DNA of 64,000 nucleotides from Okeania sp. SIO3I5 (lineage in GTDB: Bacteria; Cyanobacteriota; Cyanobacteriia; Cyanobacteriales; Microcoleaceae). The stretch lies in the NCBI RefSeq assembly GCF_010672085.1, contig NZ_JAAHHT010000026.1:1-64000 (forward strand), read 5' to 3'. The notes below the pieces were generated by a model, which was not told the DNA's origin, searched no databases, and was given only the letters and a program-made list of their open reading frames with translations. This document shows, one piece after another, positions 1 through 64,000 of the stretch; position 1 is the first letter of the stretch, and each line of letters begins with the position of its first letter. A program made the translations under genes and the position numbers.

Positions 1-647
1 GAGTTTTATTAGTTGGTAAAAGTAAGATTGGCTCTAATGTTTGTGTTGGTTCTTTGACAACTATTATAGAACAAGATTTAGAATCAGAGAAAGTTGTGTT
101 ACCTGCTTCTATTATTGGTAACTCAGGGAGAGAAATATTAGACGATAATACTACATTTACACCAACTAAAACACATTTACTGAAAAATCAAAATTCATCT
201 AAAAATGCTCATGTATTGGATGAAACTTATGAAAATAATTATGTTTCAAATTTAGAAAATACTGCTTTATCTCCAGAGACAAATCAAACGGAAACTGAAC
301 CAGATAATACTCAATTACAATTAGCAAATACTGTTTCATCTCCAGAGGAAAATCAAACAGAAATTGAACCAGATAAGACTCAATTACAATTAGTAAATAC
401 TACTTCATCCCCAGAGGAAAATCAAACAGAAACTGAACCAGATAAGACTCAATTACAATTAGTAAATACTGCTTCATCCCCAGAGGAAAATCAAACAGAA
501 ACTGAAACAGATAAAACTCAATTACAAGAAGAACCATTTCCAAATATTGATCCTCAAATTTATGGTAAGGATTATGTCAACCAGATAATGAAGACTTTAT
601 TTCCTTATAAGAATTCAAGGAATTCTCATCCTGATGATGAAGACTAA
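1..647 (+). CDS. ccmN: Carboxysome assembly protein CcmN, 3' part (5' end outside window)
   Basis: The reading frame is open to the left edge (first full codon at base 3), so the gene starts before the window. The visible N-terminal end (VLLVGKSKIGSNVCVGS) looks like the last coils of a left-handed hexapeptide-repeat domain. A long polar linker follows, and the protein ends with a short amphipathic segment containing IYGKDYVNQIMKTLFPYK. In CcmN such a C-terminal peptide binds the carboxysome shell, while the hexapeptide domain binds CcmM (established for the family). The linker is four near-identical 23-residue repeats rich in Glu, Gln, Thr and Pro, an unusual expansion. ccmO lies 1.4 kb downstream, consistent with a ccm cluster now separated by an inserted or decayed kinase gene. 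The start codon cannot be given. Confidence 0.85.
   Translation, partial: VLLVGKSKIGSNVCVGSLTTIIEQDLESEKVVLPASIIGNSGREILDDNTTFTPTKTHLLKNQNSSKNAHVLDETYENNYVSNLENTALSPETNQTETEPDNTQLQLANTVSSPEENQTEIEPDKTQLQLVNTTSSPEENQTETEPDKTQLQLVNTASSPEENQTETETDKTQLQEEPFPNIDPQIYGKDYVNQIMKTLFPYKNSRNSHPDDED
261..536 (+). repeat. 69-bp tandem repeat inside ccmN, four units
   Basis: Four in-frame units of 69 bp (starts near 261, 330, 399 and 468) encode copies of a 23-residue motif of the type SSPEENQTETEPDKTQLQLV. The last three are almost identical at the DNA level, which implies recent expansion. They lengthen the flexible linker between the CcmM-binding domain and the shell-targeting peptide. Confidence 0.9.
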
Positions 648-720
648 AATATATTGTCAAGAATGATTTTGACGTAAAGGAGATATATCAAGAAAGTGTG
701 AGAATTATAAGATAAACAGA

Positions 721-1541
721 TCATAAGGTGTGAACTCCAAGGGGAATGTCATAATTTTTAGTTGGTAGATCATTATCAATTACTAATGAAGCTACTTTTT
801 GAGGATTATCTTGTTTAAAATGAATAGTTTGAGCTGGAAAATATGTCGTTTGATAATCATAAATAGTTTGCTCTTTTGTTAAACCCTCTTGTCTTCTTGA
901 TAATGCTCTTTTCAAAGTAGTTTCAAAGCTACAATTGAGCCAAAGTTTAAAGTCATATTCTTTGATAAATGGCTCTTTAAACAGAAATATTCCTTCAATA
1001 ATAATAATGTCTATATTTTGGAAATCATAAATATATGAATAAAAATTATCTGTTTTAATATCGATTAGCTCGGCTTCCAAGCGAATTGATTTTTGAGATT
1101 TAAGAGGGATAATTAATGAGTTAAAAAGTTCTTCCCAACGAAAAGCATTTTCATAAAAATGTTGAGCTGAATTTATTTCATTAAATCTAATATCTTGAGA
1201 GTTATGCCAAGCATCAAGACTAACCAAAGCAACTTTTAAACTTTTGGCTTGCAATAAATTAAATACTTCATTTGCCACTACTCCTTTACCGAAAAATTTT
1301 GGTTTAAAGCCTCCCCTTTTAAGGGGATAATAAATAAAAATTTTCCTTTTAGTCAATCCTCTTCTTTTCAAGGAGAGGTAATTATTAATTATTCATTATT
1401 CATTATTAATTGTTGAACTGAGCCATCAATACCACTAATAGCAACCAGTAAACTTTGAGTATTAGGAATTCGAGAACCCATCTGTACTATTTGATTAACG
1501 GCATTTTGAATATTATTTAGCAAAACTTGAGGTAACTTCAT
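721..1541 (-). pseudogene. Uridine kinase/phosphoribulokinase-like P-loop kinase, split by a repeat element
   Basis: The downstream part (1290-721) encodes a P-loop kinase body with LVSLDAWHN, IDIIIIEGIFLF and a C-terminal RALSRRQEG segment, as in the uridine kinase/PRK-like superfamily. The N-terminal part is found upstream in another frame: ATG at 1541-1539, MKLPQVLLNNIQNAVNQ..., ending ISGIDGS at 1419. Bases 1291-1418 between them are a copy of a dispersed cyanobacterial repeat element. Removing those 128 bp rejoins whole codons and restores the Walker A motif GIDGSGKG, so the insertion sits exactly in the ATP-binding loop. The remaining open frame starting inside the element lacks a complete P-loop and is unlikely to be an active kinase. 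The substrate is unknown. Confidence 0.8.
1291..1418 (-). repeat. Dispersed repeat element B, short form, inserted in kinase gene
   Basis: Read on the minus strand the element starts with an AT-rich AATTAATAAT tract. An ACCTCTCC...GAGGATTGACTAAAAGG stretch follows, then CCCCTTAAAAGGGGAGG, and it ends with TTTTTCGG at the GGTAA of the target. The same order is seen at 7691-7900, 8541-8727, 11573-11776, 26760-26940 and 46841-46911, so the boundaries are supported by comparison. It encodes no protein. Confidence 0.8.
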
Positions 1542-2077
1542 CTTTAAATTTTCCTATCTGTTATAGCAATTTAATTAGCTATCAGCTTTTAGCATTCAGC
1601 AACGCCGAAAATTTATGTTTGACAAGAACACATTTTTTTAGTAGTAGATAAGATCAAATCCTCTGGCAATGAAAGTATTATAAAAAACCGGGCTTATGGG
1701 GGGTAGATGTTAGTATAGTGGAGTATTTAATAAAAATATGGTTTCTATGTTTATTTATACCGATACTACCGAATTTGATATAACTTGATCATTATAAATA
1801 AAATATAATATAATCTAAAATTAAGTAGAGACATACCTAAAAAACTTTCTATCTTGCAGGGACAATAAAGTGATTAATAATCTCTAAAAATTAACTTCCT
1901 TAATCTCAGAAACTCCCACTGGTGAGAGTTTAACTGTAATTTTAGGTGAACTAAACCAGTTTATATTTTCAATTTCATATATATATAAAATTCCCAAATT
2001 AGCCCTAAAGACCATCAGCTAGGATGTTGGAAAGATTTAGGTGGGTTAACTGCTACGCCGAAGTCAAGAGGTAGAAA
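1542..2077. other. Spacer upstream of ccmO
   Basis: No gene is seen. It contains a short TAGCTATCAGCTTTTAGCATTCAGC-type heptamer tract near 1577-1602 and a fragment of the AAACCGGG...GGTAGATGTTAGTATAGTGG repeat near 1684-1722 that is also found near 10165-10250 and 32378-32450. A modest inverted repeat (ACTCCCACTGGTGAGAGT, 1911-1928) lies about 150 bases before ccmO. The ribosome binding site AGAGGT is next to the ccmO start. Confidence 0.6.
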
Positions 2078-2860
2078 ATGAAAATACAAACCCACAATAA
2101 TTATAAGCTAGACTCTATTGAATCCCCAACCAAGTTTGGAGATTCAGCTCTTGGTTTAGTAACAACTCGAAGTTTTCCGGCCATAGTTGGTACTGCTGAT
2201 ATGATGCTAAAGTCATCTGGCGTAATTTTGGTAGGGTATGAAAAAATTGGTAGTGGATATTGTACGGCGGTAGTTCGCGGTGGTATAGCAGATGTTCGTT
2301 TAGCGGTAGAGTCTGGAGCAGAAACAGCCGAAAAATTTGGACAACTTATTTCTAAAACTGTCATTCCTCGACCTTTACCTAATTTAGAACTTGTATTACC
2401 TATTGGCAGTCTTTTATTTAAACTATCTCAAGGTAAAATTTCTGCTGAGTTTAGAAATAAGGCAGTTGGTTTGATAGAGACTAGAGGTTTTCCAGCAATG
2501 GTGGGAGCTTGTGATGCTATGCTGAAATCTGGTGATGTACAGTTAACTGCTTATGAAACTACAGGTGCGGGTTTATGTACTGCTATTGTTCGGGGTTCGG
2601 TTTCTAATGTGGCGATCGCTGTAGAAGCAGGAATGCACGAAGCTGAAAGAATTGGAGAGTTAAATGCTGTAATGGTAATTCCTAGAGCATTGGATGATTT
2701 AGAAAGAACATTGCCTATAGCTAATTCTTTGATTGAAGAAAAACTTGAACCTTTACGTTTACCAATGGCAGTTAAGGAGAAAGAAAAGGAACTGGTAAGA
2801 TTACCTGATTTTTCTCAACTTCCTTTACCGATGCAAGAAGAAGTTAAGGATAAATTATAA
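2078..2860 (+). CDS. ccmO: Carboxysome shell protein CcmO (two BMC domains)
   Basis: This 260-residue protein has two tandem bacterial microcompartment domains. The first spans roughly residues 23-108 (ALGLVTTRSFPAIVGTADMMLKS) and the second roughly 128-213 (AVGLIETRGFPAMVGACDAMLKS). Each contains the RG.(V/I)..V..AVE.G pattern typical of the Pfam BMC fold. A tandem-BMC protein of this length in a cyanobacterium is CcmO, a shell facet component of the beta-carboxysome. The start is supported by an AGAGGT ribosome binding site eight bases upstream of ATG. Together with ccmN it shows that the left end of the window is a ccm locus. Function by family is well established; its exact layer in the shell is not deducible here. 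Confidence 0.92.
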   Translation: MKIQTHNNYKLDSIESPTKFGDSALGLVTTRSFPAIVGTADMMLKSSGVILVGYEKIGSGYCTAVVRGGIADVRLAVESGAETAEKFGQLISKTVIPRPLPNLELVLPIGSLLFKLSQGKISAEFRNKAVGLIETRGFPAMVGACDAMLKSGDVQLTAYETTGAGLCTAIVRGSVSNVAIAVEAGMHEAERIGELNAVMVIPRALDDLERTLPIANSLIEEKLEPLRLPMAVKEKEKELVRLPDFSQLPLPMQEEVKDKL

Positions 2861-2904
2861 ATTATAGACATCTCCAGAAAAGTGTTTCAAGTCAAAAGTA
2901 GCGA

Positions 2905-3953
2905 ACTGACACAGCTAAAACTTTGCATTAAGCTTTTTCTTTTAATTCTTGCTATGGCAAAGTTTCACTACTTTTTTTCTCATACAACATTTAAAGTGCG
3001 TTGGTTGAGTATGGCTTGTGACGACGGATTTCGGAATCCTTTTCATAATCTGATTTTCAGCCCTATAAGACATCCTACTGGCGCTATTGTGTATAGAGCA
3101 AGAATTGATTCATTTCCTGAAGCACTCCGCCAGAGGGGATGGATAGTAAAATTTCTCTTCTATTGCGTATAGAGCAAGAGTTAATTCATTTCCTGAAGCA
3201 CTCCGCCAGAGGGGATGGATAGTAAAATTTCTCTTCTATTGCGTATAAAGCAAGAGTTAATTCATTTCCTGAAGCACTCCGCCAGAGGGGATGGGTAGTA
3301 AAATTTCTCTTCTATTGCGTATAGAGCAAGAGTTAATTCATTTTCTGAAGCACTCCACTAGAGGGGATAGATAGTGAAATTTCTCTTCTATTGCGTATAA
3401 AGCAAGAGTTAATTCATTTCCTGAAGCACTCCGCCAGAGGGGATGGGTAGTAAAATTTCTCTTTTATTGCGTATAAAGCAAGAGTTAATTCATTTCCTGA
3501 AGCACTCCACCAGAGGGGATGGATAGTAAAATTTCTCTTCTATTGCGTATAGAGCAAGAGTTAATTCATTTCCTGAAGCACTCCACCAGAGGGGATGGAT
3601 AGTAAAATTTCTCTTCTATTGCGTATAGAGCAAGAGTTGATTCATTTCCTGAAGCACTCACTCCACCAGAGAGGATAGATAGTAAAATTTCTCTTCTATT
3701 GCGTATAAAGCAAGAGTTAATTCATTTCCTGAAGCACTCCGCCAGAGGGATGGATAGTAAAATTTCTCTTCTATTGCGTATAGAGCAAGAGTTGATTCAT
3801 TTCCTGAAGCACTCACTCCACCAGAGAGGATAGATAGTAAAATTTTCGTACTGGACTGACAAGCTTTAAATGTTGCATTAAAAAAAAATCGTTAAACCTC
3901 GCTATAACAAGAATTATACAAAAAAACTAATGCACAGTTTTAGCTGTGTCAGT
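2905..3953. repeat. Array of 76-bp tandem repeats bounded by ~50-bp inverted repeats
   Basis: The left boundary (2905-2958, ACTGACACAGCTAAAACTTTG...) and the right boundary (about 3898-3953) are near-perfect reverse complements, like the ends of an insertion element. Between them, from about 3089 to 3850, lie about ten copies of a unit with GCGTATAGAGCAAGAGTTAA and CATTTCCTGAAGCACTCC. Unit starts at 3165, 3241, 3317, 3393, 3469, 3545 and 3621 are exactly 76 bp apart; the next two spacings are 80 and 75 bp. No convincing gene is present; an open frame at 2882-3172 runs into the repeats and has no family features. A related array is at 32.45-33.26 kb. Confidence 0.85.
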
Positions 3954-3986
3954 CCACTACTAAACCTTCTAGCGTCAAGTTAAATT

Positions 3987-6341
3987 TTAAACAAAGGCAC
4001 CACCGTCTCTACGAGTAACACCAATTACAGAAGGTCTTGGGGGTAATAAACCATTAAAACTACCTCCAGGATTTCCTACATATCCTATATTGCTAGGCCA
4101 ACTACTACCACGAGGTACACTTCGTGCCTGATTGAATAAACTTGTACCATCCAAACTTAACATCTCAATAGTACGACCTAGTATAACTCCATCCCCAATA
4201 GGAGAACTTTCACCAGGATGCTGTACAGCTAATAGTAGAGTTTCATCTACACCACTACGATTTCTGATAAAGTATGGTCCAGTCATTTCGCAACGAGGAG
4301 GGCCATAAGCAAAAGGTACAACTAATCCAGCATTAGGTCCAACAACAGGAATGTAGAACAACCAGTTATTACCAAATACTCCTGTCAAGCTAGAAATATT
4401 TCCAGTAGCAGTATGGTCAATCTCTCTTAGCTCTGCAGCAGCACCAGTTCTGAAACCATTATGGTTACTGGTAGACATATCAGTTACGCCCCAGATATTA
4501 CCCAGAGTATCAATTTCTAGGTTATCTACATTAGCAAAACCTGCGCCATTAATAGCACCATCTTCTCCGCTATGCTCAAAAACTGACCAACTAAAAGTGG
4601 TACTTGTGGCATCGCTGTTTGTTTCAATGAATCGGTACAGACCACCAAACTGCTGAATGGCATTAATATCTGCGGAGTATTTACTCACAACAAATATTCT
4701 GGAGTCTGGATATCCATCTCCACCAGGTGCATTATCTGTATAGGCAATAAATAAACTACCATCACCAGGATGAACTTCCACATCTTCAGGACGAGAAGAA
4801 GGAGTACCACCTATTAAGTTAGAAGCTAAGAAAGCGTCGGATAAAATTGCACCTTGGCTAGAATAAAAATCTCCTAGAGTTCTACCTTGATAATCAGATA
4901 ATACATTGTCATTAGTCAAGTCTACAATGAGAGATCCACCATCCTCAGTTGCTCCTGCAATACCAGCACGTTGAGGTAGGCGAATTCGACCATCTCTTTG
5001 AGCTTCACCAAAAGCATTCAATTCAGCTTCAGCAATTTCTCTTGGTGATAGAGGATTAGTTGGTGTACTAGGAACTAATGGAATCCATTGACCAGAACCA
5101 TCACGATTTAATCGTGCCACATAAAGAGTACCTGCCTCAAATAATTGGCTATTGTTTGGATCAGTAGGACTGGAAACAATACCATTACTGATGAACTTAT
5201 AAGTATGACCACCACGACGGTCATCTCCCATATAAGCTACTAATGGTCTACCTGCTTCTATTCTAAAAGCAATATTTTCATGGCGGAAACGACCTAAAGC
5301 TGTATGTTTTCTGTTTACGAAACTTGGGTCTGCTGGAGATATTTCTACCATCCAGCCATACTTTTCACCAACTAAACCAAAGGTAAAACCTATACCTTCT
5401 TCGTCATAACCAGTCTGAATACCATTAGGTTGTACAGCTTCAGTAACGCTTCCTTGGAAGTTTTCTTCTGCAGTCAGAATTGTACCCCAAGGGGTTGTAC
5501 CACCAGAACAATTAAAGGCTGTACCAATAATTCTATTACCAAGTCCATCAGAACTTAGAGGAAATACTTCAGTAGCAGCAGGTCCGGTACCTATTAAGAA
5601 GTTTTGGTCTCCAGTTTGATAGCTAGCTGTACCCCAAGATGTGACGCTTTGATAACCATCTGAACGTTCAGAGTTAATTCCTAGTCCAGATAAGAGATGT
5701 ACTCTACGGTTAGCATCATCTGCTACAGGAGTATAACGACCATTACTTTTTGTAATTCTGACAATAGATCCACCTTGGTTATAAGCAAACTCACCCAAGG
5801 TGAAGAGAGTGGGTTGAGATAAATCTAAACCTAATACTAGCTGGTCTGTAGTGGGGAAACCTGCTAGGTCATCACCACCTAGTAATGATGATATTGGATA
5901 AGAAACATACTCATGGTTCGCCCATAGGTAGCCATCATCTGGGTTACCATTAATAGGGATAAAACTGAGGTAGTCATTGTTATAACCAAAGTATTCTTCT
6001 TGGTTGGGAAATACGCGATCGCCCCAACCAACAATCACATACCTTTCATATTCGGGGGGTACTATAACATCATCAAAGTATTCGTATGATTGTAGTTGCA
6101 CATCTACACCTGCTCCTATTGTATTTCCTCCTCCACCAATTCCTAAAGGTACGAAGCTAGGGCTATTTTCATAAGCTTCTAAAGGATGTGCCAATTTTAG
6201 GGGTGTAAAACTCAAACCTCCAGTTTGAGCTTGAGCTACTTCGGAGCTACCCAAAAAATTACCAATTTTTGGTGATAGTGCTGTAGCTGCTGCGCTACAT
6301 CCGAAGAACATTAATAGTTTTCTACGAGTGAGTCTGGACAT
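3987..6341 (-). CDS. phoX: PhoX-family alkaline phosphatase (DUF839), Tat-exported
   Basis: The 784-residue protein starts with a twin-arginine signal (SRLTRRKLLMFFGCSAAATA), then an alanine/glutamine cleavage region AQAQTGG. The body has PhoX/DUF839 features: a WANHEYVSYP segment, GTILTAEENFQG, GWMVEISPADP, LGRFRHENIAF, YMGDDRRGGHTYKF and a late RPEDVEVHPGDGSLF stretch. PhoX enzymes are calcium- and iron-dependent phosphomonoesterases exported folded to the periplasm or outside, where they release phosphate from organic esters. The only plausible start is the ATG before the RR motif. A Pho box lies about 160 bases upstream, so induction by phosphate starvation through the PhoB/SphR-type regulator is likely. 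Assignment to the family is firm; substrate range is inferred. Confidence 0.88.
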   Translation of the reverse strand: MSRLTRRKLLMFFGCSAAATALSPKIGNFLGSSEVAQAQTGGLSFTPLKLAHPLEAYENSPSFVPLGIGGGGNTIGAGVDVQLQSYEYFDDVIVPPEYERYVIVGWGDRVFPNQEEYFGYNNDYLSFIPINGNPDDGYLWANHEYVSYPISSLLGGDDLAGFPTTDQLVLGLDLSQPTLFTLGEFAYNQGGSIVRITKSNGRYTPVADDANRRVHLLSGLGINSERSDGYQSVTSWGTASYQTGDQNFLIGTGPAATEVFPLSSDGLGNRIIGTAFNCSGGTTPWGTILTAEENFQGSVTEAVQPNGIQTGYDEEGIGFTFGLVGEKYGWMVEISPADPSFVNRKHTALGRFRHENIAFRIEAGRPLVAYMGDDRRGGHTYKFISNGIVSSPTDPNNSQLFEAGTLYVARLNRDGSGQWIPLVPSTPTNPLSPREIAEAELNAFGEAQRDGRIRLPQRAGIAGATEDGGSLIVDLTNDNVLSDYQGRTLGDFYSSQGAILSDAFLASNLIGGTPSSRPEDVEVHPGDGSLFIAYTDNAPGGDGYPDSRIFVVSKYSADINAIQQFGGLYRFIETNSDATSTTFSWSVFEHSGEDGAINGAGFANVDNLEIDTLGNIWGVTDMSTSNHNGFRTGAAAELREIDHTATGNISSLTGVFGNNWLFYIPVVGPNAGLVVPFAYGPPRCEMTGPYFIRNRSGVDETLLLAVQHPGESSPIGDGVILGRTIEMLSLDGTSLFNQARSVPRGSSWPSNIGYVGNPGGSFNGLLPPRPSVIGVTRRDGGAFV

Positions 6342-6501
6342 AAAACTCTATTTTTTGTTTCTCTCTTTGAGGTAAGTAGTGGATAGGGATTTTTGATGTA
6401 TTACGGGCAATATTTTCAACCTGAATTTTGTTCATATTCTCAGTTTTTTTTATACTGCCTCCAGCAGTTTATCTATAACAATTTATCGTTAGTTTATAGT
6501 T

Positions 6502-6542
6502 TAATTAAATTTAGTTAAAGTGTTGTTTAAATTTAGGTTAAT
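6502..6542 (-). promoter_or_regulatory. Pho box upstream of phoX
   Basis: On the minus strand four octamers occur with exact 11-base periodicity: ATTAACCT, TTTAAACA, CTTTAACT, TTTAATTA, each separated by three bases (AAA, ACA, AAA). This is the layout of cyanobacterial Pho boxes (CTTAACCT-like octamers with 3-base spacers), and it points toward the PhoX gene beginning at 6341. Confidence 0.7.
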
Positions 6543-6563
6543 TGATCAATTAACCTAATATTT

Positions 6564-6667
6564 ATACCATTTCGACCTGATGTTGCGCTTAATATAAAAA
6601 TGAGAATAGTCAGTGTAATAAGGTCTGAGCAAAAATTATTAAGCGCATTGTTACAGAGAAATGGTAT
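6564..6667. repeat. MITE-like element A (terminal repeats ATACCATTTC/GAAATGGTAT)
   Basis: A 104-bp element starts ATACCATTTCGACCTGATG and ends ...ACAGAGAAATGGTAT. The outer 10 bases form perfect inverted repeats, and inner GCGCTTAAT/ATTAAGCGC forms a second pair. A second, longer copy with an internal insertion is at 26588-27015. It is non-coding; the short open frame crossing it has no recognisable features. Confidence 0.75.
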
Positions 6668-7690
6668 TAGGAATACAAAAGAAGAAAAATAGTAAACATT
6701 CAGCTTAAAGCAGTCAGCTAGAGCGCAAATAATAGACTTATGCGTGAAAGTTAAAAATAACATCAATTATTATCCATAAATTATCAATTAATTCTCTTTT
6801 TAGTTAAGTTTTCCCTATTTTATCGAGAGGTATAATGAATATCCTTGTCACGTTAAAGGAGTGTACTAAAGTTCAACTTATCCCACTATTCTAAAAATGC
6901 TGATTTACTTAAGTAAAATTTTTCTGAAAAGCTGGATTTTTCGTTTTTATATTTAAGAGTATTTGGGCTTTTCAACAAAAATATTATTGGTGGGATAGGT
7001 TCTCTTAACTTTTAATTATCTCTCAATTTCAAGGGTTGCTTTTACCTCTTTAGCTGATAGCTAATAGCTGATGTCTGAATGCTTAAGAAAAATAACTTTA
7101 CCTCAGTAACTTGAGGAACACTATATTATATAAAATATTATATAAAATATAAAAAAGAATGCTACCAATAATTTAGGTGGTTAAAAGACTTTACTTAAGA
7201 CTTTTCAATTTAACTAAAAACAGAATTTGAATGTAATAAATGTGTAATAAATCAATGATATATAGGCTATTCATACTGAATTTTGACTCCTTGAAACACC
7301 CTAAGTATTTGTAGTAAAAATTTTAGTATTTCATATTAATTAGCTATCAACTATCAGCCTAAAAATTTGTGCATAGAATTAGGGCTTGCTGATTAAATTT
7401 TAAAGTGTTTACATATCAAGCTTTTGGTCTTTTTAAGTCTTGAAAAAGTAGGATATTTTGAGTTGAAAAGCCTCAAAATGTTAGTATTTTAGACGCATAG
7501 TTGGACAGAGCAATTGAGGAACAATTCTAACTCCTACCTCCTCTAAATCCCTATTCCTATTCCTATTCCTATTTCTACTGACTACTACAAAGAGCAAAAA
7601 TACTTTTGAGCGCAAACCCTAATTAGGTATCTAAAAGCTTGGATCATAATCCCCGACTTCTAGCTTGTCGTCTAATTTTAGGAGGGTTGA
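6668..7690. other. AT-rich non-coding spacer with small repeats
   Basis: About 1 kb has no supportable gene. It contains a CCTCAGTAACTTGAGG palindrome at about 7102-7117 with an AACACTATAT flank that recurs near 8971-9001, TATTATATAAAA tracts around 7127-7153, a pentamer run CCTATT near 7548-7572, and TAGCTGATAGC-type heptamers near 7050-7080. Confidence 0.6.
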
Positions 7691-7900
7691 ATAATGGATA
7701 ATGGATAATTACCTCTCCCTAAAAGGGAGAGGATTGACGCGGTAGGGAAAAAATTTATTTCTCTTGGTTAATTGGATATGGTTAGGTAACCCATCCATCC
7801 CATCCTACGGACTGCTCCGCAAACAACCGCTCTCTTGGGGAGGCTTTAAATCTGAATTATCTAATTATTTAATTGTTTAATTCTTTAATTGTTTCGGTAA
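7691..7900. repeat. Dispersed repeat element B, long form
   Basis: It begins GGATAATGGATAATTACCTC, has CTCCCTAAAAGGGAGAGG, an internal GGATATGGTTAGGTAACCCA segment and CCGCTCTCTTGGGGAGGC, and ends TGTTTCGGTAA. The order matches copies at 8541-8727 and 11573-11776. The short form in the kinase gene lacks the internal GGATATGG...ACCGC part. Confidence 0.75.
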
Positions 7901-7966
7901 AAATTTTCTTCTAAAAAAGCTGACTGCTGTTTGCGGAGCATTCCGTCAGGAAAAGCTTTTTAATAG

Positions 7967-8518
7967 TTAATCATCTATTATTTTCGGGTCATCTTCATCA
8001 GTGGGAAATATGGGAGAAGATGAAGGTCTTTGTCTAGGAGATTTCTTTTGAGGTTGAGGAATTGTTGGTTGAGAATCAGGTGATGGTCGAGGTGGAGCAG
8101 GAACTTGAGGAGAAGAATTAGGAACTTGAGGTTGATTATCAGAAATATCGCTATTATCATCAAACTTTAATAACAATTTAGCATCGGCAAAATATCTAGT
8201 AAAATCATCAATCTTAGGATTATTTTGCCATTCTGCACGAGATACAGTAGAACGGATAACAGGTACTATTTGACTTCTACGTTCTCCTAATATAGTAATA
8301 GTAATTTCTGTAATTTCTGGATTATTGGCAAATTCTTGATTAATTCTTTCTTGGGCTAAATTTTCTGCTTGTTGCACCAGAATATTATAAGAGTTATTAT
8401 CATTAGAATCTATCAAAATACTGGTATTTTTTGTAGATGCTAAAACCGTTAAGTTGGTTATTAAAAGACTAGCTAATGTGAAGATTATATTCAATAAAAT
8501 ACGATAATATAAATTCAT
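7967..8518 (-). CDS. Secreted hypothetical protein with proline-rich tail
   Basis: This 183-residue protein is not assigned to a family. Residues 1-27 (MNLYYRILLNIIFTLASLLI...VLAS) look like a Sec signal peptide. A compact middle part, about 35-130, includes ITITILGERRSQIVPVIRSTVSRAEW and ends near LLLKFDD. From about residue 135 the sequence is low-complexity and rich in proline, serine and glutamine (VPAPPRPSPDSQPTIPQPQ), followed by an acidic end DEDDPKIIDD. This looks like a small periplasmic or surface protein with a flexible extension. It is flanked on both sides by copies of repeat element B, so it is an isolated gene. Confidence 0.65.
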   Translation of the reverse strand: MNLYYRILLNIIFTLASLLITNLTVLASTKNTSILIDSNDNNSYNILVQQAENLAQERINQEFANNPEITEITITILGERRSQIVPVIRSTVSRAEWQNNPKIDDFTRYFADAKLLLKFDDNSDISDNQPQVPNSSPQVPAPPRPSPDSQPTIPQPQKKSPRQRPSSSPIFPTDEDDPKIIDD

Positions 8519-8540
8519 TGACCTTTAGTGAAGTCTGTTC

Positions 8541-8727
8541 AATAATTAATAATTAATAATTAGCTCTTCTGTTATAGAAGGATTGGTTAAAAGAAATTTT
8601 TTTTCTTCTCAAGGGGAGATTGGATATGGTTAGGTAACCCATCCACGCCATCCTACGGAATGCTCCGCAAATAACCGCTTTTTTAACATTGATAAGGAGA
8701 GGCTTTAAACCTTATTTTTTCGGTAAC
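8541..8727. repeat. Dispersed repeat element B, long form
   Basis: It starts AATAATTAATAATTAATAAT, contains GGGGAGATTGGATATGGTTA, GGAATGCTCCGC and GGAGAGGCTTTAAACC, and ends TTTTTTCGGTAA. It aligns with the copy at 7691-7900 on the other side of the secreted-protein gene. Confidence 0.75.
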
Positions 8728-9419
<692 letters not shown>

Positions 9420-10124
9420 ATGAAAAATTCAAGAAAAATAGGCAAGTTTCTTTTGTTATTTATTCTAGTTATAAGCCTAATTATTACAAGCAAAAAATTT
9501 AATATACCGGAACTTTTAAGAAATACATTAATATGGATTGAAACTCTAGGCTTCTGGAGTCCTATAACTTTCATCATTATTTATAATTTAGCGACTTTGC
9601 TATTAATTCCTGGTTCTGTTTTGACCCTGGGAGGAGGAGTAATATTTGGAATTTTTTGGGGGTCAATTTATGTCTTTTTGGCTTCAATTTTGGGAGCTAC
9701 AATAGCTTTTCTAATTGGCAGATACATATCTCGTGATTGGGTTTCTCAAAAATTAAGTAAATATCCAAAGTTCCATGCTATCGACCAAGCTGTTGTAAAA
9801 GAAGGATTGAAAATTGTATTTTTAACTAGACTTTGCCCATTGTTTCCTTTTAATCTTTTGAATTATGCTTTTGGTGTAATGCAGGTTTCTTTTAAAGATT
9901 ATTTTTTGGGGTCTCTAGGTATGATTCCAGGAACATTGATGTATGTTTATCTTGGTTCTTTAATGGGGGATATTGCTTTAATTGGTACTTCTCAACAACC
10001 TACAAGTTTTACTGTGGAAGTAACTAAATGGATAATTAATATAGTTGGTTTAATTGCTACAGTTGCTATAACTATTTATTTAACTCGACTAGCTAAAAAG
10101 GCTTTAGAAGACAGTATTAATTAA
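9420..10124 (+). CDS. TVP38/TMEM64 (DedA-like, SNARE-associated) membrane protein
   Basis: The 234-residue protein has about five to six hydrophobic segments: residues about 10-24, 47-65, 70-100, 135-150, 158-180 and 197-218. Family marks are GGGVIFGIFWGSIYVFLAS, then the re-entrant-loop pattern FLTRLCPLFPFNLLNYAFGV and GMIPGTLMYVYLGS, as in the TVP38/TMEM64/DedA superfamily. These proteins act in the inner membrane and are linked to lipid carrier flipping and membrane homeostasis. The ATG at 9420 follows CTCCTGCTT without a strong ribosome site; ATG remains the best start because the first helix begins at once. It stands alone between repeat-rich spacers. Confidence 0.82.
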   Translation: MKNSRKIGKFLLLFILVISLIITSKKFNIPELLRNTLIWIETLGFWSPITFIIIYNLATLLLIPGSVLTLGGGVIFGIFWGSIYVFLASILGATIAFLIGRYISRDWVSQKLSKYPKFHAIDQAVVKEGLKIVFLTRLCPLFPFNLLNYAFGVMQVSFKDYFLGSLGMIPGTLMYVYLGSLMGDIALIGTSQQPTSFTVEVTKWIINIVGLIATVAITIYLTRLAKKALEDSIN

Positions 10125-10249
10125 TATTCTGATATTTCAGCAAAAAACGAATTAATTTAATATCAAAAAGTAGAGAAATCGGGTTTCTATTAAGTTCACT
10201 ACTATACTAATATCTACCTCCTATAAACCTGGTTTCTTATAGGACTCAT

Positions 10250-11535
10250 TTGGGATTTTTACATTGATTTTCCTTTCTACAACATTCACTCCGAGCTGAG
10301 AAACTAGAATATTTTGTGTTGAATAAAAAGTCAGGCATATAGGCGAACGACCCCAGTTAATCTTTATAATATCGCAAAAATTGCGAGGATGCAACTGCAA
10401 ATTCTTTGAGGCGCGATTTTTTTCATTAGCTCTCAGAAAATGAGAATGTTTGTGGTTTTCCACTTAAGAGTGATGTATGGAAAGATTTGATGAGGGAAAA
10501 GCAAGTATTTTGGGAGGCTCCACTTTCTGGAAAACTTTTCTGCTATTGCTCCTGGGGAAAATTCCTGAATGTGACTGATTGTCTATGAGTAAGGAAATTT
10601 GATTGAACAAAAAATCAAGCATATAGGCGAAGGACTCCATTCAATCTTTATAATATCGCAAAAATTGCGAGGATGCAACTGAAAATTCTTTGAGACGCGA
10701 TTTTTTTTAGGTAGCTCTCTAAAATGAAAATGTTGGTGATTTTCCACTCAAGAGCAGTGGATGGAAAGATTTGATGAGGGAAAAGCAAGTATTTTTGGCA
10801 GCTTCAGAGGATGAAAACATTTCTGGTATTGCTCCTAAGAAAAATTCCTGAATCTGAGTTCCTGAATATGAGCGATCGCGGAGGCGAGATTTTTTTAGGA
10901 GCTTCAGAAAATGAAAATGTTGGTGATTTTCCACTCAAGAGTGATGGATGGAAAGATTTGATGAGGGAAAAGCAAGTATTTTTGGCAGCTTCAGAGGATG
11001 AAAATATTTCTGGTATTGCTCCTGGGAAAAATTCTTGAATGTGAGTGATTGTCTATCACTAAGGTAAGTTGGTTGAATAAAAAGTCAGGCATATAGGCGA
11101 GCAATCCCAGTTAATCTTTATAATATCACAAAAAATGTGAGGAAGGAAGGGAAAATTCTTTGAGACGCGATTTTTTTCAGGAGCTTCAGAAAATGAAAAT
11201 GTTAGTAATTTTCCATTCAAGAGCAGTGGATGGAAAGATTTGATGAGGGAAAATCAAGTATTTGAGAAAGCTCCACAGGATGAAAATATTTCTGGTATTG
11301 CTCCTGGGAAAAATTCTTGAATGTGAGTGATTGTCTATCAGTAAGGTAAGTTGGTTGAATAAAAAGTCAGGCATATAGGCGAACAACCCCAGTTAATCTT
11401 TATAATATCACAAAAAATGTGAGGAAGGAAGGGAAAATTCTTTGAGACGCGATTTTTTTCAGGAGCTTCAGAAAATGAAAATGTTGGTGATTTTCCATTC
11501 AAGAGCAGTGGATGGAAAGATTTGAATGATGGGAA
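10250..11535. repeat. Array of ~283-bp repeats (four to five units, one partial)
   Basis: The landmark GTCAGGCATATAGGCGA or its variant occurs at 10332, 10616, 11086 and 11368, giving spacings of 284, 470 and 282 bp. The 470 gap holds a partial extra unit without the landmark. Each unit also carries TATAATATC(G/A)CAAAAA, a GACGCGATTTTTTT stretch, GATGGAAAGATTTGATGAGG and ATTTCTGGTATTGCTCCTGG. The second half can be read as a peptide (DGWKDLMREKQVF...ENISGIAPGKNS) in several units, but frameshifts break it in others. Confidence 0.8.
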
Positions 11536-11572
11536 AAATCTGATTCTAATCTTAAAAGTAGGGGATTCAATA

Positions 11573-11776
11573 ATGGATAATGGATAATTGATAATTGATA
11601 ATTGATAATTACCTCTTCCTTTTAGGGAGAGGATTGAATAAAAGGAAAATTTTTTCTTCTCTTGGTCGATTGGATATGGCTAGGTTTCCTCAGCATCCCA
11701 CCCTACGGGAAACTGCGTTAACGACCGCTTTTTTATTCTTGCTCATGAGAAGCTTTAAACCTTAATTATTCGGTAA
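11573..11776. repeat. Dispersed repeat element B, long form
   Basis: It opens with TAATGGATAATGG and TTGATAA repeats, then ACCTCTTCCTTTTAGGGAGA, GGATATGGCTAGGTTTCC, ACGGGAAACTGCG and GAGAAGCTTTAAACC, and ends AATTATTCGGTAA. It is the same element as at 7691-7900 and 8541-8727. Confidence 0.75.
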
Positions 11777-11960
11777 GTAAGAGACAATTTTTCAATCTTT
11801 TTCTTATATTGCCTCTATTCCACTCCCGACTCATAATTCAAAAAATTTGACGCGGATAAATTTACCAAATAGCTTCAATAAACCATCAAAGCAACCAGAT
11901 TTAATCTTAGGTGTAGGTGATTCAGCAATAGATTTTCCTAGCACCTAACACCTAATACTT

Positions 11961-13445
11961 CTACCCTTCTAATTTCTTACTAATTAATTGATTTGTCATC
12001 TTTGGATCGGCACGACCTTGTGTTTTTTTCATTACTTGCCCAACAAAGAAACCTTTGAGTTTTGTTTTACCACCACGATATTTTGCTAACTCTTCTGGAT
12101 GTGCTGCTAAAACTTCATCAATAATTGCTTCGATCGCCTTAGTATCTGATATTTGAATCAGACCTTTTTTCTCCACTAATTCTTTAGGAGAACCACCTTT
12201 TGATAATAATTCTGGCAGAATATCCTTAGCAATTTTACCACTAATAGTACCATCTTCAATAATTGTGACTAACTCAGCCAAATTATCAGGTTTCAGACCA
12301 ATATCATTAATACTAATCTTTTCATTTTTCAAAAAAGCAGTAATATCTCCCATTACCCAGTTAGCTGCTTGTTTAGAATTTCCACCTGCTGCAACTGTAG
12401 CTTCAAAATATTTTGCTACATTAGAGTCGTCAGTCAGTACCCGAGTATCATAAGCAGATAAACCTAACTGACTTTCATAACGCTGACGTTTGTGTGCGGG
12501 TAACTCTGGTAACTCAGCTTTCCAAGTATCTAACTGCTGAGTCGATACCTCAATAGGTGGAATGTCAGGTTCGGGAAAATAACGATAGTCACTAGAACCC
12601 TCTTTAACCCTCATACTAATAGTACGTTGAGAACCCTCTTCCCAAAGCCTAGTTTCTTGGACAATTTTTTCTCCTGCTTCAATAGCTTCCGTTTGCCTTT
12701 CTATTTCATATTCGATCGCCCGTTGTATGGCACTAAAGGAATTCATATTTTTGATTTCTACTTTTGTGCCAAATTCTTTTTGGCCTACAGGTCGCACAGA
12801 AACATTTACATCACACCGCAGGGAACCTTCTTGCATATTACCATCACTAACTCCAAGGTAACGAACAATTCGTCTTAGTTCTTGAGCATATTCGGCAGCT
12901 TCAACTCCAGAACGCATATCCGGTTCTGAGACAATTTCGATTAATGGCACACCAGCACGGTTGTAGTCCACCATTGAATAAGTTGAACCAGATAAGCGAT
13001 CGCTACCTCCATGGACTAACTTACCCGCATCTTCCTCCATGTGTAGTCTAGTAATACCAATTTTTTTACGAGTTGCACTACCATCCTCGTCTACCATCTC
13101 TATTTCTAGCGAACCATGTTCGGCGATGGGTAAGTCATACTGAGAAATTTGATAATTTTTTGGTAAGTCTGGGTAAAAATATTGTTTCCGGTCAAATTTA
13201 CTGTAGGGTGCAATTTGACAATTTAGGGCCAATCCTGCTTTGACGGCATATTCTAGAACTTTTTGATTAAGTACGGGTAATACTCCTGGCATTCCCATAC
13301 ATATTGGATCGATGTTAGTATTGGGGGTTGCACCAAATTCTGTGGAGGAATTGGAGAAAATTTTAGTTTGGGTACTAAGCTGACAATGGGTTTCTAGACC
13401 AATAATAGCTTCATACTCTGTTTTAATTTTTACAGTTGTGGTCAT
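11961..13445 (-). CDS. gatB: Aspartyl/glutamyl-tRNA(Asn/Gln) amidotransferase subunit B
   Basis: The 494-residue GatB carries [14 protein letters not shown] near the N-terminus, [12 protein letters not shown], the substrate-site region [33 protein letters not shown] and [20 protein letters not shown]-like residues ([20 protein letters not shown]), plus [11 protein letters not shown]. The C-terminal YqeY-like tail ends [18 protein letters not shown]. With GatA and GatC it converts Glu-tRNA(Gln) to Gln-tRNA(Gln) in the cytoplasm, needed in cyanobacteria that lack GlnRS. Length matches the family. The start codon lies directly against a TTATCAG heptamer run, with no room for a normal ribosome site outside the repeat. 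gatA and gatC are not adjacent, as is usual in cyanobacteria. Confidence 0.95.
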
Positions 13446-14088
13446 TTCAGTTATCAGTTATCAGTTATCAGTTATTAGTACCTCTAGCTGAAGCCGAGGA
13501 TTGAGACTTTCTTTTTTAATTTATCTAAAATTATAGCATTAATTTTTCGATGATAAATAAAAATTAAAGGTAAGTATTGAGCATTCAGCTATCAGCTATA
13601 AGTTATTAACTGATTATCAGACTGAAGGAGAATTAAAACTTATTAATAAAAAGGAAAGGTCATAAGCTAATCGAAGTCAAGTCCTGTAGGTTCAAAAGCA
13701 AAATGCAAGTGCATTCTACAGTAAAAGCTGAATGCTGAATACTAATAGCTGAATCCTTACAATTAAAGAATAAAAATAATAACTGATAACTGTCATTTCA
13801 GTTATTAATACCTCTGGCTGAAGCCGAGGGTTTAGTCCTTATTTTTTTGTCAGGAAAATTCGGGCATAAGTAAGAATTATTCAAAGCATTTTTACCGATA
13901 AATTGTACTAGAAAGCAATCTTATTAAGATAGCAATCCTCAAATAAGTTGTCACAATTCAAAAACTATAAATAAATTCCTAAATTCTTGTTTACTGCTGA
14001 CAAACTTATTCCCGAAAAGGGATAATATTTATACAAAAAAAAATTGAATAGGATTGCTAGAGAATTATGTACTTTGCTTCTTCTTTAT
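13446..14088. other. Spacer upstream of gatB with two related repeat copies
   Basis: 13446-13530 and 13792-13850 are copies of one element, reading TCATTTCAGTTATCAG or TCATTTCAGTTATTAA, then TACCTCT(A/G)GCTGAAGCCGAG. TTATCAG heptamers touch the gatB start. 13590-13770 contains AGCTATCAGCT- and GCTGAATGCTGAATAC-type runs. No gene is seen. Confidence 0.6.
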
Positions 14089-14496
14089 TTATGATTCTAC
14101 GAATTTTTTTAAAGCTAAAAGTGTTTGAGATAAAGTTCTTTTCATTTGAGAACCTAACAAAAGTGAAAAAATATACTTGAAAATTCCTAAAAACAAAATT
14201 CTATGTGTTACTAAAGTTTTACTTTCAAATGGTTCAAGAATATGTTCAAACCTGATAGTACATAAAGGTGATTTTGATTCATTAATAAACAACTTATTCT
14301 TAATTACTTTGACTAACCTAATTTGAACGTGCCCAGATTGAGTTTGTAAATCAATCAATGAATTATCAGCAAAATCTCCATGAAGATGTGCATATTTAGT
14401 ATCTGGGTCCCAATTTGACCATTGGTTTACTTCTGAATAAACTTTAAAGATATTTTCTGGATTGGCATTAATTTCTATTTTGGATTCAAGTTGCAT
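14089..14496 (-). CDS. SRPBCC-superfamily (polyketide cyclase/START-like) protein
   Basis: The 135-residue protein begins QLESKIEINANPENIFKVYSEVNQWSNWDPDT, the standard start of an SRPBCC lipid-binding fold (INA....V...Y.D...W..W.P). A beta-rich centre follows, and the last third ends in a helix MKRTLSQTLLALKKFVES, as in the superfamily. Such proteins bind hydrophobic ligands; the ligand here is unknown. The start is backed by a strong GGAGGT ribosome site about nine bases upstream (minus strand). A hydrophobic stretch (ILFLGIFKYIFSLLLG) lies in the C-terminal third. It lies 25 bases downstream of a broken gene in the same direction, so the two may once have been cotranscribed. Confidence 0.75.
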   Translation of the reverse strand: MQLESKIEINANPENIFKVYSEVNQWSNWDPDTKYAHLHGDFADNSLIDLQTQSGHVQIRLVKVIKNKLFINESKSPLCTIRFEHILEPFESKTLVTHRILFLGIFKYIFSLLLGSQMKRTLSQTLLALKKFVES

Positions 14497-14521
14497 TATT
14501 TGTATACCTCCGAATAAATTT

Positions 14522-15049
14522 TCAGTAAATAAAATAAATACATATTCTAGTGCTATTTTGTACTATAGGAAGAGTCTTTAAAACTTGATTTTGTATTGAT
14601 TTAGCAAGTTCGGGATAAAATTTATGGTGGAGAACTGAAGATTGTCTAAATTTTTTTACTTGATTGGTGCTTTTATTGTGAACTGAAGAGTCGGTAAAAT
14701 TATTTTGATTCTTGATAGCAACTGTGACTACTGCTTCTAGTTCTTGAGGTGCCAATAAATTATCAATTTGCAGATATTTTATAGGTAAAATTTTGGATTG
14801 ATTTTGATTTGAGGTTGACTGAGAAAAGTTGGGCATAAATGTCGGTATTTTCGAGGTAGCAGGTGCAGCAATACTGCTATTAGCTGAAGTTATTGGATTT
14901 TGAGTAGTTCTTTGAGTAGATTGAACTATTTCTAATATTCGCAAAGCAATCTCTACTCTTTCTGCTAATGGTATGTTTTAGTTATCAAGAATGGTTTCTA
15001 GGAAATCAACAGACTTAGTTGCTAGTTTTTGTAGTTTATCTACAGGCAT
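14522..15049 (-). pseudogene. 2OG-Fe(II) oxygenase-like gene, nonsense-mutated and truncated
   Basis: The ATG at 15049 opens MPVDKLQKLATKSVDFLETILDN, followed by TAA, and the frame then continues NIPLAERVEIALRILEIVQ to 14522. The stop replaces what was probably a CAA codon. The later part has YLQIDNLLAPQELEAVVTVAIKNQNNF and KFRQSSVLHHKFYPELAKSIQNQVLKTLP. This resembles the region before the catalytic core in prolyl-4-hydroxylase-type 2OG-Fe(II) oxygenases. It then breaks off after LPIV with an unrelated ICIYFIY tail, so the HxD...H iron-binding core is missing. Family assignment is from remembered pattern, moderately sure; the broken state is directly visible. Confidence 0.6.
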
Positions 15050-15327
15050 ATTGTTGGTAATTAATAGTTTTCTTCAGACATGATTTTTTAAGGAATTCAG
15101 AACTCTGAATTCAGACGTTATTTTTCTAACAATAATTTTTATAAACAATCCTAAAACATTTCACTATTTAGATGGAGTAAATCACCCAATTATTTTGATA
15201 AATCTGCTCAGAAAAAGGTGTATTTTGTGTCTGGTTTTGACCATTTTTACTTTTACCATCTAGCAGTTGTTTCATTAATTAATAATGGATAATTACCTCT
15301 TCCTAAAAGGGAGAGGATTGACTAAAA

Positions 15328-15533
15328 GGCAGGGTCAATTTATTGTTACGCCTAGAAAAAAGTAGGAGAGGGTGGGGAGGTGTGGGAGGTGTGGGAGGAA
15401 AGTCCGCTTTTATTTATGGAGCTTGGGATACCCCAAGACCTTATCCTCCTCATCGGGACCATCGGGACCATCGGGACCATCGGGACCACCCTCTCCCTAA
15501 ATATTCTCTGGCGACAAAGAATGAGCAATGCCT
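15328..15533. repeat. Hairpin element C with ~45-bp inverted ends
   Basis: The left end GGCAGGGTCAATTTATTGTT and the right end ...GACAAAGAATGAGCAATGCC are imperfect reverse complements. Inside them a G-rich run (GGTGTGGGAGGTGTGGGAGG) faces a C-rich run of CATCGGGAC-type repeats, so one strand can fold into a long hairpin. The same ends, with different inner microrepeats, are at 51096-51315. Confidence 0.65.
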
Positions 15534-15827
15534 TGGAAAGGGGGGAGGGGAGCGTCGGGATGGGAAAGCCAGGCCAGGGAGTACGGTTCTATAGTTATAT
15601 TTGATTATAGCCATTGACAATTATATATATAGCCATTACAATAACTAGCTGAGAAATCCAGCTAGATTCTACGATGCTACTGAAATATAAGTCTGAGCTT
15701 CAAGCCACATAAGAGTCAATAGGATTATTATCAACACAGAAGGAGGACATCACTTCTGTTAAAACTGCGGTCATAGCTCACTTGGCCCTCAGAATCCCGC
15801 GCTCTCCATCCCCCCTAACCCCCCTTG

Positions 15828-16055
15828 GAAAGCTATCCCTGATCAGGAACTCCTGAAACCCTTGTGGAGAGGGTGGGGAGCATGGGGAGGATGGGGAGGA
15901 TGAGAAGGAAAAATCCTGTCTATATTGATAAAAAAGTGTATTGAAAAATACTCTTTTCTCCTGAAAAAGCAGATTCAAGAATTAAACATAACTTGTCTAT
16001 GTTGTCAAGTTTTATGTTAAGAAAGATGTATATAAAGCATAGCTTAGAAAGGGGG
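15828..16055. repeat. Repeat element D
   Basis: It starts at GGAAAGCTATCCCTGATCAG and runs through GAACTCCTGAAACCCTTGTG, a GGGGAGGAT run, AAAAGTGTATTGAAAAATAC and TTGTCTATGTTGTCAAG, ending AGATGTATATAAAGCATAGC. A copy with the same order is at about 50886-51092 and a 3' fragment at about 42508-42548. It is non-coding. Confidence 0.65.
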
Positions 16056-16502
16056 GAGGGGAGCGTCGGGAGTATGTCAAATCTCTATATCTAGACAAAC
16101 CTTGTAGAATTTGGGCTATAAGATAAGTAGTTAAGGTGATTTAAGTTATGAGTTATCACTACTTCTGGCTTGACCTAGTGCCCCTACGCGGAAGTAATGC
16201 ATTCAAAATTCATGCATTATTGCTGAGTAAGGCTTTTAGGATTTTGTAACTGGTCAGTTATTTCTGCAATCCTGCACTAGAGGTACGAGACCTTATTTCT
16301 TGGTAAACTAATTGTATATTTGACGTTTAGTGGCCTTAGTTAGAATCTAGTGGTCACCCCGTGAGATATGTAGCAAAACTTTTGATATTTCGTATTATCG
16401 CCTTCTCCCTAGTCTGAAAAATAGTCAAAGCAAGAATTTGAAAATCTAATAGTAAATTAAATGGTAAAATAATAGTGTAAACTTTGTAAGTCGAGCCTAA
16501 TT

Positions 16503-17141
16503 TTGGCAATTAGTTTAGTAGGAGAAAATATGGCTGAATTAAGCAAGGAAGAAATGCGTGAAAGACTGGGCAATATTGACAAGATTCGCGATATAATTTT
16601 TGGTTCTAAGTTGAGAGAATACGAAAGTCGTTTTGATAATTTAGAATCAGAATTATCCATAGTTAAACAAGAAATTTCTAATCAAATAGAGCAAGTCAAA
16701 AATGCTTTTTCGACAGAACTACAAGCTACGGTTGATTCTATGGAAAAAAAAATTAGAACTATAAGTTTAACTCTGGAAAATACTCAAGAAGATATTGGAG
16801 AAACTAAGCAAAAAATTGAAAGAGTAAATCGTAAAATTGCTACAACTAAAGAAGGCTTGGATGAAATTATTGATAACCAAACAAATTCTATCCGGGCAGA
16901 TTTGTCTCAAACAAGAGAGAAATTACAAAATGATGTTATGAATCTTAAAAGCCAAATATTTGAGGAACTTGAGAAACGTTTTTCTTTACTGAAAGATAGC
17001 AAAGTTTCACAGGATGACTTGGCAGAAATTATGTTTGAAATTGGCATGAGGATGAAAAAGACTGAGTTTGTAACTGAACTGATGGAAGCAGCAGATCAAA
17101 ATTTAGAAACAGCAATTTTAAAGTCAAACAACAATTATTAA
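16503..17141 (+). CDS. Coiled-coil protein, first gene of the OmpA/GTPase operon
   Basis: This 212-residue protein is almost entirely heptad-rich coiled coil (about residues 35-175: LESELSIVKQEISNQIEQVK, TISLTLENTQEDIGETKQKI). It has no signal peptide and no membrane segment. The first 25 residues (MAISLVGENMAELSKEEMRERLGNID) and the last 35, with MFEIGMRMKKTEFVTELMEA, may be small interaction heads. An alternative start at MAELSKEE (16530) has AGTAGGAGAAAAT upstream and is at least as likely. No enzyme motif is visible. It sits 12 bases before the OmpA/BON gene in the same direction, so the products probably act together, likely as a cytoplasmic partner linking to the GTPase. Confidence 0.75.
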   Translation: MAISLVGENMAELSKEEMRERLGNIDKIRDIIFGSKLREYESRFDNLESELSIVKQEISNQIEQVKNAFSTELQATVDSMEKKIRTISLTLENTQEDIGETKQKIERVNRKIATTKEGLDEIIDNQTNSIRADLSQTREKLQNDVMNLKSQIFEELEKRFSLLKDSKVSQDDLAEIMFEIGMRMKKTEFVTELMEAADQNLETAILKSNNNY

Positions 17142-17153
17142 GTTCTGGGAAAA

Positions 17154-19799
17154 ATGGCTTACTTAGATAGAAAACTCGGTAATAATCAGCAAAATATAAA
17201 TAATAATCAATCTGTTGAACTAAACCCGGAAGCAGTTGTACAGTTAGAACGTTTGCTGAATTTATTGACTGACCTCAATTTAATTAATTTTCCGGTAGAA
17301 TTAACAGAGGAATCTATTAAGCCTGAAGAGCAGAAAAATTTGCTCGCAACTCAAACTAATCAAACGGAAGAAAATCATAATTTAATCCATCAGAGCATCA
17401 CTAAAAATTCTGCTGAAAATGAAGATGACGTTATTGATGTAATTAATTTTCTAGCAGAATTGCCAGAGGAATTTATCGAGTCTAAAGAGCAGAGAAATTT
17501 ACTCATAACTGAAACTGATCGAGCAGAAAAAAATCATAATTCAATCCATCAGAGCATCACAAAATATTCTCGTCAAAATTACGATAATGTTATTAATTTA
17601 GAGAGTCAATCTACCAAACATCAACAAGAAATACCAACCAGAGAAAAACCATTATTTATTCCTGAAAAATTATCAGAATTATCAGGGTGTCATCAACAAA
17701 ATGATGCGGAGTTAGAAGCGTTTGAAGCTCTACAAAATCTTTTATTTGGTTCACAAGTAGCTAGATTAATTAGAAAGCTAAATACTAACCTGAAAAAACA
17801 AAACTTTAATGATCGTCAAGATGAATTAAAAAATCTATTCAATCCTTTATTACTAGAAAATTTATTCACTCATTTAGGTCAAACAGAAGGAGAAGTTCTA
17901 GAAACAATTACCCCAGTAATTGACGAAGCTATACAAAAAAGATTTAGACAAGATCGAGGAGCAATCAGTTCTGCACTAGCTCCTATATTATCTCCGGCAA
18001 TAGCAATACAAATAAATCAAGATCCCCAAGTAATGGCTGAGGCACTAGCACCAATTATTGATGTTATTCTGATTAAAAAAACAGAACAAGACCAACAATC
18101 AATTATTGAAGTTTTAGCACCTTTATTTCCAGTAATAATTTCCTATGTTATACAGAATTATCCTCAAGAAATTGCTAAGGCATTGGCACCAGAAATGGGA
18201 GCGGCAATTAGAGAACAAATTAAGATAGATAAGCGACAAATTTCCCAAGCATTAGCACCAGAAATGGGTACAGCAATTAAAGAGCAAATTTTCTTAGAGC
18301 AAAATTCTATAGTTGATGCTTTATATCCTGTTATTGGCAGTACCATTTCTAAATACATGACAGAAGCAATCCGGGAAATTAATGAGAAAATTTCAGATAC
18401 ATTTAGTTTCAAGGGAATAAGACGGAAAATTCAGGCAATTTTTCGAGGGGTTTCTGAGGCAGAACTTATTATCTCAGAAATAATGGTTTTTGCTGTCCAA
18501 GCAGTATTTTTAATTCATAAAGAATCTGGTTTAGTAATTGCTGAAGCTCAACAGTCTGGGCGAGAAAAATTAGAATCAGAAATGGTGGCGGGAATGTTAA
18601 CAGCTATTCGGAGTTTTGTGAATGATTGTATTGTTCAGTCTGGAGATGTTTCAGAATTGAATGAGATTGAATATGGAGATTCAAAAATTATTTTAGAAGT
18701 TGTCGGATATTGTTATTTAGCAGTAGTAATTAAGGGAGAACCTAGCAAGTCATTTATCAAAGAATTACGACAAACACTCACCAATATTGTCATAGATTAC
18801 GGTAAAGATATTAAGAATTTTGCCGGCGATCCAGATACAATCCCTAGCTCAATTAAATTACAACTAAAAGGATTATTAGATGTAGATGTACAAGAAAATG
18901 AAAATAAAAAATTATCTATTTCTAAACCTCCCACTGCTTTGTTAATAGTTGGTGGATTAGTTGCAAGTTTAATTTTAATTCCCTGGGGAATTTATCAGTA
19001 TTACAGTAGACTTTATCGAAGTGTTGAAGTCAAAACTACTCAAGCTTGGGCGAATGCTCCAGAATTAGCTTTTTATAGTTTTAGTTTAAATGCAGAAGTA
19101 AAAAGAGGTTCTTTAACTCTAACTGGGAAACTACCAAATCAAAATTTACTTGATCGAGCAGTAGAAATAGCCAAAGAACAGGCTAATTTTTCTAATTTAG
19201 ATTTAGAACTAGATAATCAAATAGTAGCTATAAAAGTACCACCTGACCCCTGGAAAATAAGTGGTGAAGTAGAGCGAATCACAAAAGCATTAAATCAAAT
19301 AGAAGGAGTGTCGATAAGCAGTAACTATACAGAAGATAAAGTGACAGTCAAAGGAACAGTGATGGATATGGCAGATGTTGAGAAAATAACCAAAAAAATT
19401 GAACAAGTTCCTGGAGTTGAATCTGTCACTACCACGATTAAACTAGATCCACTAAAAGTGAAAGAGCGCATCTATTTCGCTCGAGGTTCAGCTAAACTTG
19501 AATCTGCTTATGCAAAGACAATAGCTGACATTAAAGAATTTCTGAGTCAATACCCTCAAGAAAATCTTAGGATAATAGGTCATACAGATCGTACTGGCAA
19601 TCCAAATATTAACAAAAAATTGGCCCTGAGAAGAGCAAATGTAGTTAGGTATGCTTTAGTAAAGGAGGGAGTAGATGCCAGACGATTAAAAGTAACTGGA
19701 CAAATAAACTCTCCTCAAGATGTGGAGTCTAATCAACCACTATTGTTAAGTAGGTGTGTAACATTTGATTTGTTTAAAGGAACGGCAAAAGACAACTGA
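17154..19799 (+). CDS. Large BON/OmpA-domain membrane protein with ALAP repeats
   Basis: The 881-residue protein begins with a polar N-terminal third containing two similar 60-70-residue segments (LPEEFIESKEQRNLL, repeated in variant form). Residues about 265-415 hold five or six ~24-residue repeats centred on ALAP(I/E).(G/S).AI..QI. One transmembrane helix is at about 594-617 (ALLIVGGLVASLILIPWGIY). The part after it is periplasmic by inference: two BON-like modules (about 640-765, with GSLTLTGKLPNQNLLDRAVEIA and VKGTVMDMADVEKIT) and a C-terminal OmpA-like domain (about 770-875) with IIGHTDRTGNPNINKKLALRRA, which in this family binds peptidoglycan. The layout suggests a link from cytoplasm to cell wall. 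The Rab-like GTPase gene follows eight bases after the stop. Confidence 0.82.
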   Translation: MAYLDRKLGNNQQNINNNQSVELNPEAVVQLERLLNLLTDLNLINFPVELTEESIKPEEQKNLLATQTNQTEENHNLIHQSITKNSAENEDDVIDVINFLAELPEEFIESKEQRNLLITETDRAEKNHNSIHQSITKYSRQNYDNVINLESQSTKHQQEIPTREKPLFIPEKLSELSGCHQQNDAELEAFEALQNLLFGSQVARLIRKLNTNLKKQNFNDRQDELKNLFNPLLLENLFTHLGQTEGEVLETITPVIDEAIQKRFRQDRGAISSALAPILSPAIAIQINQDPQVMAEALAPIIDVILIKKTEQDQQSIIEVLAPLFPVIISYVIQNYPQEIAKALAPEMGAAIREQIKIDKRQISQALAPEMGTAIKEQIFLEQNSIVDALYPVIGSTISKYMTEAIREINEKISDTFSFKGIRRKIQAIFRGVSEAELIISEIMVFAVQAVFLIHKESGLVIAEAQQSGREKLESEMVAGMLTAIRSFVNDCIVQSGDVSELNEIEYGDSKIILEVVGYCYLAVVIKGEPSKSFIKELRQTLTNIVIDYGKDIKNFAGDPDTIPSSIKLQLKGLLDVDVQENENKKLSISKPPTALLIVGGLVASLILIPWGIYQYYSRLYRSVEVKTTQAWANAPELAFYSFSLNAEVKRGSLTLTGKLPNQNLLDRAVEIAKEQANFSNLDLELDNQIVAIKVPPDPWKISGEVERITKALNQIEGVSISSNYTEDKVTVKGTVMDMADVEKITKKIEQVPGVESVTTTIKLDPLKVKERIYFARGSAKLESAYAKTIADIKEFLSQYPQENLRIIGHTDRTGNPNINKKLALRRANVVRYALVKEGVDARRLKVTGQINSPQDVESNQPLLLSRCVTFDLFKGTAKDN

Positions 19800-19807
19800 C
19801 TATAATT

Positions 19808-20329
19808 ATGATATCGAAAAAAATTTGTCTTGTTGGTGATTTTGGTGTGGGAAAAACTAGCCTAATTCGTCGATTTGTGGATCGACAATTTAGTGATAAA
19901 TATCTTTCTACAGTGGGGGTAAAGATTTCTACTAAAATAGTAAATTTAGCCACAACAGAAACAGAAAAAAATAATTCCTTGAAGCTATTAATTTGGGATT
20001 TAGAAGGACATACTAAGTTTAAAGCGATCGCTCCTAGTTATTTACAAGGATCGAGTGGAGCGATAGTTGTTGCAGATGTCACTCGTCAAGAAACTATAGA
20101 TAATCTAGCTGAAAGATTAGAATTATTTTTCTCAATAAATCCTCAAAGTTTAGCTATATTGGCTTTTAATAAATCTGATTTAGTTGATGCAGAAATAATT
20201 AATCAACTATTATTAAAATTTAGCGATCGGGAAGATGAAAGAGTTATTGCGACATATCATACATCTGCTAAAACTGGTGAAAATGTGGATGATATTTTTG
20301 ATAAGTTATCTTATAGGATAGTGGCATAA
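19808..20329 (+). CDS. Rab/Ras-like small GTPase
   Basis: The 173-residue single-domain GTPase has all five G motifs: G1 GDFGVGKTS (about residues 8-16), G2 threonine in STVGVK, G3 WDLEGH, G4 NKSD and G5 TSAKTG. The core resembles Rab/Ras proteins more than bacterial Era or Obg types. The G3 box reads DLEG instead of the usual DTAG/DTPG, which may change hydrolysis or switch II behaviour. No lipid-modification cysteines occur at the C-terminus. It is the third gene of the operon with the coiled-coil and BON/OmpA genes, so it probably acts as a switch on that membrane assembly; polarity, gliding or envelope anchoring are plausible, none shown. Confidence 0.85.
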   Translation: MISKKICLVGDFGVGKTSLIRRFVDRQFSDKYLSTVGVKISTKIVNLATTETEKNNSLKLLIWDLEGHTKFKAIAPSYLQGSSGAIVVADVTRQETIDNLAERLELFFSINPQSLAILAFNKSDLVDAEIINQLLLKFSDREDERVIATYHTSAKTGENVDDIFDKLSYRIVA

Positions 20330-21359
20330 ACAGCTTGAAAGGAGTAGAAAAAATTCGGTTATTGAGGGATGCTTATCCCATCCCTAAATTCGATGTAAAG
20401 TAAAGATAAGACTTTTTTAAATACCTTCTTATACTAATACTAAGTGTAAAAAAAGAACGTTAAAAATAACGAGCTAGTATTAATGGAAACTTAATTTATG
20501 ATGCTAAAAATATGAATATTTGGTTATTAATTAGCGCCTACCACTATTAACCTAAAATTTATTTGTAGCAAATCTTTATAAAACTGGTATTAACTGGTAT
20601 TAGTAATATGGATTTGGTATTAGATTTGGTATTAGTAGTTAGGGTGTATCATAAATTAAATTTGAAAGTGCTATGTAGCAAGAGTTTTGAGTTTTTAACC
20701 TTAAAAGACTCCAGACACTAAAAACCTTGAGTGACAAAGCTTCTAACTTCTAATTGATGACAGACTCTAGGAGATAGGAGACAGAATTAATGTAAGAATT
20801 CAGCTATCAGCTAGTTCAGTTATTATCTTTGAGGGAGGAACTTAGTATGGCAAGATTGAGGATAAATTAAAAGTTAGTGTCAAAGCAAATTAGCTAATTT
20901 TAGCAGTTTTGTAAAGACAGCTAAAACCAGACAATTAATAGTTGTTAATAGTTGAAGGGTTGGGAATTAATTAGTTAATAATTTAGTTACGTCACTAATT
21001 AAAAACTACCAAATAATATTTTTTTGTTCTTAAACGTAGTTATATTAAGTCTTTTGAACTATTATTAATAAGGCGCTATATATTCCTAAAAAAAACGTAT
21101 TAGATAATAAGTTTTAGGTGTTAGATTTTTGGGAAAATAGGTTTAGTAGAAAGTACCTATCATAAATTAAGTATAATACCAATTCGCAAAAATAATGCTA
21201 TACTTTGGTAAGACTTCAGTTATTAAATAATAAGTAAGATTCAGTAATCTTTTGAAAGATTCATTGGCCAAACCCAAGGATATATTATACCTAATTTATC
21301 TATTCCCTACTCCCTACTCCCTATTCTTAATAAATTAGATTTTTCAGTTTAAAGCACCG
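20330..21359. other. 1-kb AT-rich spacer
   Basis: No gene is seen. There are short direct repeats (ACTGGTATTA near 20583-20600, TTTGGTATTAG near 20613-20636), ACTCCCT heptamers at 21303-21324, and CAGCTATCAGCT-type runs near 20800. The last 60 bases carry no clear Shine-Dalgarno for the histidine kinase gene. Confidence 0.5.
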
Positions 21360-22913
21360 ATGATTAACCTATTTAAAAAACTATTATCGTCTCGTCAAAC
21401 AGAGTATTCGATCATTGATTCCCAGTTAAAAATTTTAGAGGTATCAAATGGGTTAAAAAAATTTGCTGAATTTCCAGAATTAGCAGTTCCAGGTGAAGAT
21501 ATTCAGAATAGTTTTCCAGAATTAGTAGGATCTGAAAAATTATTAGAGGAAGTGATTAGTGGCAAGAGAGAAAATTTTGAATATGAGGGGGTAGCTAGAT
21601 ATTCCACAGAAAAAAATCCTCTATATTTTAATATCCTTGTAATTGCTGATTTAGATGAAAATTCCCAGGAGCAAAATTTAATAGTATTAGTAGAAGATGT
21701 CACTGAAAAAATGGTAATGCAGCAAAAGTTAATTCAAAGTGCCAATGAATCTAATCTTTTATTAAATAAAATAACTGCGTCTCAGGATTATATTAATAAA
21801 ATTATTACTTACATGGGAGATGTTTTATTGGTAACAACAAGTTCGGGAGTGATTAAAACTATTAATCGAGCAGCAGAAATTTTATTTGATTATCAGGAAG
21901 AAGAGTTGCTAGGCAAAGAAATTTCCATGATTATTCCCCAAGAAAAATTACTACATAAAGCGCGAGAGAAACATCTGCTATTACAAGGAAAAGTATCTCA
22001 AGATGTAGACTTAATTTGTCAGAACAAAAGTGGAGAAAAAATTATTGTTGAATTTTCTTGTTCAGTAATTCAGACAGATGTTGAAGGAGTAGAAAATTTT
22101 GTTTATATAGGTAGAGATATTACAGAGCGGAAAAAAGAGGAAGAAAAAATACGTCAAGCTTTGGAACAAGAACGAGATTTAAGAGAAGTAAGGGGTCGTT
22201 TTTTCTCAATGGTTACTCACGAATTTGGTAATCCGTTGAATACAGTTTTATTATCTACTCAATTGCTACGAAGTTATGAATCTCAAATTACTGAAGTCGA
22301 AAAAGATAAATATTTAGTATTTATTGAAGAGTCTACACAAGAAATGCTTGAACTGCTAAATGATGTCAGATTTATTGGTAAAGCGGATGCTGGAAAACTG
22401 AAATATAAACCGGCACCTATTGATTTGATTAAAGTCTGTAATTATATTGTTAATTCAATTAAAGTTACTGCTAGAGATAGACATATTATTAATTTTACGG
22501 TTAGCAAAAAATTTTCCACAAAATATAAGTCTAAGTCTGGCAATAATGAGGTGCAATTTTTCTTGATGGATGAGAAACTAATTCGACATATTTTAAATAA
22601 TTTGTTATCTAATGCTGTTAAGTATTCACCGACAGGAGGTAAGATAGATTTTCAGTTGAGTTTGAACGATCAAACAGGCATTTTTCTGATTAAAGATGAG
22701 GGAATAGGTATTCCAGTTGAGAACCAAAAAAAATTGTTTGAATCTTTCTACAGAGCAAGTAATGTAGGCAAAATAGGAGGAACAGGATTAGGATTGTCTA
22801 TTGTTAAACAGTGCGTAGAGTTGCATCGTGGAAAAATAGATTTTTCTAGTGAAGTTGGTAAAGGAACTACTTTTATAGTGGAAATTCCATTAGAAAGAGT
22901 ATCTTCAAATTAG
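21360..22913 (+). CDS. PAS-domain sensor histidine kinase (orphan)
   Basis: This 517-residue protein is soluble by sequence (no membrane segment). An N-terminal PAS-like region covers about residues 8-120 (TEYSIIDSQLKILEVSNGLKKF...IVLVEDVTEK). A second, clearer PAS/PAC module covers about 140-255 (TTSSGVIKTINRAAEILFDY, ending YIGRDITERK). The H box SMVTHEFGNPLN has the phospho-accepting His near residue 287. ATP-binding boxes follow: N (NLLSNAVKYSP), G1 (DEGIGIP), F and G2 (GGTGLGLSIVKQC). It should autophosphorylate in response to a cytoplasmic signal and pass phosphate to a response regulator, but none is nearby. The H box reads HEFGNPL rather than HE(L/F)RTPL, as in some cyanobacterial kinases. 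Confidence 0.88.
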   Translation: MINLFKKLLSSRQTEYSIIDSQLKILEVSNGLKKFAEFPELAVPGEDIQNSFPELVGSEKLLEEVISGKRENFEYEGVARYSTEKNPLYFNILVIADLDENSQEQNLIVLVEDVTEKMVMQQKLIQSANESNLLLNKITASQDYINKIITYMGDVLLVTTSSGVIKTINRAAEILFDYQEEELLGKEISMIIPQEKLLHKAREKHLLLQGKVSQDVDLICQNKSGEKIIVEFSCSVIQTDVEGVENFVYIGRDITERKKEEEKIRQALEQERDLREVRGRFFSMVTHEFGNPLNTVLLSTQLLRSYESQITEVEKDKYLVFIEESTQEMLELLNDVRFIGKADAGKLKYKPAPIDLIKVCNYIVNSIKVTARDRHIINFTVSKKFSTKYKSKSGNNEVQFFLMDEKLIRHILNNLLSNAVKYSPTGGKIDFQLSLNDQTGIFLIKDEGIGIPVENQKKLFESFYRASNVGKIGGTGLGLSIVKQCVELHRGKIDFSSEVGKGTTFIVEIPLERVSSN

Positions 22914-22914
22914 G

Positions 22915-23015
22915 GAAGTGTGGGGAGTGTGGGAAGTGTGGGAAGTGTGGGAGGTGTGGGGAGTGTGGGAAGTGTGGGAGGTGTGGGAGGTGTGGGGAGT
23001 GTGGGGAGTGTGGGA
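22915..23015. repeat. GTGTGGGAG-type microrepeat run
   Basis: Directly after the histidine kinase stop there are about ten tandem copies of a GGAGTGTGGGAAGTGTG-like 8-10-base unit. Similar GTGTGGGAG runs lie at 15378-15400, 51140-51185 and 58757-58785. It gives long open frames (Ser-His-Thr repeats on the minus strand) that are not genes. The following 23030-23150 region holds two imperfect copies of a TACTTTATTTGAATGA...AAAAAATGTGGTGTTTTT segment. Confidence 0.75.
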
Positions 23016-23188
23016 AGAAGGAAGAAAAAAATACTCTACTTTATTTGAATGATGAAAAAAAATGTGGTGTTTTTGCCTAAAAAGTGTGGAATAGGGAATA
23101 GAAAAAAAGCTGTACTTCATTTGAATAACGACAAAAAATGTGGTATTTTTTTCCCTAGAAAGTAAACTTATACAGGAATAATCATACT

Positions 23189-23770
23189 ATGGCTTTAACA
23201 GAGTCTACAATGCTAACATTGGCAACTCCAGCACCAAATTTTCAGTTACTAGATGTAGTTTCTGAAAAGACAATTTCTCTATCAACATTTGAGGGGAAAA
23301 AAGCATTATTAGTAATGTTTATTTGTCGTCATTGCCCATTTGTAAAGCACGTTCAATTAGAACTTGCTAAAATTGGCAAAGATTATGTTTCAAAAGATGT
23401 GGGAATTGTTGCTATTAGTTCCAATAATATTGAAACTCACCCTGATGATGCTCCAGATAAACTAAAAGAAATGGCTTTAGAATTAGAGTTTAATTTTCCT
23501 TATTGTTTTGATGAAACTCAGGAGGTAGCAAAATCTTATACTGCTGCTTGTACTCCTGATTTTTTCCTATTTGATGCAGATTTTAAATTAGCGTATAGAG
23601 GGCAATTAGATGATAGTCGTCCTAGTAATGAAAAACCAGTAACGGGAAGTGATTTACGAGCAGCTTTAGATGTAGTTTTAGCAGGAAAAAATATAGGGGA
23701 AGAACAAAAACCTAGTGTAGGTTGTAATATTAAATGGAAACCAGGAAATGAACCTCCTTATTTTGGTTAG
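23189..23770 (+). CDS. Thioredoxin-family (AhpC/TlpA-like) protein
   Basis: The 193-residue protein has an AhpC/TSA-Redoxin fold: PAPNFQLLDVVSEKTISLSTFEGKKALLVMFICRHCPFV. The CRHC motif (about residues 47-50) is the place of the redox-active CxxC. VGIVAISSNNIETHPDD and CTPDFFLFDADFKLAYRGQLDD then match the family that is widespread in cyanobacteria and planctomycetes. There is no signal peptide, so it is probably a cytoplasmic thiol oxidoreductase or peroxiredoxin-like protein. The C-terminal part includes a conserved SVGCNIKWKPG segment with an extra cysteine. It is monocistronic. The redox partner is unknown. Confidence 0.85.
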   Translation: MALTESTMLTLATPAPNFQLLDVVSEKTISLSTFEGKKALLVMFICRHCPFVKHVQLELAKIGKDYVSKDVGIVAISSNNIETHPDDAPDKLKEMALELEFNFPYCFDETQEVAKSYTAACTPDFFLFDADFKLAYRGQLDDSRPSNEKPVTGSDLRAALDVVLAGKNIGEEQKPSVGCNIKWKPGNEPPYFG

Positions 23771-23859
23771 AAGTAATTAGATTCAGTATGATTTGAGAAA
23801 AAATCATAAATTTTCCAGTCAGAGATTGTATTTATTTAATAAGAAAAATCGTAAGCATT

Positions 23860-25025
23860 TAGCTATTAGTATTCAGCTCTCAGCTTTTTAATGAATGAAG
23901 CAAGCATTCTTTGAACTTCTACTGCATTTTAAACCAGAGTATTGAAGCACAATAAAAATAGATTTGAGTTGTGAACCAATACAATTTGGTGCTGGGAAAT
24001 TGTCGATGTATTTCGGAAGCTGAAAACCTATTTTATCCGCAGGAAAATAGCTAATAGGTGACCACTATTTGGGCAGTATTCCGCAGGAAATGGTTACGAA
24101 AAATAACTTAACTTTGTAATAGTTACCCTACAAGGTTAAGTTATTTTTTAGCTATTAGCAGTCAGCGTTCAGCTTTTTAATTTAATGAATGAAGCCAGTT
24201 TTTTTTGAACTTCTACTGCATTTTAAACCAGAGTATTTAAGCACAATAAAAATAAATTTTAGTTGTGAACTAATACAATTTGGTGCTGGGAAATTGTCGA
24301 TGTATTTCGGAAGTTGATAACCTAGTTTATCCCCAGGAAAATAGCTAACAGCTAACCGCTATTTGTGCAGTATTCCGCAGGAAATGCTTACGGAAAATGA
24401 CTTAACTTTGTAGTAGTTATTCTGCAAGGTTAAATCAGCATTCAGCTATTAGCAGTCAGCAGTCAGCTTTTAAATTTAATTAATGAAGTAAGCTGTCTTT
24501 TAACTTATACTGCATTTTCAAGGAGAGTATTGAAGCACAAGAAAAACGGAGTTTAGTTGTGAATTTATACAATTCTGTGGCAGGAAATTGTACATGTATT
24601 TCGGAAGTTGATAACGCAGTTTATCCCCAGGAGACTAACTAATAGCTAACCACTATTTGGGCAGTATTCCGAAAATTATTACGGAAAATGACTTAACCTT
24701 GTAGTAGTTATTCTGCAAGGTTAAATCAGTATTCAGCTATTAGCAGTCAGCATTCAGCTTTTTAATTTAATGAATGAAGCAAGGTTTTTTTGAACTTATA
24801 CTGCATTTTCAACCAGAGTATTTAAGCAAAATAAAAATAAATTTTAGTTGTGAAGCAATACAATTCTATGGCAGGAAATTGTAGGTGTATTTCGGAAGTT
24901 GATAACATAGTTTATCCGCAGGAGATTAACTAACAGCTAACCGCTATTTGGGCAGTATTCCCCAGGAAATGCTTACGGAAAATGACTTAACTTTGTAGTA
25001 GTTATTCTGCAAGGTTAAATTATAT
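23860..25025. repeat. Array of ~294-bp tandem repeats, four units
   Basis: Four units with landmark GG(T/C)(G/A)..GGAAATTGT: the GGAAATTG motif is at 23995, 24289, 24583 and 24874 (spacings 294, 294, 291). Each unit also has AGCAGTCAGC(A/G)TTCAGC, ACTGCATTTT(A/C)AACCAGAGTAT-like sequence, TATTTCGGAAG(C/T)TGA, CAGTATTCCGCAGGAAATG-like sequence and ATGACTTAAC(T/C)TTGTAGTAG. The TAACCTTGTAG...CTACAAGGTTA pairs can form hairpins. No coding potential is seen. The array ends about 50 bases before the glycosidase gene. Confidence 0.85.
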
Positions 25026-25076
25026 CGAAATTAACTAAATAGAAAAAATCTCATCTAAATTTATGAGGATTTTATT

Positions 25077-26516
25077 ATGTCAAAAAAAGATTCTGACTCT
25101 TCTCGCCTTTTTGATGCAGGTTGCCTTGTAGAACTGCTAATTTTGACGATGATTTTAGGAGGAAGTTATTGGTGGTTTATTGAGAGAAAGAATATTGATT
25201 TATCTCAAGTCATATCTAAGACTTCTGTTGTTTCTTGGTTCCATGAAAAGTTTCCTAATGTACCTATTCCTTTCAAACCATCTCCATCAGAAGTAACTAA
25301 AAATTTACCAGACTCATCTAAAATCAAAACACCATTACCAACTCCTTCTCCACAAAAAAAGGAAACAGAATTAACTCCAACTCAACCATCTCCAACAGAA
25401 GTAACTAAAAATTTACCAGACTCATCTAAAATCAAAACACCATTACCAACTCCTTCTCCACAAAAAAAGGAAACAGAATTAACTCCAACTCAACCATCTC
25501 CAACAGAAGTAACTAAAAATTTACCAGACTCATCTAAAATCAAAACACCATTACCAACTCCTTCTCCAAAACCAACTGTTCATCCAATTCAATCTAAGAA
25601 TAATTCCTTAGATGAAAAAAGTTTAACTCCTTGGGAGAGAAAACAAATTAGAGGTATATATTTAAGTCGTTATGCTGTAACTAATAATGCTAATGAAAGA
25701 ACAATTCGTGAACGAGTTCGTTATTACAAAAAACAAGGATTTAATACAATAATTCATGGGGTGTGGGGAAATGGTTGTACTATGTACAAAAGCGAAGTAA
25801 TGGAACAAATATTAGGAGCAAAAAGTTGCCCGAATCTATTTAATGAACAATGGTTAAACTGGTTAATTGATGAAGCACATAAACAAGGAATGGAAATTCA
25901 TGCTTACTTTGAGAAAGGTATTAAAATAGATGAAAATAGTCCGATATTTGATTTAGCAATTAGGAAAAAATGGATAGTTCCTGGAGTAGACAAAACCTAC
26001 GATAGAATCGAGCATTATGTTTTAGATGTAGAAATGGAAGAAGTGGCTAATTTTTTCACTAAAATTTTAGTTGAATTTGTCAAAAAATATCCCAATATAG
26101 ATGCTGTTCAATGGGATGATTATCTGGGATATCATGCAGAATTACCAGGAAAAGTTGACCGAACTTCTAACTTAACGAATTTTACTCAGCGAATGATTAA
26201 AAAAATGAAAGAAGCTAATAATTCAGTTAGTTTTGATATCTCTCATCACAACCCTTATTGGGCAAAAAAATATTTTGCAGCAGATTGGGAAAAATGGTCG
26301 GTAGATCGAGTTTTTATTCAAGCTTATAATGAAGATAATTTTCAGGAAGAATTAAATTATGCGAAAAAATATGACGGTGTTGGTATTACAGATCAACAAT
26401 TACATCGCCTTCGGGAATTAGTTAATGATTCTAATGTTAATAGTGTGTTAGTTTTCCCTCTTTCAGGAAAACCTGAAAAAGCTGCTTCCCGTGTTAATTC
26501 AACTTTGTCAGATTAG
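25077..26516 (+). CDS. Membrane-anchored GHL10-like putative glycoside hydrolase
   Basis: The 479-residue protein has a short cytoplasmic N-end, a transmembrane anchor (about residues 18-37, LVELLILTMILGGSYWWFIE) and a Ser/Pro/Thr-rich stalk (about 65-185) built from a perfect 36-residue repeat. The catalytic-type domain (about 190-479) has IRGIYLSRYAVTNNANERTI, a GMEIHAYFEKG segment, NIDAVQWDDYLGYH and VDRVFIQAYNEDNF. It resembles the GHL10/family-10-glycosidase-like TIM-barrel proteins common in cyanobacteria. The acidic pair in QWDDYLG is the likely catalytic or metal site (inference). The enzyme should face the periplasm and act on cell-wall or sheath polysaccharide. The ATG at 25077 follows ATGAGGATTTT, a usable GAGG ribosome site. 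Confidence 0.78.
   Translation: MSKKDSDSSRLFDAGCLVELLILTMILGGSYWWFIERKNIDLSQVISKTSVVSWFHEKFPNVPIPFKPSPSEVTKNLPDSSKIKTPLPTPSPQKKETELTPTQPSPTEVTKNLPDSSKIKTPLPTPSPQKKETELTPTQPSPTEVTKNLPDSSKIKTPLPTPSPKPTVHPIQSKNNSLDEKSLTPWERKQIRGIYLSRYAVTNNANERTIRERVRYYKKQGFNTIIHGVWGNGCTMYKSEVMEQILGAKSCPNLFNEQWLNWLIDEAHKQGMEIHAYFEKGIKIDENSPIFDLAIRKKWIVPGVDKTYDRIEHYVLDVEMEEVANFFTKILVEFVKKYPNIDAVQWDDYLGYHAELPGKVDRTSNLTNFTQRMIKKMKEANNSVSFDISHHNPYWAKKYFAADWEKWSVDRVFIQAYNEDNFQEELNYAKKYDGVGITDQQLHRLRELVNDSNVNSVLVFPLSGKPEKAASRVNSTLSD
25278..25568 (+). repeat. 108-bp in-frame repeat in glycosidase stalk
   Basis: Units start at 25278, 25386 and 25494, exactly 108 bp apart and identical over nearly their whole length; the third is partial. 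They encode PSPTEVTKNLPDSSKIK plus TPLPTPSPQKKETELTPTQ. The near-absence of base differences shows recent duplication, so the stalk length probably varies between strains. Confidence 0.92.
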
Positions 26517-26587
26517 GGATTTGAGGAAAATTAAAGAATTCTGAATTCTGAATTCTGAATTTAGAATTTCAAGGAGAAACTATACTA

Positions 26588-27015
26588 ATACCATTTCGAC
26601 CTGATGTTGCGTTTAATAAAAAATAACAGCTATTATTCATTAATGAATAATGGATAATTACCTCTCCATTCAGAATTCAGAATTTAGAATTTCAAAGAGA
26701 AACTATACTAATACCATTTCGACCTGATGTTGCGCTTAATAAAAAATAACAGCTATTATTCATTAATGGATAATGGATAATTACCTCTCCCTTTTAGGGA
26801 GAAGATTGACCAAGAAGGAAAAAATTTATTTCTCAAGGGGAGATTGGATATGGCTAGGTTTTATCAGCATCCCTAGACCGATTTTTCCCTTTGAAAGAGG
26901 AGGTTTTCAAGGTAAATTATTTAATTAATAATTATTAATTATCCGCTCAAATTCATGCGCTAAAATTCAGGTCTGGGTAATAATTCTTAAGCGCATTGTT
27001 ATAGAGAAATGGTAT
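26588..27015. repeat. Element A copy disrupted by nested element B and a 123-bp duplication
   Basis: The left end ATACCATTTCGACCTGATG occurs twice (26588 and 26711), each with the same flanking CAGAATT(C/T)... and ATAACAGCTATTATTCATTA text, so the left part was duplicated with its flank. A long-form element B (about 26760-26940, ACCTCTCCCTTTTAGGGAGA to GTTTTCAAGG) follows. The right end of element A (TTAAGCGCATTGTTATAGAG, then AAATGGTAT) closes at 27015. The order shows B inserted into A. Confidence 0.7.
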
Positions 27016-27103
27016 TACAACTTAAACAATAGTGATAACTGATAACTGAAATGGCATGATTAAGATAAAATCAATAATAAAGGGAGTTTTGAGGAGAATA
27101 AAA

Positions 27104-28582
27104 ATGGCTGTAAAATTACAACGACCAATTTTAGTAGGGGGAATAGGATTATCTCTACTGTTATGGTTATTAGATAGTGTCCAACATTCTGTGACGGAAT
27201 TTGGTGGAACTACTATGTTAGGAATTATGGCAGCAAGTCTGGGGGTTTGGTTATTGAAAAGACCAAAATGTTTACCGCCCCAGAAAGCAACTATAATTCC
27301 ATCACCAACAAAAGAAGCTGCGGAAAAAGCGATCGCTACTTTAACTACTACTATAGATCAGCTTGCTTTGGAAGTGGAAGGTATTAATAAGTCTGAAAAA
27401 ATAGGTAATGATATTAGTGAACTACGTCAAAAAGTAACTACTCTTACTCAGGAGTTAGAAAGAGAGGAATTAAGTATAGTTATTACGGGTAATCAAGGAG
27501 TTGGTAAAACTGCTTTGACTGAGATATTAAAGTCTGAGTTGATATCTGAAAATTCTCAAAAAATAGAAGTTACTGATATAACTTGGGAGTCGGAATGGAT
27601 AACCAAAAATGAGGATGCTAAAGTTAATCCTTTATCGCCTTACGATTTAATATTATTTGTAACTACGGGCGATTTAATAGATTCAGAATTTCAAGCTTTA
27701 TCAAAACTAACAACTTTTGGTCAACGTTTTATTTTGGTTTGGAATAAACAAGATTTATATTTGCCAGACCAAAAACCACAAATTTTCCAAAAAATCAAAG
27801 ACACTTTATCTACTATTAACTCAGAAGAAAATTTACTGGGAATTTCTGCTCAACCTAGTTCTATTAAAGTACGGAAATATCAAGAGGATGGCAATATTCA
27901 AGAATCTATAGAACAACCATTACCAGAAATATCTGGATTGACAGAAAAGCTGAATCAAGTATTAGAGCAGGAAAGGGAAAAATTAGTCTGGGCGACTACT
28001 ACAAGAAAGGCAGAAATAGTTAGATTAGAAGCAAAAAATATTCTCAATCAAATTAGAAGAGAAAGAGCTATTCCTATAATTGAACAATATCAATGGATAG
28101 CTGCTGCTGCTGCATTTGCTAATCCAGTTCCTGCTTTAGATTTATTAGCAACGGCGGCTATTAATGCTCAATTAATAGTAGATTTAAGTGCTATATATGA
28201 GCAAAAATTTTCCCTGGAAAAAGGCAAGGAAGTAGGGGGAACTATGGCAGAGTTGATGTTAAAACTTGGATTGGTAGAATTATCTACTAAAACATTAACT
28301 ACTATCCTAAAAAGTAATAGTGTAACTTTTGTCGCTGGTGGTGCAATTCAAGCGGTAAGTGCTGCTTATTTAACTAGAGTAGCAGGTATGAGTTTAGTGG
28401 AATATTTTGCTGTTCAAACAGATAGTAATTCTGTGAATATTGAGAAATTAGGAAAAATTATTCAAGGTGTATTTAGCAAGACTCAAGAGAATAATTTCTT
28501 GAAGTCTTTTGTGACTCAGGTAATGAGTCATGTTTTACCACAGGAGAAAAAATTAGAAGTTGTTTCAATTCCAACAGAATAA
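27104..28582 (+). CDS. Membrane-associated GTPase with DUF697-like C-terminal region
   Basis: The ATG at 27104 (MAVKLQRP) is preferred over an upstream ATG at 27056 because GAGGAG lies eight bases before it, whereas the upstream start is next to repeat DNA. About 492 residues: two hydrophobic segments near residues 10-28 and 35-50, a coiled region, then a GTPase domain with G1 VITGNQGVGKTAL, G3-like region SPYDLILFV and G4 NKQD in WNKQDLY. The C-terminal half has the hydrophobic WIAAAAAFANPVPALDLLATAAINAQLI and VAGGAIQAVSAAYLTRVAG stretches found in DUF697/YcjF-like GTPases. Such proteins sit at membranes; the role is unknown. The G3 DxxG box is not clear. It stands alone between repeat arrays. 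Confidence 0.75.
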   Translation: MAVKLQRPILVGGIGLSLLLWLLDSVQHSVTEFGGTTMLGIMAASLGVWLLKRPKCLPPQKATIIPSPTKEAAEKAIATLTTTIDQLALEVEGINKSEKIGNDISELRQKVTTLTQELEREELSIVITGNQGVGKTALTEILKSELISENSQKIEVTDITWESEWITKNEDAKVNPLSPYDLILFVTTGDLIDSEFQALSKLTTFGQRFILVWNKQDLYLPDQKPQIFQKIKDTLSTINSEENLLGISAQPSSIKVRKYQEDGNIQESIEQPLPEISGLTEKLNQVLEQEREKLVWATTTRKAEIVRLEAKNILNQIRRERAIPIIEQYQWIAAAAAFANPVPALDLLATAAINAQLIVDLSAIYEQKFSLEKGKEVGGTMAELMLKLGLVELSTKTLTTILKSNSVTFVAGGAIQAVSAAYLTRVAGMSLVEYFAVQTDSNSVNIEKLGKIIQGVFSKTQENNFLKSFVTQVMSHVLPQEKKLEVVSIPTE

Positions 28583-28584
28583 TA

Positions 28585-29450
28585 TGGGAATAGATGATAA
28601 GTACCTCTGTGGAAGATTTACTATTTTGATAATTTTTCAGAGGTGACTATTATGGGAGGAGACTAACAGATATCTACTGAGCATTCAGACTTCCCGACTT
28701 CGGCAAATACTAAATTTTCTGGGAGTTGAGAAATGAGGAAAAATTCTGCAAGAAATAGTCAGTACCCCTGGGGAAGATTTACTATTTTGATAATTTTTCA
28801 GAGGTGACTATTGTGGGAGGAGACTAATAGATATGAACTGAGCATTCAGATTTCCCGACTTCCTCAGATACTAATGCATGTGAAAGTTGAGAAACTCGGA
28901 AAAATTCTATAGGAAATAGTCGTTACCTCTGCTGACTAATTAGTAGATTGAGAATTTTTTAGAGGCGATTATTATCTGATTAGACTAGGAGATACGAACG
29001 GAGCATTTAGATTTCCCGACTTCCCCAGATATTAATGCATGTCAAAGTTGAGAAACTCGGAAAAATTCTGCCAGAAATAGTCAGTACCTCTGCTGACTCA
29101 TTAGTTGATTGAGAATTTTTCCGAGGCGACTATTCTCTGAGAAGACTCGCGGATATTAACTGAGTAAAATTTTCCCGACTTCCTCAGATCCTAATTTTGT
29201 CAAAGTTGAGAAACTCGGAAAAATTCTATAGGAAATAGTCAGTACCTCTGCTGACTCATTAGTTGATTGATAATTTTTTAGAGGCGATTATTATCTGATT
29301 AGACTAGGAGATACTAACGGAGCATTTAGATTTCCCGACTTCCCCAGATACTAATGCATGTGAAAGTTGAGAAACTCGGAAAAATTCTATAGGAAATAGT
29401 CAGCAGAGGTACTGACTCATTAGTTGATTGATAATTTTTTAGAGTGGTTC
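28585..29450. repeat. Array of ~161-bp tandem repeats, five to six units
   Basis: The motif TACC(T/C)CTG recurs at 28602, 28763, 28924, 29085 and 29244, spacings 161, 161, 161 and 159, with a final degenerate unit near 29400. Each unit holds GATAATTTTT(C/T)AGAGG-like sequence, TTTCCCGACTTCC(C/T)CAGATACTAA, GTTGAGAAACTCGGAAAAAT and AGGAAATAGTC. The CCGACTT and AACTCGG segments could pair. It is non-coding, placed between the GTPase and Ser/Thr kinase genes. Confidence 0.85.
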
Positions 29451-29627
29451 TAAGAAACTCTCTTCGTACAGAAGATCAGATATCTGATCTGAATTTTCAT
29501 CAATAATTCTGTCAACTTTATCTCTTAATAATTGTTCCCAATTTTTTAGTGGTGTCAAATTTTCGTAGTCAAAATAGCTTTTTTCCTTACCGAATAATTA
29601 ATAATTAAATAATTCACCTTTTTTCAA

Positions 29628-32339
29628 ATGATTAATCCTGGACAAATATTACAAAATCGCTATCAAGCAATTCAATTACTAGGAGACTCTGGTTTTGGTC
29701 AAACTTGGGAAGTTGATGATGGTGGTACAAGAAAAATTCTGAAAATATTGCAAGTTCCAAAAGCAATAGATGATGAAGAAATGGAGCAAGTCATTGCTCT
29801 GTTTGAACAAGAGGCAAATGTTTTAAAAGAATTGCACGATCTTGGATTGCCAAAAGTGGAACCAGAGGCATACTTTATTGAGTCAACGGAAGGTGTGGGA
29901 CTATTACACTGTTTGGTAATGGAAAAAATTGAGGGTATCAATTTATCTGAATGGCTCAAACACAATCATCACAATCAATCTATAGAAGAAGAGCAAGCGA
30001 TCGCTTGGCTAACACAATTAGTAGAAATTATTAGCAAGCTCCATCAGCATCACTGTATCCACCGGGATATTAAACCAACAAATATTATGCTGCGTACCTC
30101 AACAGTACAAAACCAAAATCCTACTATTGTACAACAGATAGTATCTGAAAATTTGTCACAGAATAGCCAAGTTGAGTCAAAAGATAAAGAAGTTACGAAT
30201 GCCGAAAATTTATCTCCAATCTCACTGACTCCAAAAAATGTTGCACAACAAGGAAATAATACAGAAACACTTGGAACAACAGAGGGCGACAAAAGGGAAC
30301 TTGAGAAGAAAAAAAATCATATAGCAGATCGGCAACAGTCGCCAAAACAAGAGTGGGGTCAACTAGCATTAATTGACTTTGGCGCTATGAGGCAAGTTAC
30401 AGAAACTTATGTAAAACAAGTAGAAGGTAAAGATGTCACTGGAATTATTTCTCAAGGTTATACATCCCCAGAACAATATGAAGGCAAAGTAACAAGACAG
30501 TCGGATGTTTTTGCTATTGGTCGGACTCTAGTTTACTTACTAACTGCTGAAAAACCTACCAAGTTGCCCACAGAACCTCAAACTGGTAGATTAATGTGGC
30601 GAGATCGTGCTACTCACATCTCACAAGAGTTGGCAGACTTAATTGATGAGATGATGGAAAATTTGCCTCAGTGTCGTCCCCAAACAACTGAAGATATTCT
30701 GGAACGTCTTGCTACTTACAAACAACAAGTAGAAACAGAAACAGAAGTTGAACTTCTACCTACTCAAAAACAACAACCGACTGCTGTAACAGAAAACAAG
30801 TATTATTCGCGACTACTCCAGCTAAAACTACTTAATTTCCAGGGTAAATCTCAAAAAACTAAACCTAAACCTAACAAATGGTTAGGCAAGATTTCTCTAT
30901 TTACACTGGGAGTAATAGCTGTTGTCATTGCTTTTTTACCTGAAGCACCAACAACTTGCCCTTTAAAGTTTGATGACAAGTTAAGTTGTGGCGAAGAAAT
31001 TCTGATTCCTGGTTCGGCAGCAAAAGATAAAGAAAAAGGAGTAAAAGCTTTTGCTGATGGTAATTATTTGCAGGCAGTCATGCTCTTAGAAGCAGCTAGA
31101 AACAAACAAATTAACGATCCAGAAATTCTGATTTACCTGAATAATGCTAAATTGGCGGCTAACAATACTGAAGCTTATACTATAGCTGTTGCAGTACCAA
31201 TAACTGGTGAGTCACGCGCTTTCAACTATAGTTTGGAAATATTGCGGGGAGTTGCTCAAGCTCAAGAGGAAATTAACCAAAGCGATACTGCTGACGCAAC
31301 GCTCCGCGAACGCCGGATCGGAGGTAAGGGTTTAATTGTGATTATTGCTGATGATGTAAATTCTTCTGCACAAGCTGTGATTAGAGCAAATGATTTGGCT
31401 GCAACTGGTCAAGTTTTAGCTGTAGTTGGTCATCTTTCTAGTCAAATTACTATGGAAGTAGCTCAAACTTATGAAGAAAATCAATTGGTATTAATTGCTC
31501 CTACTGCTAATAGTTCGATGTTATCTAATCGCAATAATTTTTTCTTTCGGATGATTCCATCTGATGCGACGATAGCTCAAGCAATGGCGAGTTACCTAAT
31601 TAGTCAGTCTGAAGATGAACAGCCAAAAGTGGCTTTGTTTCATATTCCTAATGATGTTTACAGTGAATCTCTCAAGAATCAATTTAGTCTGAGTTTCACC
31701 GCAGGTCGTGGCAAAGTAGTTAAAGATTTGGATGAGAAATTTGATTTATCGAGAACTGCTTTTAATGCTAGTGCTGCGATAGATAGAGCAGATAAACAAG
31801 AGGCTACAGCTATAGTATTATTGCCGGATATTTTCAATTTATCTAAGGGAATAGAGGTAATCAAAGCAAATTGGCAGTTGAATTTACCGATCGTTGCTGG
31901 AGATAGTCTTTATAATGATTATACTCTCAAGTTTGGTGCTGATGAAGCTGAGGGAAAGCTTGTGGTAGCTACACCTTGGCACAGTTTAAATAGTCCTAAT
32001 CTAGATTTTCCTCAGCAAGCAAAGGAACTTTGGGGTGGTGCTGTGAGTTGGCGTACAGCTTTTGCTTATGATTCTGTTCAGGCTTTGATTACGGCTTTGG
32101 AGTCTCTCCCGGAACGAAAGGAATTAAATCGCATTGCTTTACAACAAGCTTTAGCAAGTGAAGATTTTAGTTCTTACGGTGCAACGGGAGATATAAGTTT
32201 TTTGGGGAATGGCGATCGGCAAGAGTCAAAAATTAGTTTTACTCAGGTTGTTAAGTCTAGTTGTTCGCCATTGGGTTATACGTTTTTGCCGTTAGATTAT
32301 CCTGTTAGTAAGTTTAATCTTTTGGAATGCGAAGAGTAA
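29628..32339 (+). CDS. Ser/Thr protein kinase fused to a LivJ-type periplasmic binding domain
   Basis: This 903-residue one-pass receptor kinase has its kinase domain at about residues 10-365: G-loop LGDSGFGQTWEV, lysine in RKILKI, catalytic loop HRDIKPTNIM (His near 145), DFG in LIDFGAMRQV (Asp near 250) and GYTSPEQYEG. The gap between HRD and DFG is about 105 residues instead of about 20, because of a polar Gln/Ser-rich insert. One transmembrane helix lies at about 420-440 (ISLFTLGVIAVVIAFLP). The outer part (about 515-890) is a type 1 periplasmic binding fold like LivJ or ANF receptors: IAVAVPITGESRAFNYSLEILRGVAQAQEEIN, AVVGHLSSQITMEVAQ, VLIAPTANSS. It should sense a small solute such as an amino acid outside and phosphorylate proteins inside; the ligand is unknown. 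Confidence 0.88.
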   Translation: MINPGQILQNRYQAIQLLGDSGFGQTWEVDDGGTRKILKILQVPKAIDDEEMEQVIALFEQEANVLKELHDLGLPKVEPEAYFIESTEGVGLLHCLVMEKIEGINLSEWLKHNHHNQSIEEEQAIAWLTQLVEIISKLHQHHCIHRDIKPTNIMLRTSTVQNQNPTIVQQIVSENLSQNSQVESKDKEVTNAENLSPISLTPKNVAQQGNNTETLGTTEGDKRELEKKKNHIADRQQSPKQEWGQLALIDFGAMRQVTETYVKQVEGKDVTGIISQGYTSPEQYEGKVTRQSDVFAIGRTLVYLLTAEKPTKLPTEPQTGRLMWRDRATHISQELADLIDEMMENLPQCRPQTTEDILERLATYKQQVETETEVELLPTQKQQPTAVTENKYYSRLLQLKLLNFQGKSQKTKPKPNKWLGKISLFTLGVIAVVIAFLPEAPTTCPLKFDDKLSCGEEILIPGSAAKDKEKGVKAFADGNYLQAVMLLEAARNKQINDPEILIYLNNAKLAANNTEAYTIAVAVPITGESRAFNYSLEILRGVAQAQEEINQSDTADATLRERRIGGKGLIVIIADDVNSSAQAVIRANDLAATGQVLAVVGHLSSQITMEVAQTYEENQLVLIAPTANSSMLSNRNNFFFRMIPSDATIAQAMASYLISQSEDEQPKVALFHIPNDVYSESLKNQFSLSFTAGRGKVVKDLDEKFDLSRTAFNASAAIDRADKQEATAIVLLPDIFNLSKGIEVIKANWQLNLPIVAGDSLYNDYTLKFGADEAEGKLVVATPWHSLNSPNLDFPQQAKELWGGAVSWRTAFAYDSVQALITALESLPERKELNRIALQQALASEDFSSYGATGDISFLGNGDRQESKISFTQVVKSSCSPLGYTFLPLDYPVSKFNLLECEE

Positions 32340-32439
32340 ATTGAGTTATCAGTTATCAGTTTATTTCCAGTGTTTAAGAAACCGGGTTTCTCGGAGGTAG
32401 ATGTTGTATGGTGGGACTTTTTATATAAACCGGGTTTCT

Positions 32440-33256
32440 ATTGGAGCAATAGTCAATTCATTTTCTGGAGCAATAGTCAATTCATTTTCTGAAGCACTCA
32501 GTTGTGGGAGTGAAATTTTTCCTCTATTGAGTATAGAGCAATAGTCAATTCATTTTCTGAAGCACCCAGTTGTGGGAGATGAGTAGTGAAATTTTTCTCT
32601 ATTGCGTATGGAGCAATAATAAATTCATTTTCTCAAGCACCCAGTTGTGGGAGATGAGTAGTGAAATTTTTCTCTATTGCGTATGGAGCAATAATAAATT
32701 CATTTTCTCAAGCACCCAGTTATGGGAGTGAAATTTTCCCTCTATTGCGTATGGAGCAATAGTCAATTCATTTTCTCAAGCACCCAGTTATGGGAGTGAA
32801 ATTTTTCCTCTATTGAGTATAGAGCAATAGTCAATTCATTTTCTGAAGCACCCAGTCATGGGAGTGAAATTTTTCCTCTATTGCGTATGGAGCAATAGTC
32901 AATTCATTTTCTGAAGCACCCGGTTACGGGAGATGAATAATGAAATTTTCCGACTGTTGCGTATGGAGCAATAATCAATTCATTCTCTGAAGCACCCAGT
33001 TGTGGGAGATAAATAGTGGAATTTTCCGACTGTTGCGTATGGAGCAATAGTCAATTCATTCTCTGAAGCACCAAGTTATGGGAGATGAATAATGAAATTT
33101 TCCGACTGTTGCGTATGAAGCAATAGTCAATTCATTTTATGAAGCACCCAGTTGTGGGAGATAAATAGTGGAATTTTCCGACTGTTGCGTATGGAGCAAT
33201 AATCAATTCATTCTCTGAAGCACCCAGTTGTGGGAGATAAATAGTGAAATTTTCCT
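32440..33256. repeat. Array of 67/76-bp tandem repeats related to the 3-kb array
   Basis: About eleven units contain GCGTATGGAGCAATAGTCAATTCATTTTCTGAAGCACCCAG-like sequence. Unit starts at 32604, 32680, 32747, 32815, 32883, 32959, 33035, 33111 and 33187 show two length classes: 76 bp, and 67-68 bp lacking an AGATGAATA-type segment. The core GCGTAT.GAGCAA.AGT(C/T)AATTCATTT, then CTGAAGCAC, is shared with the 2905-3953 array, so both come from one repeat family. Non-coding. A further AAACCGGGTTTCT palindrome is at about 32380-32450. Confidence 0.85.
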
Positions 33257-33545
33257 AATTACGTGGTGGGTTACATTTCATTTTCATGTCACGCAATGTT
33301 TTCCTTACGGAATGCTCCGCTTTCCATGTCGGCTCTTAGCCGAAAACGCACCCTACCGGACTGATTTCTTTCTTGTAGAGAAGCGATCGCTACTCATGTA
33401 GGTTGGGTTGAGGTACGAAACCCAACATAATCAATCACAAAGGAAGAAGCAAGAAGGAAAAAAGGGGTAAATATTTAAAAAAAGGCAAAAACATAGCAGT
33501 AGGGCAACTCGCAAGTCGCCCCATATCAATACCCTAGGGAAACGT

Positions 33546-33758
33546 TTATCCACGAACGGCGCGGATTAGTTTTGCTGCTGAGTGGGCGATCGCGCAAATA
33601 ATGATGGAAGTACCAATGGCACTACCAACTATCAAACCAACTTCTTGATTTTCTATTGCCAAGTGGGTAATTTGATCTATTACATTAATAGGTCTAGTTT
33701 CCTGGACTTCGGTATAAGTTGTTTGTTTTTGGTTTTCTGGAAAGTTGTTATTTCCCAT
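33546..33758 (-). CDS. Small single-helix membrane protein, unknown
   Basis: The 70-residue protein has a polar N-half (MGNNNFPENQKQTTYTEVQE) and one hydrophobic helix at about residues 38-62 (LAIENQEVGLIVGSAIGTSIIICAIAHSAAKL), ending in the basic LIRAVRG. It was chosen over the overlapping plus-strand frame because it has a good GGAG ribosome site six bases before ATG and a sensible amphiphilic design. No family is recognised. Its upstream DNA contains the palindromes and AGTAGTAGT motifs that also precede the DNA-binding-like gene at 34587. Confidence 0.55.
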   Translation of the reverse strand: MGNNNFPENQKQTTYTEVQETRPINVIDQITHLAIENQEVGLIVGSAIGTSIIICAIAHSAAKLIRAVRG

Positions 33759-34170
33759 TATTATTCTCCAGTATTAAAGGTCAAGCTACTTAATTTTCAC
33801 TTTAACTAATACTGAATAAAAAAATAGTTCAACTTTGCCTCAATTTTAGGTAAGAGTTAGTGAGGCAAATTTGGGAATATTGAACTGATTTTACCGAATA
33901 ACCGTTAAACATTTAGGACTCGACTCTGGATAAGTAGTAGTAGTAGCTTAACCAAAAGACTGGAGTCATGGAACTAAGATTGCTTATTTTAGGATTCGGA
34001 GAACCTAAGTAGTTGTTATGCAGTTAGACAGTATTAAAAGTCAGTAGTAGTAGTTTGACTAAAATACTGGAGTCATAGAACTAAATCATTTTATGGAGAT
34101 AAAAACCATCGCTTGGCGAACACAATAGAGATTAGTCTTACAAATATTAGTATAGTACAGATGAGCTATT

Positions 34171-34195
34171 AAAGTTGTCGATAATCGACAACTTT
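34171..34195. promoter_or_regulatory. Palindromic operator candidate (AAAGTTGTCGA arms)
   Basis: Perfect 11-base arms AAAGTTGTCGA and TCGACAACTTT separated by TAA. A half-degenerate copy (TCTCGATAATTGACAACTT) follows at about 34215-34233 and a third palindrome is at 34374-34396. Three similar palindromes in 230 bases upstream of a DNA-binding-like gene suggest operators, though a stem-loop cannot be ruled out. Confidence 0.45.
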
Positions 34196-34373
34196 AAGTG
34201 CCTATGAAATATTTTCTCGATAATTGACAACTTAAGTGCCTATGAAAAATTATTACACATTTTGTTTATTCCCTGTTATCCCTTACCTGTTTTAGTTTTC
34301 AGGTTCTTTCTTCCCTATCTCAAACTAAAAAATTAATTTTGCACCATTACTTAAAAAAGTTGTATATTGAAAA

Positions 34374-34396
34374 AAGTTGTCGAAGATCGACAACTT
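34374..34396. promoter_or_regulatory. Palindromic operator candidate (AAGTTGTCGA arms)
   Basis: Ten-base arms AAGTTGTCGA and TCGACAACTT with AGA between them. It is the same sequence family as 34171-34195 and is preceded by a half site AAAAAAGTTGT at 34352-34362. It lies about 190 bases before the ATG of the 34587 gene. Confidence 0.45.
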
Positions 34397-34586
34397 ACAA
34401 AAATTATTTTAATAATAAATAGCCTAAGGAGTAATTCCAAAAAGGTATTGATTTTGTTCAAATTTTCCTAATCATTATGACCTTTTTATAAACCAATAAT
34501 GACCATACATTTTTTAGCTAAGTGTGCTAAAAAAAATGCAGTAGTAGTAGTTTAAAACTTAAATAAAAATTTCAAGCTATGGAGTT

Positions 34587-35174
34587 ATGGGACGAAAAGC
34601 AAGTTCAATAAAACTGAACAAAGAAGGTATAGAAATGATTGATACAGCCAGAAAGAAAAAAGGTTGGAATAAAATAGAACGGCAGTGGTGCTGGGAAGCA
34701 TACGTCTCCGAATCAACCTTGAAACGTTTTATTAGTGGCAAACCTATTTCGGTTAAAAATTTTCAAAGCTTATGTGAGGTTGTAGGAATAAAAGAATGGA
34801 ACTGCCTGGTTGATTGGGAAAATAGTGACAGTAGCACCGTTGCCCAATTTTCTGAAGAACTTCTTGACACTTCCCTTACCGAAAAAAAACCACAATCTAA
34901 AGGAGGAATAGCTGTAACTGGGGTTTTCACTTCAGAAAAAAAGCTGGAAGTGGAAATGACACTAGAGCATTTACAGGAGCTTTTAATGGAATGCAAAATC
35001 GTAGTTAAATCTCCACAGGAACCTAACTCCAACTATGGATGTTCTGTGTATGGTCTTTTTAGTCTAGATCAGCAATTAGAAATTGAAGTAGCATTGGAGC
35101 ATCTAAAGCTACTTTTGCTTACTTGCACAGTTACATTTCATAGCAGAAATACGTCTGAAACCTCCAACGATTAA
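34587..35174 (+). CDS. Small DNA-binding-like protein with two C-terminal repeats
   Basis: The 195-residue N-terminus (about residues 1-70) reads MGRKASSIKLNKEGIEMIDT, then GWNKIERQWCWEAYVSESTLKRFISGKPI and FQSLCEVVGI. This is a helix-turn-helix-like domain that in cyanobacteria usually precedes large NB-ARC or AAA/WD40 proteins. Here no ATPase follows. Instead two related ~35-residue motifs occur, GVFTSEKKLEVEMTLEHLQELLMECKI (about 110-137) and GLFSLDQQLEIEVALEHLKLLLLTCTV (about 151-178). It may be a free-standing relative or regulator of those proteins. The three palindromes upstream could be its own binding sites (inference). The start ATG follows GCTATGGAGTT. Confidence 0.65.
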   Translation: MGRKASSIKLNKEGIEMIDTARKKKGWNKIERQWCWEAYVSESTLKRFISGKPISVKNFQSLCEVVGIKEWNCLVDWENSDSSTVAQFSEELLDTSLTEKKPQSKGGIAVTGVFTSEKKLEVEMTLEHLQELLMECKIVVKSPQEPNSNYGCSVYGLFSLDQQLEIEVALEHLKLLLLTCTVTFHSRNTSETSND

Positions 35175-35202
35175 ACATAGATTTCATAGTTCTTGAAATT
35201 GT

Positions 35203-35521
35203 CTTTTATTTTTATGAAAACTGTTATAAATCACGATGAAATATCAAGAAAGGGTTTGGAGACCAAACCCCTACGAAATTGCTATTTTTCGTTTTCGATT
35301 AATTATCTTCTATTTTTATGAAAGCTGTTATAAATCACGATGAAATATCCAGAAAGGGTTTGGAGACCAAACCCCTACGAAATTGCTATTTTTCGTTTTC
35401 GATTAATTATCTTCTATTTTTATGAAAGCTGTTATAAATCACGATGAAATATCCAGAAAGGGTTTGGAGACCAAACCCCTACGGGATTGCTATTTTTCGT
35501 TTTCGATTAATTATCTTCTAT
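35203..35521. repeat. 104-bp tandem repeat, three units
   Basis: Three units are exactly 104 bp apart (GACCAAACCCC at 35261, 35365 and 35469), each with TATTTTTATGAAA(A/G)CTG, CACGATGAAATATC and AGGGTTTGGAGACCAAACCC, the last being a strong hairpin. The second and third units are almost identical. No coding role is apparent. Confidence 0.9.
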
Positions 35522-35610
35522 AATTAGAAAACCTAGATTATGAAAACTTAATTGAAGAATAGGATGATTCATAGAATTTTTACCTCACCATTTCTGTCAA
35601 TTTGTCTGAG
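35522..35610 (+). pseudogene. Chimeric relic of DUF29 gene joined to the start of the 37190 gene pair
   Basis: 35523-35560 repeats part of the DUF29 gene (TTAGAAAACCTAGATTATGA, encoding ENLDYENLIEE, as at 36371-36408). It then joins directly to AGGATGATTCATAGAATT and CCATTTCTGTCAATT, which match the minus-strand pair's junction at 36995-37037. So a short chimera of two neighbouring genes lies 0.8-1.4 kb away from both. Confidence 0.65.
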
Positions 35611-35711
35611 TTTAATAAAGCAAGGGATGAAACAGTCCCCTACTAAACTCTAACCAAACTAAGTTATAATTTAGGGAAAATAATAGTAATTAAATTAGGA
35701 TAGTATAGATT

Positions 35712-35933
35712 ATGGCAACACTAGAAGAGGCTCTTATAATAGTTAACCAACTTTCCGTTGAACAAAGAGAAATGTTATTAGAAATTGTTAAAAATCAAAT
35801 GATTGAAGCTAATCGAGAGGAAATAGCTCAAGCAGCAAAAGAAGCGATCGCCTCTTTTCATAGAGGAGAATTACAATCTCAACCTATAGAAAATATTATC
35901 ACTGAGTTACAAGCAACTTTAACAGAAGATTAA
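35712..35933 (+). CDS. Antitoxin-like small protein
   Basis: The 73-residue acidic helical protein has LEEALIIVNQLSVEQREMLLEIVKNQMIEANREEIAQ, then EAIASFHRGELQSQPIENII. It resembles the short proteins that pair with RelE/YafQ-like toxins in cyanobacteria (the phrase LS.EQREML.EI is typical). The downstream gene, overlapping or abutting its stop, is RelE/YoeB-like, which supports an antitoxin role: neutralising the toxin and repressing the pair. The ATG at 35712 is the only sensible start; the ribosome site is weak (TTAGGATAG). Confidence 0.65.
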   Translation: MATLEEALIIVNQLSVEQREMLLEIVKNQMIEANREEIAQAAKEAIASFHRGELQSQPIENIITELQATLTED

Positions 35934-36217
35934 TCAGAGAAATTGTTTTAACCCCAAGATTTAAACGGTCATTTCGTAAATTTGTGAAGCGAAATTCTCA
36001 ACTTGAGCAAAAAATTCTTCAAACAATAAAGTTAATGCAAGAAGACATTTTTGCAACTTCTTTAAGCACTCACTCATTACAAGGTAAATTATTAGGGTTA
36101 AAAGCTTTTTCTTGTGGTTATGATTGTAGGATAGTTTTTTCTTTAGAGATTGATAAAAATACCACAGAAGAAGTTATTATTTTGATTGATATTGGCACTC
36201 ACGATATGGTTTATTAA
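35933..36217 (+). CDS. RelE/YafQ-like toxin lacking a standard start codon
   Basis: The frame reads IREIVLTPRFKRSFRKFVKRNSQLEQKILQTI and then LLGLKAFSCGYDCRIVFSL, ending EEVIILIDIGTHDMVY. This is the compact RelE-fold layout of ribosome-dependent mRNA interferases. The natural start should be near MIREIVLTP, right at the antitoxin stop, but there the DNA reads TTA ATC AGA with no ATG or GTG, and a stop lies shortly upstream. The first GTG is at 35984, which would delete the first strand. The toxin is either translated from an unusual ATC/ATT codon by coupling or has lost its start. Catalytic residues are not certain from sequence alone. Confidence 0.6.
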   Translation: MREIVLTPRFKRSFRKFVKRNSQLEQKILQTIKLMQEDIFATSLSTHSLQGKLLGLKAFSCGYDCRIVFSLEIDKNTTEEVIILIDIGTHDMVY

Positions 36218-36275
36218 TCTTATATCGAAATTTTTGTGGCGCGATCGCTAACTTTTTCACAAATAGACATAAAAT

Positions 36276-36722
36276 ATGGTTAATCAAATTACCGATCTAA
36301 AATTACTGTATGAGGTAGATTATTTTCTGTGGTTAGAAGAAACAATCAAACTACTAAATAATCGTCAGTTAGAAAACCTAGATTATGAGAACTTAATTGA
36401 AGAATTAGAAGCCTTGGGTAGAAGTGAAAAAAGTGCTGTTGAAAGTTTCGTTATTTTAATTATTCAACATTTACTACTTTATCAATATTGGGAGGAAGAA
36501 ATAGCTAATAACTCCAGGCATTGGCATGGAGAAATTTTAACTTTTCGGACTCAATTAGAATTAAAAATCACAACAAATTTACGAAATCATTTAGCTGAAC
36601 GACTTAACTATCTTTATGGCAAAGCTAGAAAAATTGCTCAAGCTAAATCGAGACTTCAATTACCAGAAATTAACCCTTATTCTCTGGAACAGGTATTGGA
36701 TGAAGATTGGCTACCAGAGTAG
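36276..36722 (+). CDS. DUF29-family protein
   Basis: The 148-residue protein is of the cyanobacterial DUF29 family: LYEVDYFLWLEETIKLLNNRQLENLDYENLIEELEALGRSEK, then LIIQHLLLYQYW, and SLEQVLDEDWLPE at the end. The family is mostly helical, very abundant and often multicopy in filamentous cyanobacteria; function is unknown. It follows the toxin-like gene by about 58 bases with a GCGATCGC site between. The start ATG matches the family (M...L...D..LW). Confidence 0.88.
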   Translation: MVNQITDLKLLYEVDYFLWLEETIKLLNNRQLENLDYENLIEELEALGRSEKSAVESFVILIIQHLLLYQYWEEEIANNSRHWHGEILTFRTQLELKITTNLRNHLAERLNYLYGKARKIAQAKSRLQLPEINPYSLEQVLDEDWLPE

Positions 36723-36765
36723 TTATTTAACATCTCTTCTTCTATCAATACGATTACACCACATT

Positions 36766-36793
36766 GTAGGGAGGTTCCATGGAAGGTCTCTAC
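36766..36793. repeat. 28-bp GTAGG...CTAC palindrome
   Basis: GTAGGGAGGTTCCA and TGGAAGGTCTCTAC form an imperfect palindrome. Equal-length members of the family are at 39541-39568, 58901-58928, 60023-60050 and 60533-60560, with a near copy at 37290-37316. Confidence 0.7.
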
Positions 36794-36813
36794 AGGGTTA
36801 TCGTTCGGACGAT

Positions 36814-37005
36814 TTATGGTTTTTGTTTTTTGATTTCTGCCAAAATTTCCGGTAATCTCTCTAAATCTTCGTCAGATAACTTACGCCCTGGTTTAGATGT
36901 CAGGCGATCTGCTAAGGCATAAAATGCTTCGGTATCGTCTCGATGAGCTAATACATAAGCTCGTAATTCTGATTCATTCATGGTTTGAAAATTAGGATGA
37001 TTCAT
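36814..37005 (-). CDS. Short hypothetical protein, DUF6887-like
   Basis: This 63-residue protein has MNHPNFQTMNESELRAYVLAHRDD, then TEAFYALADRL and KLSDEDLERLPEILAEI. The MNESELRAYVL.HR.D.EAF phrase is common in a family of short cyanobacterial proteins that I associate with DUF6887; the family name is from memory. Its ATG overlaps the stop of the upstream 62-residue gene by four bases (ATGA), so the two are translationally coupled. Function unknown; gene pairs of this size and overlap are often toxin-antitoxin-like, but nothing in the sequence proves it. Confidence 0.72.
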   Translation of the reverse strand: MNHPNFQTMNESELRAYVLAHRDDTEAFYALADRLTSKPGRKLSDEDLERLPEILAEIKKQKP

Positions 37006-37190
37006 AGAATTGTTACTTCTCCATTTCTGTCAATTAAAACTTCGATATCTTCACCTGCGAGAATGAAAATATTATTACTTCTTTCATCTAGTCTAACTAG
37101 AGAAATTGGTAAATACATTTGTGTAATTCTTTGGCACCAAATAAAACATTTAACCGCCTGTATTTCTGTGGGCATTAGTTCGCACCTCAT
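37002..37190 (-). CDS. Short hypothetical protein, DUF6888-like, coupled to the next gene
   Basis: The 62-residue MRCELMPTEIQAVKCFIWCQRITQMYLPISLVRLDERSNNIFILAG ends EDIEVLIDRNGEVTIL. It resembles short cyanobacterial proteins that occur directly before the MNESELR...-type gene (DUF6888, name from memory). The beta-rich C-terminus and the conserved CF.CQ....MY pattern suggest a small folded partner protein. The two ATGs near the N-terminus (MRCELM) leave the start uncertain by five residues. Function unknown. Confidence 0.7.
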   Translation of the reverse strand: MRCELMPTEIQAVKCFIWCQRITQMYLPISLVRLDERSNNIFILAGEDIEVLIDRNGEVTIL

Positions 37191-37289
37191 ACCGTTCTAC
37201 TAAACTTACCCATAATAGTATGAAGTAAGGAAGAAGGAGTAATTAAAAAAAAGGCAAAAACATGGGGAAAAAACCTTTTTCTGTCATTG

Positions 37290-37316
37290 CAGGGGCGAAT
37301 AGCCATTCGCCCCTAC
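37290..37316. repeat. GCAGGGGCGAAT/ATTCGCCCCTAC palindrome
   Basis: CAGGGGCGAATAG and CCATTCGCCCCTA form an inverted repeat with the same core as 60023-60050. It lies between the short gene pair and mnmG and could also work as a hairpin terminator. Confidence 0.65.
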
Positions 37317-37450
37317 TACGGTCTACCTAACCCAAAACAGTAACACACCGAAAATTAACTGTAGAATTCTCTATTTGCTTAGTATAACACACCGAAAATT
37401 AACATTTTAGATGGTGCGTTACATTTCATTAACGCACCCTACAAAAGCTC

Positions 37451-39376
<1,926 letters not shown>

Positions 39377-39540
39377 TTTAGTTATTAGTTATAATAGGGA
39401 ACAGGGAACAGGGAAGAAATGGAAAAACATTTCCGCTGTTTAAGATTGATCATCGGTCTATATCCTAAGCAATTTTTTATTACTTTAGTTATTGTCTAAT
39501 TTTATAGTCAGGAATTACGCAAAATATCGAATAACCATCT

Positions 39541-39568
39541 GTAAAGGGCAAATGCAATTCGCCCCTAC
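39541..39568. repeat. 28-bp GTAAAGGGC/GCCCCTAC palindrome
   Basis: GTAAAGGGCAAATG and CAATTCGCCCCTAC form an imperfect member of the GTAGGGGC...GCCCCTAC family. It sits between mnmG and the methyltransferase pseudogene. Confidence 0.6.
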
Positions 39569-39647
39569 AAGGTAACTTTGCGCAAGTTATGATAGTATAA
39601 CATTTATTATTGGTAATATGTGATTTATAGAGAGGGCAATTATTCAA

Positions 39648-41126
39648 GTGGTAAACCAACTTTTTTATGGTGATAATTTAGAGGTTTTACGCAGACATAT
39701 TAAAGATGAATCTGTAGATTTATGTTATATAGACCCGCCGTTTAATTCTAAGCGTAATTATAATCAAATTTATAATAATATTGGTGGGGAAGATAGGGCG
39801 CAAGCACAAGCTTTTATTGATACTTGGACTTGGGATGATTTTGCTAATCAAGGGTTGGTAGAAATTATGGAAAATTACCAAGGTAAATTTACTTCTCAAA
39901 GTATTGATTTGATCGTAGGTTTAACAAAAGTTTTAGGCAAAGATAGTTTACTTGCTTATTTGATTTGTATGACTCTACGAGTAGCATAAATTTATCAAGT
40001 TTTAAAACCAATAGGTAGTTTTTATCTCCATTGCGACCCGACAGCGAGTCACTATTTAAAATGAGTATTAGATGCAGTTTTTTGCCCTCAAGGTGGAGAT
40101 TTTCAAAATGAAATTATTTGGTGCTATAAATTAGGAGGTAGACCTCGAAATGGTTTTCCTAAAAAACATGATGTAATTTTTTTATATACTAAAAGCAAAG
40201 ATTTTAAATTTTTTAGTGATGCTATTCGAGTTCCTTATGAAAGTGATGGAGGTTATGTTAAAAGTGGAAGAAAAATTGTTAAGGGAAAAGAATATAAAAT
40301 TAATCCCTTGGGGAAAGTCCCTGAAGATTGGTGGTTTATTTCTGCTTTAAATAGACAATCTAAAGAACGCCTTGGTTATCCTACACAAAAACCGGAGGTT
40401 TTATTAGAACGTATTATTAAAGCTAGTAGCGATCAAGGAGATGTAATTTTAGATGCTTATTGTGGTTGTGGAACTACTGTTGCGGTTTCACAACGTCTGG
40501 ATCGAAAATGGATAGGAATTGATATTACTTATCAGAGTATTAGTTTAATTCTCAAACGTCTTGAAGATACTTTTGGTGAAGGTGTTTTAGTAGAAATAGA
40601 ATTAAATGGTATTCCTAAAGATATGAATTCAGCTATAGCATTAGCTAATAAAAAAGATGACCGTACTCGCAAAGAATTTGAAAAATGGGCTATCCTTACT
40701 TACACAAATAACCGCGCCATAGTTAATGAAAAAAAAGGTGCAGATAGAGGTATTGATGGTGTGGTTTATTTTCAAGGAGATAAAGACGAACCTGAGAAAA
40801 TTATTTTGCAGGTAAAATCTGGAAATATTAAATCTGGAGATATTCGTGACTTGCAAGGAACTATAACTTTAGAAGGAGCAGCTATGGGGATTTTTATTAC
40901 TTTAAAAGACCCAACTAAAGCAATGATAAAAACTGCTAAAACAGCAGGAATCTACCAAAGTAAATTTATGAGTCAAAGTCTGGATAAAATTTCAATAGTA
41001 ACCATCGAAGAAATTTTAGAAGATAAAAAACGATTAGATATTAAGCTGAGTTATGAAGTTTTGAAGTCCGCAGAAAAACAAAAAGAAACTCAAGGTAATC
41101 AGTTGAAATTTAACTTAGATATTTAG
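39648..41126 (+). pseudogene. DNA methyltransferase-nuclease fusion with two nonsense codons
   Basis: One continuous frame of 493 codons starts at GTG 39648 and is broken only by TAA at 39987-39989 (GAA in the intact paralogue) and TGA at 40062-40064 (TTA there). The N-terminal part has LCYIDPPFNSKRNY, the DPPF catalytic motif of N6-adenine/N4-cytosine methyltransferases. The middle has WCYKLGGRPRNGFPKKHDVI. The C-terminal methyltransferase part has LDAYCGCGTTVAVSQRL (SAM binding). It is followed by an Mrr-like nuclease region with GADRGIDGVVYFQ and IILQVKSGNIK, i.e. a D...QxK site. It is almost identical to the 42941-44602 gene at both ends but has an unrelated, shorter central region (about 40095-40370). 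No frameshift is present, so inactivation is recent. Confidence 0.8.
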
Positions 41127-41170
41127 GAATTTGAAAATTAATCAAAAACAGGATTAAGAAGAGCAAAGAA

Positions 41171-42197
41171 TTAACATTCAACATAATCATTATTGTGATG
41201 ATAATCTAAATTTCCTTCACTTAACCTCTCAATAATTACATCACAATTTTGGATTTCTATACCAATCCAATTTCGATTATTTGCTTCACAAACTGCATAA
41301 GTTGTACCACTTCCACCAAATGGATCGATAATTAAATCTCCTGGTAAACTAGACATGAAAATAACTATTTTTAATACCAATTTTTAACAATAACGTTACC
41401 AAACTATAATTGTATAAAACCGGGAATAGCAGGGCTTTAGGAAAAAATTGGTTAAAAATAAGGTTTTAACCTTATACAGTAATGTTTTTACATAAAATTA
41501 ACCATTTTTTGATATATCTAGGTTTCAGTTATTTTGAACCTCTTCAAGTATTTCTTTTGCTACTACTAGCTTTGAAGCAGTTTTCGGTGTTAAAAATCTC
41601 AAAGTACCGATGGGAAATAGGTAACAGATATTCGTAGTCAACATTTTTGAGGTACTGATAACTGATAACTGATAACTGATAACTGAAATTAGGAGTTCTA
41701 ATTTTTCTAAATACTTTTGGCTTACCTTTAGAATAATATAAAAGACTGTAATGACTGGGATAAAGTCTACCAGATATTGGCATTCCAACTTTCAAATTAA
41801 TAGTTATCCAATGGCGAAAAGTTAAACCACAATTTATCAGATGAGAGCCTAATAATATATTCCATTTAGGCAAGTTATAAATGAATAAACTACCACCAGG
41901 TTTAAGGATGCGACAACATTCATTTATCCAAGCAAAACACCAGTTCAAATATTCACTATCTGCCAGAGAGTCATTAGATTTATTGCCATAATTTTTGCCT
42001 AGATTAAAAGGAGGATCTGCAAAAATTACATCAGCAATTTCATCTTTGATATTCGGTAAAATTTTCAGGCAGTCTGCCTCAAATAAAATACCTTGACTTG
42101 AACTAAAACATGGTTCAATTTCTCTGGGATTTTCAAAGTATTTTTCCCAGGAAAATTTACTTAGGTTATTAAAGTTTAAAGAAAGTTGTTTTGCCAT
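41171..42197 (-). pseudogene. Adenine-specific DNA methyltransferase, centre replaced by repeat DNA
   Basis: The 5' part (42197-about 41695) encodes AKQLSLNFNNLSKFSWEKY, the catalytic ADPPFNLGKNYGNKSNDSL and WINECCRILKPGGSLFIYNLP, up to KPKVFRKIRTPN. The frame then runs into [10 protein letters not shown], which is translated TTATCAG heptamer repeat (about 41655-41690). The 3' part (41380-41171) gives MSSLPGDLIIDPFGGSGTTYAVCEANNRNWIGIEIQ, the SAM-binding end of the same enzyme. Roughly 60 residues of the family's usual middle are missing and about 330 bp of unrelated repeat-type sequence separate the halves. The enzyme cannot be functional as it stands. It was a free-standing DpnIIA/MboII-like methyltransferase type. 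Confidence 0.8.
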
Positions 42198-42396
42198 CTA
42201 GATTAAAAGGAGGATCTGCAAAAATTACATCAGCAATTTCATCTTTGATATTCGGTAAAATTTTCAGGCAGTCTGCCTCAAATAAAATACCTTGACTTGA
42301 ACTAAAATATGGTTCAATTTTTCTGGCATTTTCAAAGTATTTTTCCCAGGAAAATTTACTTAGGTTATTAAAGTTTAAAGAAAGTTGTTTTGCCAT
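42184..42396 (-). pseudogene. Tandem duplicate of the adenine methyltransferase 5' end
   Basis: The ATG at 42396 opens a second copy of AKQLSLNFNNLSKFSWEKYF through ADVIFADPPFNLDG, almost identical to 42197-41998. It then fuses into the start of the next copy, at the point where GGCAAAACAACTTTCTTTAA follows. The ~200-bp tandem duplication is direct. A 42-bp piece of the same start is also at 47360-47401. Confidence 0.85.
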
Positions 42397-42408
42397 TTTA
42401 TAATACAA

Positions 42409-42940
42409 AAGTAAGTAGGCATTCAGCGGTTAGCTATCAGCTAAGGAAGAAGGAAGAAGGCAAAAATTGATTTTAATAGCAAATACATAACTTTTAACTT
42501 CTCTGTTTTATCAAGTTTTATCTTAAGAAAGATGTTTATAAAGCATTGTTTTAAGAGCAGAGTTTTATTGCTGAGAGCTGACAGCTAATAGCTGAATGCT
42601 CTTACAAAAGTAGGGGTAGGTTGATAACCTCCCCTAGACAAGTTTAATGCTTTAACAGGCGCACAGTATCTCAACTATGCCATAACTTCCCGTGCAGTTC
42701 GGGACACCTCATCTATTTATTTATAGTAATATAAGGTACTGTCAAATTCAGTAAATATTAAAAAAAATAATACTTAGCCTAGAAAAAATCATCTTGCTTA
42801 TTATAGTAAATGCTATGAATATGAAGTTGCGATCGCGCTAACTTTGTATAGTTATATTCTATTTATATCAACTTTAAGAAAAGAAGCTATTAGTCTCTTA
42901 TTTCATTCTATTTAAAATCAGATTAAGGAAAATTATTCAG
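42409..42940. other. Spacer between methyltransferase genes
   Basis: It contains heptamer runs (AGCGGTTAGCTATCAGCTAA), a 3' fragment of element D (TTTTATCTTAAGAAAGATG...AAAGCATTG, about 42508-42548) and GTGCAGTTCGGGACACC-like text near 42690. An upstream flank of the next gene, TTGCTTATTATAGTAAATGC, recurs at 50417. No gene is seen; one GCGATCGC site is at 42829. Confidence 0.55.
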
Positions 42941-44602
42941 ATGGTAAATAAACTTTTTTACGGTGATAATTTAGAGGTTTTACGCAGATATATTAAAGAT
43001 GAATCTGTGGATTTATGTTATCTAGACCCGCCGTTTAATTCTCAGCGTAATTATTATCAAATTTATAATAATATTGGTCGGGAAGATAGGGCACAAGCAC
43101 AAGCTTTTATTGATACTTGGAGTTGGAATAATTTTGCCAATCAAGGGTTAGCAGAAATCCTGGAAAATTATCAAGGTAAATTTACTTCTCAAAGTATTGA
43201 TTTAATCGCAGGTTTAACAAAAGTTTTAGGCAAAGATAGTTTACTTGCTTATTTGATTAGTATGACTTTACGAATAGCAGAAATTTATCGAGTCTTAAAA
43301 CCAACAGGTAGTTTTTATCTTCATTGCGACCCTACAGCTAGTCATTATTTAAAATTAGTTTTAGATAGTATTTTTTGTAGTCAAGGAGGATATTTTTTGA
43401 ATGAAATAACATGGAAAAGAAATTTTACTAAAAAAGGTTCGCAGTATCAAATGCAGCGTTTTGCAAATAATTGCGACATTATATTTTTTTACAGTAAATC
43501 AGATTGCTACTTTTTTGAGACTCCCAAGACTAAATTAAGTCGCCAAGAGCTTGAAAAAAAATATAATAAAATTGATGAAAAAGGCAGAAGATATAAATCA
43601 GAACCGGTTGAGTTGCCTGCAATGATGGCTAGAGAAAATTTACGTTACGAATATAAAGGTTATTTACCTGTTTATGGATGGATGATGAATCGGGAGAAAC
43701 TGGAAGAATTAGATCGACAAGGAAAGTTATATTTTACTAGGAATGGAAAGCCAAGAAGAAAAAATTTCCTGGAAGATTATGAGGGATCGGAAGTAGATAA
43801 CCTCTGGATAGATATTATGCCATTAGGACAAAAACAGTCAGAGATATTAGGTTATCCCACCCAAAAACCAGAGGCGTTATTAGAACGTATTATTAAAGCT
43901 AGCAGCAATGAAGGAGACGTGGTTTTAGATGCTTATTGCGGTTGTGGAACTACGGTTGCCGTCGCCCAAAAATTAGGTCGTCACTGGATAGGAATTGATA
44001 TTACTTATCAGAGTATTAGTTTAATTATTAAACGTCTTGAAGATAGTTTTGGTCAAGGTTTTTTAGAACAAATAGAATTAAATGGTATTCCTAAAGATAT
44101 GGATTCAGCTATAGTATTAGCTAATAAAAAAGACGACCGGACTTGCAAAGAATTTGAAAAATGGGCGTTACTTACTTACACAAATAACCGCGCCATAATT
44201 AATCAAAAAAAAGGTGCAGATAGAGGTATTGATGGTGTGGTTTATTTTCAAGGAAATCAAGACGAATCTGAGAAAGTTATTTTGCAGGTAAAATCTGGAA
44301 ATATTAAATCTGGAGATATTCGTGATTTGCAAGGAACTCTAACTTTAGAAGGAGCAGCTATGGGTATTTTTATTACTCTAAAAGCGCCAACTAAGGCAAT
44401 GATAAAAACTGCTAAAGCAGTAGGAATCTACCAAAGTAAATTTATGAGTCAAAGTATGGATAAAATTTCCATAGTAACTATCCAAGAAATTTTAAAAGAG
44501 AAAAAACGATTAGATATTAAGCTGAGTTATGAAGTTTTGAAGTCCGCAGAAAAACAAAAAGAAACTCAAGGTAATCAGTTGAAATTTGATTTAGATATTT
44601 AG
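42941..44602 (+). CDS. DNA methyltransferase fused to an Mrr-like nuclease domain (intact copy)
   Basis: The 553-residue protein has DPPF motif IV near residue 29 (LCYLDPPFNSQRNY). A target-recognition-like central region covers about 150-295 (ITWKRNFTKKGSQYQMQRFA to DNLWIDIMPLGQKQSE). YPTQKPEALLERIIKASS and LDAYCGCGTTVAVAQKLG form the SAM-binding FxGxG-equivalent, so motif order is circularly permuted (beta class). The C-terminal ~170 residues have DRTCKEFEKWALLTYTNN, GADRGIDGVVYFQG and VILQVKSGNIKSGDIRDL, an Mrr/PD-(D/E)XK-like nuclease with D and QxK. So one protein may both modify and cut DNA (type IIG-like), or the nuclease part may be regulatory. The start ATG follows AAGGAAAATTATTCAG. 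The central region is the part that differs from the pseudogene copy. Confidence 0.82.
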   Translation: MVNKLFYGDNLEVLRRYIKDESVDLCYLDPPFNSQRNYYQIYNNIGREDRAQAQAFIDTWSWNNFANQGLAEILENYQGKFTSQSIDLIAGLTKVLGKDSLLAYLISMTLRIAEIYRVLKPTGSFYLHCDPTASHYLKLVLDSIFCSQGGYFLNEITWKRNFTKKGSQYQMQRFANNCDIIFFYSKSDCYFFETPKTKLSRQELEKKYNKIDEKGRRYKSEPVELPAMMARENLRYEYKGYLPVYGWMMNREKLEELDRQGKLYFTRNGKPRRKNFLEDYEGSEVDNLWIDIMPLGQKQSEILGYPTQKPEALLERIIKASSNEGDVVLDAYCGCGTTVAVAQKLGRHWIGIDITYQSISLIIKRLEDSFGQGFLEQIELNGIPKDMDSAIVLANKKDDRTCKEFEKWALLTYTNNRAIINQKKGADRGIDGVVYFQGNQDESEKVILQVKSGNIKSGDIRDLQGTLTLEGAAMGIFITLKAPTKAMIKTAKAVGIYQSKFMSQSMDKISIVTIQEILKEKKRLDIKLSYEVLKSAEKQKETQGNQLKFDLDI

Positions 44603-45155
44603 GGATTTAATGTATGAATATGAAATTCCTATCTCTAACTCCTAAACAAAATTTTCATAGCAGAAAATTCAGGCGATCGCTCTCTCTATTAAAACTGAAC
44701 AACAGAAGTTAATTTAGATTAAAAATTAATATAGCAATATGAAATTATTTCTGAAAAAAACTGTAGGGATTTGGTCTCCAAACCCCAGGGAGTTTTCATT
44801 CTCCACCCCAAAATTTAGGGCTAGGGAGCTAAAAACTTTTCATAATAAGCTATCGCACTATTTTTTCTAATATTAGATATTTTCAGAGAAAAAAAAGATC
44901 AAACTGCCTTCAATTTAGAGTTTAGATGAGTGCCGAATTTGATAATGAAAATTCTCTTCTCCAAACCAAGCGCCAAAATGGGATTTGGAAACCAAACCCC
45001 TACGGTTAACGAAGTTAGAAGTCAGAAGTCAGAAGTTATTTTTGTAACGGGAATTAGAGCAAGGCTCCAAAAATATTTCGCCTTAAAAGGCGGGGTTTTA
45101 GAGCCAATTATTTTGATAAAATATGACAACCTATTGAGGATTTATATAGTTACTA
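44603..45155. other. Spacer with AAACCCC hairpins
   Basis: It holds a downstream flank of the methyltransferase gene (CAGGCGATCGCTCTCTCTAT, ACAACAGAAGTTAATTTAGA) that recurs at 50490-50570, and two GGGATTTGG(T/A)(C/A)(T/A)CCAAACCCC-type hairpins near 44766-44787 and 44978-45001. An AGAAGTCAGAAGTCAGAAGT heptamer tract is near 45016-45036. An 80-codon open frame here (44930-45172) is repeat-derived and rejected. Confidence 0.5.
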
Positions 45156-46073
45156 ATGTGCGATTTATTTGACATTATTGAAGTTCCAGAAGATTCAATC
45201 TTATAAACTGAACAACTTGGAACTAAGGATAAATTTTGGTATCGCGAGGATGAACTTAATTATCTATATAAAAAAGCTAGATATAATACAGGGGAAGCTT
45301 GGTCAGAAAAAATAGCATCAGAATTATGTGAATTACTTAAACTGCCTCATGCACATTATGAATTAGCAATTTGGAAAGGCTATTTAGGCACAATTTCACC
45401 TTCCTTTTTGCCACAAAATAAGACTCTTATTCTTGGCAACAAAATTTTAGTAAAAATAGACGAAAGTTATCCCGAATTTAGTTCTAATAATTATAAAGTT
45501 TCCGAACATACTCTTGATATTGTCGTTGAAGCGATCGCTAATAATTCTATCAATTTACCTTTAAACTGGAAACCTCCTGAAGGTATTGAAACAGCAATAG
45601 AAACTTTTGTTGGTTACTTATTATTAGATGCTTGGATAGGTAACACTGATAGACATCACGAAAATTGGGGATTTATTGTCAATAATTTAGTAAATTTAGA
45701 AGCAAATTTAGCTCCAACATTTGACCACGCATCTAGTCTCGGTAGAGAATTATTAGACTCCAAAAAACAGAATCAAATCAATAATAAAATTGTCAAAAAT
45801 TATGCAGCTAAATCCAGGTCAGCAATTTATGATAAAATAGGAGATAAGAAAGCTATGTTGACACTAGATGTATTTGAAAAAGCAGCACAAAAATATCCCC
45901 AAGCTGCTCTAATTTGGCTCCAAAATTTAGCCAATATATCAGCAGAGGATACATTGTCTTTATTTGAACGAATACCTAAAAATTATATCTCTGAAATTTC
46001 TATTGAATTTGCCCAAACAATTCTGACAATTAATCAAAATAGACTTTTACAAATAAGAGAAAATTTGCAATGA
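45156..46073 (+). pseudogene. HipA-like kinase gene with early nonsense codon
   Basis: The ATG at 45156 opens MCDLFDIIEVPEDSIL, then TAA at 45204-45206. The frame continues TEQLGTKDKFWYREDELNYLYKKARYNTGEAWSEKIASELC to a normal end, about 305 codons in all. The HipA-type catalytic segment is GNTDRHHENWGFI and the metal-binding one is APTFDHASSLG. These proteins are Ser/Thr kinases of the HipA fold. The KFWY...KARYNTGEAW start is part of the fold, so translation from a later codon (TTG at 45408) would give a protein lacking the nucleotide-binding lobe. The stop looks like a single AAA/GAA to TAA change. Its 3' end overlaps the HIRAN gene by four bases (ATGA), a typical coupled pair. Confidence 0.72.
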
Positions 46074-46813
46074 AAAAATTATTCTTAGCTTGGCAAGATT
46101 CCGTTACTCGTGCTTGGTTTCCTGTCGGTTCTTTAACTTATGAAAATAATTGGTATGAGTTTGTTTACCTTAGAGGTGCAGAAGAAGCTAAAAAATTTTG
46201 TTTTTCTGGTATTTGGTCTTTAAATGAATTTGATAAAGTTTATCGCTCTCAGGAATTATTGCCTGTATTTTCTCATAGAATTATGAAGAGAACTAGACCA
46301 GATTATCCAGATTTTATTAGCTGGCAAAATCTCTCAGAAACAGAAGATAATCCGATGGTTTTATTGTCTCGTAGCGGAGGTAAAAAAGTAACAGATAATT
46401 ATGAGGTTTTTCCTTTTCCAGAACAAGATAAAAATGGTGTTTATTATCTATATTTTTTTACTCATGGTTTGCGATATGTGGCATCTGAAACTATTGACAG
46501 AATCAAAAAATTAGAGGTAGGAGAAACTTTGTATTTAATGGACGATGCGCAAAACGATTATGACTCAAATGCTTTAATGCTACGCACGAAAGATTTTTAC
46601 CTTTTAGGTTTTTGCCCTCGATATTTATTAAATGATGTTTTTCCCTTAGTGAAAAAGTATCCTGATTCAGTTCAAGTAACATTAGATAGAGTTAATTTAC
46701 CACCAGCACCGTTACAAATGAGATTGCTTTGTCACTTAACAGTAAAACATGATGATTTTCAACCTTTTTCTAGTGAAATGTATGAATCTTTAGCTGTACC
46801 AATTTTTAGTTAA
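46070..46813 (+). CDS. HIRAN-domain protein partner of the HipA-like kinase
   Basis: The 247-residue N-terminal part (about 1-120) has FLAWQDSVTRAWFPVGSLTY and YEFVYLRGAEEAKK, and MKRTRPDYPDFISW, as found in proteins encoded next to HipA-like kinases. The C-terminal part (about 150-235) is a HIRAN-like domain: FTHGLRYVASETIDRIKKLEVGETLYLMDDAQNDYDSNALML, then YLLGFCPRYLLNDV. HIRAN domains bind DNA or damaged DNA ends in other proteins. The ATG overlaps the HipA-like stop, so expression is coupled. The role of the pair is unknown; stress response or defence is likely given the surrounding genes. Confidence 0.75.
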   Translation: MKKLFLAWQDSVTRAWFPVGSLTYENNWYEFVYLRGAEEAKKFCFSGIWSLNEFDKVYRSQELLPVFSHRIMKRTRPDYPDFISWQNLSETEDNPMVLLSRSGGKKVTDNYEVFPFPEQDKNGVYYLYFFTHGLRYVASETIDRIKKLEVGETLYLMDDAQNDYDSNALMLRTKDFYLLGFCPRYLLNDVFPLVKKYPDSVQVTLDRVNLPPAPLQMRLLCHLTVKHDDFQPFSSEMYESLAVPIFS

Positions 46814-46840
46814 ATTTAAGTTAGCTTTGCTGTATCAACA

Positions 46841-46911
46841 ATTAATAATTAACAATTAATAATTAATAATTACCTCTTCTTATGAAGCTTTATACCTTTA
46901 TTTTTCGGTAA
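46841..46911. repeat. Dispersed repeat element B, shortest form
   Basis: ATTAATAATTAACAATTAAT, then ACCTCTTCTTATGAAGCTTT, ending TATTTTTCGGTAA. Only the two end parts of the element remain (71 bp), which shows that internal deletions occur in this family. Confidence 0.75.
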
Positions 46912-46983
46912 GATAAAGATATATATTTAAGATTCGGCAAAATAAGTAGAATAAATGCAACTTGCAACAGGAGTAATAACAAT

Positions 46984-47359
46984 ATGTCTATATATATAAA
47001 GCACCTTGAAGCTAAAGGAATTTATGGAATTTTTGATATAAATTTAGATTTTCATCAAGGAGTTAATGTTTTATTTGCTAAAAATGGCAAAGGGAAAACT
47101 ACTTTGCTACATATTATTGCTAATTTACTGAATGAAGACTATGAAAGATCTGCCTTTATTGATTTTGATTATATTAATCTGAGGATGAGTAATGAAAGTC
47201 AAGTCGAGTTCAAAAGTAATATAAATGATGAGGAGATTATATTATCTTTGAATGGAGGAGCAGAAAAAAAATTCCATTTCCATTCGAAAGAACTAAAGAA
47301 TATACTTCTATAGAATCTTTAGAAAATGCTCCTATAGCAAAGTATTTTTACCAGAAACA
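46984..47359 (+). pseudogene. Truncated duplicate of the AriA-like ATPase 5' end
   Basis: From the ribosome site (CAACAGGAGTAATAACAAT) onward this is a near-identical copy of 47621-47920: SIYIKHLEAKGIYGIFDIN with the P-loop AKNGKGKTTLL. At 47270 an A8 run replaces the A9 run of the intact gene and shifts the frame after GGAEKK. In the corrected frame the copy goes on as FERTKEYTSIESLENAPIAKYFYQK, which differs from the intact gene, then ends at 47359, where a piece of the adenine methyltransferase start is joined. Confidence 0.82.
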
Positions 47360-47401
47360 TTTACTTAGGTTATTAAAGTTTAAAGAAAGTTGTTTTGCCA
47401 T
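47360..47401 (-). pseudogene. Third copy of the adenine methyltransferase start (42 bp)
   Basis: TTACTTAGGTTATTAAAGTT and TAAAGAAAGTTGTTTTGCCA are identical to 42357-42396, the first codons (MAKQLSLNFNNLSK) of the minus-strand methyltransferase. A further piece, CATCTTTGATATTC.GTAAAAT, occurs at 47559-47580. They are scars of recombination between the two genes' repeats. Confidence 0.75.
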
Positions 47402-47620
47402 TAATACTAATTAAAAAAAGAATGCTATAAAACTGAGCAGTTCTAAATTGATACTTAGAAGCTGATCTAATCAGTTTAGGACATCTCATATATTTATTAT
47501 AATGCACAATAAATCAGGACTTACCTACCAAAATAAGAAACCGGGTTTATTGCCCTTTCATCTTTGATATTCAGTAAAATCAATAAAAGGAATGTAACCT
47601 GCAACAGGAGTAATAACAAT

Positions 47621-48934
47621 ATGTCTGTATATATAAAGCACCTTGAAGCTAAAGGAATTTATGGAATTTTTGATATAAATTTAGATTTTCATCAAGGAGT
47701 TAATGTTTTATTTGCTAAAAATGGCAAAGGGAAGACTACTTTGCTACATATTATTGCTAATTTACTGAATGAAGATTATGAAAGATTTGCCTTTATTGAT
47801 TTTGATTATATTAATTTGATGATGAGCGATGAAAGTCAAGTCGAGTTAAAAAAGAATAGAAATGATGAGGAAATTATATTATCTTTGAATGGAGTAGAAG
47901 AAAAAAAAATTCCATTTAAAGGAACTAAAGAATATATTTCTAGAGAGCTTTTACAAAGGATATCTATCTTTGCAGAAGCTATACCAAAGATGTTGAAAAG
48001 TGATAATATTCCAAATCAATCGTCAGAACAAAAATTAGCAACTTCTACAAAACAAAAATTAATAATAGCTTATTTTCCAGCTTTTAGAAGTATGATAGAA
48101 ACTTGGGCATCAACACAAGCAGAAATTTCTGATGAAGAAAAGCAACAACTAAAAACACATTTTGCACGCCAAATTTTTGGAGACTTTGTGCCCTTACTTA
48201 ACTATCCATCTGTTATTGAAATAGAGGAAGTATCAAACCTAGAAATTTTTCAAGCTTTTTATCAACTAAACCAAGCACAAAAAAAATATTTAGGAAACGT
48301 TCTACCTCAAATATTTAATGCTCTTTCTAATGCCAAAAATTCAAAACCTGTAGAAGAAGACTCAAATTCAATTTTAGAAGAAATCAAACAACTGAGTAAC
48401 GATCTAAAGTTTCAAATGCCTGAAGATATCCGCACTGCTGTCGAATCATTTCAAGCTGATGAAGAATCTAAAGATGCTGCTGTAAGAATTTTAATTACCT
48501 ACAGAGAAGCACTGCAAAAAATATCTGATGAACAGAAAACTTATTTTCAGAATATTGAGAAATATCTAGCTGCTGTTAACTCATTTTTAGACAGTAAAAA
48601 AATAGAAATTATCTTAAAAAAATTACCAATTTTAGGCATCAATTTTCAGAATGGTATGGCTCCTCTTCCTGGAATAAGTCAAGCATTATCATCAGGAGAA
48701 CGTCAAATTTTAACGATGATATATGCCGCGTCTCAGATGAGCGAACAAGAAATAGTTTTAATTGATGAACCTGAAATTTCTCTTCATGTAGATTGGCAAC
48801 GTAAATTATTAGAAAAAATCTCTCAACAGTTAGGTAATAAACAAATTATTGCTTGTACTCATTCTCCAGTAGTAGGAGCTGACTATGAAGATGAAATAAT
48901 AATACTTGAGCCTCAAATAACTCAAAATTCTTAA
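47621..48934 (+). CDS. AriA-like AAA ATPase of a PARIS-type defence system
   Basis: The 437-residue SMC/ABC-like ATPase has Walker A FAKNGKGKTTLL (about residues 31-42), a long helical middle (about 100-340), signature LSSGERQIL (about 355-363), Walker B IVLIDEPEISLH and H-loop CTHSPVVGADYEDEIIIL. Start: ATG 47621 with the ribosome site ACAGGAG ten bases upstream. A single AAA_15/AAA_21-type ATPase of this length, followed by a DUF4435/TOPRIM gene, is the arrangement of AriA-AriB in PARIS anti-phage systems. There AriA holds AriB inactive until phage anti-restriction or other trigger proteins appear. The neighbouring restriction-type genes fit that logic. Other two-gene ATPase-TOPRIM systems (OLD/Gabija-like) are less similar in architecture. 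Confidence 0.75.
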   Translation: MSVYIKHLEAKGIYGIFDINLDFHQGVNVLFAKNGKGKTTLLHIIANLLNEDYERFAFIDFDYINLMMSDESQVELKKNRNDEEIILSLNGVEEKKIPFKGTKEYISRELLQRISIFAEAIPKMLKSDNIPNQSSEQKLATSTKQKLIIAYFPAFRSMIETWASTQAEISDEEKQQLKTHFARQIFGDFVPLLNYPSVIEIEEVSNLEIFQAFYQLNQAQKKYLGNVLPQIFNALSNAKNSKPVEEDSNSILEEIKQLSNDLKFQMPEDIRTAVESFQADEESKDAAVRILITYREALQKISDEQKTYFQNIEKYLAAVNSFLDSKKIEIILKKLPILGINFQNGMAPLPGISQALSSGERQILTMIYAASQMSEQEIVLIDEPEISLHVDWQRKLLEKISQQLGNKQIIACTHSPVVGADYEDEIIILEPQITQNS

Positions 48935-49249
48935 ATATAGCAATCAGGAATCAGACGTGAGAAAAAAAATCTGACAAATTTTTCAGGATTGTTATAGTTT
49001 CTACCTATGAAGATGAAATAATAATACTTGAGCCTCAAATAATTCAAAATTATTAAATATAGCAATCAGGAATCAGACGTGAGAAAAAAATCTGACAAAT
49101 TTTTCAGGATTGTTATAGTTTCTACCTATGAAGATGAAATAATAATACTTGAACCTCAAATAATTCAAAATTATTAAATATAGCAATCAGGAATCAGACG
49201 TGAGAAAAAAAAATCTGACAAATTTTTCAGGATTGTTATAGTTTCTACA
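48884..49249 (+). repeat. 122-bp triplication covering the ATPase 3' end
   Basis: TATGAAGATGAAATAATAAT starts at 48884, 49006 and 49127. Each unit has the last codons of the ATPase (YEDEIIILEPQI.QN and stop), then ATATAGCAATCAGGAATCAG, AATCTGACAAATTTTTCAGG and ATTGTTATAGTTTCTAC. The CAATCAGGA/TCCTGA.. parts form small hairpins. The copies push the ATPase and TOPRIM genes about 360 bases apart. Confidence 0.92.
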
Positions 49250-49293
49250 ACAATATTAGATGAGTAAAATTAAAAAGAAGAGGAATCATAATA

Positions 49294-50274
49294 ATGGCAA
49301 AAAGCAGTCCGAAATATACTCCAAAAGAGTATCGAATCTACTTGAACAATAGTAGTCAAAAACATATTTTAGTTGAAGGCAAAAATGATAAATATTTTCT
49401 AGAAAGAATGCTTTCTTATTTAGCAAATGAAATAGATAAACCAGAACTAACCGAACAGGTTGTTGTAGATTCAGCAGCATCTTTAATTGAATCTGAATCA
49501 GGAACAGGTAGTAATAAAGAAAAAGTTGAGGAAATTGCCAATAGTGTAGTTGATAAACCTTACAGTCAGAGATTTATTGCTTTCATAGATCGGGAGTTGT
49601 ATTTATTTGATTGGGATTATGAACAAACTCAAATACTCCAAGACAATTTTCCCCGACATAATATAGAAAAACGAATTATCAGAACACGAGGACATTCATT
49701 AGAAAACTATTTATTTGAAGTCGATATAGTCAGTAATTTTTTTAACCTAAATACAACAATACCTAATCCCCAAATAGCCACAAATTTATTTAAACAAATT
49801 TTTAAGTCGGTAATATATTCAGCTTGTACTATTGGTTTAGCTGCTACTAAAAGTAGCCTATTACAAAAAATAGAATCAGGTATTTTGTGGAGAAATTTCA
49901 TTGAATTAACTTCTGGGGAAATAAATTTTTTGTTAGAAGATTGGTTAGACTTCTTGATTGATAAACGTAGTGTATCTAATAGCAAAATTTCAGAAATTAA
50001 GCACAATTATAAAACTTATATTCAACTGATTAATCAAACATCTTTTGAGATTGTGAGATGGCTATCTCATGGTCATATTGGTTATGATTTTTTGAAAGAA
50101 GCATATATTAAATGTGTTATGCAAATTAGCAAAGAAGCCGAGAGTAATGTTAACTGGGCAAAAAAAGATAAGATGTTGCAGCAGTTGATTAATTATTGCG
50201 TTGAGGAAATATTAAGTAATGACAGGATGTATTTTCAAGAAATATTTGAAATGTTAGATTTATCGCGAGATTAG
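49294..50274 (+). CDS. AriB-like DUF4435/TOPRIM protein of a PARIS-type system
   Basis: The 326-residue N-terminus has the TOPRIM-like acidic motif HILVEGKNDKYFLERML (about residues 25-41). FIAFIDRELYLFDWDYE (about 91-107) is the D.D/E-type metal site, and IIRTRGHSLENYLFE (about 128-142) is the DUF4435 signature. In AriB this fold forms the toxic nuclease that acts once released from AriA, including cleavage of host tRNA in the studied example. The rest is helical with no membrane segment. Start ATG 49294 follows AAGAAGAGGAATC. It lies downstream of the ATPase with a 122-bp triplication in between, so coupling may be looser than in typical pairs. Confidence 0.75.
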   Translation: MAKSSPKYTPKEYRIYLNNSSQKHILVEGKNDKYFLERMLSYLANEIDKPELTEQVVVDSAASLIESESGTGSNKEKVEEIANSVVDKPYSQRFIAFIDRELYLFDWDYEQTQILQDNFPRHNIEKRIIRTRGHSLENYLFEVDIVSNFFNLNTTIPNPQIATNLFKQIFKSVIYSACTIGLAATKSSLLQKIESGILWRNFIELTSGEINFLLEDWLDFLIDKRSVSNSKISEIKHNYKTYIQLINQTSFEIVRWLSHGHIGYDFLKEAYIKCVMQISKEAESNVNWAKKDKMLQQLINYCVEEILSNDRMYFQEIFEMLDLSRD

Positions 50275-51412
50275 ATTAATTAAATTGAGGGTAATTCTTT
50301 AAAAGAGGTAGTAGAGGAAAAAATTGATATTTATGCGCAATAGTTGATTTTATTTGTGATTTTGGGAGAAGTCTATTCAATACATTTGCTCTTAGAGTCT
50401 CGGAAAAATTTGTCTTGCTTATCATAAGTAAATGTATGAATATGAAGTTGTAGTAGCTAAGTTATGAACAAAATTTTTATCCTAAAAAATTAGGCGATCG
50501 CTCTGTTTACCAAAACTTAACAACAGAAGTTAATTGAGATTAAAAATTAATAGCTACTAACGTGGAATTTATTTAATCAGGACTAAAGCCATGCAAACCC
50601 AGAAACCCGGTTTCTCTTAGAAGTTTACTGTTCAAAACAACGATTTATCCTAGAAACCGGGTTTCTTTGCGTAAGTCCTATTAATATTATTCAAGTTCTA
50701 AAAGATGCTAACGAGGAAGAGGAACTTATAACTGATAAAAAGGTGTTAGGTATTAGGCATGAAAAGAATTAATCTTTCAATTACCGTTTTACTAAAAAAG
50801 CGCTCCCGCATCAAAAGCGCTCCCGCGTCAAAAGCCTAAAACCCAGACAAAGCAGGATTTTTCCTTCTGCCTCCCCCCAACCACAAGCTATCCCTTATAA
50901 GGAACTCTTGAAACCCTTGTGGGAGGATGGGGAGGATGGGGAGGAGGGGGAGGAAGAATTCTGTCTACATTCATAAAAAAGTGTGTTTTTAAATACACTT
51001 TTCTCCTGAAAAAGCCGATTCAAGACTTAAACATAACTTGTCTATGTTGTCAAGTTTTATGTTAAGAAAAATGTTTATAAAGCATAGCTTTCAAAGGCAG
51101 GGTCAATTTATTGTCATGCCTAGAAAAAAGTAGGAGAGGGTGGTCCGTGTGGTCCGTGTGGGAGAAAAGTCCGTGTGGGAGAAAAGTCCGCTTTTATTCA
51201 TGCAGCGGCTTTACTTCGAGACCTCATCCTCCTCATCCTCCTCATCCTCCCCATCCTCCCCATCCTCCCCACCCTTTCCCTAAATATTCTCTGGCGACAA
51301 AGAATTAGCCCTGCCTTTCAAAGGGGGGTAGGGGGGATACATAAGTGCCTTTTGCTATAACAGGTGACGAACTACCTACCACCTAACAAATAAGATTAAA
51401 CTTCCCCCAGAA
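50275..51412. other. Repeat-rich spacer right of the defence island
   Basis: 50405-50575 matches the flanks of the intact methyltransferase gene: TTGCTTATCATAAGTAAATG...TGAATATGAAGTTG as before it (42796), and GGCGATCGCTCTGTTTACC...ACAACAGAAGTTAATTGAGA as after it. Two AGAAACC(C/G)GGTTTCT palindromes are at about 50600-50616 and 50652-50668. Element D (about 50886-51092) and hairpin element C (51096-51315) follow; both are also at 15.3-16.05 kb but in opposite order. No gene is seen. Confidence 0.6.
51096..51315. repeat. Hairpin element C, second copy
   Basis: The left arm GGCAGGGTCAATTTATTGTC and the right arm ending GACAAAGAATTAGCCCTGCC are imperfect reverse complements of about 45 bp. The loop contains GTCCGTGTGGGAGAAAA repeats and CATCCTCCTCATCCTCC repeats, different from the loop of the copy at 15328-15533. 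Confidence 0.65.
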
Positions 51413-51763
<351 letters not shown>

Positions 51764-52027
51764 TTACACTATAATTTTTAAGTCTACTTGTTTATCAGGA
51801 TGCCATCCTTTAATATCACTGCCCAGTGGGCCTTGTTTGTCAATAAATATACATTTATCCAGAAGGCTTTTGAATAGGCTCTCAAAATATTAAAAATACC
51901 AAAAAAATTATATACAAAATCTTAAACTTTTCTAGAATTTATCTCAAAAAGACCTTTTATTCAGTCACATTTTCAAGTAAGATTATAGATTTAATTATAA
52001 ATAATCGTATCTAGAGAGGAACTACCA

Positions 52028-53866
52028 GTGCAGTTACAAACTAAAGTAACCATTAAACAAGCCACCGGCGCCTTTGCACTAATGGATAGTCTGAAACGTC
52101 ATGGAGTCAAACACATATTTGGCTATCCAGGCGGTGCTATTTTGCCAATCTACGACGAACTTTACCGAGTAGAAGCAGCAGGAGACTTACAACACATCCT
52201 AGTCCGACACGAACAAGGAGCTGCCCATGCTGCCGATGGATATGCCCGTGCTACTGGTAAAGTAGGTGTATGCTTTGCCACTTCAGGTCCAGGAGCAACA
52301 AACCTAGTAACAGGTATTGCTACTGCTCAGATGGACTCAATTCCCATGGTCATAGTTACAGGGCAAGTAGGCCGACCAATGATTGGCACTGATGCCTTCC
52401 AAGAAACGGACATTTATGGTATAACCCTACCAATAGTCAAACATTCTTATGTGGTTCGAGACCCAAGGGATATGGCCAGAATTGTTGCTGAAGCATTCCA
52501 TATTGCTAGTACAGGTCGTCCCGGGCCAGTATTGATTGACGTACCCAAAGACGTAGGATTAGAAGAATTTGAGTATGAACCAGTGGAACGTGGTTCTATC
52601 AGACTACCTGGATATCGTCCTACTACTAAAGGCAATCCTCGTCAGATTAATCAAGCAATTAATTTAATCCGAGAAGCACGTCGCCCTTTATTGTATGTAG
52701 GGGGTGGTGCTGTTTCTGCTGATGCTCATGCAGAACTTCAAGAATTAGCTGAATATTTTAATATTCCTGTTACTACTACTTTGATGGGTAAAGGTGCTTT
52801 TAACGAACATCATCCCCTGTCAGTGGGAATGTTGGGAATGCACGGTACTGCTTATGCTAACTTTGCTGTGAGTGAGTGTGATTTGTTAATTGCTGTTGGT
52901 GCCCGTTTTGATGATCGAGTAACAGGAAAGTTAGATGAATTTGCTTCTAACGCCAAAGTAATTCATATTGATATCGATCCGGCAGAAGTAGGTAAAAACC
53001 GGACTCCTGATGTTCCGATCGTGGGAGATGTACGTCAAGTTTTGATCGATTTGCTACATCGTTGTCGGGAGATCGGTGAGTCAGTTAATTCCAATCAAAT
53101 TCAATCTTGGTTAGACCGAATTAATCGTTGGAAACAAGATTATCCATTAGTCGCCCCCGAATATCCAGATAGTATCTCACCTCAAGAGGTGATTAATGAA
53201 GTTGGCAAAATGGCTCCAGATGCTTACTATACTACTGATGTTGGTCAGCATCAAATGTGGGCAGCTCAATTTCTGAAAAATGGTCCTCGGCAATGGATTT
53301 CTAGTGCAGGTTTGGGCACGATGGGTTATGGAATGCCTGCTGCTATGGGTGTGAAGGTGGCGTTGCCAAACCGAGAGGTGATTTGTATTGCTGGTGATGC
53401 TAGTATTCAGATGAATATTCAGGAGTTAGGTACTCTGGCACATTATGGTATTAATGTCAAAACTGTAATTATTAATAATGGTTGGCAGGGTATGGTGCGT
53501 CAGTGGCAGCAGGCATTTTTTGGCGAGCGTTATTCTTCTTCTAATATGGAAGTGGGAATGCCAGATTTTGTTAAGTTGGCAGAAGCTTATGGAGTGAAGG
53601 GGATAATGATTTCTCGTCGGGATGAGTTGAAAGAGGCGATCGCTGAAATGTTAGCTTATGACGGACCTGTTTTAATGGATGTTCATGTGACTAAGGATGA
53701 AAATTGTTATCCAATGGTTGCTCCTGGTAAGAGTAATGCTCAAATGGTGGGGTTGCCTATTCGCAAACAGCTTGAGCAAGCTGTGGAGTCAATTACTTGT
53801 AGCAATTGTGGATACGAAAGTGTTGCTACTAATAATTTATGCCCTGAATGTGGTACTAAATTTTAA
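52028..53866 (+). CDS. ilvB: Acetolactate synthase large subunit with C-terminal zinc ribbon
   Basis: The 612-residue ThDP enzyme starts with [30 protein letters not shown] and [23 protein letters not shown] form the N-terminal PYR domain. [15 protein letters not shown] lies in the FAD-binding middle domain, and [29 protein letters not shown] in the PP domain is the ThDP-binding GD...NN motif. It catalyses the first common step of branched-chain amino acid synthesis. The last ~25 residues form CSNC...CPEC, a short zinc ribbon seen in some filamentous cyanobacterial versions but absent from most bacteria. The small subunit gene is not adjacent. GAGAGGAACTACCA before GTG provides the ribosome site. 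Confidence 0.93.
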
Positions 53867-53869
53867 CTT

Positions 53870-54235
53870 CCCTGGCGGGAAGTCCTGCGCTCTCCATCCC
53901 CCCTAACCCCCCTGCTTGGAAAGGGTGGAGGGGAGCAGAGGGAGGGGAAAGCCAGGGTCAACGGTCAGATACCTCCCTCTGCTAAACGTTCTGCTCCCCT
54001 TGACTTTCGAGGAGGTATTTTATGACAATACTTATGATTGATCGTAAGTTCAACGAACACAGGGGGAGGACATCACCTCTGTCATGCGCAGCGGTCAGGG
54101 TTTCTATGGCGCTCAGAATCCCGCATTGTCCATCCCCCCTAACCCCACGAGTGAAAGGGGGGAATAGAAGGGCAACGTCGGGAGTATGTCAATTGATTGA
54201 CAAAATCTCCTACAGAGGAAGTCAGGAGTAGGGGA
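53870..54235. mobile_element. IS605-like terminal sequences without transposase
   Basis: CTCCATCCCCCCTAACCCCC occurs twice in this stretch, with the right-end block ACAGGGGGAGGACATCACCT, CTGTCATGCGCAGCGGTCAG and AACGTCGGGAGTATGTCAA. The same block is found in reverse at 60738-61010 and partly at 15715-15835. The GGGAGTATGTCAA / TTGACATACTCCCG end is typical for cyanobacterial IS200/IS605 right ends. No transposase is between the pieces; the short open frames here are not genes. Confidence 0.6.
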
Positions 54236-54289
54236 GATGGGGATATTTTTTAACTTTCTCTTGTATTCCTTCTCCCTAGTTCTTGAATC

Positions 54290-54348
54290 TTACAGCGCTT
54301 TTCAGTTGAGTAGACCACTAAATTCATTTCAACTGAAAAGCGCTGTAA
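54290..54348. repeat. Inverted repeat with TTACAGCGCTTTTCAGTTGA arms
   Basis: Perfect 20-base arms TTACAGCGCTTTTCAGTTGA and its complement flank a 19-base loop (GTAGACCACTAAATTCATT). A related, interrupted copy is at 58852-58958. It joins the end of the GTPase relic and may have inserted into it. Confidence 0.8.
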
Positions 54349-54535
54349 TATCCCTTTAATGAGATAGTTTAATAATGTTGTTTTGCCAGTTCCTTTTGCT
54401 CCTAAAACAGCAAGTTTTTTACCCTTCAGTTCAATTAAAATATGTTGCCATTCAAGTGCTCCGTATGCTCCTGCTGCACCAGCAAAAACTGCTCCAATAA
54501 TTAATGCTATAGTAATAGGGTCTATAGTATAAAGT
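54349..54535 (-). pseudogene. N-terminal relic of a membrane GTPase
   Basis: On the minus strand the frame reads YTIDPITIALIIGAVFAGAAGAYGALEW, QHILIELKGKKLAVLGAKGTGKTTLLNYLIKG: a membrane helix followed by a P-loop (GAKGTGKT). No start codon is in frame, and after LIKG it runs into the 54290-54348 inverted repeat. The rest of the GTPase is absent. Confidence 0.7.
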
Positions 54536-55109
54536 TAGCTTCAAAAAAATTCCCTCTATTGAGTTGAACTCAAATTAGCCAGAATATCTTTTATCAATGT
54601 TGTTTCATCGCAATAGTAGTAATTACACAATACTCAGTAATAAAATAGCCTCAAATATATACAAATAGATTTAAATTCAAAAAAGTATAAATACTTGAAA
54701 ACTCAGAGTCTTTCTGCGGAATGTTACACAAACATCTACTTTTATAGCTTCAAAAGTAATTCGCCTATCTAGACTAATCTTTCCCAAAAAATGCTACCCA
54801 AACAGAATTTTTTTTTGCCATAATAATCTCTAATATCATGTTCGGATAATCAGTTATAAAAAACCTTTTCCCTTTCAACCTTTCTTTTCCTTCTGCCTTC
54901 TGCCTTCTGCCTTCCTTCCTCCTAAGTGTAAGTATTCAACCGAACATGATATAAGTACCAATAGTACACTACTAATTTAAGCAGATATTGCTTGATGACA
55001 AATCCACCTTTACATATTATACTAATTTTCCATTTGCTCAATGTCAATATTTCAAGAATAGTGGGACTGGTTCAAAAATAGCAAATGGTTTCTATAACCT
55101 AATTCATTT

Positions 55110-55390
55110 CAACTACCACCCAAACAAACTGTTAAATCTTCATCTGGAGTAGCGATCGCTTGTAAATTATATTTCTCCTGCAACACCTCAAACACATTGG
55201 GTTAAATAAAAGTAGGCAAAGTCAGTCCTAACCGAATATCTTTAAAATTCCCAAATACAACAAAGTCAAAAAAATTGCCACCGTCTTTTGCTCATACCAA
55301 GACAAAATCATTGACAACGACAACTCATTTACACCCACATCAAAAGCTTTTGCCAAACCCAAAGCAATTTGAATTATTGATTATAAAATC
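55110..55390 (-). pseudogene. C-terminal relic of hybrid-cluster protein (hydroxylamine reductase)
   Basis: The minus strand gives, with frameshifts, IQIALGLAKAFDVGVNELSL, SMILSWYEQK, LLYLG, KDIRLGLTLPTFI, a stop, then PNVFEVLQEKYNLQAIATPDEDLTVCLGG. This matches the C-terminal part of Hcp proteins (LPLS..LSWYEQKAV.ILLTLL.LGI..I.LGP.LPAF..PNV). The rest of the gene and its iron-sulfur ligands are absent. Confidence 0.7.
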
Positions 55391-55647
55391 TCAACAAAAA
55401 TATGCTTTTTTATATTCCATACTTCCCTTCCATATACCGCTAGGTGCAAGTTAAAAGTTAAAAGTTAAAAGTAATCTCTGAATGAGTTTTAGCATTTATG
55501 AATATCCTAACCTATTATTTGATTTTCATTTAAAAGTGTTTAACAATGGCTAAATCATAAAGCATTCAGCAGTCAGCATTCAGCTATCAATTTTATTATC
55601 TTGAGAAGAGAAATTAGCATCTTCCTGATTTAAAAGAATTAAAAGTA

Positions 55648-55790
55648 TGGGTCATTTCAGTTATCAGTTATCAGTTATCAGTTATCAGTTATCAGTGAAC
55701 CTCCGACTAAAATCAAAGACTTGAAATACTGAATAAATATTTTTTTCATCCCCTTAAAAGGGGAGGCTTTAGACCTCGTTTTTTGCTAAA
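55648..55790. repeat. Repeat element E (TTATCAG run plus CCCCTTAAAAGGGGAGG end)
   Basis: GGGTCATTTCAGTTATCAG, five more TTATCAG heptamers, AACCTCCGACTAAAATC and ATCCCCTTAAAAGGGGAGGC, then TTTAGACCTCGTTTTTTGC. It shares its ends with element B and with the sequence around the gatB start (13441-13500) and 63608-63725. Confidence 0.65.
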
Positions 55791-56140
55791 AGCTCATGCT
55801 TGCTTCATTTTTTAAAAAGCTGAGAGCTGACTGCTAATAGCTGAATGCTTACATAATTCCATTACACTAATTTTAAAAAATTAGTCTGATATTTTATCTT
55901 TTCTTTAGGATTAGCAAAAATTAAAAACTTGTTAATAATAATTATTTGAATAAATATTATTACATTATACTAAAATATTTTTGGTTTAGTCTGGAAATAA
56001 ATTAATATAACTAAAACTATAAGTATTTGTTAACAAATGTTGGCAAATATGGAACCAACTACTACTAAGTCTCAAAAAGCCTTGTTAAGCTGGTTTGAGC
56101 GTTGTCAACAAAGCCGTTAAGATTAGCAAATTCTCAAATT

Positions 56141-58693
56141 ATGCAAGAAGTACACCAAGAACAGACTTATACAGAAAAAGTCAAAATTCAAGTAGAAGAC
56201 GATCGCACAGGTACCAGTCTGGATACCATCAAACGAGCGATCGCCGACAACTTATATTATCTACAAGGCAAAAACCTAGAATCTGCCACTACCTATGACT
56301 ATTATATGGCCTTAGCCTATACAGTGCGCGATCGCTTGCTCCACCGTTATCTAAAAACCACCAAAACCTACTCCAATCAAAACGTCAAAACAGTATATTA
56401 TCTCTCAGCAGAATTTCTCATGGGTCGCCAACTAGCCAAAAACCTAGTTAACGTCGGTTGTTGGGAAGTAGCACGTCAAGCCTTAGAAGAATCATGTCTG
56501 CAACTCGATGACTTAATAGAAAAAGAACCAGAACCAGGTTTAGGCAACGGCGGTTTAGGTCGCCTCGCCGCCTGTTTCCTTGACTCCCTCGCCACCCTAG
56601 AAATTCCCGCAGTAGGCTACGGTATCCGTTATGAATTTGGCATTTTCAAACAACAAATTTATAACGGCTTCCAAGTCGAACAACCCGACAAATGGTTAAG
56701 TCTCGGCAACCCTTGGGAAATACCCCGCTATGAAGAACAAGTAGAAATTAAACTGGGTGGTTACACCGAAGCTTACACAGACAAACAAGGCAACTACCGT
56801 CTGAGGTGGGTACCTGCACGCACAGTCATCGGAATGCCTTATGATACTCTAGTACCAGGGTACAACACCAACACAGTTAATACCCTACGCCTCTGGAGTG
56901 CCAAAGCTAGTAATGAATTTGACCTGCAAATATTCGACTCTGGGGACTACAACCGCGCCGTCGAAGATAAAACTGTCTCTGAAAATATTTCCAAAGTTCT
57001 CTATCCCAATGACAACATCTTCCAAGGCAAAATGTTGCGGTTACAGCAGCAATATTTCTTTGTTAGCTGTTCTCTACAAGACATCATCCGCACTCACTTA
57101 TCTCGGAATCCCAATTTAGACAACCTCCACGAAAAAGCGGCTATTCAATTGAATGATACCCACCCCTCCATTGGCGTTGCAGAATTAATGCGACTCCTGA
57201 TAGACGAACATAATATGGATTGGGAACCAGCTTGGAATATTACCCAAAATACTTTTGGCTATACCAACCATACTCTGTTAGCAGAAGCTCTAGAACGCTG
57301 GCCAGTTAGTATGTTCGCTACTCTATTGCCACGACATCTTGAAATCATCTATGAAATTAATTTCCATTTCCTAGAGCAGGTTAAAAAACGTTATCCAGGG
57401 GATGATTCCCGTTTAGCACGGATGTCACTAATCGAAGAATTTCCCGAAAAGCGTGTACGGATGGCTCATTTAGCTTGTGTCGGCGCTCATGCTATTAATG
57501 GTGTGGCAGCATTGCATACTCAACTTTTGAAAACAGATGTCTTAAGAGATTTCTACGGACTTTTCCCGGAGAAATTTACCAATAAAACTAATGGCATTAC
57601 TCCCCGTCGTTGGTTGTTAATTAGTAACCCAAAGTTAGCATTATTAATTACAGAGAAAATTGGCAAAAATTGGATTAAGAATTTAGAGGAAATCAAACAG
57701 CTTGAGCGGTTTATTGATGACCCGGAATTTCGCCATAATTGGAATCAGATTAAGTATGAGAATAAACAAGATTTGGCTGCTTATATTAAGGAAAATATTG
57801 GAGTTGTAGTTAATCCTAATTCTTTGTTCGATATTCAGGTAAAAAGACTCCATGAATATAAGCGTCAACTGTTGAATGTGTTCCACATTATTACTCTTTA
57901 TAATCGGATTAAAGAAAATCCAGATACGGATATTTTGCACCGCACTTTTATTTTTGGAGCAAAGGCAGCACCAGGTTATTATATGGCAAAGTTAATTATT
58001 AAATTGATTAATGCTGTAGGGGAAATAGTGAATAATGACCAAGATGTGCGCGATCGCCTTAAGGTAGTTTTTATTCCTAATTTTTCAGTATCTCTTGGTC
58101 AGCGAATCTATCCTGCTGCGGATCTTTCTGAACAAATTTCTACTGCTGGAAAAGAAGCTTCTGGTACTGGAAATATGAAATTTTCTCTCAATGGTTCTTT
58201 AACTATTGGTACTCTGGATGGAGCAAATATTGAAATTCGCGAAGCTGTTGGTGCAGATAATTTCTTCTTATTTGGATTAACTGTTGAAGAAGTTAAAGCA
58301 TTAAAATATGAAGGATATAATCCTGAACAATACTATACTTATAACCAAGAATTACGACAGGTAATTGACCGTATTGCTTCTGGTTATTTTTCACCAGGTA
58401 ATCCAAGTTTATTTCATCCACTTATAGCATCTTTACTAGAAAAAGATGAATATATGTTATTGCCTGATTATCAATCTTATATTGATTGTCAGGAAAGAGT
58501 GAATGAAGCTTATCGCAACCCCGAACATTGGACTCGGATGTCAATTATTAATTCGATTAATATGGGTAGATTTTCTGCTGACCGTACTATCTGGGAATAT
58601 TGTCAGGAAATCTGGAATGTTGCACCTGTGAAAATTGATATGGAAGCATATAGTCAGGAAACAGCAGGTTTACAACGTTACTGTCAGATTTGA
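56141..58693 (+). CDS. glgP: Glycogen phosphorylase
   Basis: The 850-residue glycogen/starch/alpha-glucan phosphorylase has YYLSAEFLMGRQL, GLGNGGLGRLAACFLDSLATL, IQLNDTHPSIGVAELMRLLID, NGITPRRWL, IQVKRLHEYKRQLLN and the PLP-lysine segment EASGTGNMKFSLNGSLTIGTLDGANIEI. It releases glucose-1-phosphate from glycogen. The ATG at 56141 (MQEVHQEQTY) is preferred; an in-frame TTG at 56102 would add 13 residues of no clear family similarity. The length fits the family. No other glycogen gene is adjacent; the promoter is not evident. Confidence 0.95.
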   Translation: MQEVHQEQTYTEKVKIQVEDDRTGTSLDTIKRAIADNLYYLQGKNLESATTYDYYMALAYTVRDRLLHRYLKTTKTYSNQNVKTVYYLSAEFLMGRQLAKNLVNVGCWEVARQALEESCLQLDDLIEKEPEPGLGNGGLGRLAACFLDSLATLEIPAVGYGIRYEFGIFKQQIYNGFQVEQPDKWLSLGNPWEIPRYEEQVEIKLGGYTEAYTDKQGNYRLRWVPARTVIGMPYDTLVPGYNTNTVNTLRLWSAKASNEFDLQIFDSGDYNRAVEDKTVSENISKVLYPNDNIFQGKMLRLQQQYFFVSCSLQDIIRTHLSRNPNLDNLHEKAAIQLNDTHPSIGVAELMRLLIDEHNMDWEPAWNITQNTFGYTNHTLLAEALERWPVSMFATLLPRHLEIIYEINFHFLEQVKKRYPGDDSRLARMSLIEEFPEKRVRMAHLACVGAHAINGVAALHTQLLKTDVLRDFYGLFPEKFTNKTNGITPRRWLLISNPKLALLITEKIGKNWIKNLEEIKQLERFIDDPEFRHNWNQIKYENKQDLAAYIKENIGVVVNPNSLFDIQVKRLHEYKRQLLNVFHIITLYNRIKENPDTDILHRTFIFGAKAAPGYYMAKLIIKLINAVGEIVNNDQDVRDRLKVVFIPNFSVSLGQRIYPAADLSEQISTAGKEASGTGNMKFSLNGSLTIGTLDGANIEIREAVGADNFFLFGLTVEEVKALKYEGYNPEQYYTYNQELRQVIDRIASGYFSPGNPSLFHPLIASLLEKDEYMLLPDYQSYIDCQERVNEAYRNPEHWTRMSIINSINMGRFSADRTIWEYCQEIWNVAPVKIDMEAYSQETAGLQRYCQI

Positions 58694-59192
58694 TTGAGAG
58701 GGAACAGTCGTATGGTGAGCAAATAGGAGGGCTGTTTCATTCTCCCAAAAAGCAGAGTGTGGGAAGTGTGGGAGGTTTGGGGAGTAAGAAACTTCCAAAA
58801 AGTTGATTCAACACTTCCCCCTGTTTCCGCAGTTCCCCTCTCTAGTGATGCTTACAGCGCTTTTCAGATTGATGAAGCACATCGTCAGAACCAAAACCCT
58901 GTAGGGACCTTCCATGGAACGTCCCTACTGTGGTTTACTGAAATGAAAACTGCTGTAAAAAAAATAAAGCCAGAAAATAGGCTCAAATTATAGCTCAAAT
59001 TATAGATAGACAGAGGTTGAAAAAACAAAATTTACCAGAGCAAAGTCTTATGAACGGTTGCAGCTACAGAAGGATTAACTTGAATTACTGAGAAACTGCC
59101 AGCAATAAAAGGGTAATTAACAGCTTGGCAAAATCTATGATTATCTACTACAATCTATGATTATCTATATTTGATTTGATGCTACTAGGATT
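58694..59192. other. Spacer with nested palindromes
   Basis: A GTGTGGGAAGTGTGGGAGG microrepeat is at 58757-58777. The nested inverted repeat at 58852-58958 is listed separately. 59130-59165 has a direct repeat AATCTATGATTATCTA. No gene is present; open frames here follow the repeats. Confidence 0.55.
58852..58958. repeat. Inverted repeat carrying a nested GTAGGGAC palindrome
   Basis: Outer ends TTACAGCGCTTTTCAG and CTGAAATGAAAACTGCTGTAA match the family at 54290-54348. Inside lies the perfect-length 28-bp palindrome GTAGGGACCTTCCA/TGGAACGTCCCTAC (58901-58928). This suggests the small palindrome inserted into the larger one. Confidence 0.7.
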
Positions 59193-60022
59193 CATGCGCC
59201 GAGTTATACCCAAATAATCAACAAAAAACCTTGCTGGCTAAACACGCAGGTGTGGCTCGCCATGCCTGTAATTGGGGATTATGGCTAACTAGAAACATCC
59301 TTAATCACAATTCTAATAATCCCAATCAGAAGCTGAAATTTCCTACTACTATTGACCTGCATAAACTTCTAGTAGCAATGGTTAAACAAACATAACTATT
59401 GGTATTATGAAGTATCTTGAGTCTGCGCCTCAATATGCTTTGAAGTATTTATCCGTTGCGAGTAAGCGTTGCTTTAGTAAAGTGTCTGGTCAACCTAAAT
59501 TTAAGAAAAAAGGTAGAGACTATAGTTTTACTTGATTATGGTTCAATATCAATAGGTTTTAATCAGATCAAACTACCTCGAATTGGATGGATTAAAACCT
59601 ATGAAATATTACCAGATAATGTAACTCCTAAATCTGTAACTATTAACAGGAAAGCTGATAGATGGTTTATTAGTTTCAAAATAGATGCAGAAACTCAAAT
59701 TACTGAAAAATCAGTAGATGTAGTTGGTGTAGATTTAGGCATAAAATCTTTAGCAACATTATCCACTGGCCAAGTATTTCCTGGTGCTAAATCTTATAGA
59801 AAGTTAGAAGCTAAACTTTCCCGGTTGCAATACTTGAACCGAAATAAAGTCAAGTTTTCTAATAACTGGAAAAAAGCTCAACTTAAGATAGCTCGAGTGC
59901 ATAGCCAAATAGCCAACATCAGAAAAGATACATTGCATAAACTTACTACAACAGCCGGCTAAAAACCACAGCCAAATAGTAATAGAAGACCTAAATGTAT
60001 CAGGAATGATGGCAAATCATAA

Positions 60023-60050
60023 GTAGGGGCGAATGGCCATTCGCCCCTAC
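60023..60050. repeat. 28-bp GTAGGGGC palindrome inserted in tnpB
   Basis: GTAGGGGCGAATGG and CCATTCGCCCCTAC form a perfect 28-base palindrome. It interrupts the TnpB codons between HK and LAVADMG, so the insertion of this family is directly visible. Confidence 0.88.
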
Positions 60051-60140
60051 TGGCAGTTGCTGATATGGGTTTTTACGAGTTCAGAAGACAGTTAGAGTAC
60101 AAATGTAAGTTATATGGTTCTGAGCTAATCATTATTGATA

Positions 60141-60318
60141 TAGAATCCGGTTATATAGTATATGTTCATTATTAAATCGGACAATCGGACCATCTCCCCC
60201 AACAATACACTCTTGTATTCAACCGGATTTGATATTACTCCTTACTCCTTACTCATTACTCATTACTCATTACTCATTACTCCTCAGTAATACGATAACT
60301 AATTACCCGGATTCTATA
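60141..60318. mobile_element. 178-bp MITE-like element with TGATA target duplication, inserted in tnpB
   Basis: Terminal inverted repeats TAGAATCCGG...CCGGATTCTA flank a non-coding core with a TACTCAT heptamer run. TGATA is present just before (60136-60140) and just after (60319-60323). Removing the element and one TGATA rejoins the TnpB codons for LIIIDRWFPSSK. Confidence 0.82.
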
Positions 60319-60532
60319 TGATAGATGGTTTCCTAGCTCTAAGACTTGCAGTAGGTGTGGAGCTGTTAAAGAGTCTCTGTTGTTATCAGAGCGCGTTTTC
60401 AATTGTGAACACTGCAATTTTAGCTGTGATAGCTCCGCAACTAAGCGCGCGAACGAGACTTGAATGCAGCGTTAAATTTAGCTATGGCGGGCAGTTCGTC
60501 CGTGACAGACTGTGGACTGGGTAACGCCGACG

Positions 60533-60560
60533 GTAGGGACGTTGCATGCAACGTCCGTAC
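60533..60560. repeat. 28-bp GTAGGGACG palindrome
   Basis: GTAGGGACGTTGCA and TGCAACGTCCGTAC form a near-perfect palindrome directly after the TnpB relic; it belongs to the 28-bp family. Confidence 0.8.
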
Positions 60561-61202
60561 AGCAGGAAGAGAACAGATTGTAAGCAAGAAAATCATAGAT
60601 TTATATAGATAATCGTAGGTTTCTAAGAACGGAGGAAAATCCTTACCAACTTTTTGCGGTTTAGTAAAGAAAAGATCGTAGTTGCACCGAGAAACAATGG
60701 TACATTAGCTTGCTTTTTCAAAAGTGATAAAGTATCCTTGACATACTCCCGACGTTGCCCTTACGGGAAAACACGGGATTCTTCAGTCTGGGAAAGCCAG
60801 ACCGCTGCGCATGACAGAGGTGATGTCCTCCCCCTGTGTTGACATTGATAATAACAAAATGCTCCTAAAAGTGTCAAGGGCATATGAACGTTTAGCTTAT
60901 GAAGGTATCCGAATCCGGGTCCAGGCTTTCATCCCGACGCTCCCCCTCCCCCCTATGCACGGGGGGTTAGGGGGGATGGAGAGCGCGGGACTTCCCGCCA
61001 GGAAAGTTAAAATTCATCATTTTTTCCTTCATGCTAAACTTAAAGTTCACCTAACAACTTTAACACTTTATTTTGCTTGAGCAATACTTTTACCTTTTAT
61101 TTTTATAGCCTAACTCCTTGATAGAAATAGATTGAGTTGATATTTAAAATTGGTCTTGAAAACTGGATTTGGTATTACAAAAACAACTTCTGACTTCTAA
61201 CT
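60561..61202. other. Spacer containing IS605-like end block
   Basis: 60738-61010 carries TTGACATACTCCCGACGTTG, AAACACGGGATTCTTCAGTC, GACCGCTGCGCATGACAGAG and GATGTCCTCCCCCTGTGTTG, then CGACGCTCCCCCTCCCCCC and AGCGCGGGACTTCCCGCC, i.e. the reverse of the block at 53870-54235. It is probably the right end of the TnpB element. Nothing else is recognised; the short open frames are not genes. Confidence 0.55.
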
Positions 61203-62003
61203 TTATTGACTTGGCTGCCGAAACTGATAAATATCCTTAATCACCTGCACCCAACTATCAGTAACACCCTCAAGTATCCGATCGCCTTTTTCCTTAGTCG
61301 CCACCTTAGCATCACCCAAAACACCACTACGACTCAACTCTCGTGTCAACCAAGTAAAAGGCAAATTTCCCTCCATACTCAACATACTATCTTCTGGCAA
61401 ACCTTGGGGATATTCGCACACCGCCTTATCCATCCTCACCACATCCGGCAACATGGATAGCATCACGCTAGTTTCAGCATCTCCAGCATGAATTCCTAAT
61501 TCCAATTCCTTCTGCGTCAACAATTCCTCACAAGGATTAGGTACGCGCCAAGCAAAGAGCGGAAATAGTAAAAAATCCTCATATTTTTGGTGCAAGTCTC
61601 GCGCCACAATCTCAAGAACTTGAGGCTGCCCACCGTGGGCGTTTAAAAATACCAACTTGCGGAATCCAGAGCGATAGATACTTTCTCCTATTTCTGTCAA
61701 AACAGCCATCAAAGTCTGGGCACTAAGAGTAATAGTGCCAGGAAAATGCCAATGCTCGTTAGATTTGCCGTAATATTGGGTAGGCAAAGCGTAGGCCGGG
61801 ATATTCCGGTCTAATTTAGCCAGTGCTTTACCAGTGGCATAAGTAGCGATCGCTGAATCAACTATTAAGGGCAAATGAGGTCCGTGTTGTTCAATGGAAC
61901 CTACTGGTTGAATAATTACTACATTTTCTTGATCTGGCATTGTCTCAATATCTTGCCAGGTCAGATAGGGAAAAAATCTATCTGGTGGGATAAAATTGTG
62001 CAT
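61203..62003 (-). CDS. Creatininase-family amidohydrolase
   Basis: The 266-residue protein has VVIIQPVGSIEQHGPHLPLIVDSAIA (metal ligands Glu, His and Asp), YGKSNEHWHFPGTITL, LVFLNAHGGQPQVLEIVARDL and GIHAGDAETSVMLSM (His/Glu ligands). All are features of the creatininase/creatinine amidohydrolase superfamily, with two metal ions. Cyanobacterial members are widespread; substrates are small cyclic or linear amides and are not predictable. Length is normal. The gene is eight bases downstream of a small DNA-binding-like gene in the same direction, so they likely form an operon. Confidence 0.9.
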   Translation of the reverse strand: MHNFIPPDRFFPYLTWQDIETMPDQENVVIIQPVGSIEQHGPHLPLIVDSAIATYATGKALAKLDRNIPAYALPTQYYGKSNEHWHFPGTITLSAQTLMAVLTEIGESIYRSGFRKLVFLNAHGGQPQVLEIVARDLHQKYEDFLLFPLFAWRVPNPCEELLTQKELELGIHAGDAETSVMLSMLPDVVRMDKAVCEYPQGLPEDSMLSMEGNLPFTWLTRELSRSGVLGDAKVATKEKGDRILEGVTDSWVQVIKDIYQFRQPSQ

Positions 62004-62011
62004 TTTCCTTC

Positions 62012-62548
62012 CTACGCTATGCGAATCAACTGTTCAACCTTTTCTTTATCACTTTTTCTAATACCATCTTCATATAGTTCCCACATACTGTTCACTCGTT
62101 CTACATTACCATCAAAATCATAGACTGTTACTGCGGCTAAGGTCTCAATCCAAACTGTTGCTCCACAACTATGAGGTTTTTCTGGTCGATAAACTATCCG
62201 ACAAGGACCATGAATGTCTATTTCGTGACCTGTTGCTAAATTTTTAGAACCTTGTTTAACAGAAGCCACTTTTTTCTCTGTATTTCCATTTGTTTGATTA
62301 TCCCTGAGATTATTTCTATTCACATGAACAGTCTTTTTGCCACAGTGCTGACGGGAACGCCAACGAGGTTTAGGGCCGCGCTTTTTACTTGAGATAATTG
62401 GCATTCCGTCAAAAAGAGGTATCACCCAAGTCTTACCGTTAATTTTAGAAGCACCCATAATGCGACCTTCTTTGAGTAAGACTCGGACTCGTTGAGCTGA
62501 AATTCCTAATAGAGTTGCGGCTTCAGTTGTTCCTGCAAATGGAAACAT
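62012..62548 (-). CDS. HTH (excisionase/MerR-like) protein upstream of creatininase gene
   Basis: The 178-residue N-terminus has FAGTTEAATLLGISAQRVRVLLKEGRIMGASKINGKTWVIP (about residues 4-45), the helix-turn-helix of excisionase-like DNA-binding proteins. A basic stretch SKKRGPKPRWRSRQHCGKK follows. The C-terminal part (about 105-178) with GHEIDIHGPCRIVYRPEKPH and WIETLAAVTVYDFDGNVERV is of unknown fold; WELYEDGIRKSDKEK near the end is well ordered. It may regulate the creatininase gene, whose start is eight bases beyond its stop, or be an unrelated DNA-binding protein. The start ATG has no strong ribosome site. Confidence 0.7.
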   Translation of the reverse strand: MFPFAGTTEAATLLGISAQRVRVLLKEGRIMGASKINGKTWVIPLFDGMPIISSKKRGPKPRWRSRQHCGKKTVHVNRNNLRDNQTNGNTEKKVASVKQGSKNLATGHEIDIHGPCRIVYRPEKPHSCGATVWIETLAAVTVYDFDGNVERVNSMWELYEDGIRKSDKEKVEQLIRIA

Positions 62549-62689
62549 AGTTTTTTTACTGTTTTATAAAACTGATACAAGGCGTCACATAAAGTGACAA
62601 TCTGGTGTTTACTTTCTGCTGACCGTTCTTCTTAACCTATGATTATTTATATAAAATGGAATAAATATAGCCTGTTCTATTCCTGCTTC

Positions 62690-62930
62690 AAACTGGCAAC
62701 GTCGGCGTTATCCAGCTCCTCTGGCACACGCGGGCGAACTGCCCGTAGCTAAATTTAACGCTCTTATCAAGTCTCGATTGCAGCTAAAATTGCAGTATTC
62801 GCAATTTGATTGCGCGCTCTGATCAAAACAGAGACTCGCGATTCAGTTCCACAGTTAGAGCAAGTTTTAGAGCGAGTTACCATTTATCCACAACAACCAG
62901 CTAAGTTCTAAGATTTAATAGCATATATTA
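62690..62930 (-). pseudogene. Second TnpB C-terminal relic (opposite orientation)
   Basis: In shifting frames the minus strand reads DKW.TRSKTCSNCGTES, then LIRAR/SERA.., CEYCNFSCN, RDLIRALNLATGSSPACAR. This matches the zinc-finger end of the tnpB relic at 60310-60530, including the NLA..GSS tail and the GTAACGCCGACG-like end. Everything before the zinc finger is missing. Confidence 0.72.
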
Positions 62931-64000
62931 GTCTTTTAGATTTAAACATAAATATAATAGCATTAAACTTCTCATTTTCACAGAAGTCAAAATGTTTCCA
63001 TACAATTATTGATTTTTTTAAAATTAAAAATAGAAAACAAAGCTATATTTTTCTATACGCAATAGTAGATTATCAAACTCCCTGAAAAACAAAAGTGTAC
63101 CTCACTATCTAGGCAAAGTGCTCTCGCTCAAAAGCAAACAAGTCTCTTGAATTGCTCACAAAAATATCTCATTATCTCTGACTTAGGAATCAGCTCTTAT
63201 GAGGTTGAATAGTTATAAATAAATAAAATAATAGGTAATATATCCAGAAGGCAATAGAGAGAGAGTGAGGAGAAAATTTTTTGATAATTAATTAAGCGAA
63301 CTTAATGTCAGTTGTCACAGATTTACCCTAGACATTCAATACAGCGCCTCTAAAATTTCAACAGTTTTTAGTTAAAATTGATTATTCTAAAATTTGTCAA
63401 AATTAGCTTCTGATAATATGTACTGGCCAACCGATATTATTGAATTTTTAGCACTCCCTTTCTCTAGCACTAGACTTGCCAATAAAAACTGTTATTAATA
63501 ATGCAATTTTGGTAAAGGCTTTAAATTACTATTCAAACTTATATCCTAAGTCGTGTAGAAAAAATTAGGAATATTTATAATATGTAGATTAAAACTCGAA
63601 AAATCTAGTGGGTCATTTCACTGCTCAGTTATCAGTACCTCCTGGAATAGAGAGGCTACGAAAATACTAAATCGAAGATTTTTTTCATCCCCTTAAAAGG
63701 GCAGGCTATCGACCTGATTTTCTGGTCAATTAAACGAACTGAGTAAATAATTTATCCTATACCCTAAACATTTTTCTTTCCCCCTACCCCATGAAAAAAA
63801 TTGACACAATAGCAATCCTCATAGGGTAAAAACTCTTGAAAATTAGGAGATAATGTCAATTTAACTAGAAGGATAAGTTGTGCATAAAGGAAATCAAGAT
63901 TACCTACTCAAATATTATTGGCCTTATGACTTAGTAAGATTTTTTTTGCACAATTGATAAATTTCAGTATATATTATTAATAATCCAAACAATTTTCACT
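62931..64000. other. AT-rich end region without a supportable gene
   Basis: Nothing coding is recognised over about 1 kb. 63608-63725 is a copy of element E (GGGTCATTTCACTGCTCAG, ACCTCCTGGAATAGAGAGG, ATCCCCTTAAAAGGGCAGGC). 63060-63067 has ACGCAATAG resembling the unit start of the 76-bp repeat family. The right edge may be upstream of a gene outside the window. Confidence 0.5.

Follow-up and report, generated by a model that had tools for sequence, protein, structure and literature searches.

The window analyzed here, a stretch of 64,000 nts from Okeania sp. SIO3I5, contains a set of four genes that matches the already described Group 1 Rup neighbourhood, the match resting on the motifs of the GTPase and on its neighbour genes. 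We propose, with a probability of roughly 0.6, that this is a signalling set in which a wall-tethered longin platform binds a Rab-like GTPase and controls which nucleotide it carries, and in which the GTPase regulates a PAS output protein; the fold is taken from models, and we infer the interactions and the physiological role. Wuichet and Sogaard-Andersen, who defined the Group 1 Rup GTPases and gave their neighbourhood in 2014, reported no function, found no roadblock partner and could not say what the conserved domain in the OmpA protein is (PMC4316618). The published features are also found here, namely a GTPase without the Gln of G3, a coiled-coil gene, a gene for a protein with an unknown domain and often, as here, a transmembrane helix and OmpA, and an output gene with a conserved N-terminal region. 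Added here are a predicted longin fold for the unknown domain and a predicted PAS fold for the N-terminal region. An earlier reading of this DNA, made from the sequence alone, could name no function; the set itself had already been described, with no function reported for it in that paper (PMC4316618). In the open-access literature, we found no description of Rup function or of a cyanobacterial longin domain, and longin domains of the Mon1/Fuzzy kind were discussed for eukaryotes and Asgard archaea only.

All features lie on the + strand. The first three ORFs (16503-17141, 17154-19799 and 19808-20329) adjoin one another with 12 and 8 bp between them, so the tight spacing described by the sequence-only reading holds. 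They are a genuine conserved unit. That reading missed a fourth gene (21360..22913), which was found by ORF analysis, Pfam and homologue comparison and encodes a 517-aa protein with a PAS-like domain, a PAS domain and a histidine kinase. Since 1,030 bp of non-coding DNA separate this gene from the GTPase gene (40 and 190 bp in two relatives), its co-transcription with the GTPase gene is not assured in this genome. The coiled-coil ORF opens at TTG 16503, previously taken as the gene start; ATG 16530 is the likeliest start, because AGGAG (16520-16524) precedes it and homologues align from the Met encoded there. The resulting gene (16530..17141) encodes a cytoplasmic protein of 203 aa, the one that comes first in Group 1 Rup sets, whose Pfam/NCBIfam matches are of the coiled-coil type only and which would probably assemble the complex.

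Among 292 cyanobacterial genomes, the same 30 contain each of the four genes, and the co-occurrence of each partner with the GTPase was highly significant (hypergeometric p below 1e-35); the loss of co-occurrence that the sequence-only reading had named as a refutation was not seen. Comparison with two Okeania relatives gave dN/dS values of 0.15-0.42 for all four genes. Thus, judged by selection and co-occurrence, the gene set is more than chance. We also scanned genome contigs, and of the best 80 matches listed, all but one, which is labelled Gracilibacteria, have cyanobacterial titles. The order coiled-coil gene, middle gene, GTPase gene and PAS-protein gene was observed in most of 80 named loci: among those assessable for each position, the coiled-coil gene was upstream of the middle gene in 65/76, the GTPase gene was in place in 68/75, and the PAS-protein gene came after the GTPase gene in 57/68.

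The third gene (19808..20329) encodes a single-domain Rab-like GTPase of the Ras superfamily, as indicated by Pfam (Ras, E 1.1e-27), by the best solved relative (Rab22A, E 9.6e-26) and by alignment, and carries the motifs G1-G5 (GKTS, T35, WDxEG, NKxD and SAK). Its switch II reads W-D-L-E-G, which bears out the earlier description of a eukaryote-like small GTPase with DLEG in this region. The protein has no C-terminal lipidation cysteine. The catalytic Gln is missing from G3, where the window has His68 (DLEG-H), and Gln occupies this position in 11/92 homologues; the position of Ras Ala59 is Glu in 87/92. Both traits are consistent with a GTPase needing a partner. Lack of the G3 Gln is a published trait of Rup GTPases (PMC4316618).

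The second gene (17154..19799) encodes an 881-aa protein with a variable N-terminus, 23-residue repeats, a predicted longin-fold domain, one transmembrane helix, BON and OmpA. The six ALAP-like repeats (17973..18386) have an exact 23-residue period, with motifs at residues 274, 297, 320, 343, 366 and 389, and their copy number differs among relatives, units being inserted or missing in the middle proteins of close relatives. A single hydrophobic segment, TALLIVGGLVASLILIPWGIYQYY (residues about 594-617; 18933..19004), was recognized by inspection as the transmembrane helix and is conserved in the alignment. It is followed by a BON region (residues about 703-764; 19260..19445), matched by Pfam in two stretches, the better at 725-764 (E 1.6e-10), and by an OmpA-like peptidoglycan-binding domain (residues 774-852; 19473..19709; Pfam E 9.7e-16; best solved relative Omp38). 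In OmpA-like peptidoglycan binders such as A. baumannii OmpA, an Asp/Arg pair 15 residues apart binds diaminopimelate; the window has this pair with the same spacing, Asp812 (60/80 homologues) and Arg827 (79/80). The repeats, single helix, BON and OmpA had all been noted from the sequence; the conserved domain spanning about residues 445-580 had been overlooked.

In the proposed arrangement, the helix would hold the protein in the inner membrane, the BON-OmpA part would tie it to peptidoglycan, and the cytoplasmic side would consist of a repeat spacer and the longin-fold domain; the periplasmic anchor may report wall state or fix position. The anatomy suggests a GTP-controlled wall-anchored device, as had been proposed, whereas a fourth member that is a sensor kinase here, and a cyclase or GGDEF protein elsewhere, points to signalling rather than to a purely structural anchor. 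An OmpA domain, a single helix and a wall anchor would also suit an energy-coupled, stator-like device that passes force across the membrane like MotB. This is very improbable, considering that the helix contains no acidic residue (by inspection), unlike MotB-type proteins, that it comes after about 590 cytoplasmic residues, and that the conserved neighbours include no recognized channel partner.

The best-conserved stretch of the middle protein (residues about 445-580; 18486..18893) is predicted to adopt a longin-type fold, and this domain, not the ALAP repeats proposed earlier for modelling with the GTPase, is the candidate GTPase-binding platform. The core of the AlphaFold2 model has pLDDT values above 90, and the best Foldseek matches are longin/roadblock proteins. 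VIA-align gave Z scores of 13.2 for VAMP7, 13.0 for Sec22b, 12.0 for Fuzzy, 11.9 for TRAPP and 11.1 for MglB; Mon1-Ccz1 is also among the structural matches, and the Mon1-Ccz1, Fuzzy-Inturned and TRAPP exchange factors score 10-12. Longins align to the model over 31-166, and roadblocks only as far as about 141. The predicted order of elements (E33-41, E47-52, H61-82, E90-93, E96-103, E106-113, H118-140, H152-161) follows the longin topology b1-b2-a1-b3-b4-b5-a2-a3, with the third helix C-terminal (PMC10933270).

Evidence for longin ancestry from the sequences themselves is weak. The window copy of the domain has no Pfam match, and a profile of the domain alignment recovered no longin or roadblock protein from the solved structures. 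In a 1203-aa paralogue, Pfam matches the same domain to 'First Longin domain of FUZ, MON1 and HPS1' below threshold (E 8.7e-4), and sub-threshold PF19036 matches occur in 5/74 domain sequences; across 33 genomes, such a match was the genome-wide best only in a 1205-aa paralogue, in two genomes. Profile-profile comparison with cyanobacterial roadblock proteins placed the b1-b2-a1 core in register at only 3-18% probability (controls 0.2-0.6%), which is suggestive, short of proof.

If the fold prediction is correct, there is, after all, a candidate for a roadblock/longin partner of the Rup GTPase. Robl_LC7 (PF03259) matched nothing in the whole genome, so there is no hidden MglB. The longin-fold domain would most likely bind the GTPase and set its nucleotide state as a GAP, a GEF or a recruiting platform, by analogy with MglB, Ragulator, TRAPP and Mon1-Ccz1 acting on their own GTPases. 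Like MglA-MglB, the set combines a Ras-like GTPase with a candidate roadblock/longin-fold partner and has ties to two-component signalling, whereas its GTPase has Ras/Rab-like motifs and the candidate partner is longin-type and anchored in membrane and wall. The Mon1-Ccz1, Fuzzy-Inturned and TRAPP Rab exchange factors resemble it in pairing a longin domain with a Rab GTPase (an action we infer here) and in the structural and sub-threshold PF19036 matches; the present set differs in being bacterial, in carrying a single longin domain on each chain, joined to TM-BON-OmpA, and in being known from sequence and models. Actinobacterial conservons (CvnA-D) also unite a GTPase, a roadblock-fold partner and a histidine kinase, but with an MglA-family GTPase and a separate roadblock protein, and without OmpA or a wall anchor. 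BON and OmpA occur within one chain in OmpATb-type proteins (Rv0899) too, which lack the longin domain, the repeats and the GTPase partner; Rv0899 chains were among the OmpA-domain matches in the solved-structure search.

Some longin domains, such as those of SNAREs, have no GTPase-regulating role. The domain could be an effector or scaffold on which GTP-bound Rup docks, so that the wall-anchored protein positions a polar or septal complex with the kinase upstream. This takes up the anchor or polarity idea of the sequence-only reading; a role in motility or polarity is possible on the present results. We rate this as a possible but clearly less probable reading: a wall tether, a coiled-coil partner and a GTPase look like localisation modules, and none of the present results fixes the direction of signalling, but the enzymatic outputs are exchangeable and lie downstream in the gene order, which fits a regulated output better than an input. 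Moreover, Xenococcus and Hydrococcus, non-filamentous genera without gliding filaments, are among the matches listed as having the gene set. MglA systems, which control polarity (PMC4316618), lend the effector reading some further weight.

In our preferred reading, the GTPase would then switch the fourth-gene protein, whose output is a histidine kinase here and in relatives can also be a nucleotide cyclase, GGDEF or SpoIIE. Its N-terminal domain with the following signalling helix (21360..21794) is predicted to have a PAS fold (AlphaFold2 model, Foldseek matches to PAS/LOV, conservation) and is common to fourth-gene proteins of every output type. Among 52 such proteins, picked by this common domain, the outputs are histidine kinase in 31, class III cyclase in 14, GGDEF in 5 and SpoIIE in 1. 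That the outputs swap while this predicted PAS-fold N-terminus is retained is new here; GGDEF/EAL and histidine kinase had been named as typical (PMC4316618), and class III cyclases and SpoIIE are added to that list.

Wuichet and Sogaard-Andersen proposed that the N-terminal region of the fourth protein, which in their account holds an invariant Gln, supplies the residue missing from the GTPase (PMC4316618). The PAS-fold domain would then be the GAP and the longin domain would only recruit, a reading that we consider unlikely, somewhat more so than the scaffold. Two Gln residues are nearly invariant here, Gln122 (103/108) and Gln126 (105/108), facing a GTPase without its own, and in three cases (G078 and the second GTPase of G033 and G045) the GTPase gene adjoins a PAS-fold gene at a site that is not next to the middle gene. 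However, both Gln belong to the signalling helix behind the PAS core, so that their conservation has a simple explanation in the structure, and Pro53, Glu54, Gly57 and Tyr89 are equally invariant.

The longin-type fold thus offers a concrete partner hypothesis for the Rup GTPase. We give roughly even odds to the broader claim that Group 1 Rup sets form a regulatory module of the Rab-longin type in bacteria, in which a longin domain of the Mon1/Fuzzy kind on a peptidoglycan-anchored protein would control a Rab-like GTPase and thereby drive outputs, second-messenger or phosphorelay, that are interchangeable. If true, the rule that pairs Ras-like GTPases with roadblock/longin proteins would extend to the Rab-like prokaryotic branch, the origin of eukaryotic Rab-longin modules would be concerned, and in cyanobacteria the state of the cell wall could be passed on to kinase, cyclic-nucleotide or c-di-GMP signalling.

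A second, diverged operon (L048-L052) was also detected. After its GTPase gene, 4/5 copies have an ORF of 127-135 aa that resembles a stand-alone PAS-fold domain; profile comparison of this ORF with the PAS-fold domain gave no significant match. The middle proteins are 20-24% identical over the aligned region and the GTPases about 38-44%, and the order coiled-coil gene, middle gene and GTPase gene is retained.

The window contains three closely spaced forward-strand ORFs, which encode a coiled-coil protein (16503-17141), an 881-aa middle protein (17154-19799) and a small GTPase (19808-20329) and are separated by 12 and 8 bp, respectively. All parts named by a sequence-only reading of this region were recovered by ORF calling, by Pfam (BON and OmpA in the middle protein, Ras in the GTPase) and as ALAP repeats. 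For the coiled-coil gene, ATG 16530 is more likely to be the start than the previously proposed 16503, because AGGAG lies just 5' of it and homologue alignments begin there. The three-gene set itself was confirmed, but a fourth gene encoding a PAS-histidine kinase (21360-22913) had been overlooked. These genes agree on each point with the neighbourhood of Group 1 Rup (Rab-like prokaryotic small GTPases), as described in the original study (Wuichet and Sogaard-Andersen 2014, PMC4316618). According to that study, the GTPases lack the catalytic Gln and adjoin three conserved genes. One encodes a coiled-coil protein; another, a protein whose conserved domain was of unknown identity and often precedes a single membrane helix and OmpA; and the third, a histidine kinase or GGDEF/EAL output protein with an invariant Gln in its N-terminal region (PMC4316618). 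The set almost certainly belongs to Group 1 Rup and has been known since 2014.

Across 292 cyanobacterial genomes that span the phylum, full-length orthologues of the middle protein (E < 1e-100) occur in 31 genomes and the GTPase (E < 1e-50) in 30; the coiled coil was detected in 33 genomes and the fourth protein's N-terminal domain in 35. Lack of co-occurrence in relatives, which the sequence-only reading had named as evidence against itself, was not observed: the same 30 genomes hold all four components. Hypergeometric p values for the partners against the GTPase were 4e-40, 4e-36 and 7e-38, which overstate the independent events because the genomes are related. Only one genome has the middle protein without the GTPase, and there it is a long (~1,200 aa) paralogue. 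Among the best 80 named loci, the coiled-coil gene precedes the middle gene in 65 of 76 assessable cases and the GTPase lies downstream of the middle gene in 68 of 75; behind the GTPase comes a fourth-gene protein in 57 of 68. Several genomes contain a second, strongly diverged operon that retains the order coiled coil-middle-GTPase. Compared with two relatives, all four genes have dN/dS values of 0.15-0.42. In Hydrocoleum sp. CS-953 (L080:2796-7370), the coiled-coil, middle and GTPase genes are each split into two frames, reflecting either sequencing error or decay.

The strongest conservation in the middle protein falls in residues ~424-560, where Pfam gave no match for the window copy. An AlphaFold2 model of residues 415-596, built from 74 sequences, had a mean pLDDT of 80 (core > 90) and the order b-b-a-b-b-b-a-a. 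Foldseek retrieved Ragulator roadblocks, AP sigma subunits, TRAPP, MglB, VAMP7 and Mon1-Ccz1, and VIA-align aligned the model with the VAMP7 longin (Z 13.2), Sec22b (13.0), Fuzzy (12.0), Ykt6 and TRAPP (11.9 each), an Asgard roadblock (11.3) and MglB (11.1). Longin alignments reach the C-terminal third helix (model residues 31-166), whereas roadblock alignments end near model residue 141 and the roadblock N-terminal helix has no counterpart in the model. Since these two helices are the published difference between the classes (PMC10933270), the modelled domain is of longin type, with some doubt arising from two low-confidence helices ahead of b1. Overall, a longin-type fold is very probable, an identification that is new as far as we could find. 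The same procedure, applied as a control to the fourth protein's N-terminal domain, yielded PAS/LOV folds and no longins. Sequence support is weak: 5 of the 74 domain sequences match the Pfam family "First Longin domain of FUZ, MON1 and HPS1" (best E 8e-4), the corresponding part of a 1203-aa paralogue also matches (E 8.7e-4, short of the curated cut-off), and the top match to this family in any of 33 genomes is the ~1,200-aa paralogue (E 1.3e-4). This paralogue carries the clearest PF19036 signal in its longin domain and combines ALAP-like repeats, the predicted longin-fold domain, BON and OmpA in seven loci (L043-L046, L140, L151 and L157) with no Rup GTPase nearby; in L046 it adjoins PdxA.

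Six ALAP motifs with an exact 23-residue period are present in the window copy, and the repeat number differs among close relatives, which would suit a spacer. The variable N-terminal part of the gene also carries a 159-bp in-frame tandem duplication (17281-17570, 1.8 copies). The OmpA domain aligns with Omp38. In A. baumannii OmpA, diaminopimelate is bound by an Asp and an Arg spaced 15 residues apart, and the window copy keeps this pair as Asp812 and Arg827. Arg827 is present in 79 of 80 homologues and Asp812 in 60, so a minority may bind the wall weakly.

The nearest solved relatives of the GTPase are Rab22A, Rab14 and Rab1. All 92 homologues share the P-loop, Thr35, NKxD and SA, and the catalytic Gln position is occupied by His in 46, Ser in 24 and Gln in 11; the window GTPase has His there. 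The position of Ras Ala59 is Glu in 87 of 92; slow intrinsic GTP hydrolysis is plausible by analogy, because human KRAS A59T shows gain-of-function behaviour in cells (PMC6952822). The GTPase sequence has no C-terminal lipidation cysteine, and membrane recruitment would therefore need a partner, for which the wall-anchored middle protein is the obvious candidate.

Outputs in 52 fourth-gene proteins comprise histidine kinases (31), class III nucleotide cyclases (14), GGDEF (5) and SpoIIE (1); the cyclase and SpoIIE outputs are new as far as we could find, but may already be listed in the supplementary tables of the 2014 paper. Residues 1-145 are common to these proteins, with Pro53, Glu54, Gly57 and Tyr89 invariant, Glu59 and Thr115 almost invariant, and Gln122 and Gln126 nearly invariant. 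Because the N-terminus is constant and the outputs are exchangeable, this domain is suggested to be the target controlled by the GTPase set. In some genomes (G078, G033 and G045), a GTPase gene adjoins a PAS-fold gene apart from the middle gene, so the two can travel together as a pair. At L042 in genome G229, a single GTPase is surrounded by three proteins of the fourth-gene type, each with the PAS-fold N-terminus, and the genome has six matches overall, which is an expansion of outputs for a single switch. An ORF of 127-135 aa without a Pfam match immediately follows the GTPase gene in four diverged Rup operons (L048, L049, L051 and L052; e.g. L048:8452-8853). On visual inspection it looks like a free-standing PAS-fold N-terminal domain, but profile comparison was not significant.

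In the most likely mechanism, to which we assign a probability of roughly 0.6 as a whole, the OmpA-containing middle protein would be tethered to the wall and serve as a platform: its longin domain would bind the GTPase and determine the nucleotide state of the GTPase, which in turn would switch the PAS output protein. Direct contact between the longin domain and the GTPase, taken alone, is likely. The longin domain might serve as GAP, GEF or scaffold, and the signal might run from wall to kinase or from kinase to wall.

Between the GTPase gene and the kinase gene downstream of it, the gap measures 1,030 bp in the window, 40 and 190 bp in two Okeania relatives and ~1.6 kb in the close relative L081. 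The gap in the window is AT-rich and contains no ORF of at least 60 aa. In L081 (11074-13601), the terminal 226 bp of the kinase gene occur twice more downstream (95.6% identity, ~352 bp apart), representing either tandem duplication or an assembly artefact. In the window, an array of about eleven 9-bp units (GGGAAGTGT) starts at the kinase stop codon (22913-23017), and further 9-bp arrays are located at 15451-15488 and 15865-15902.
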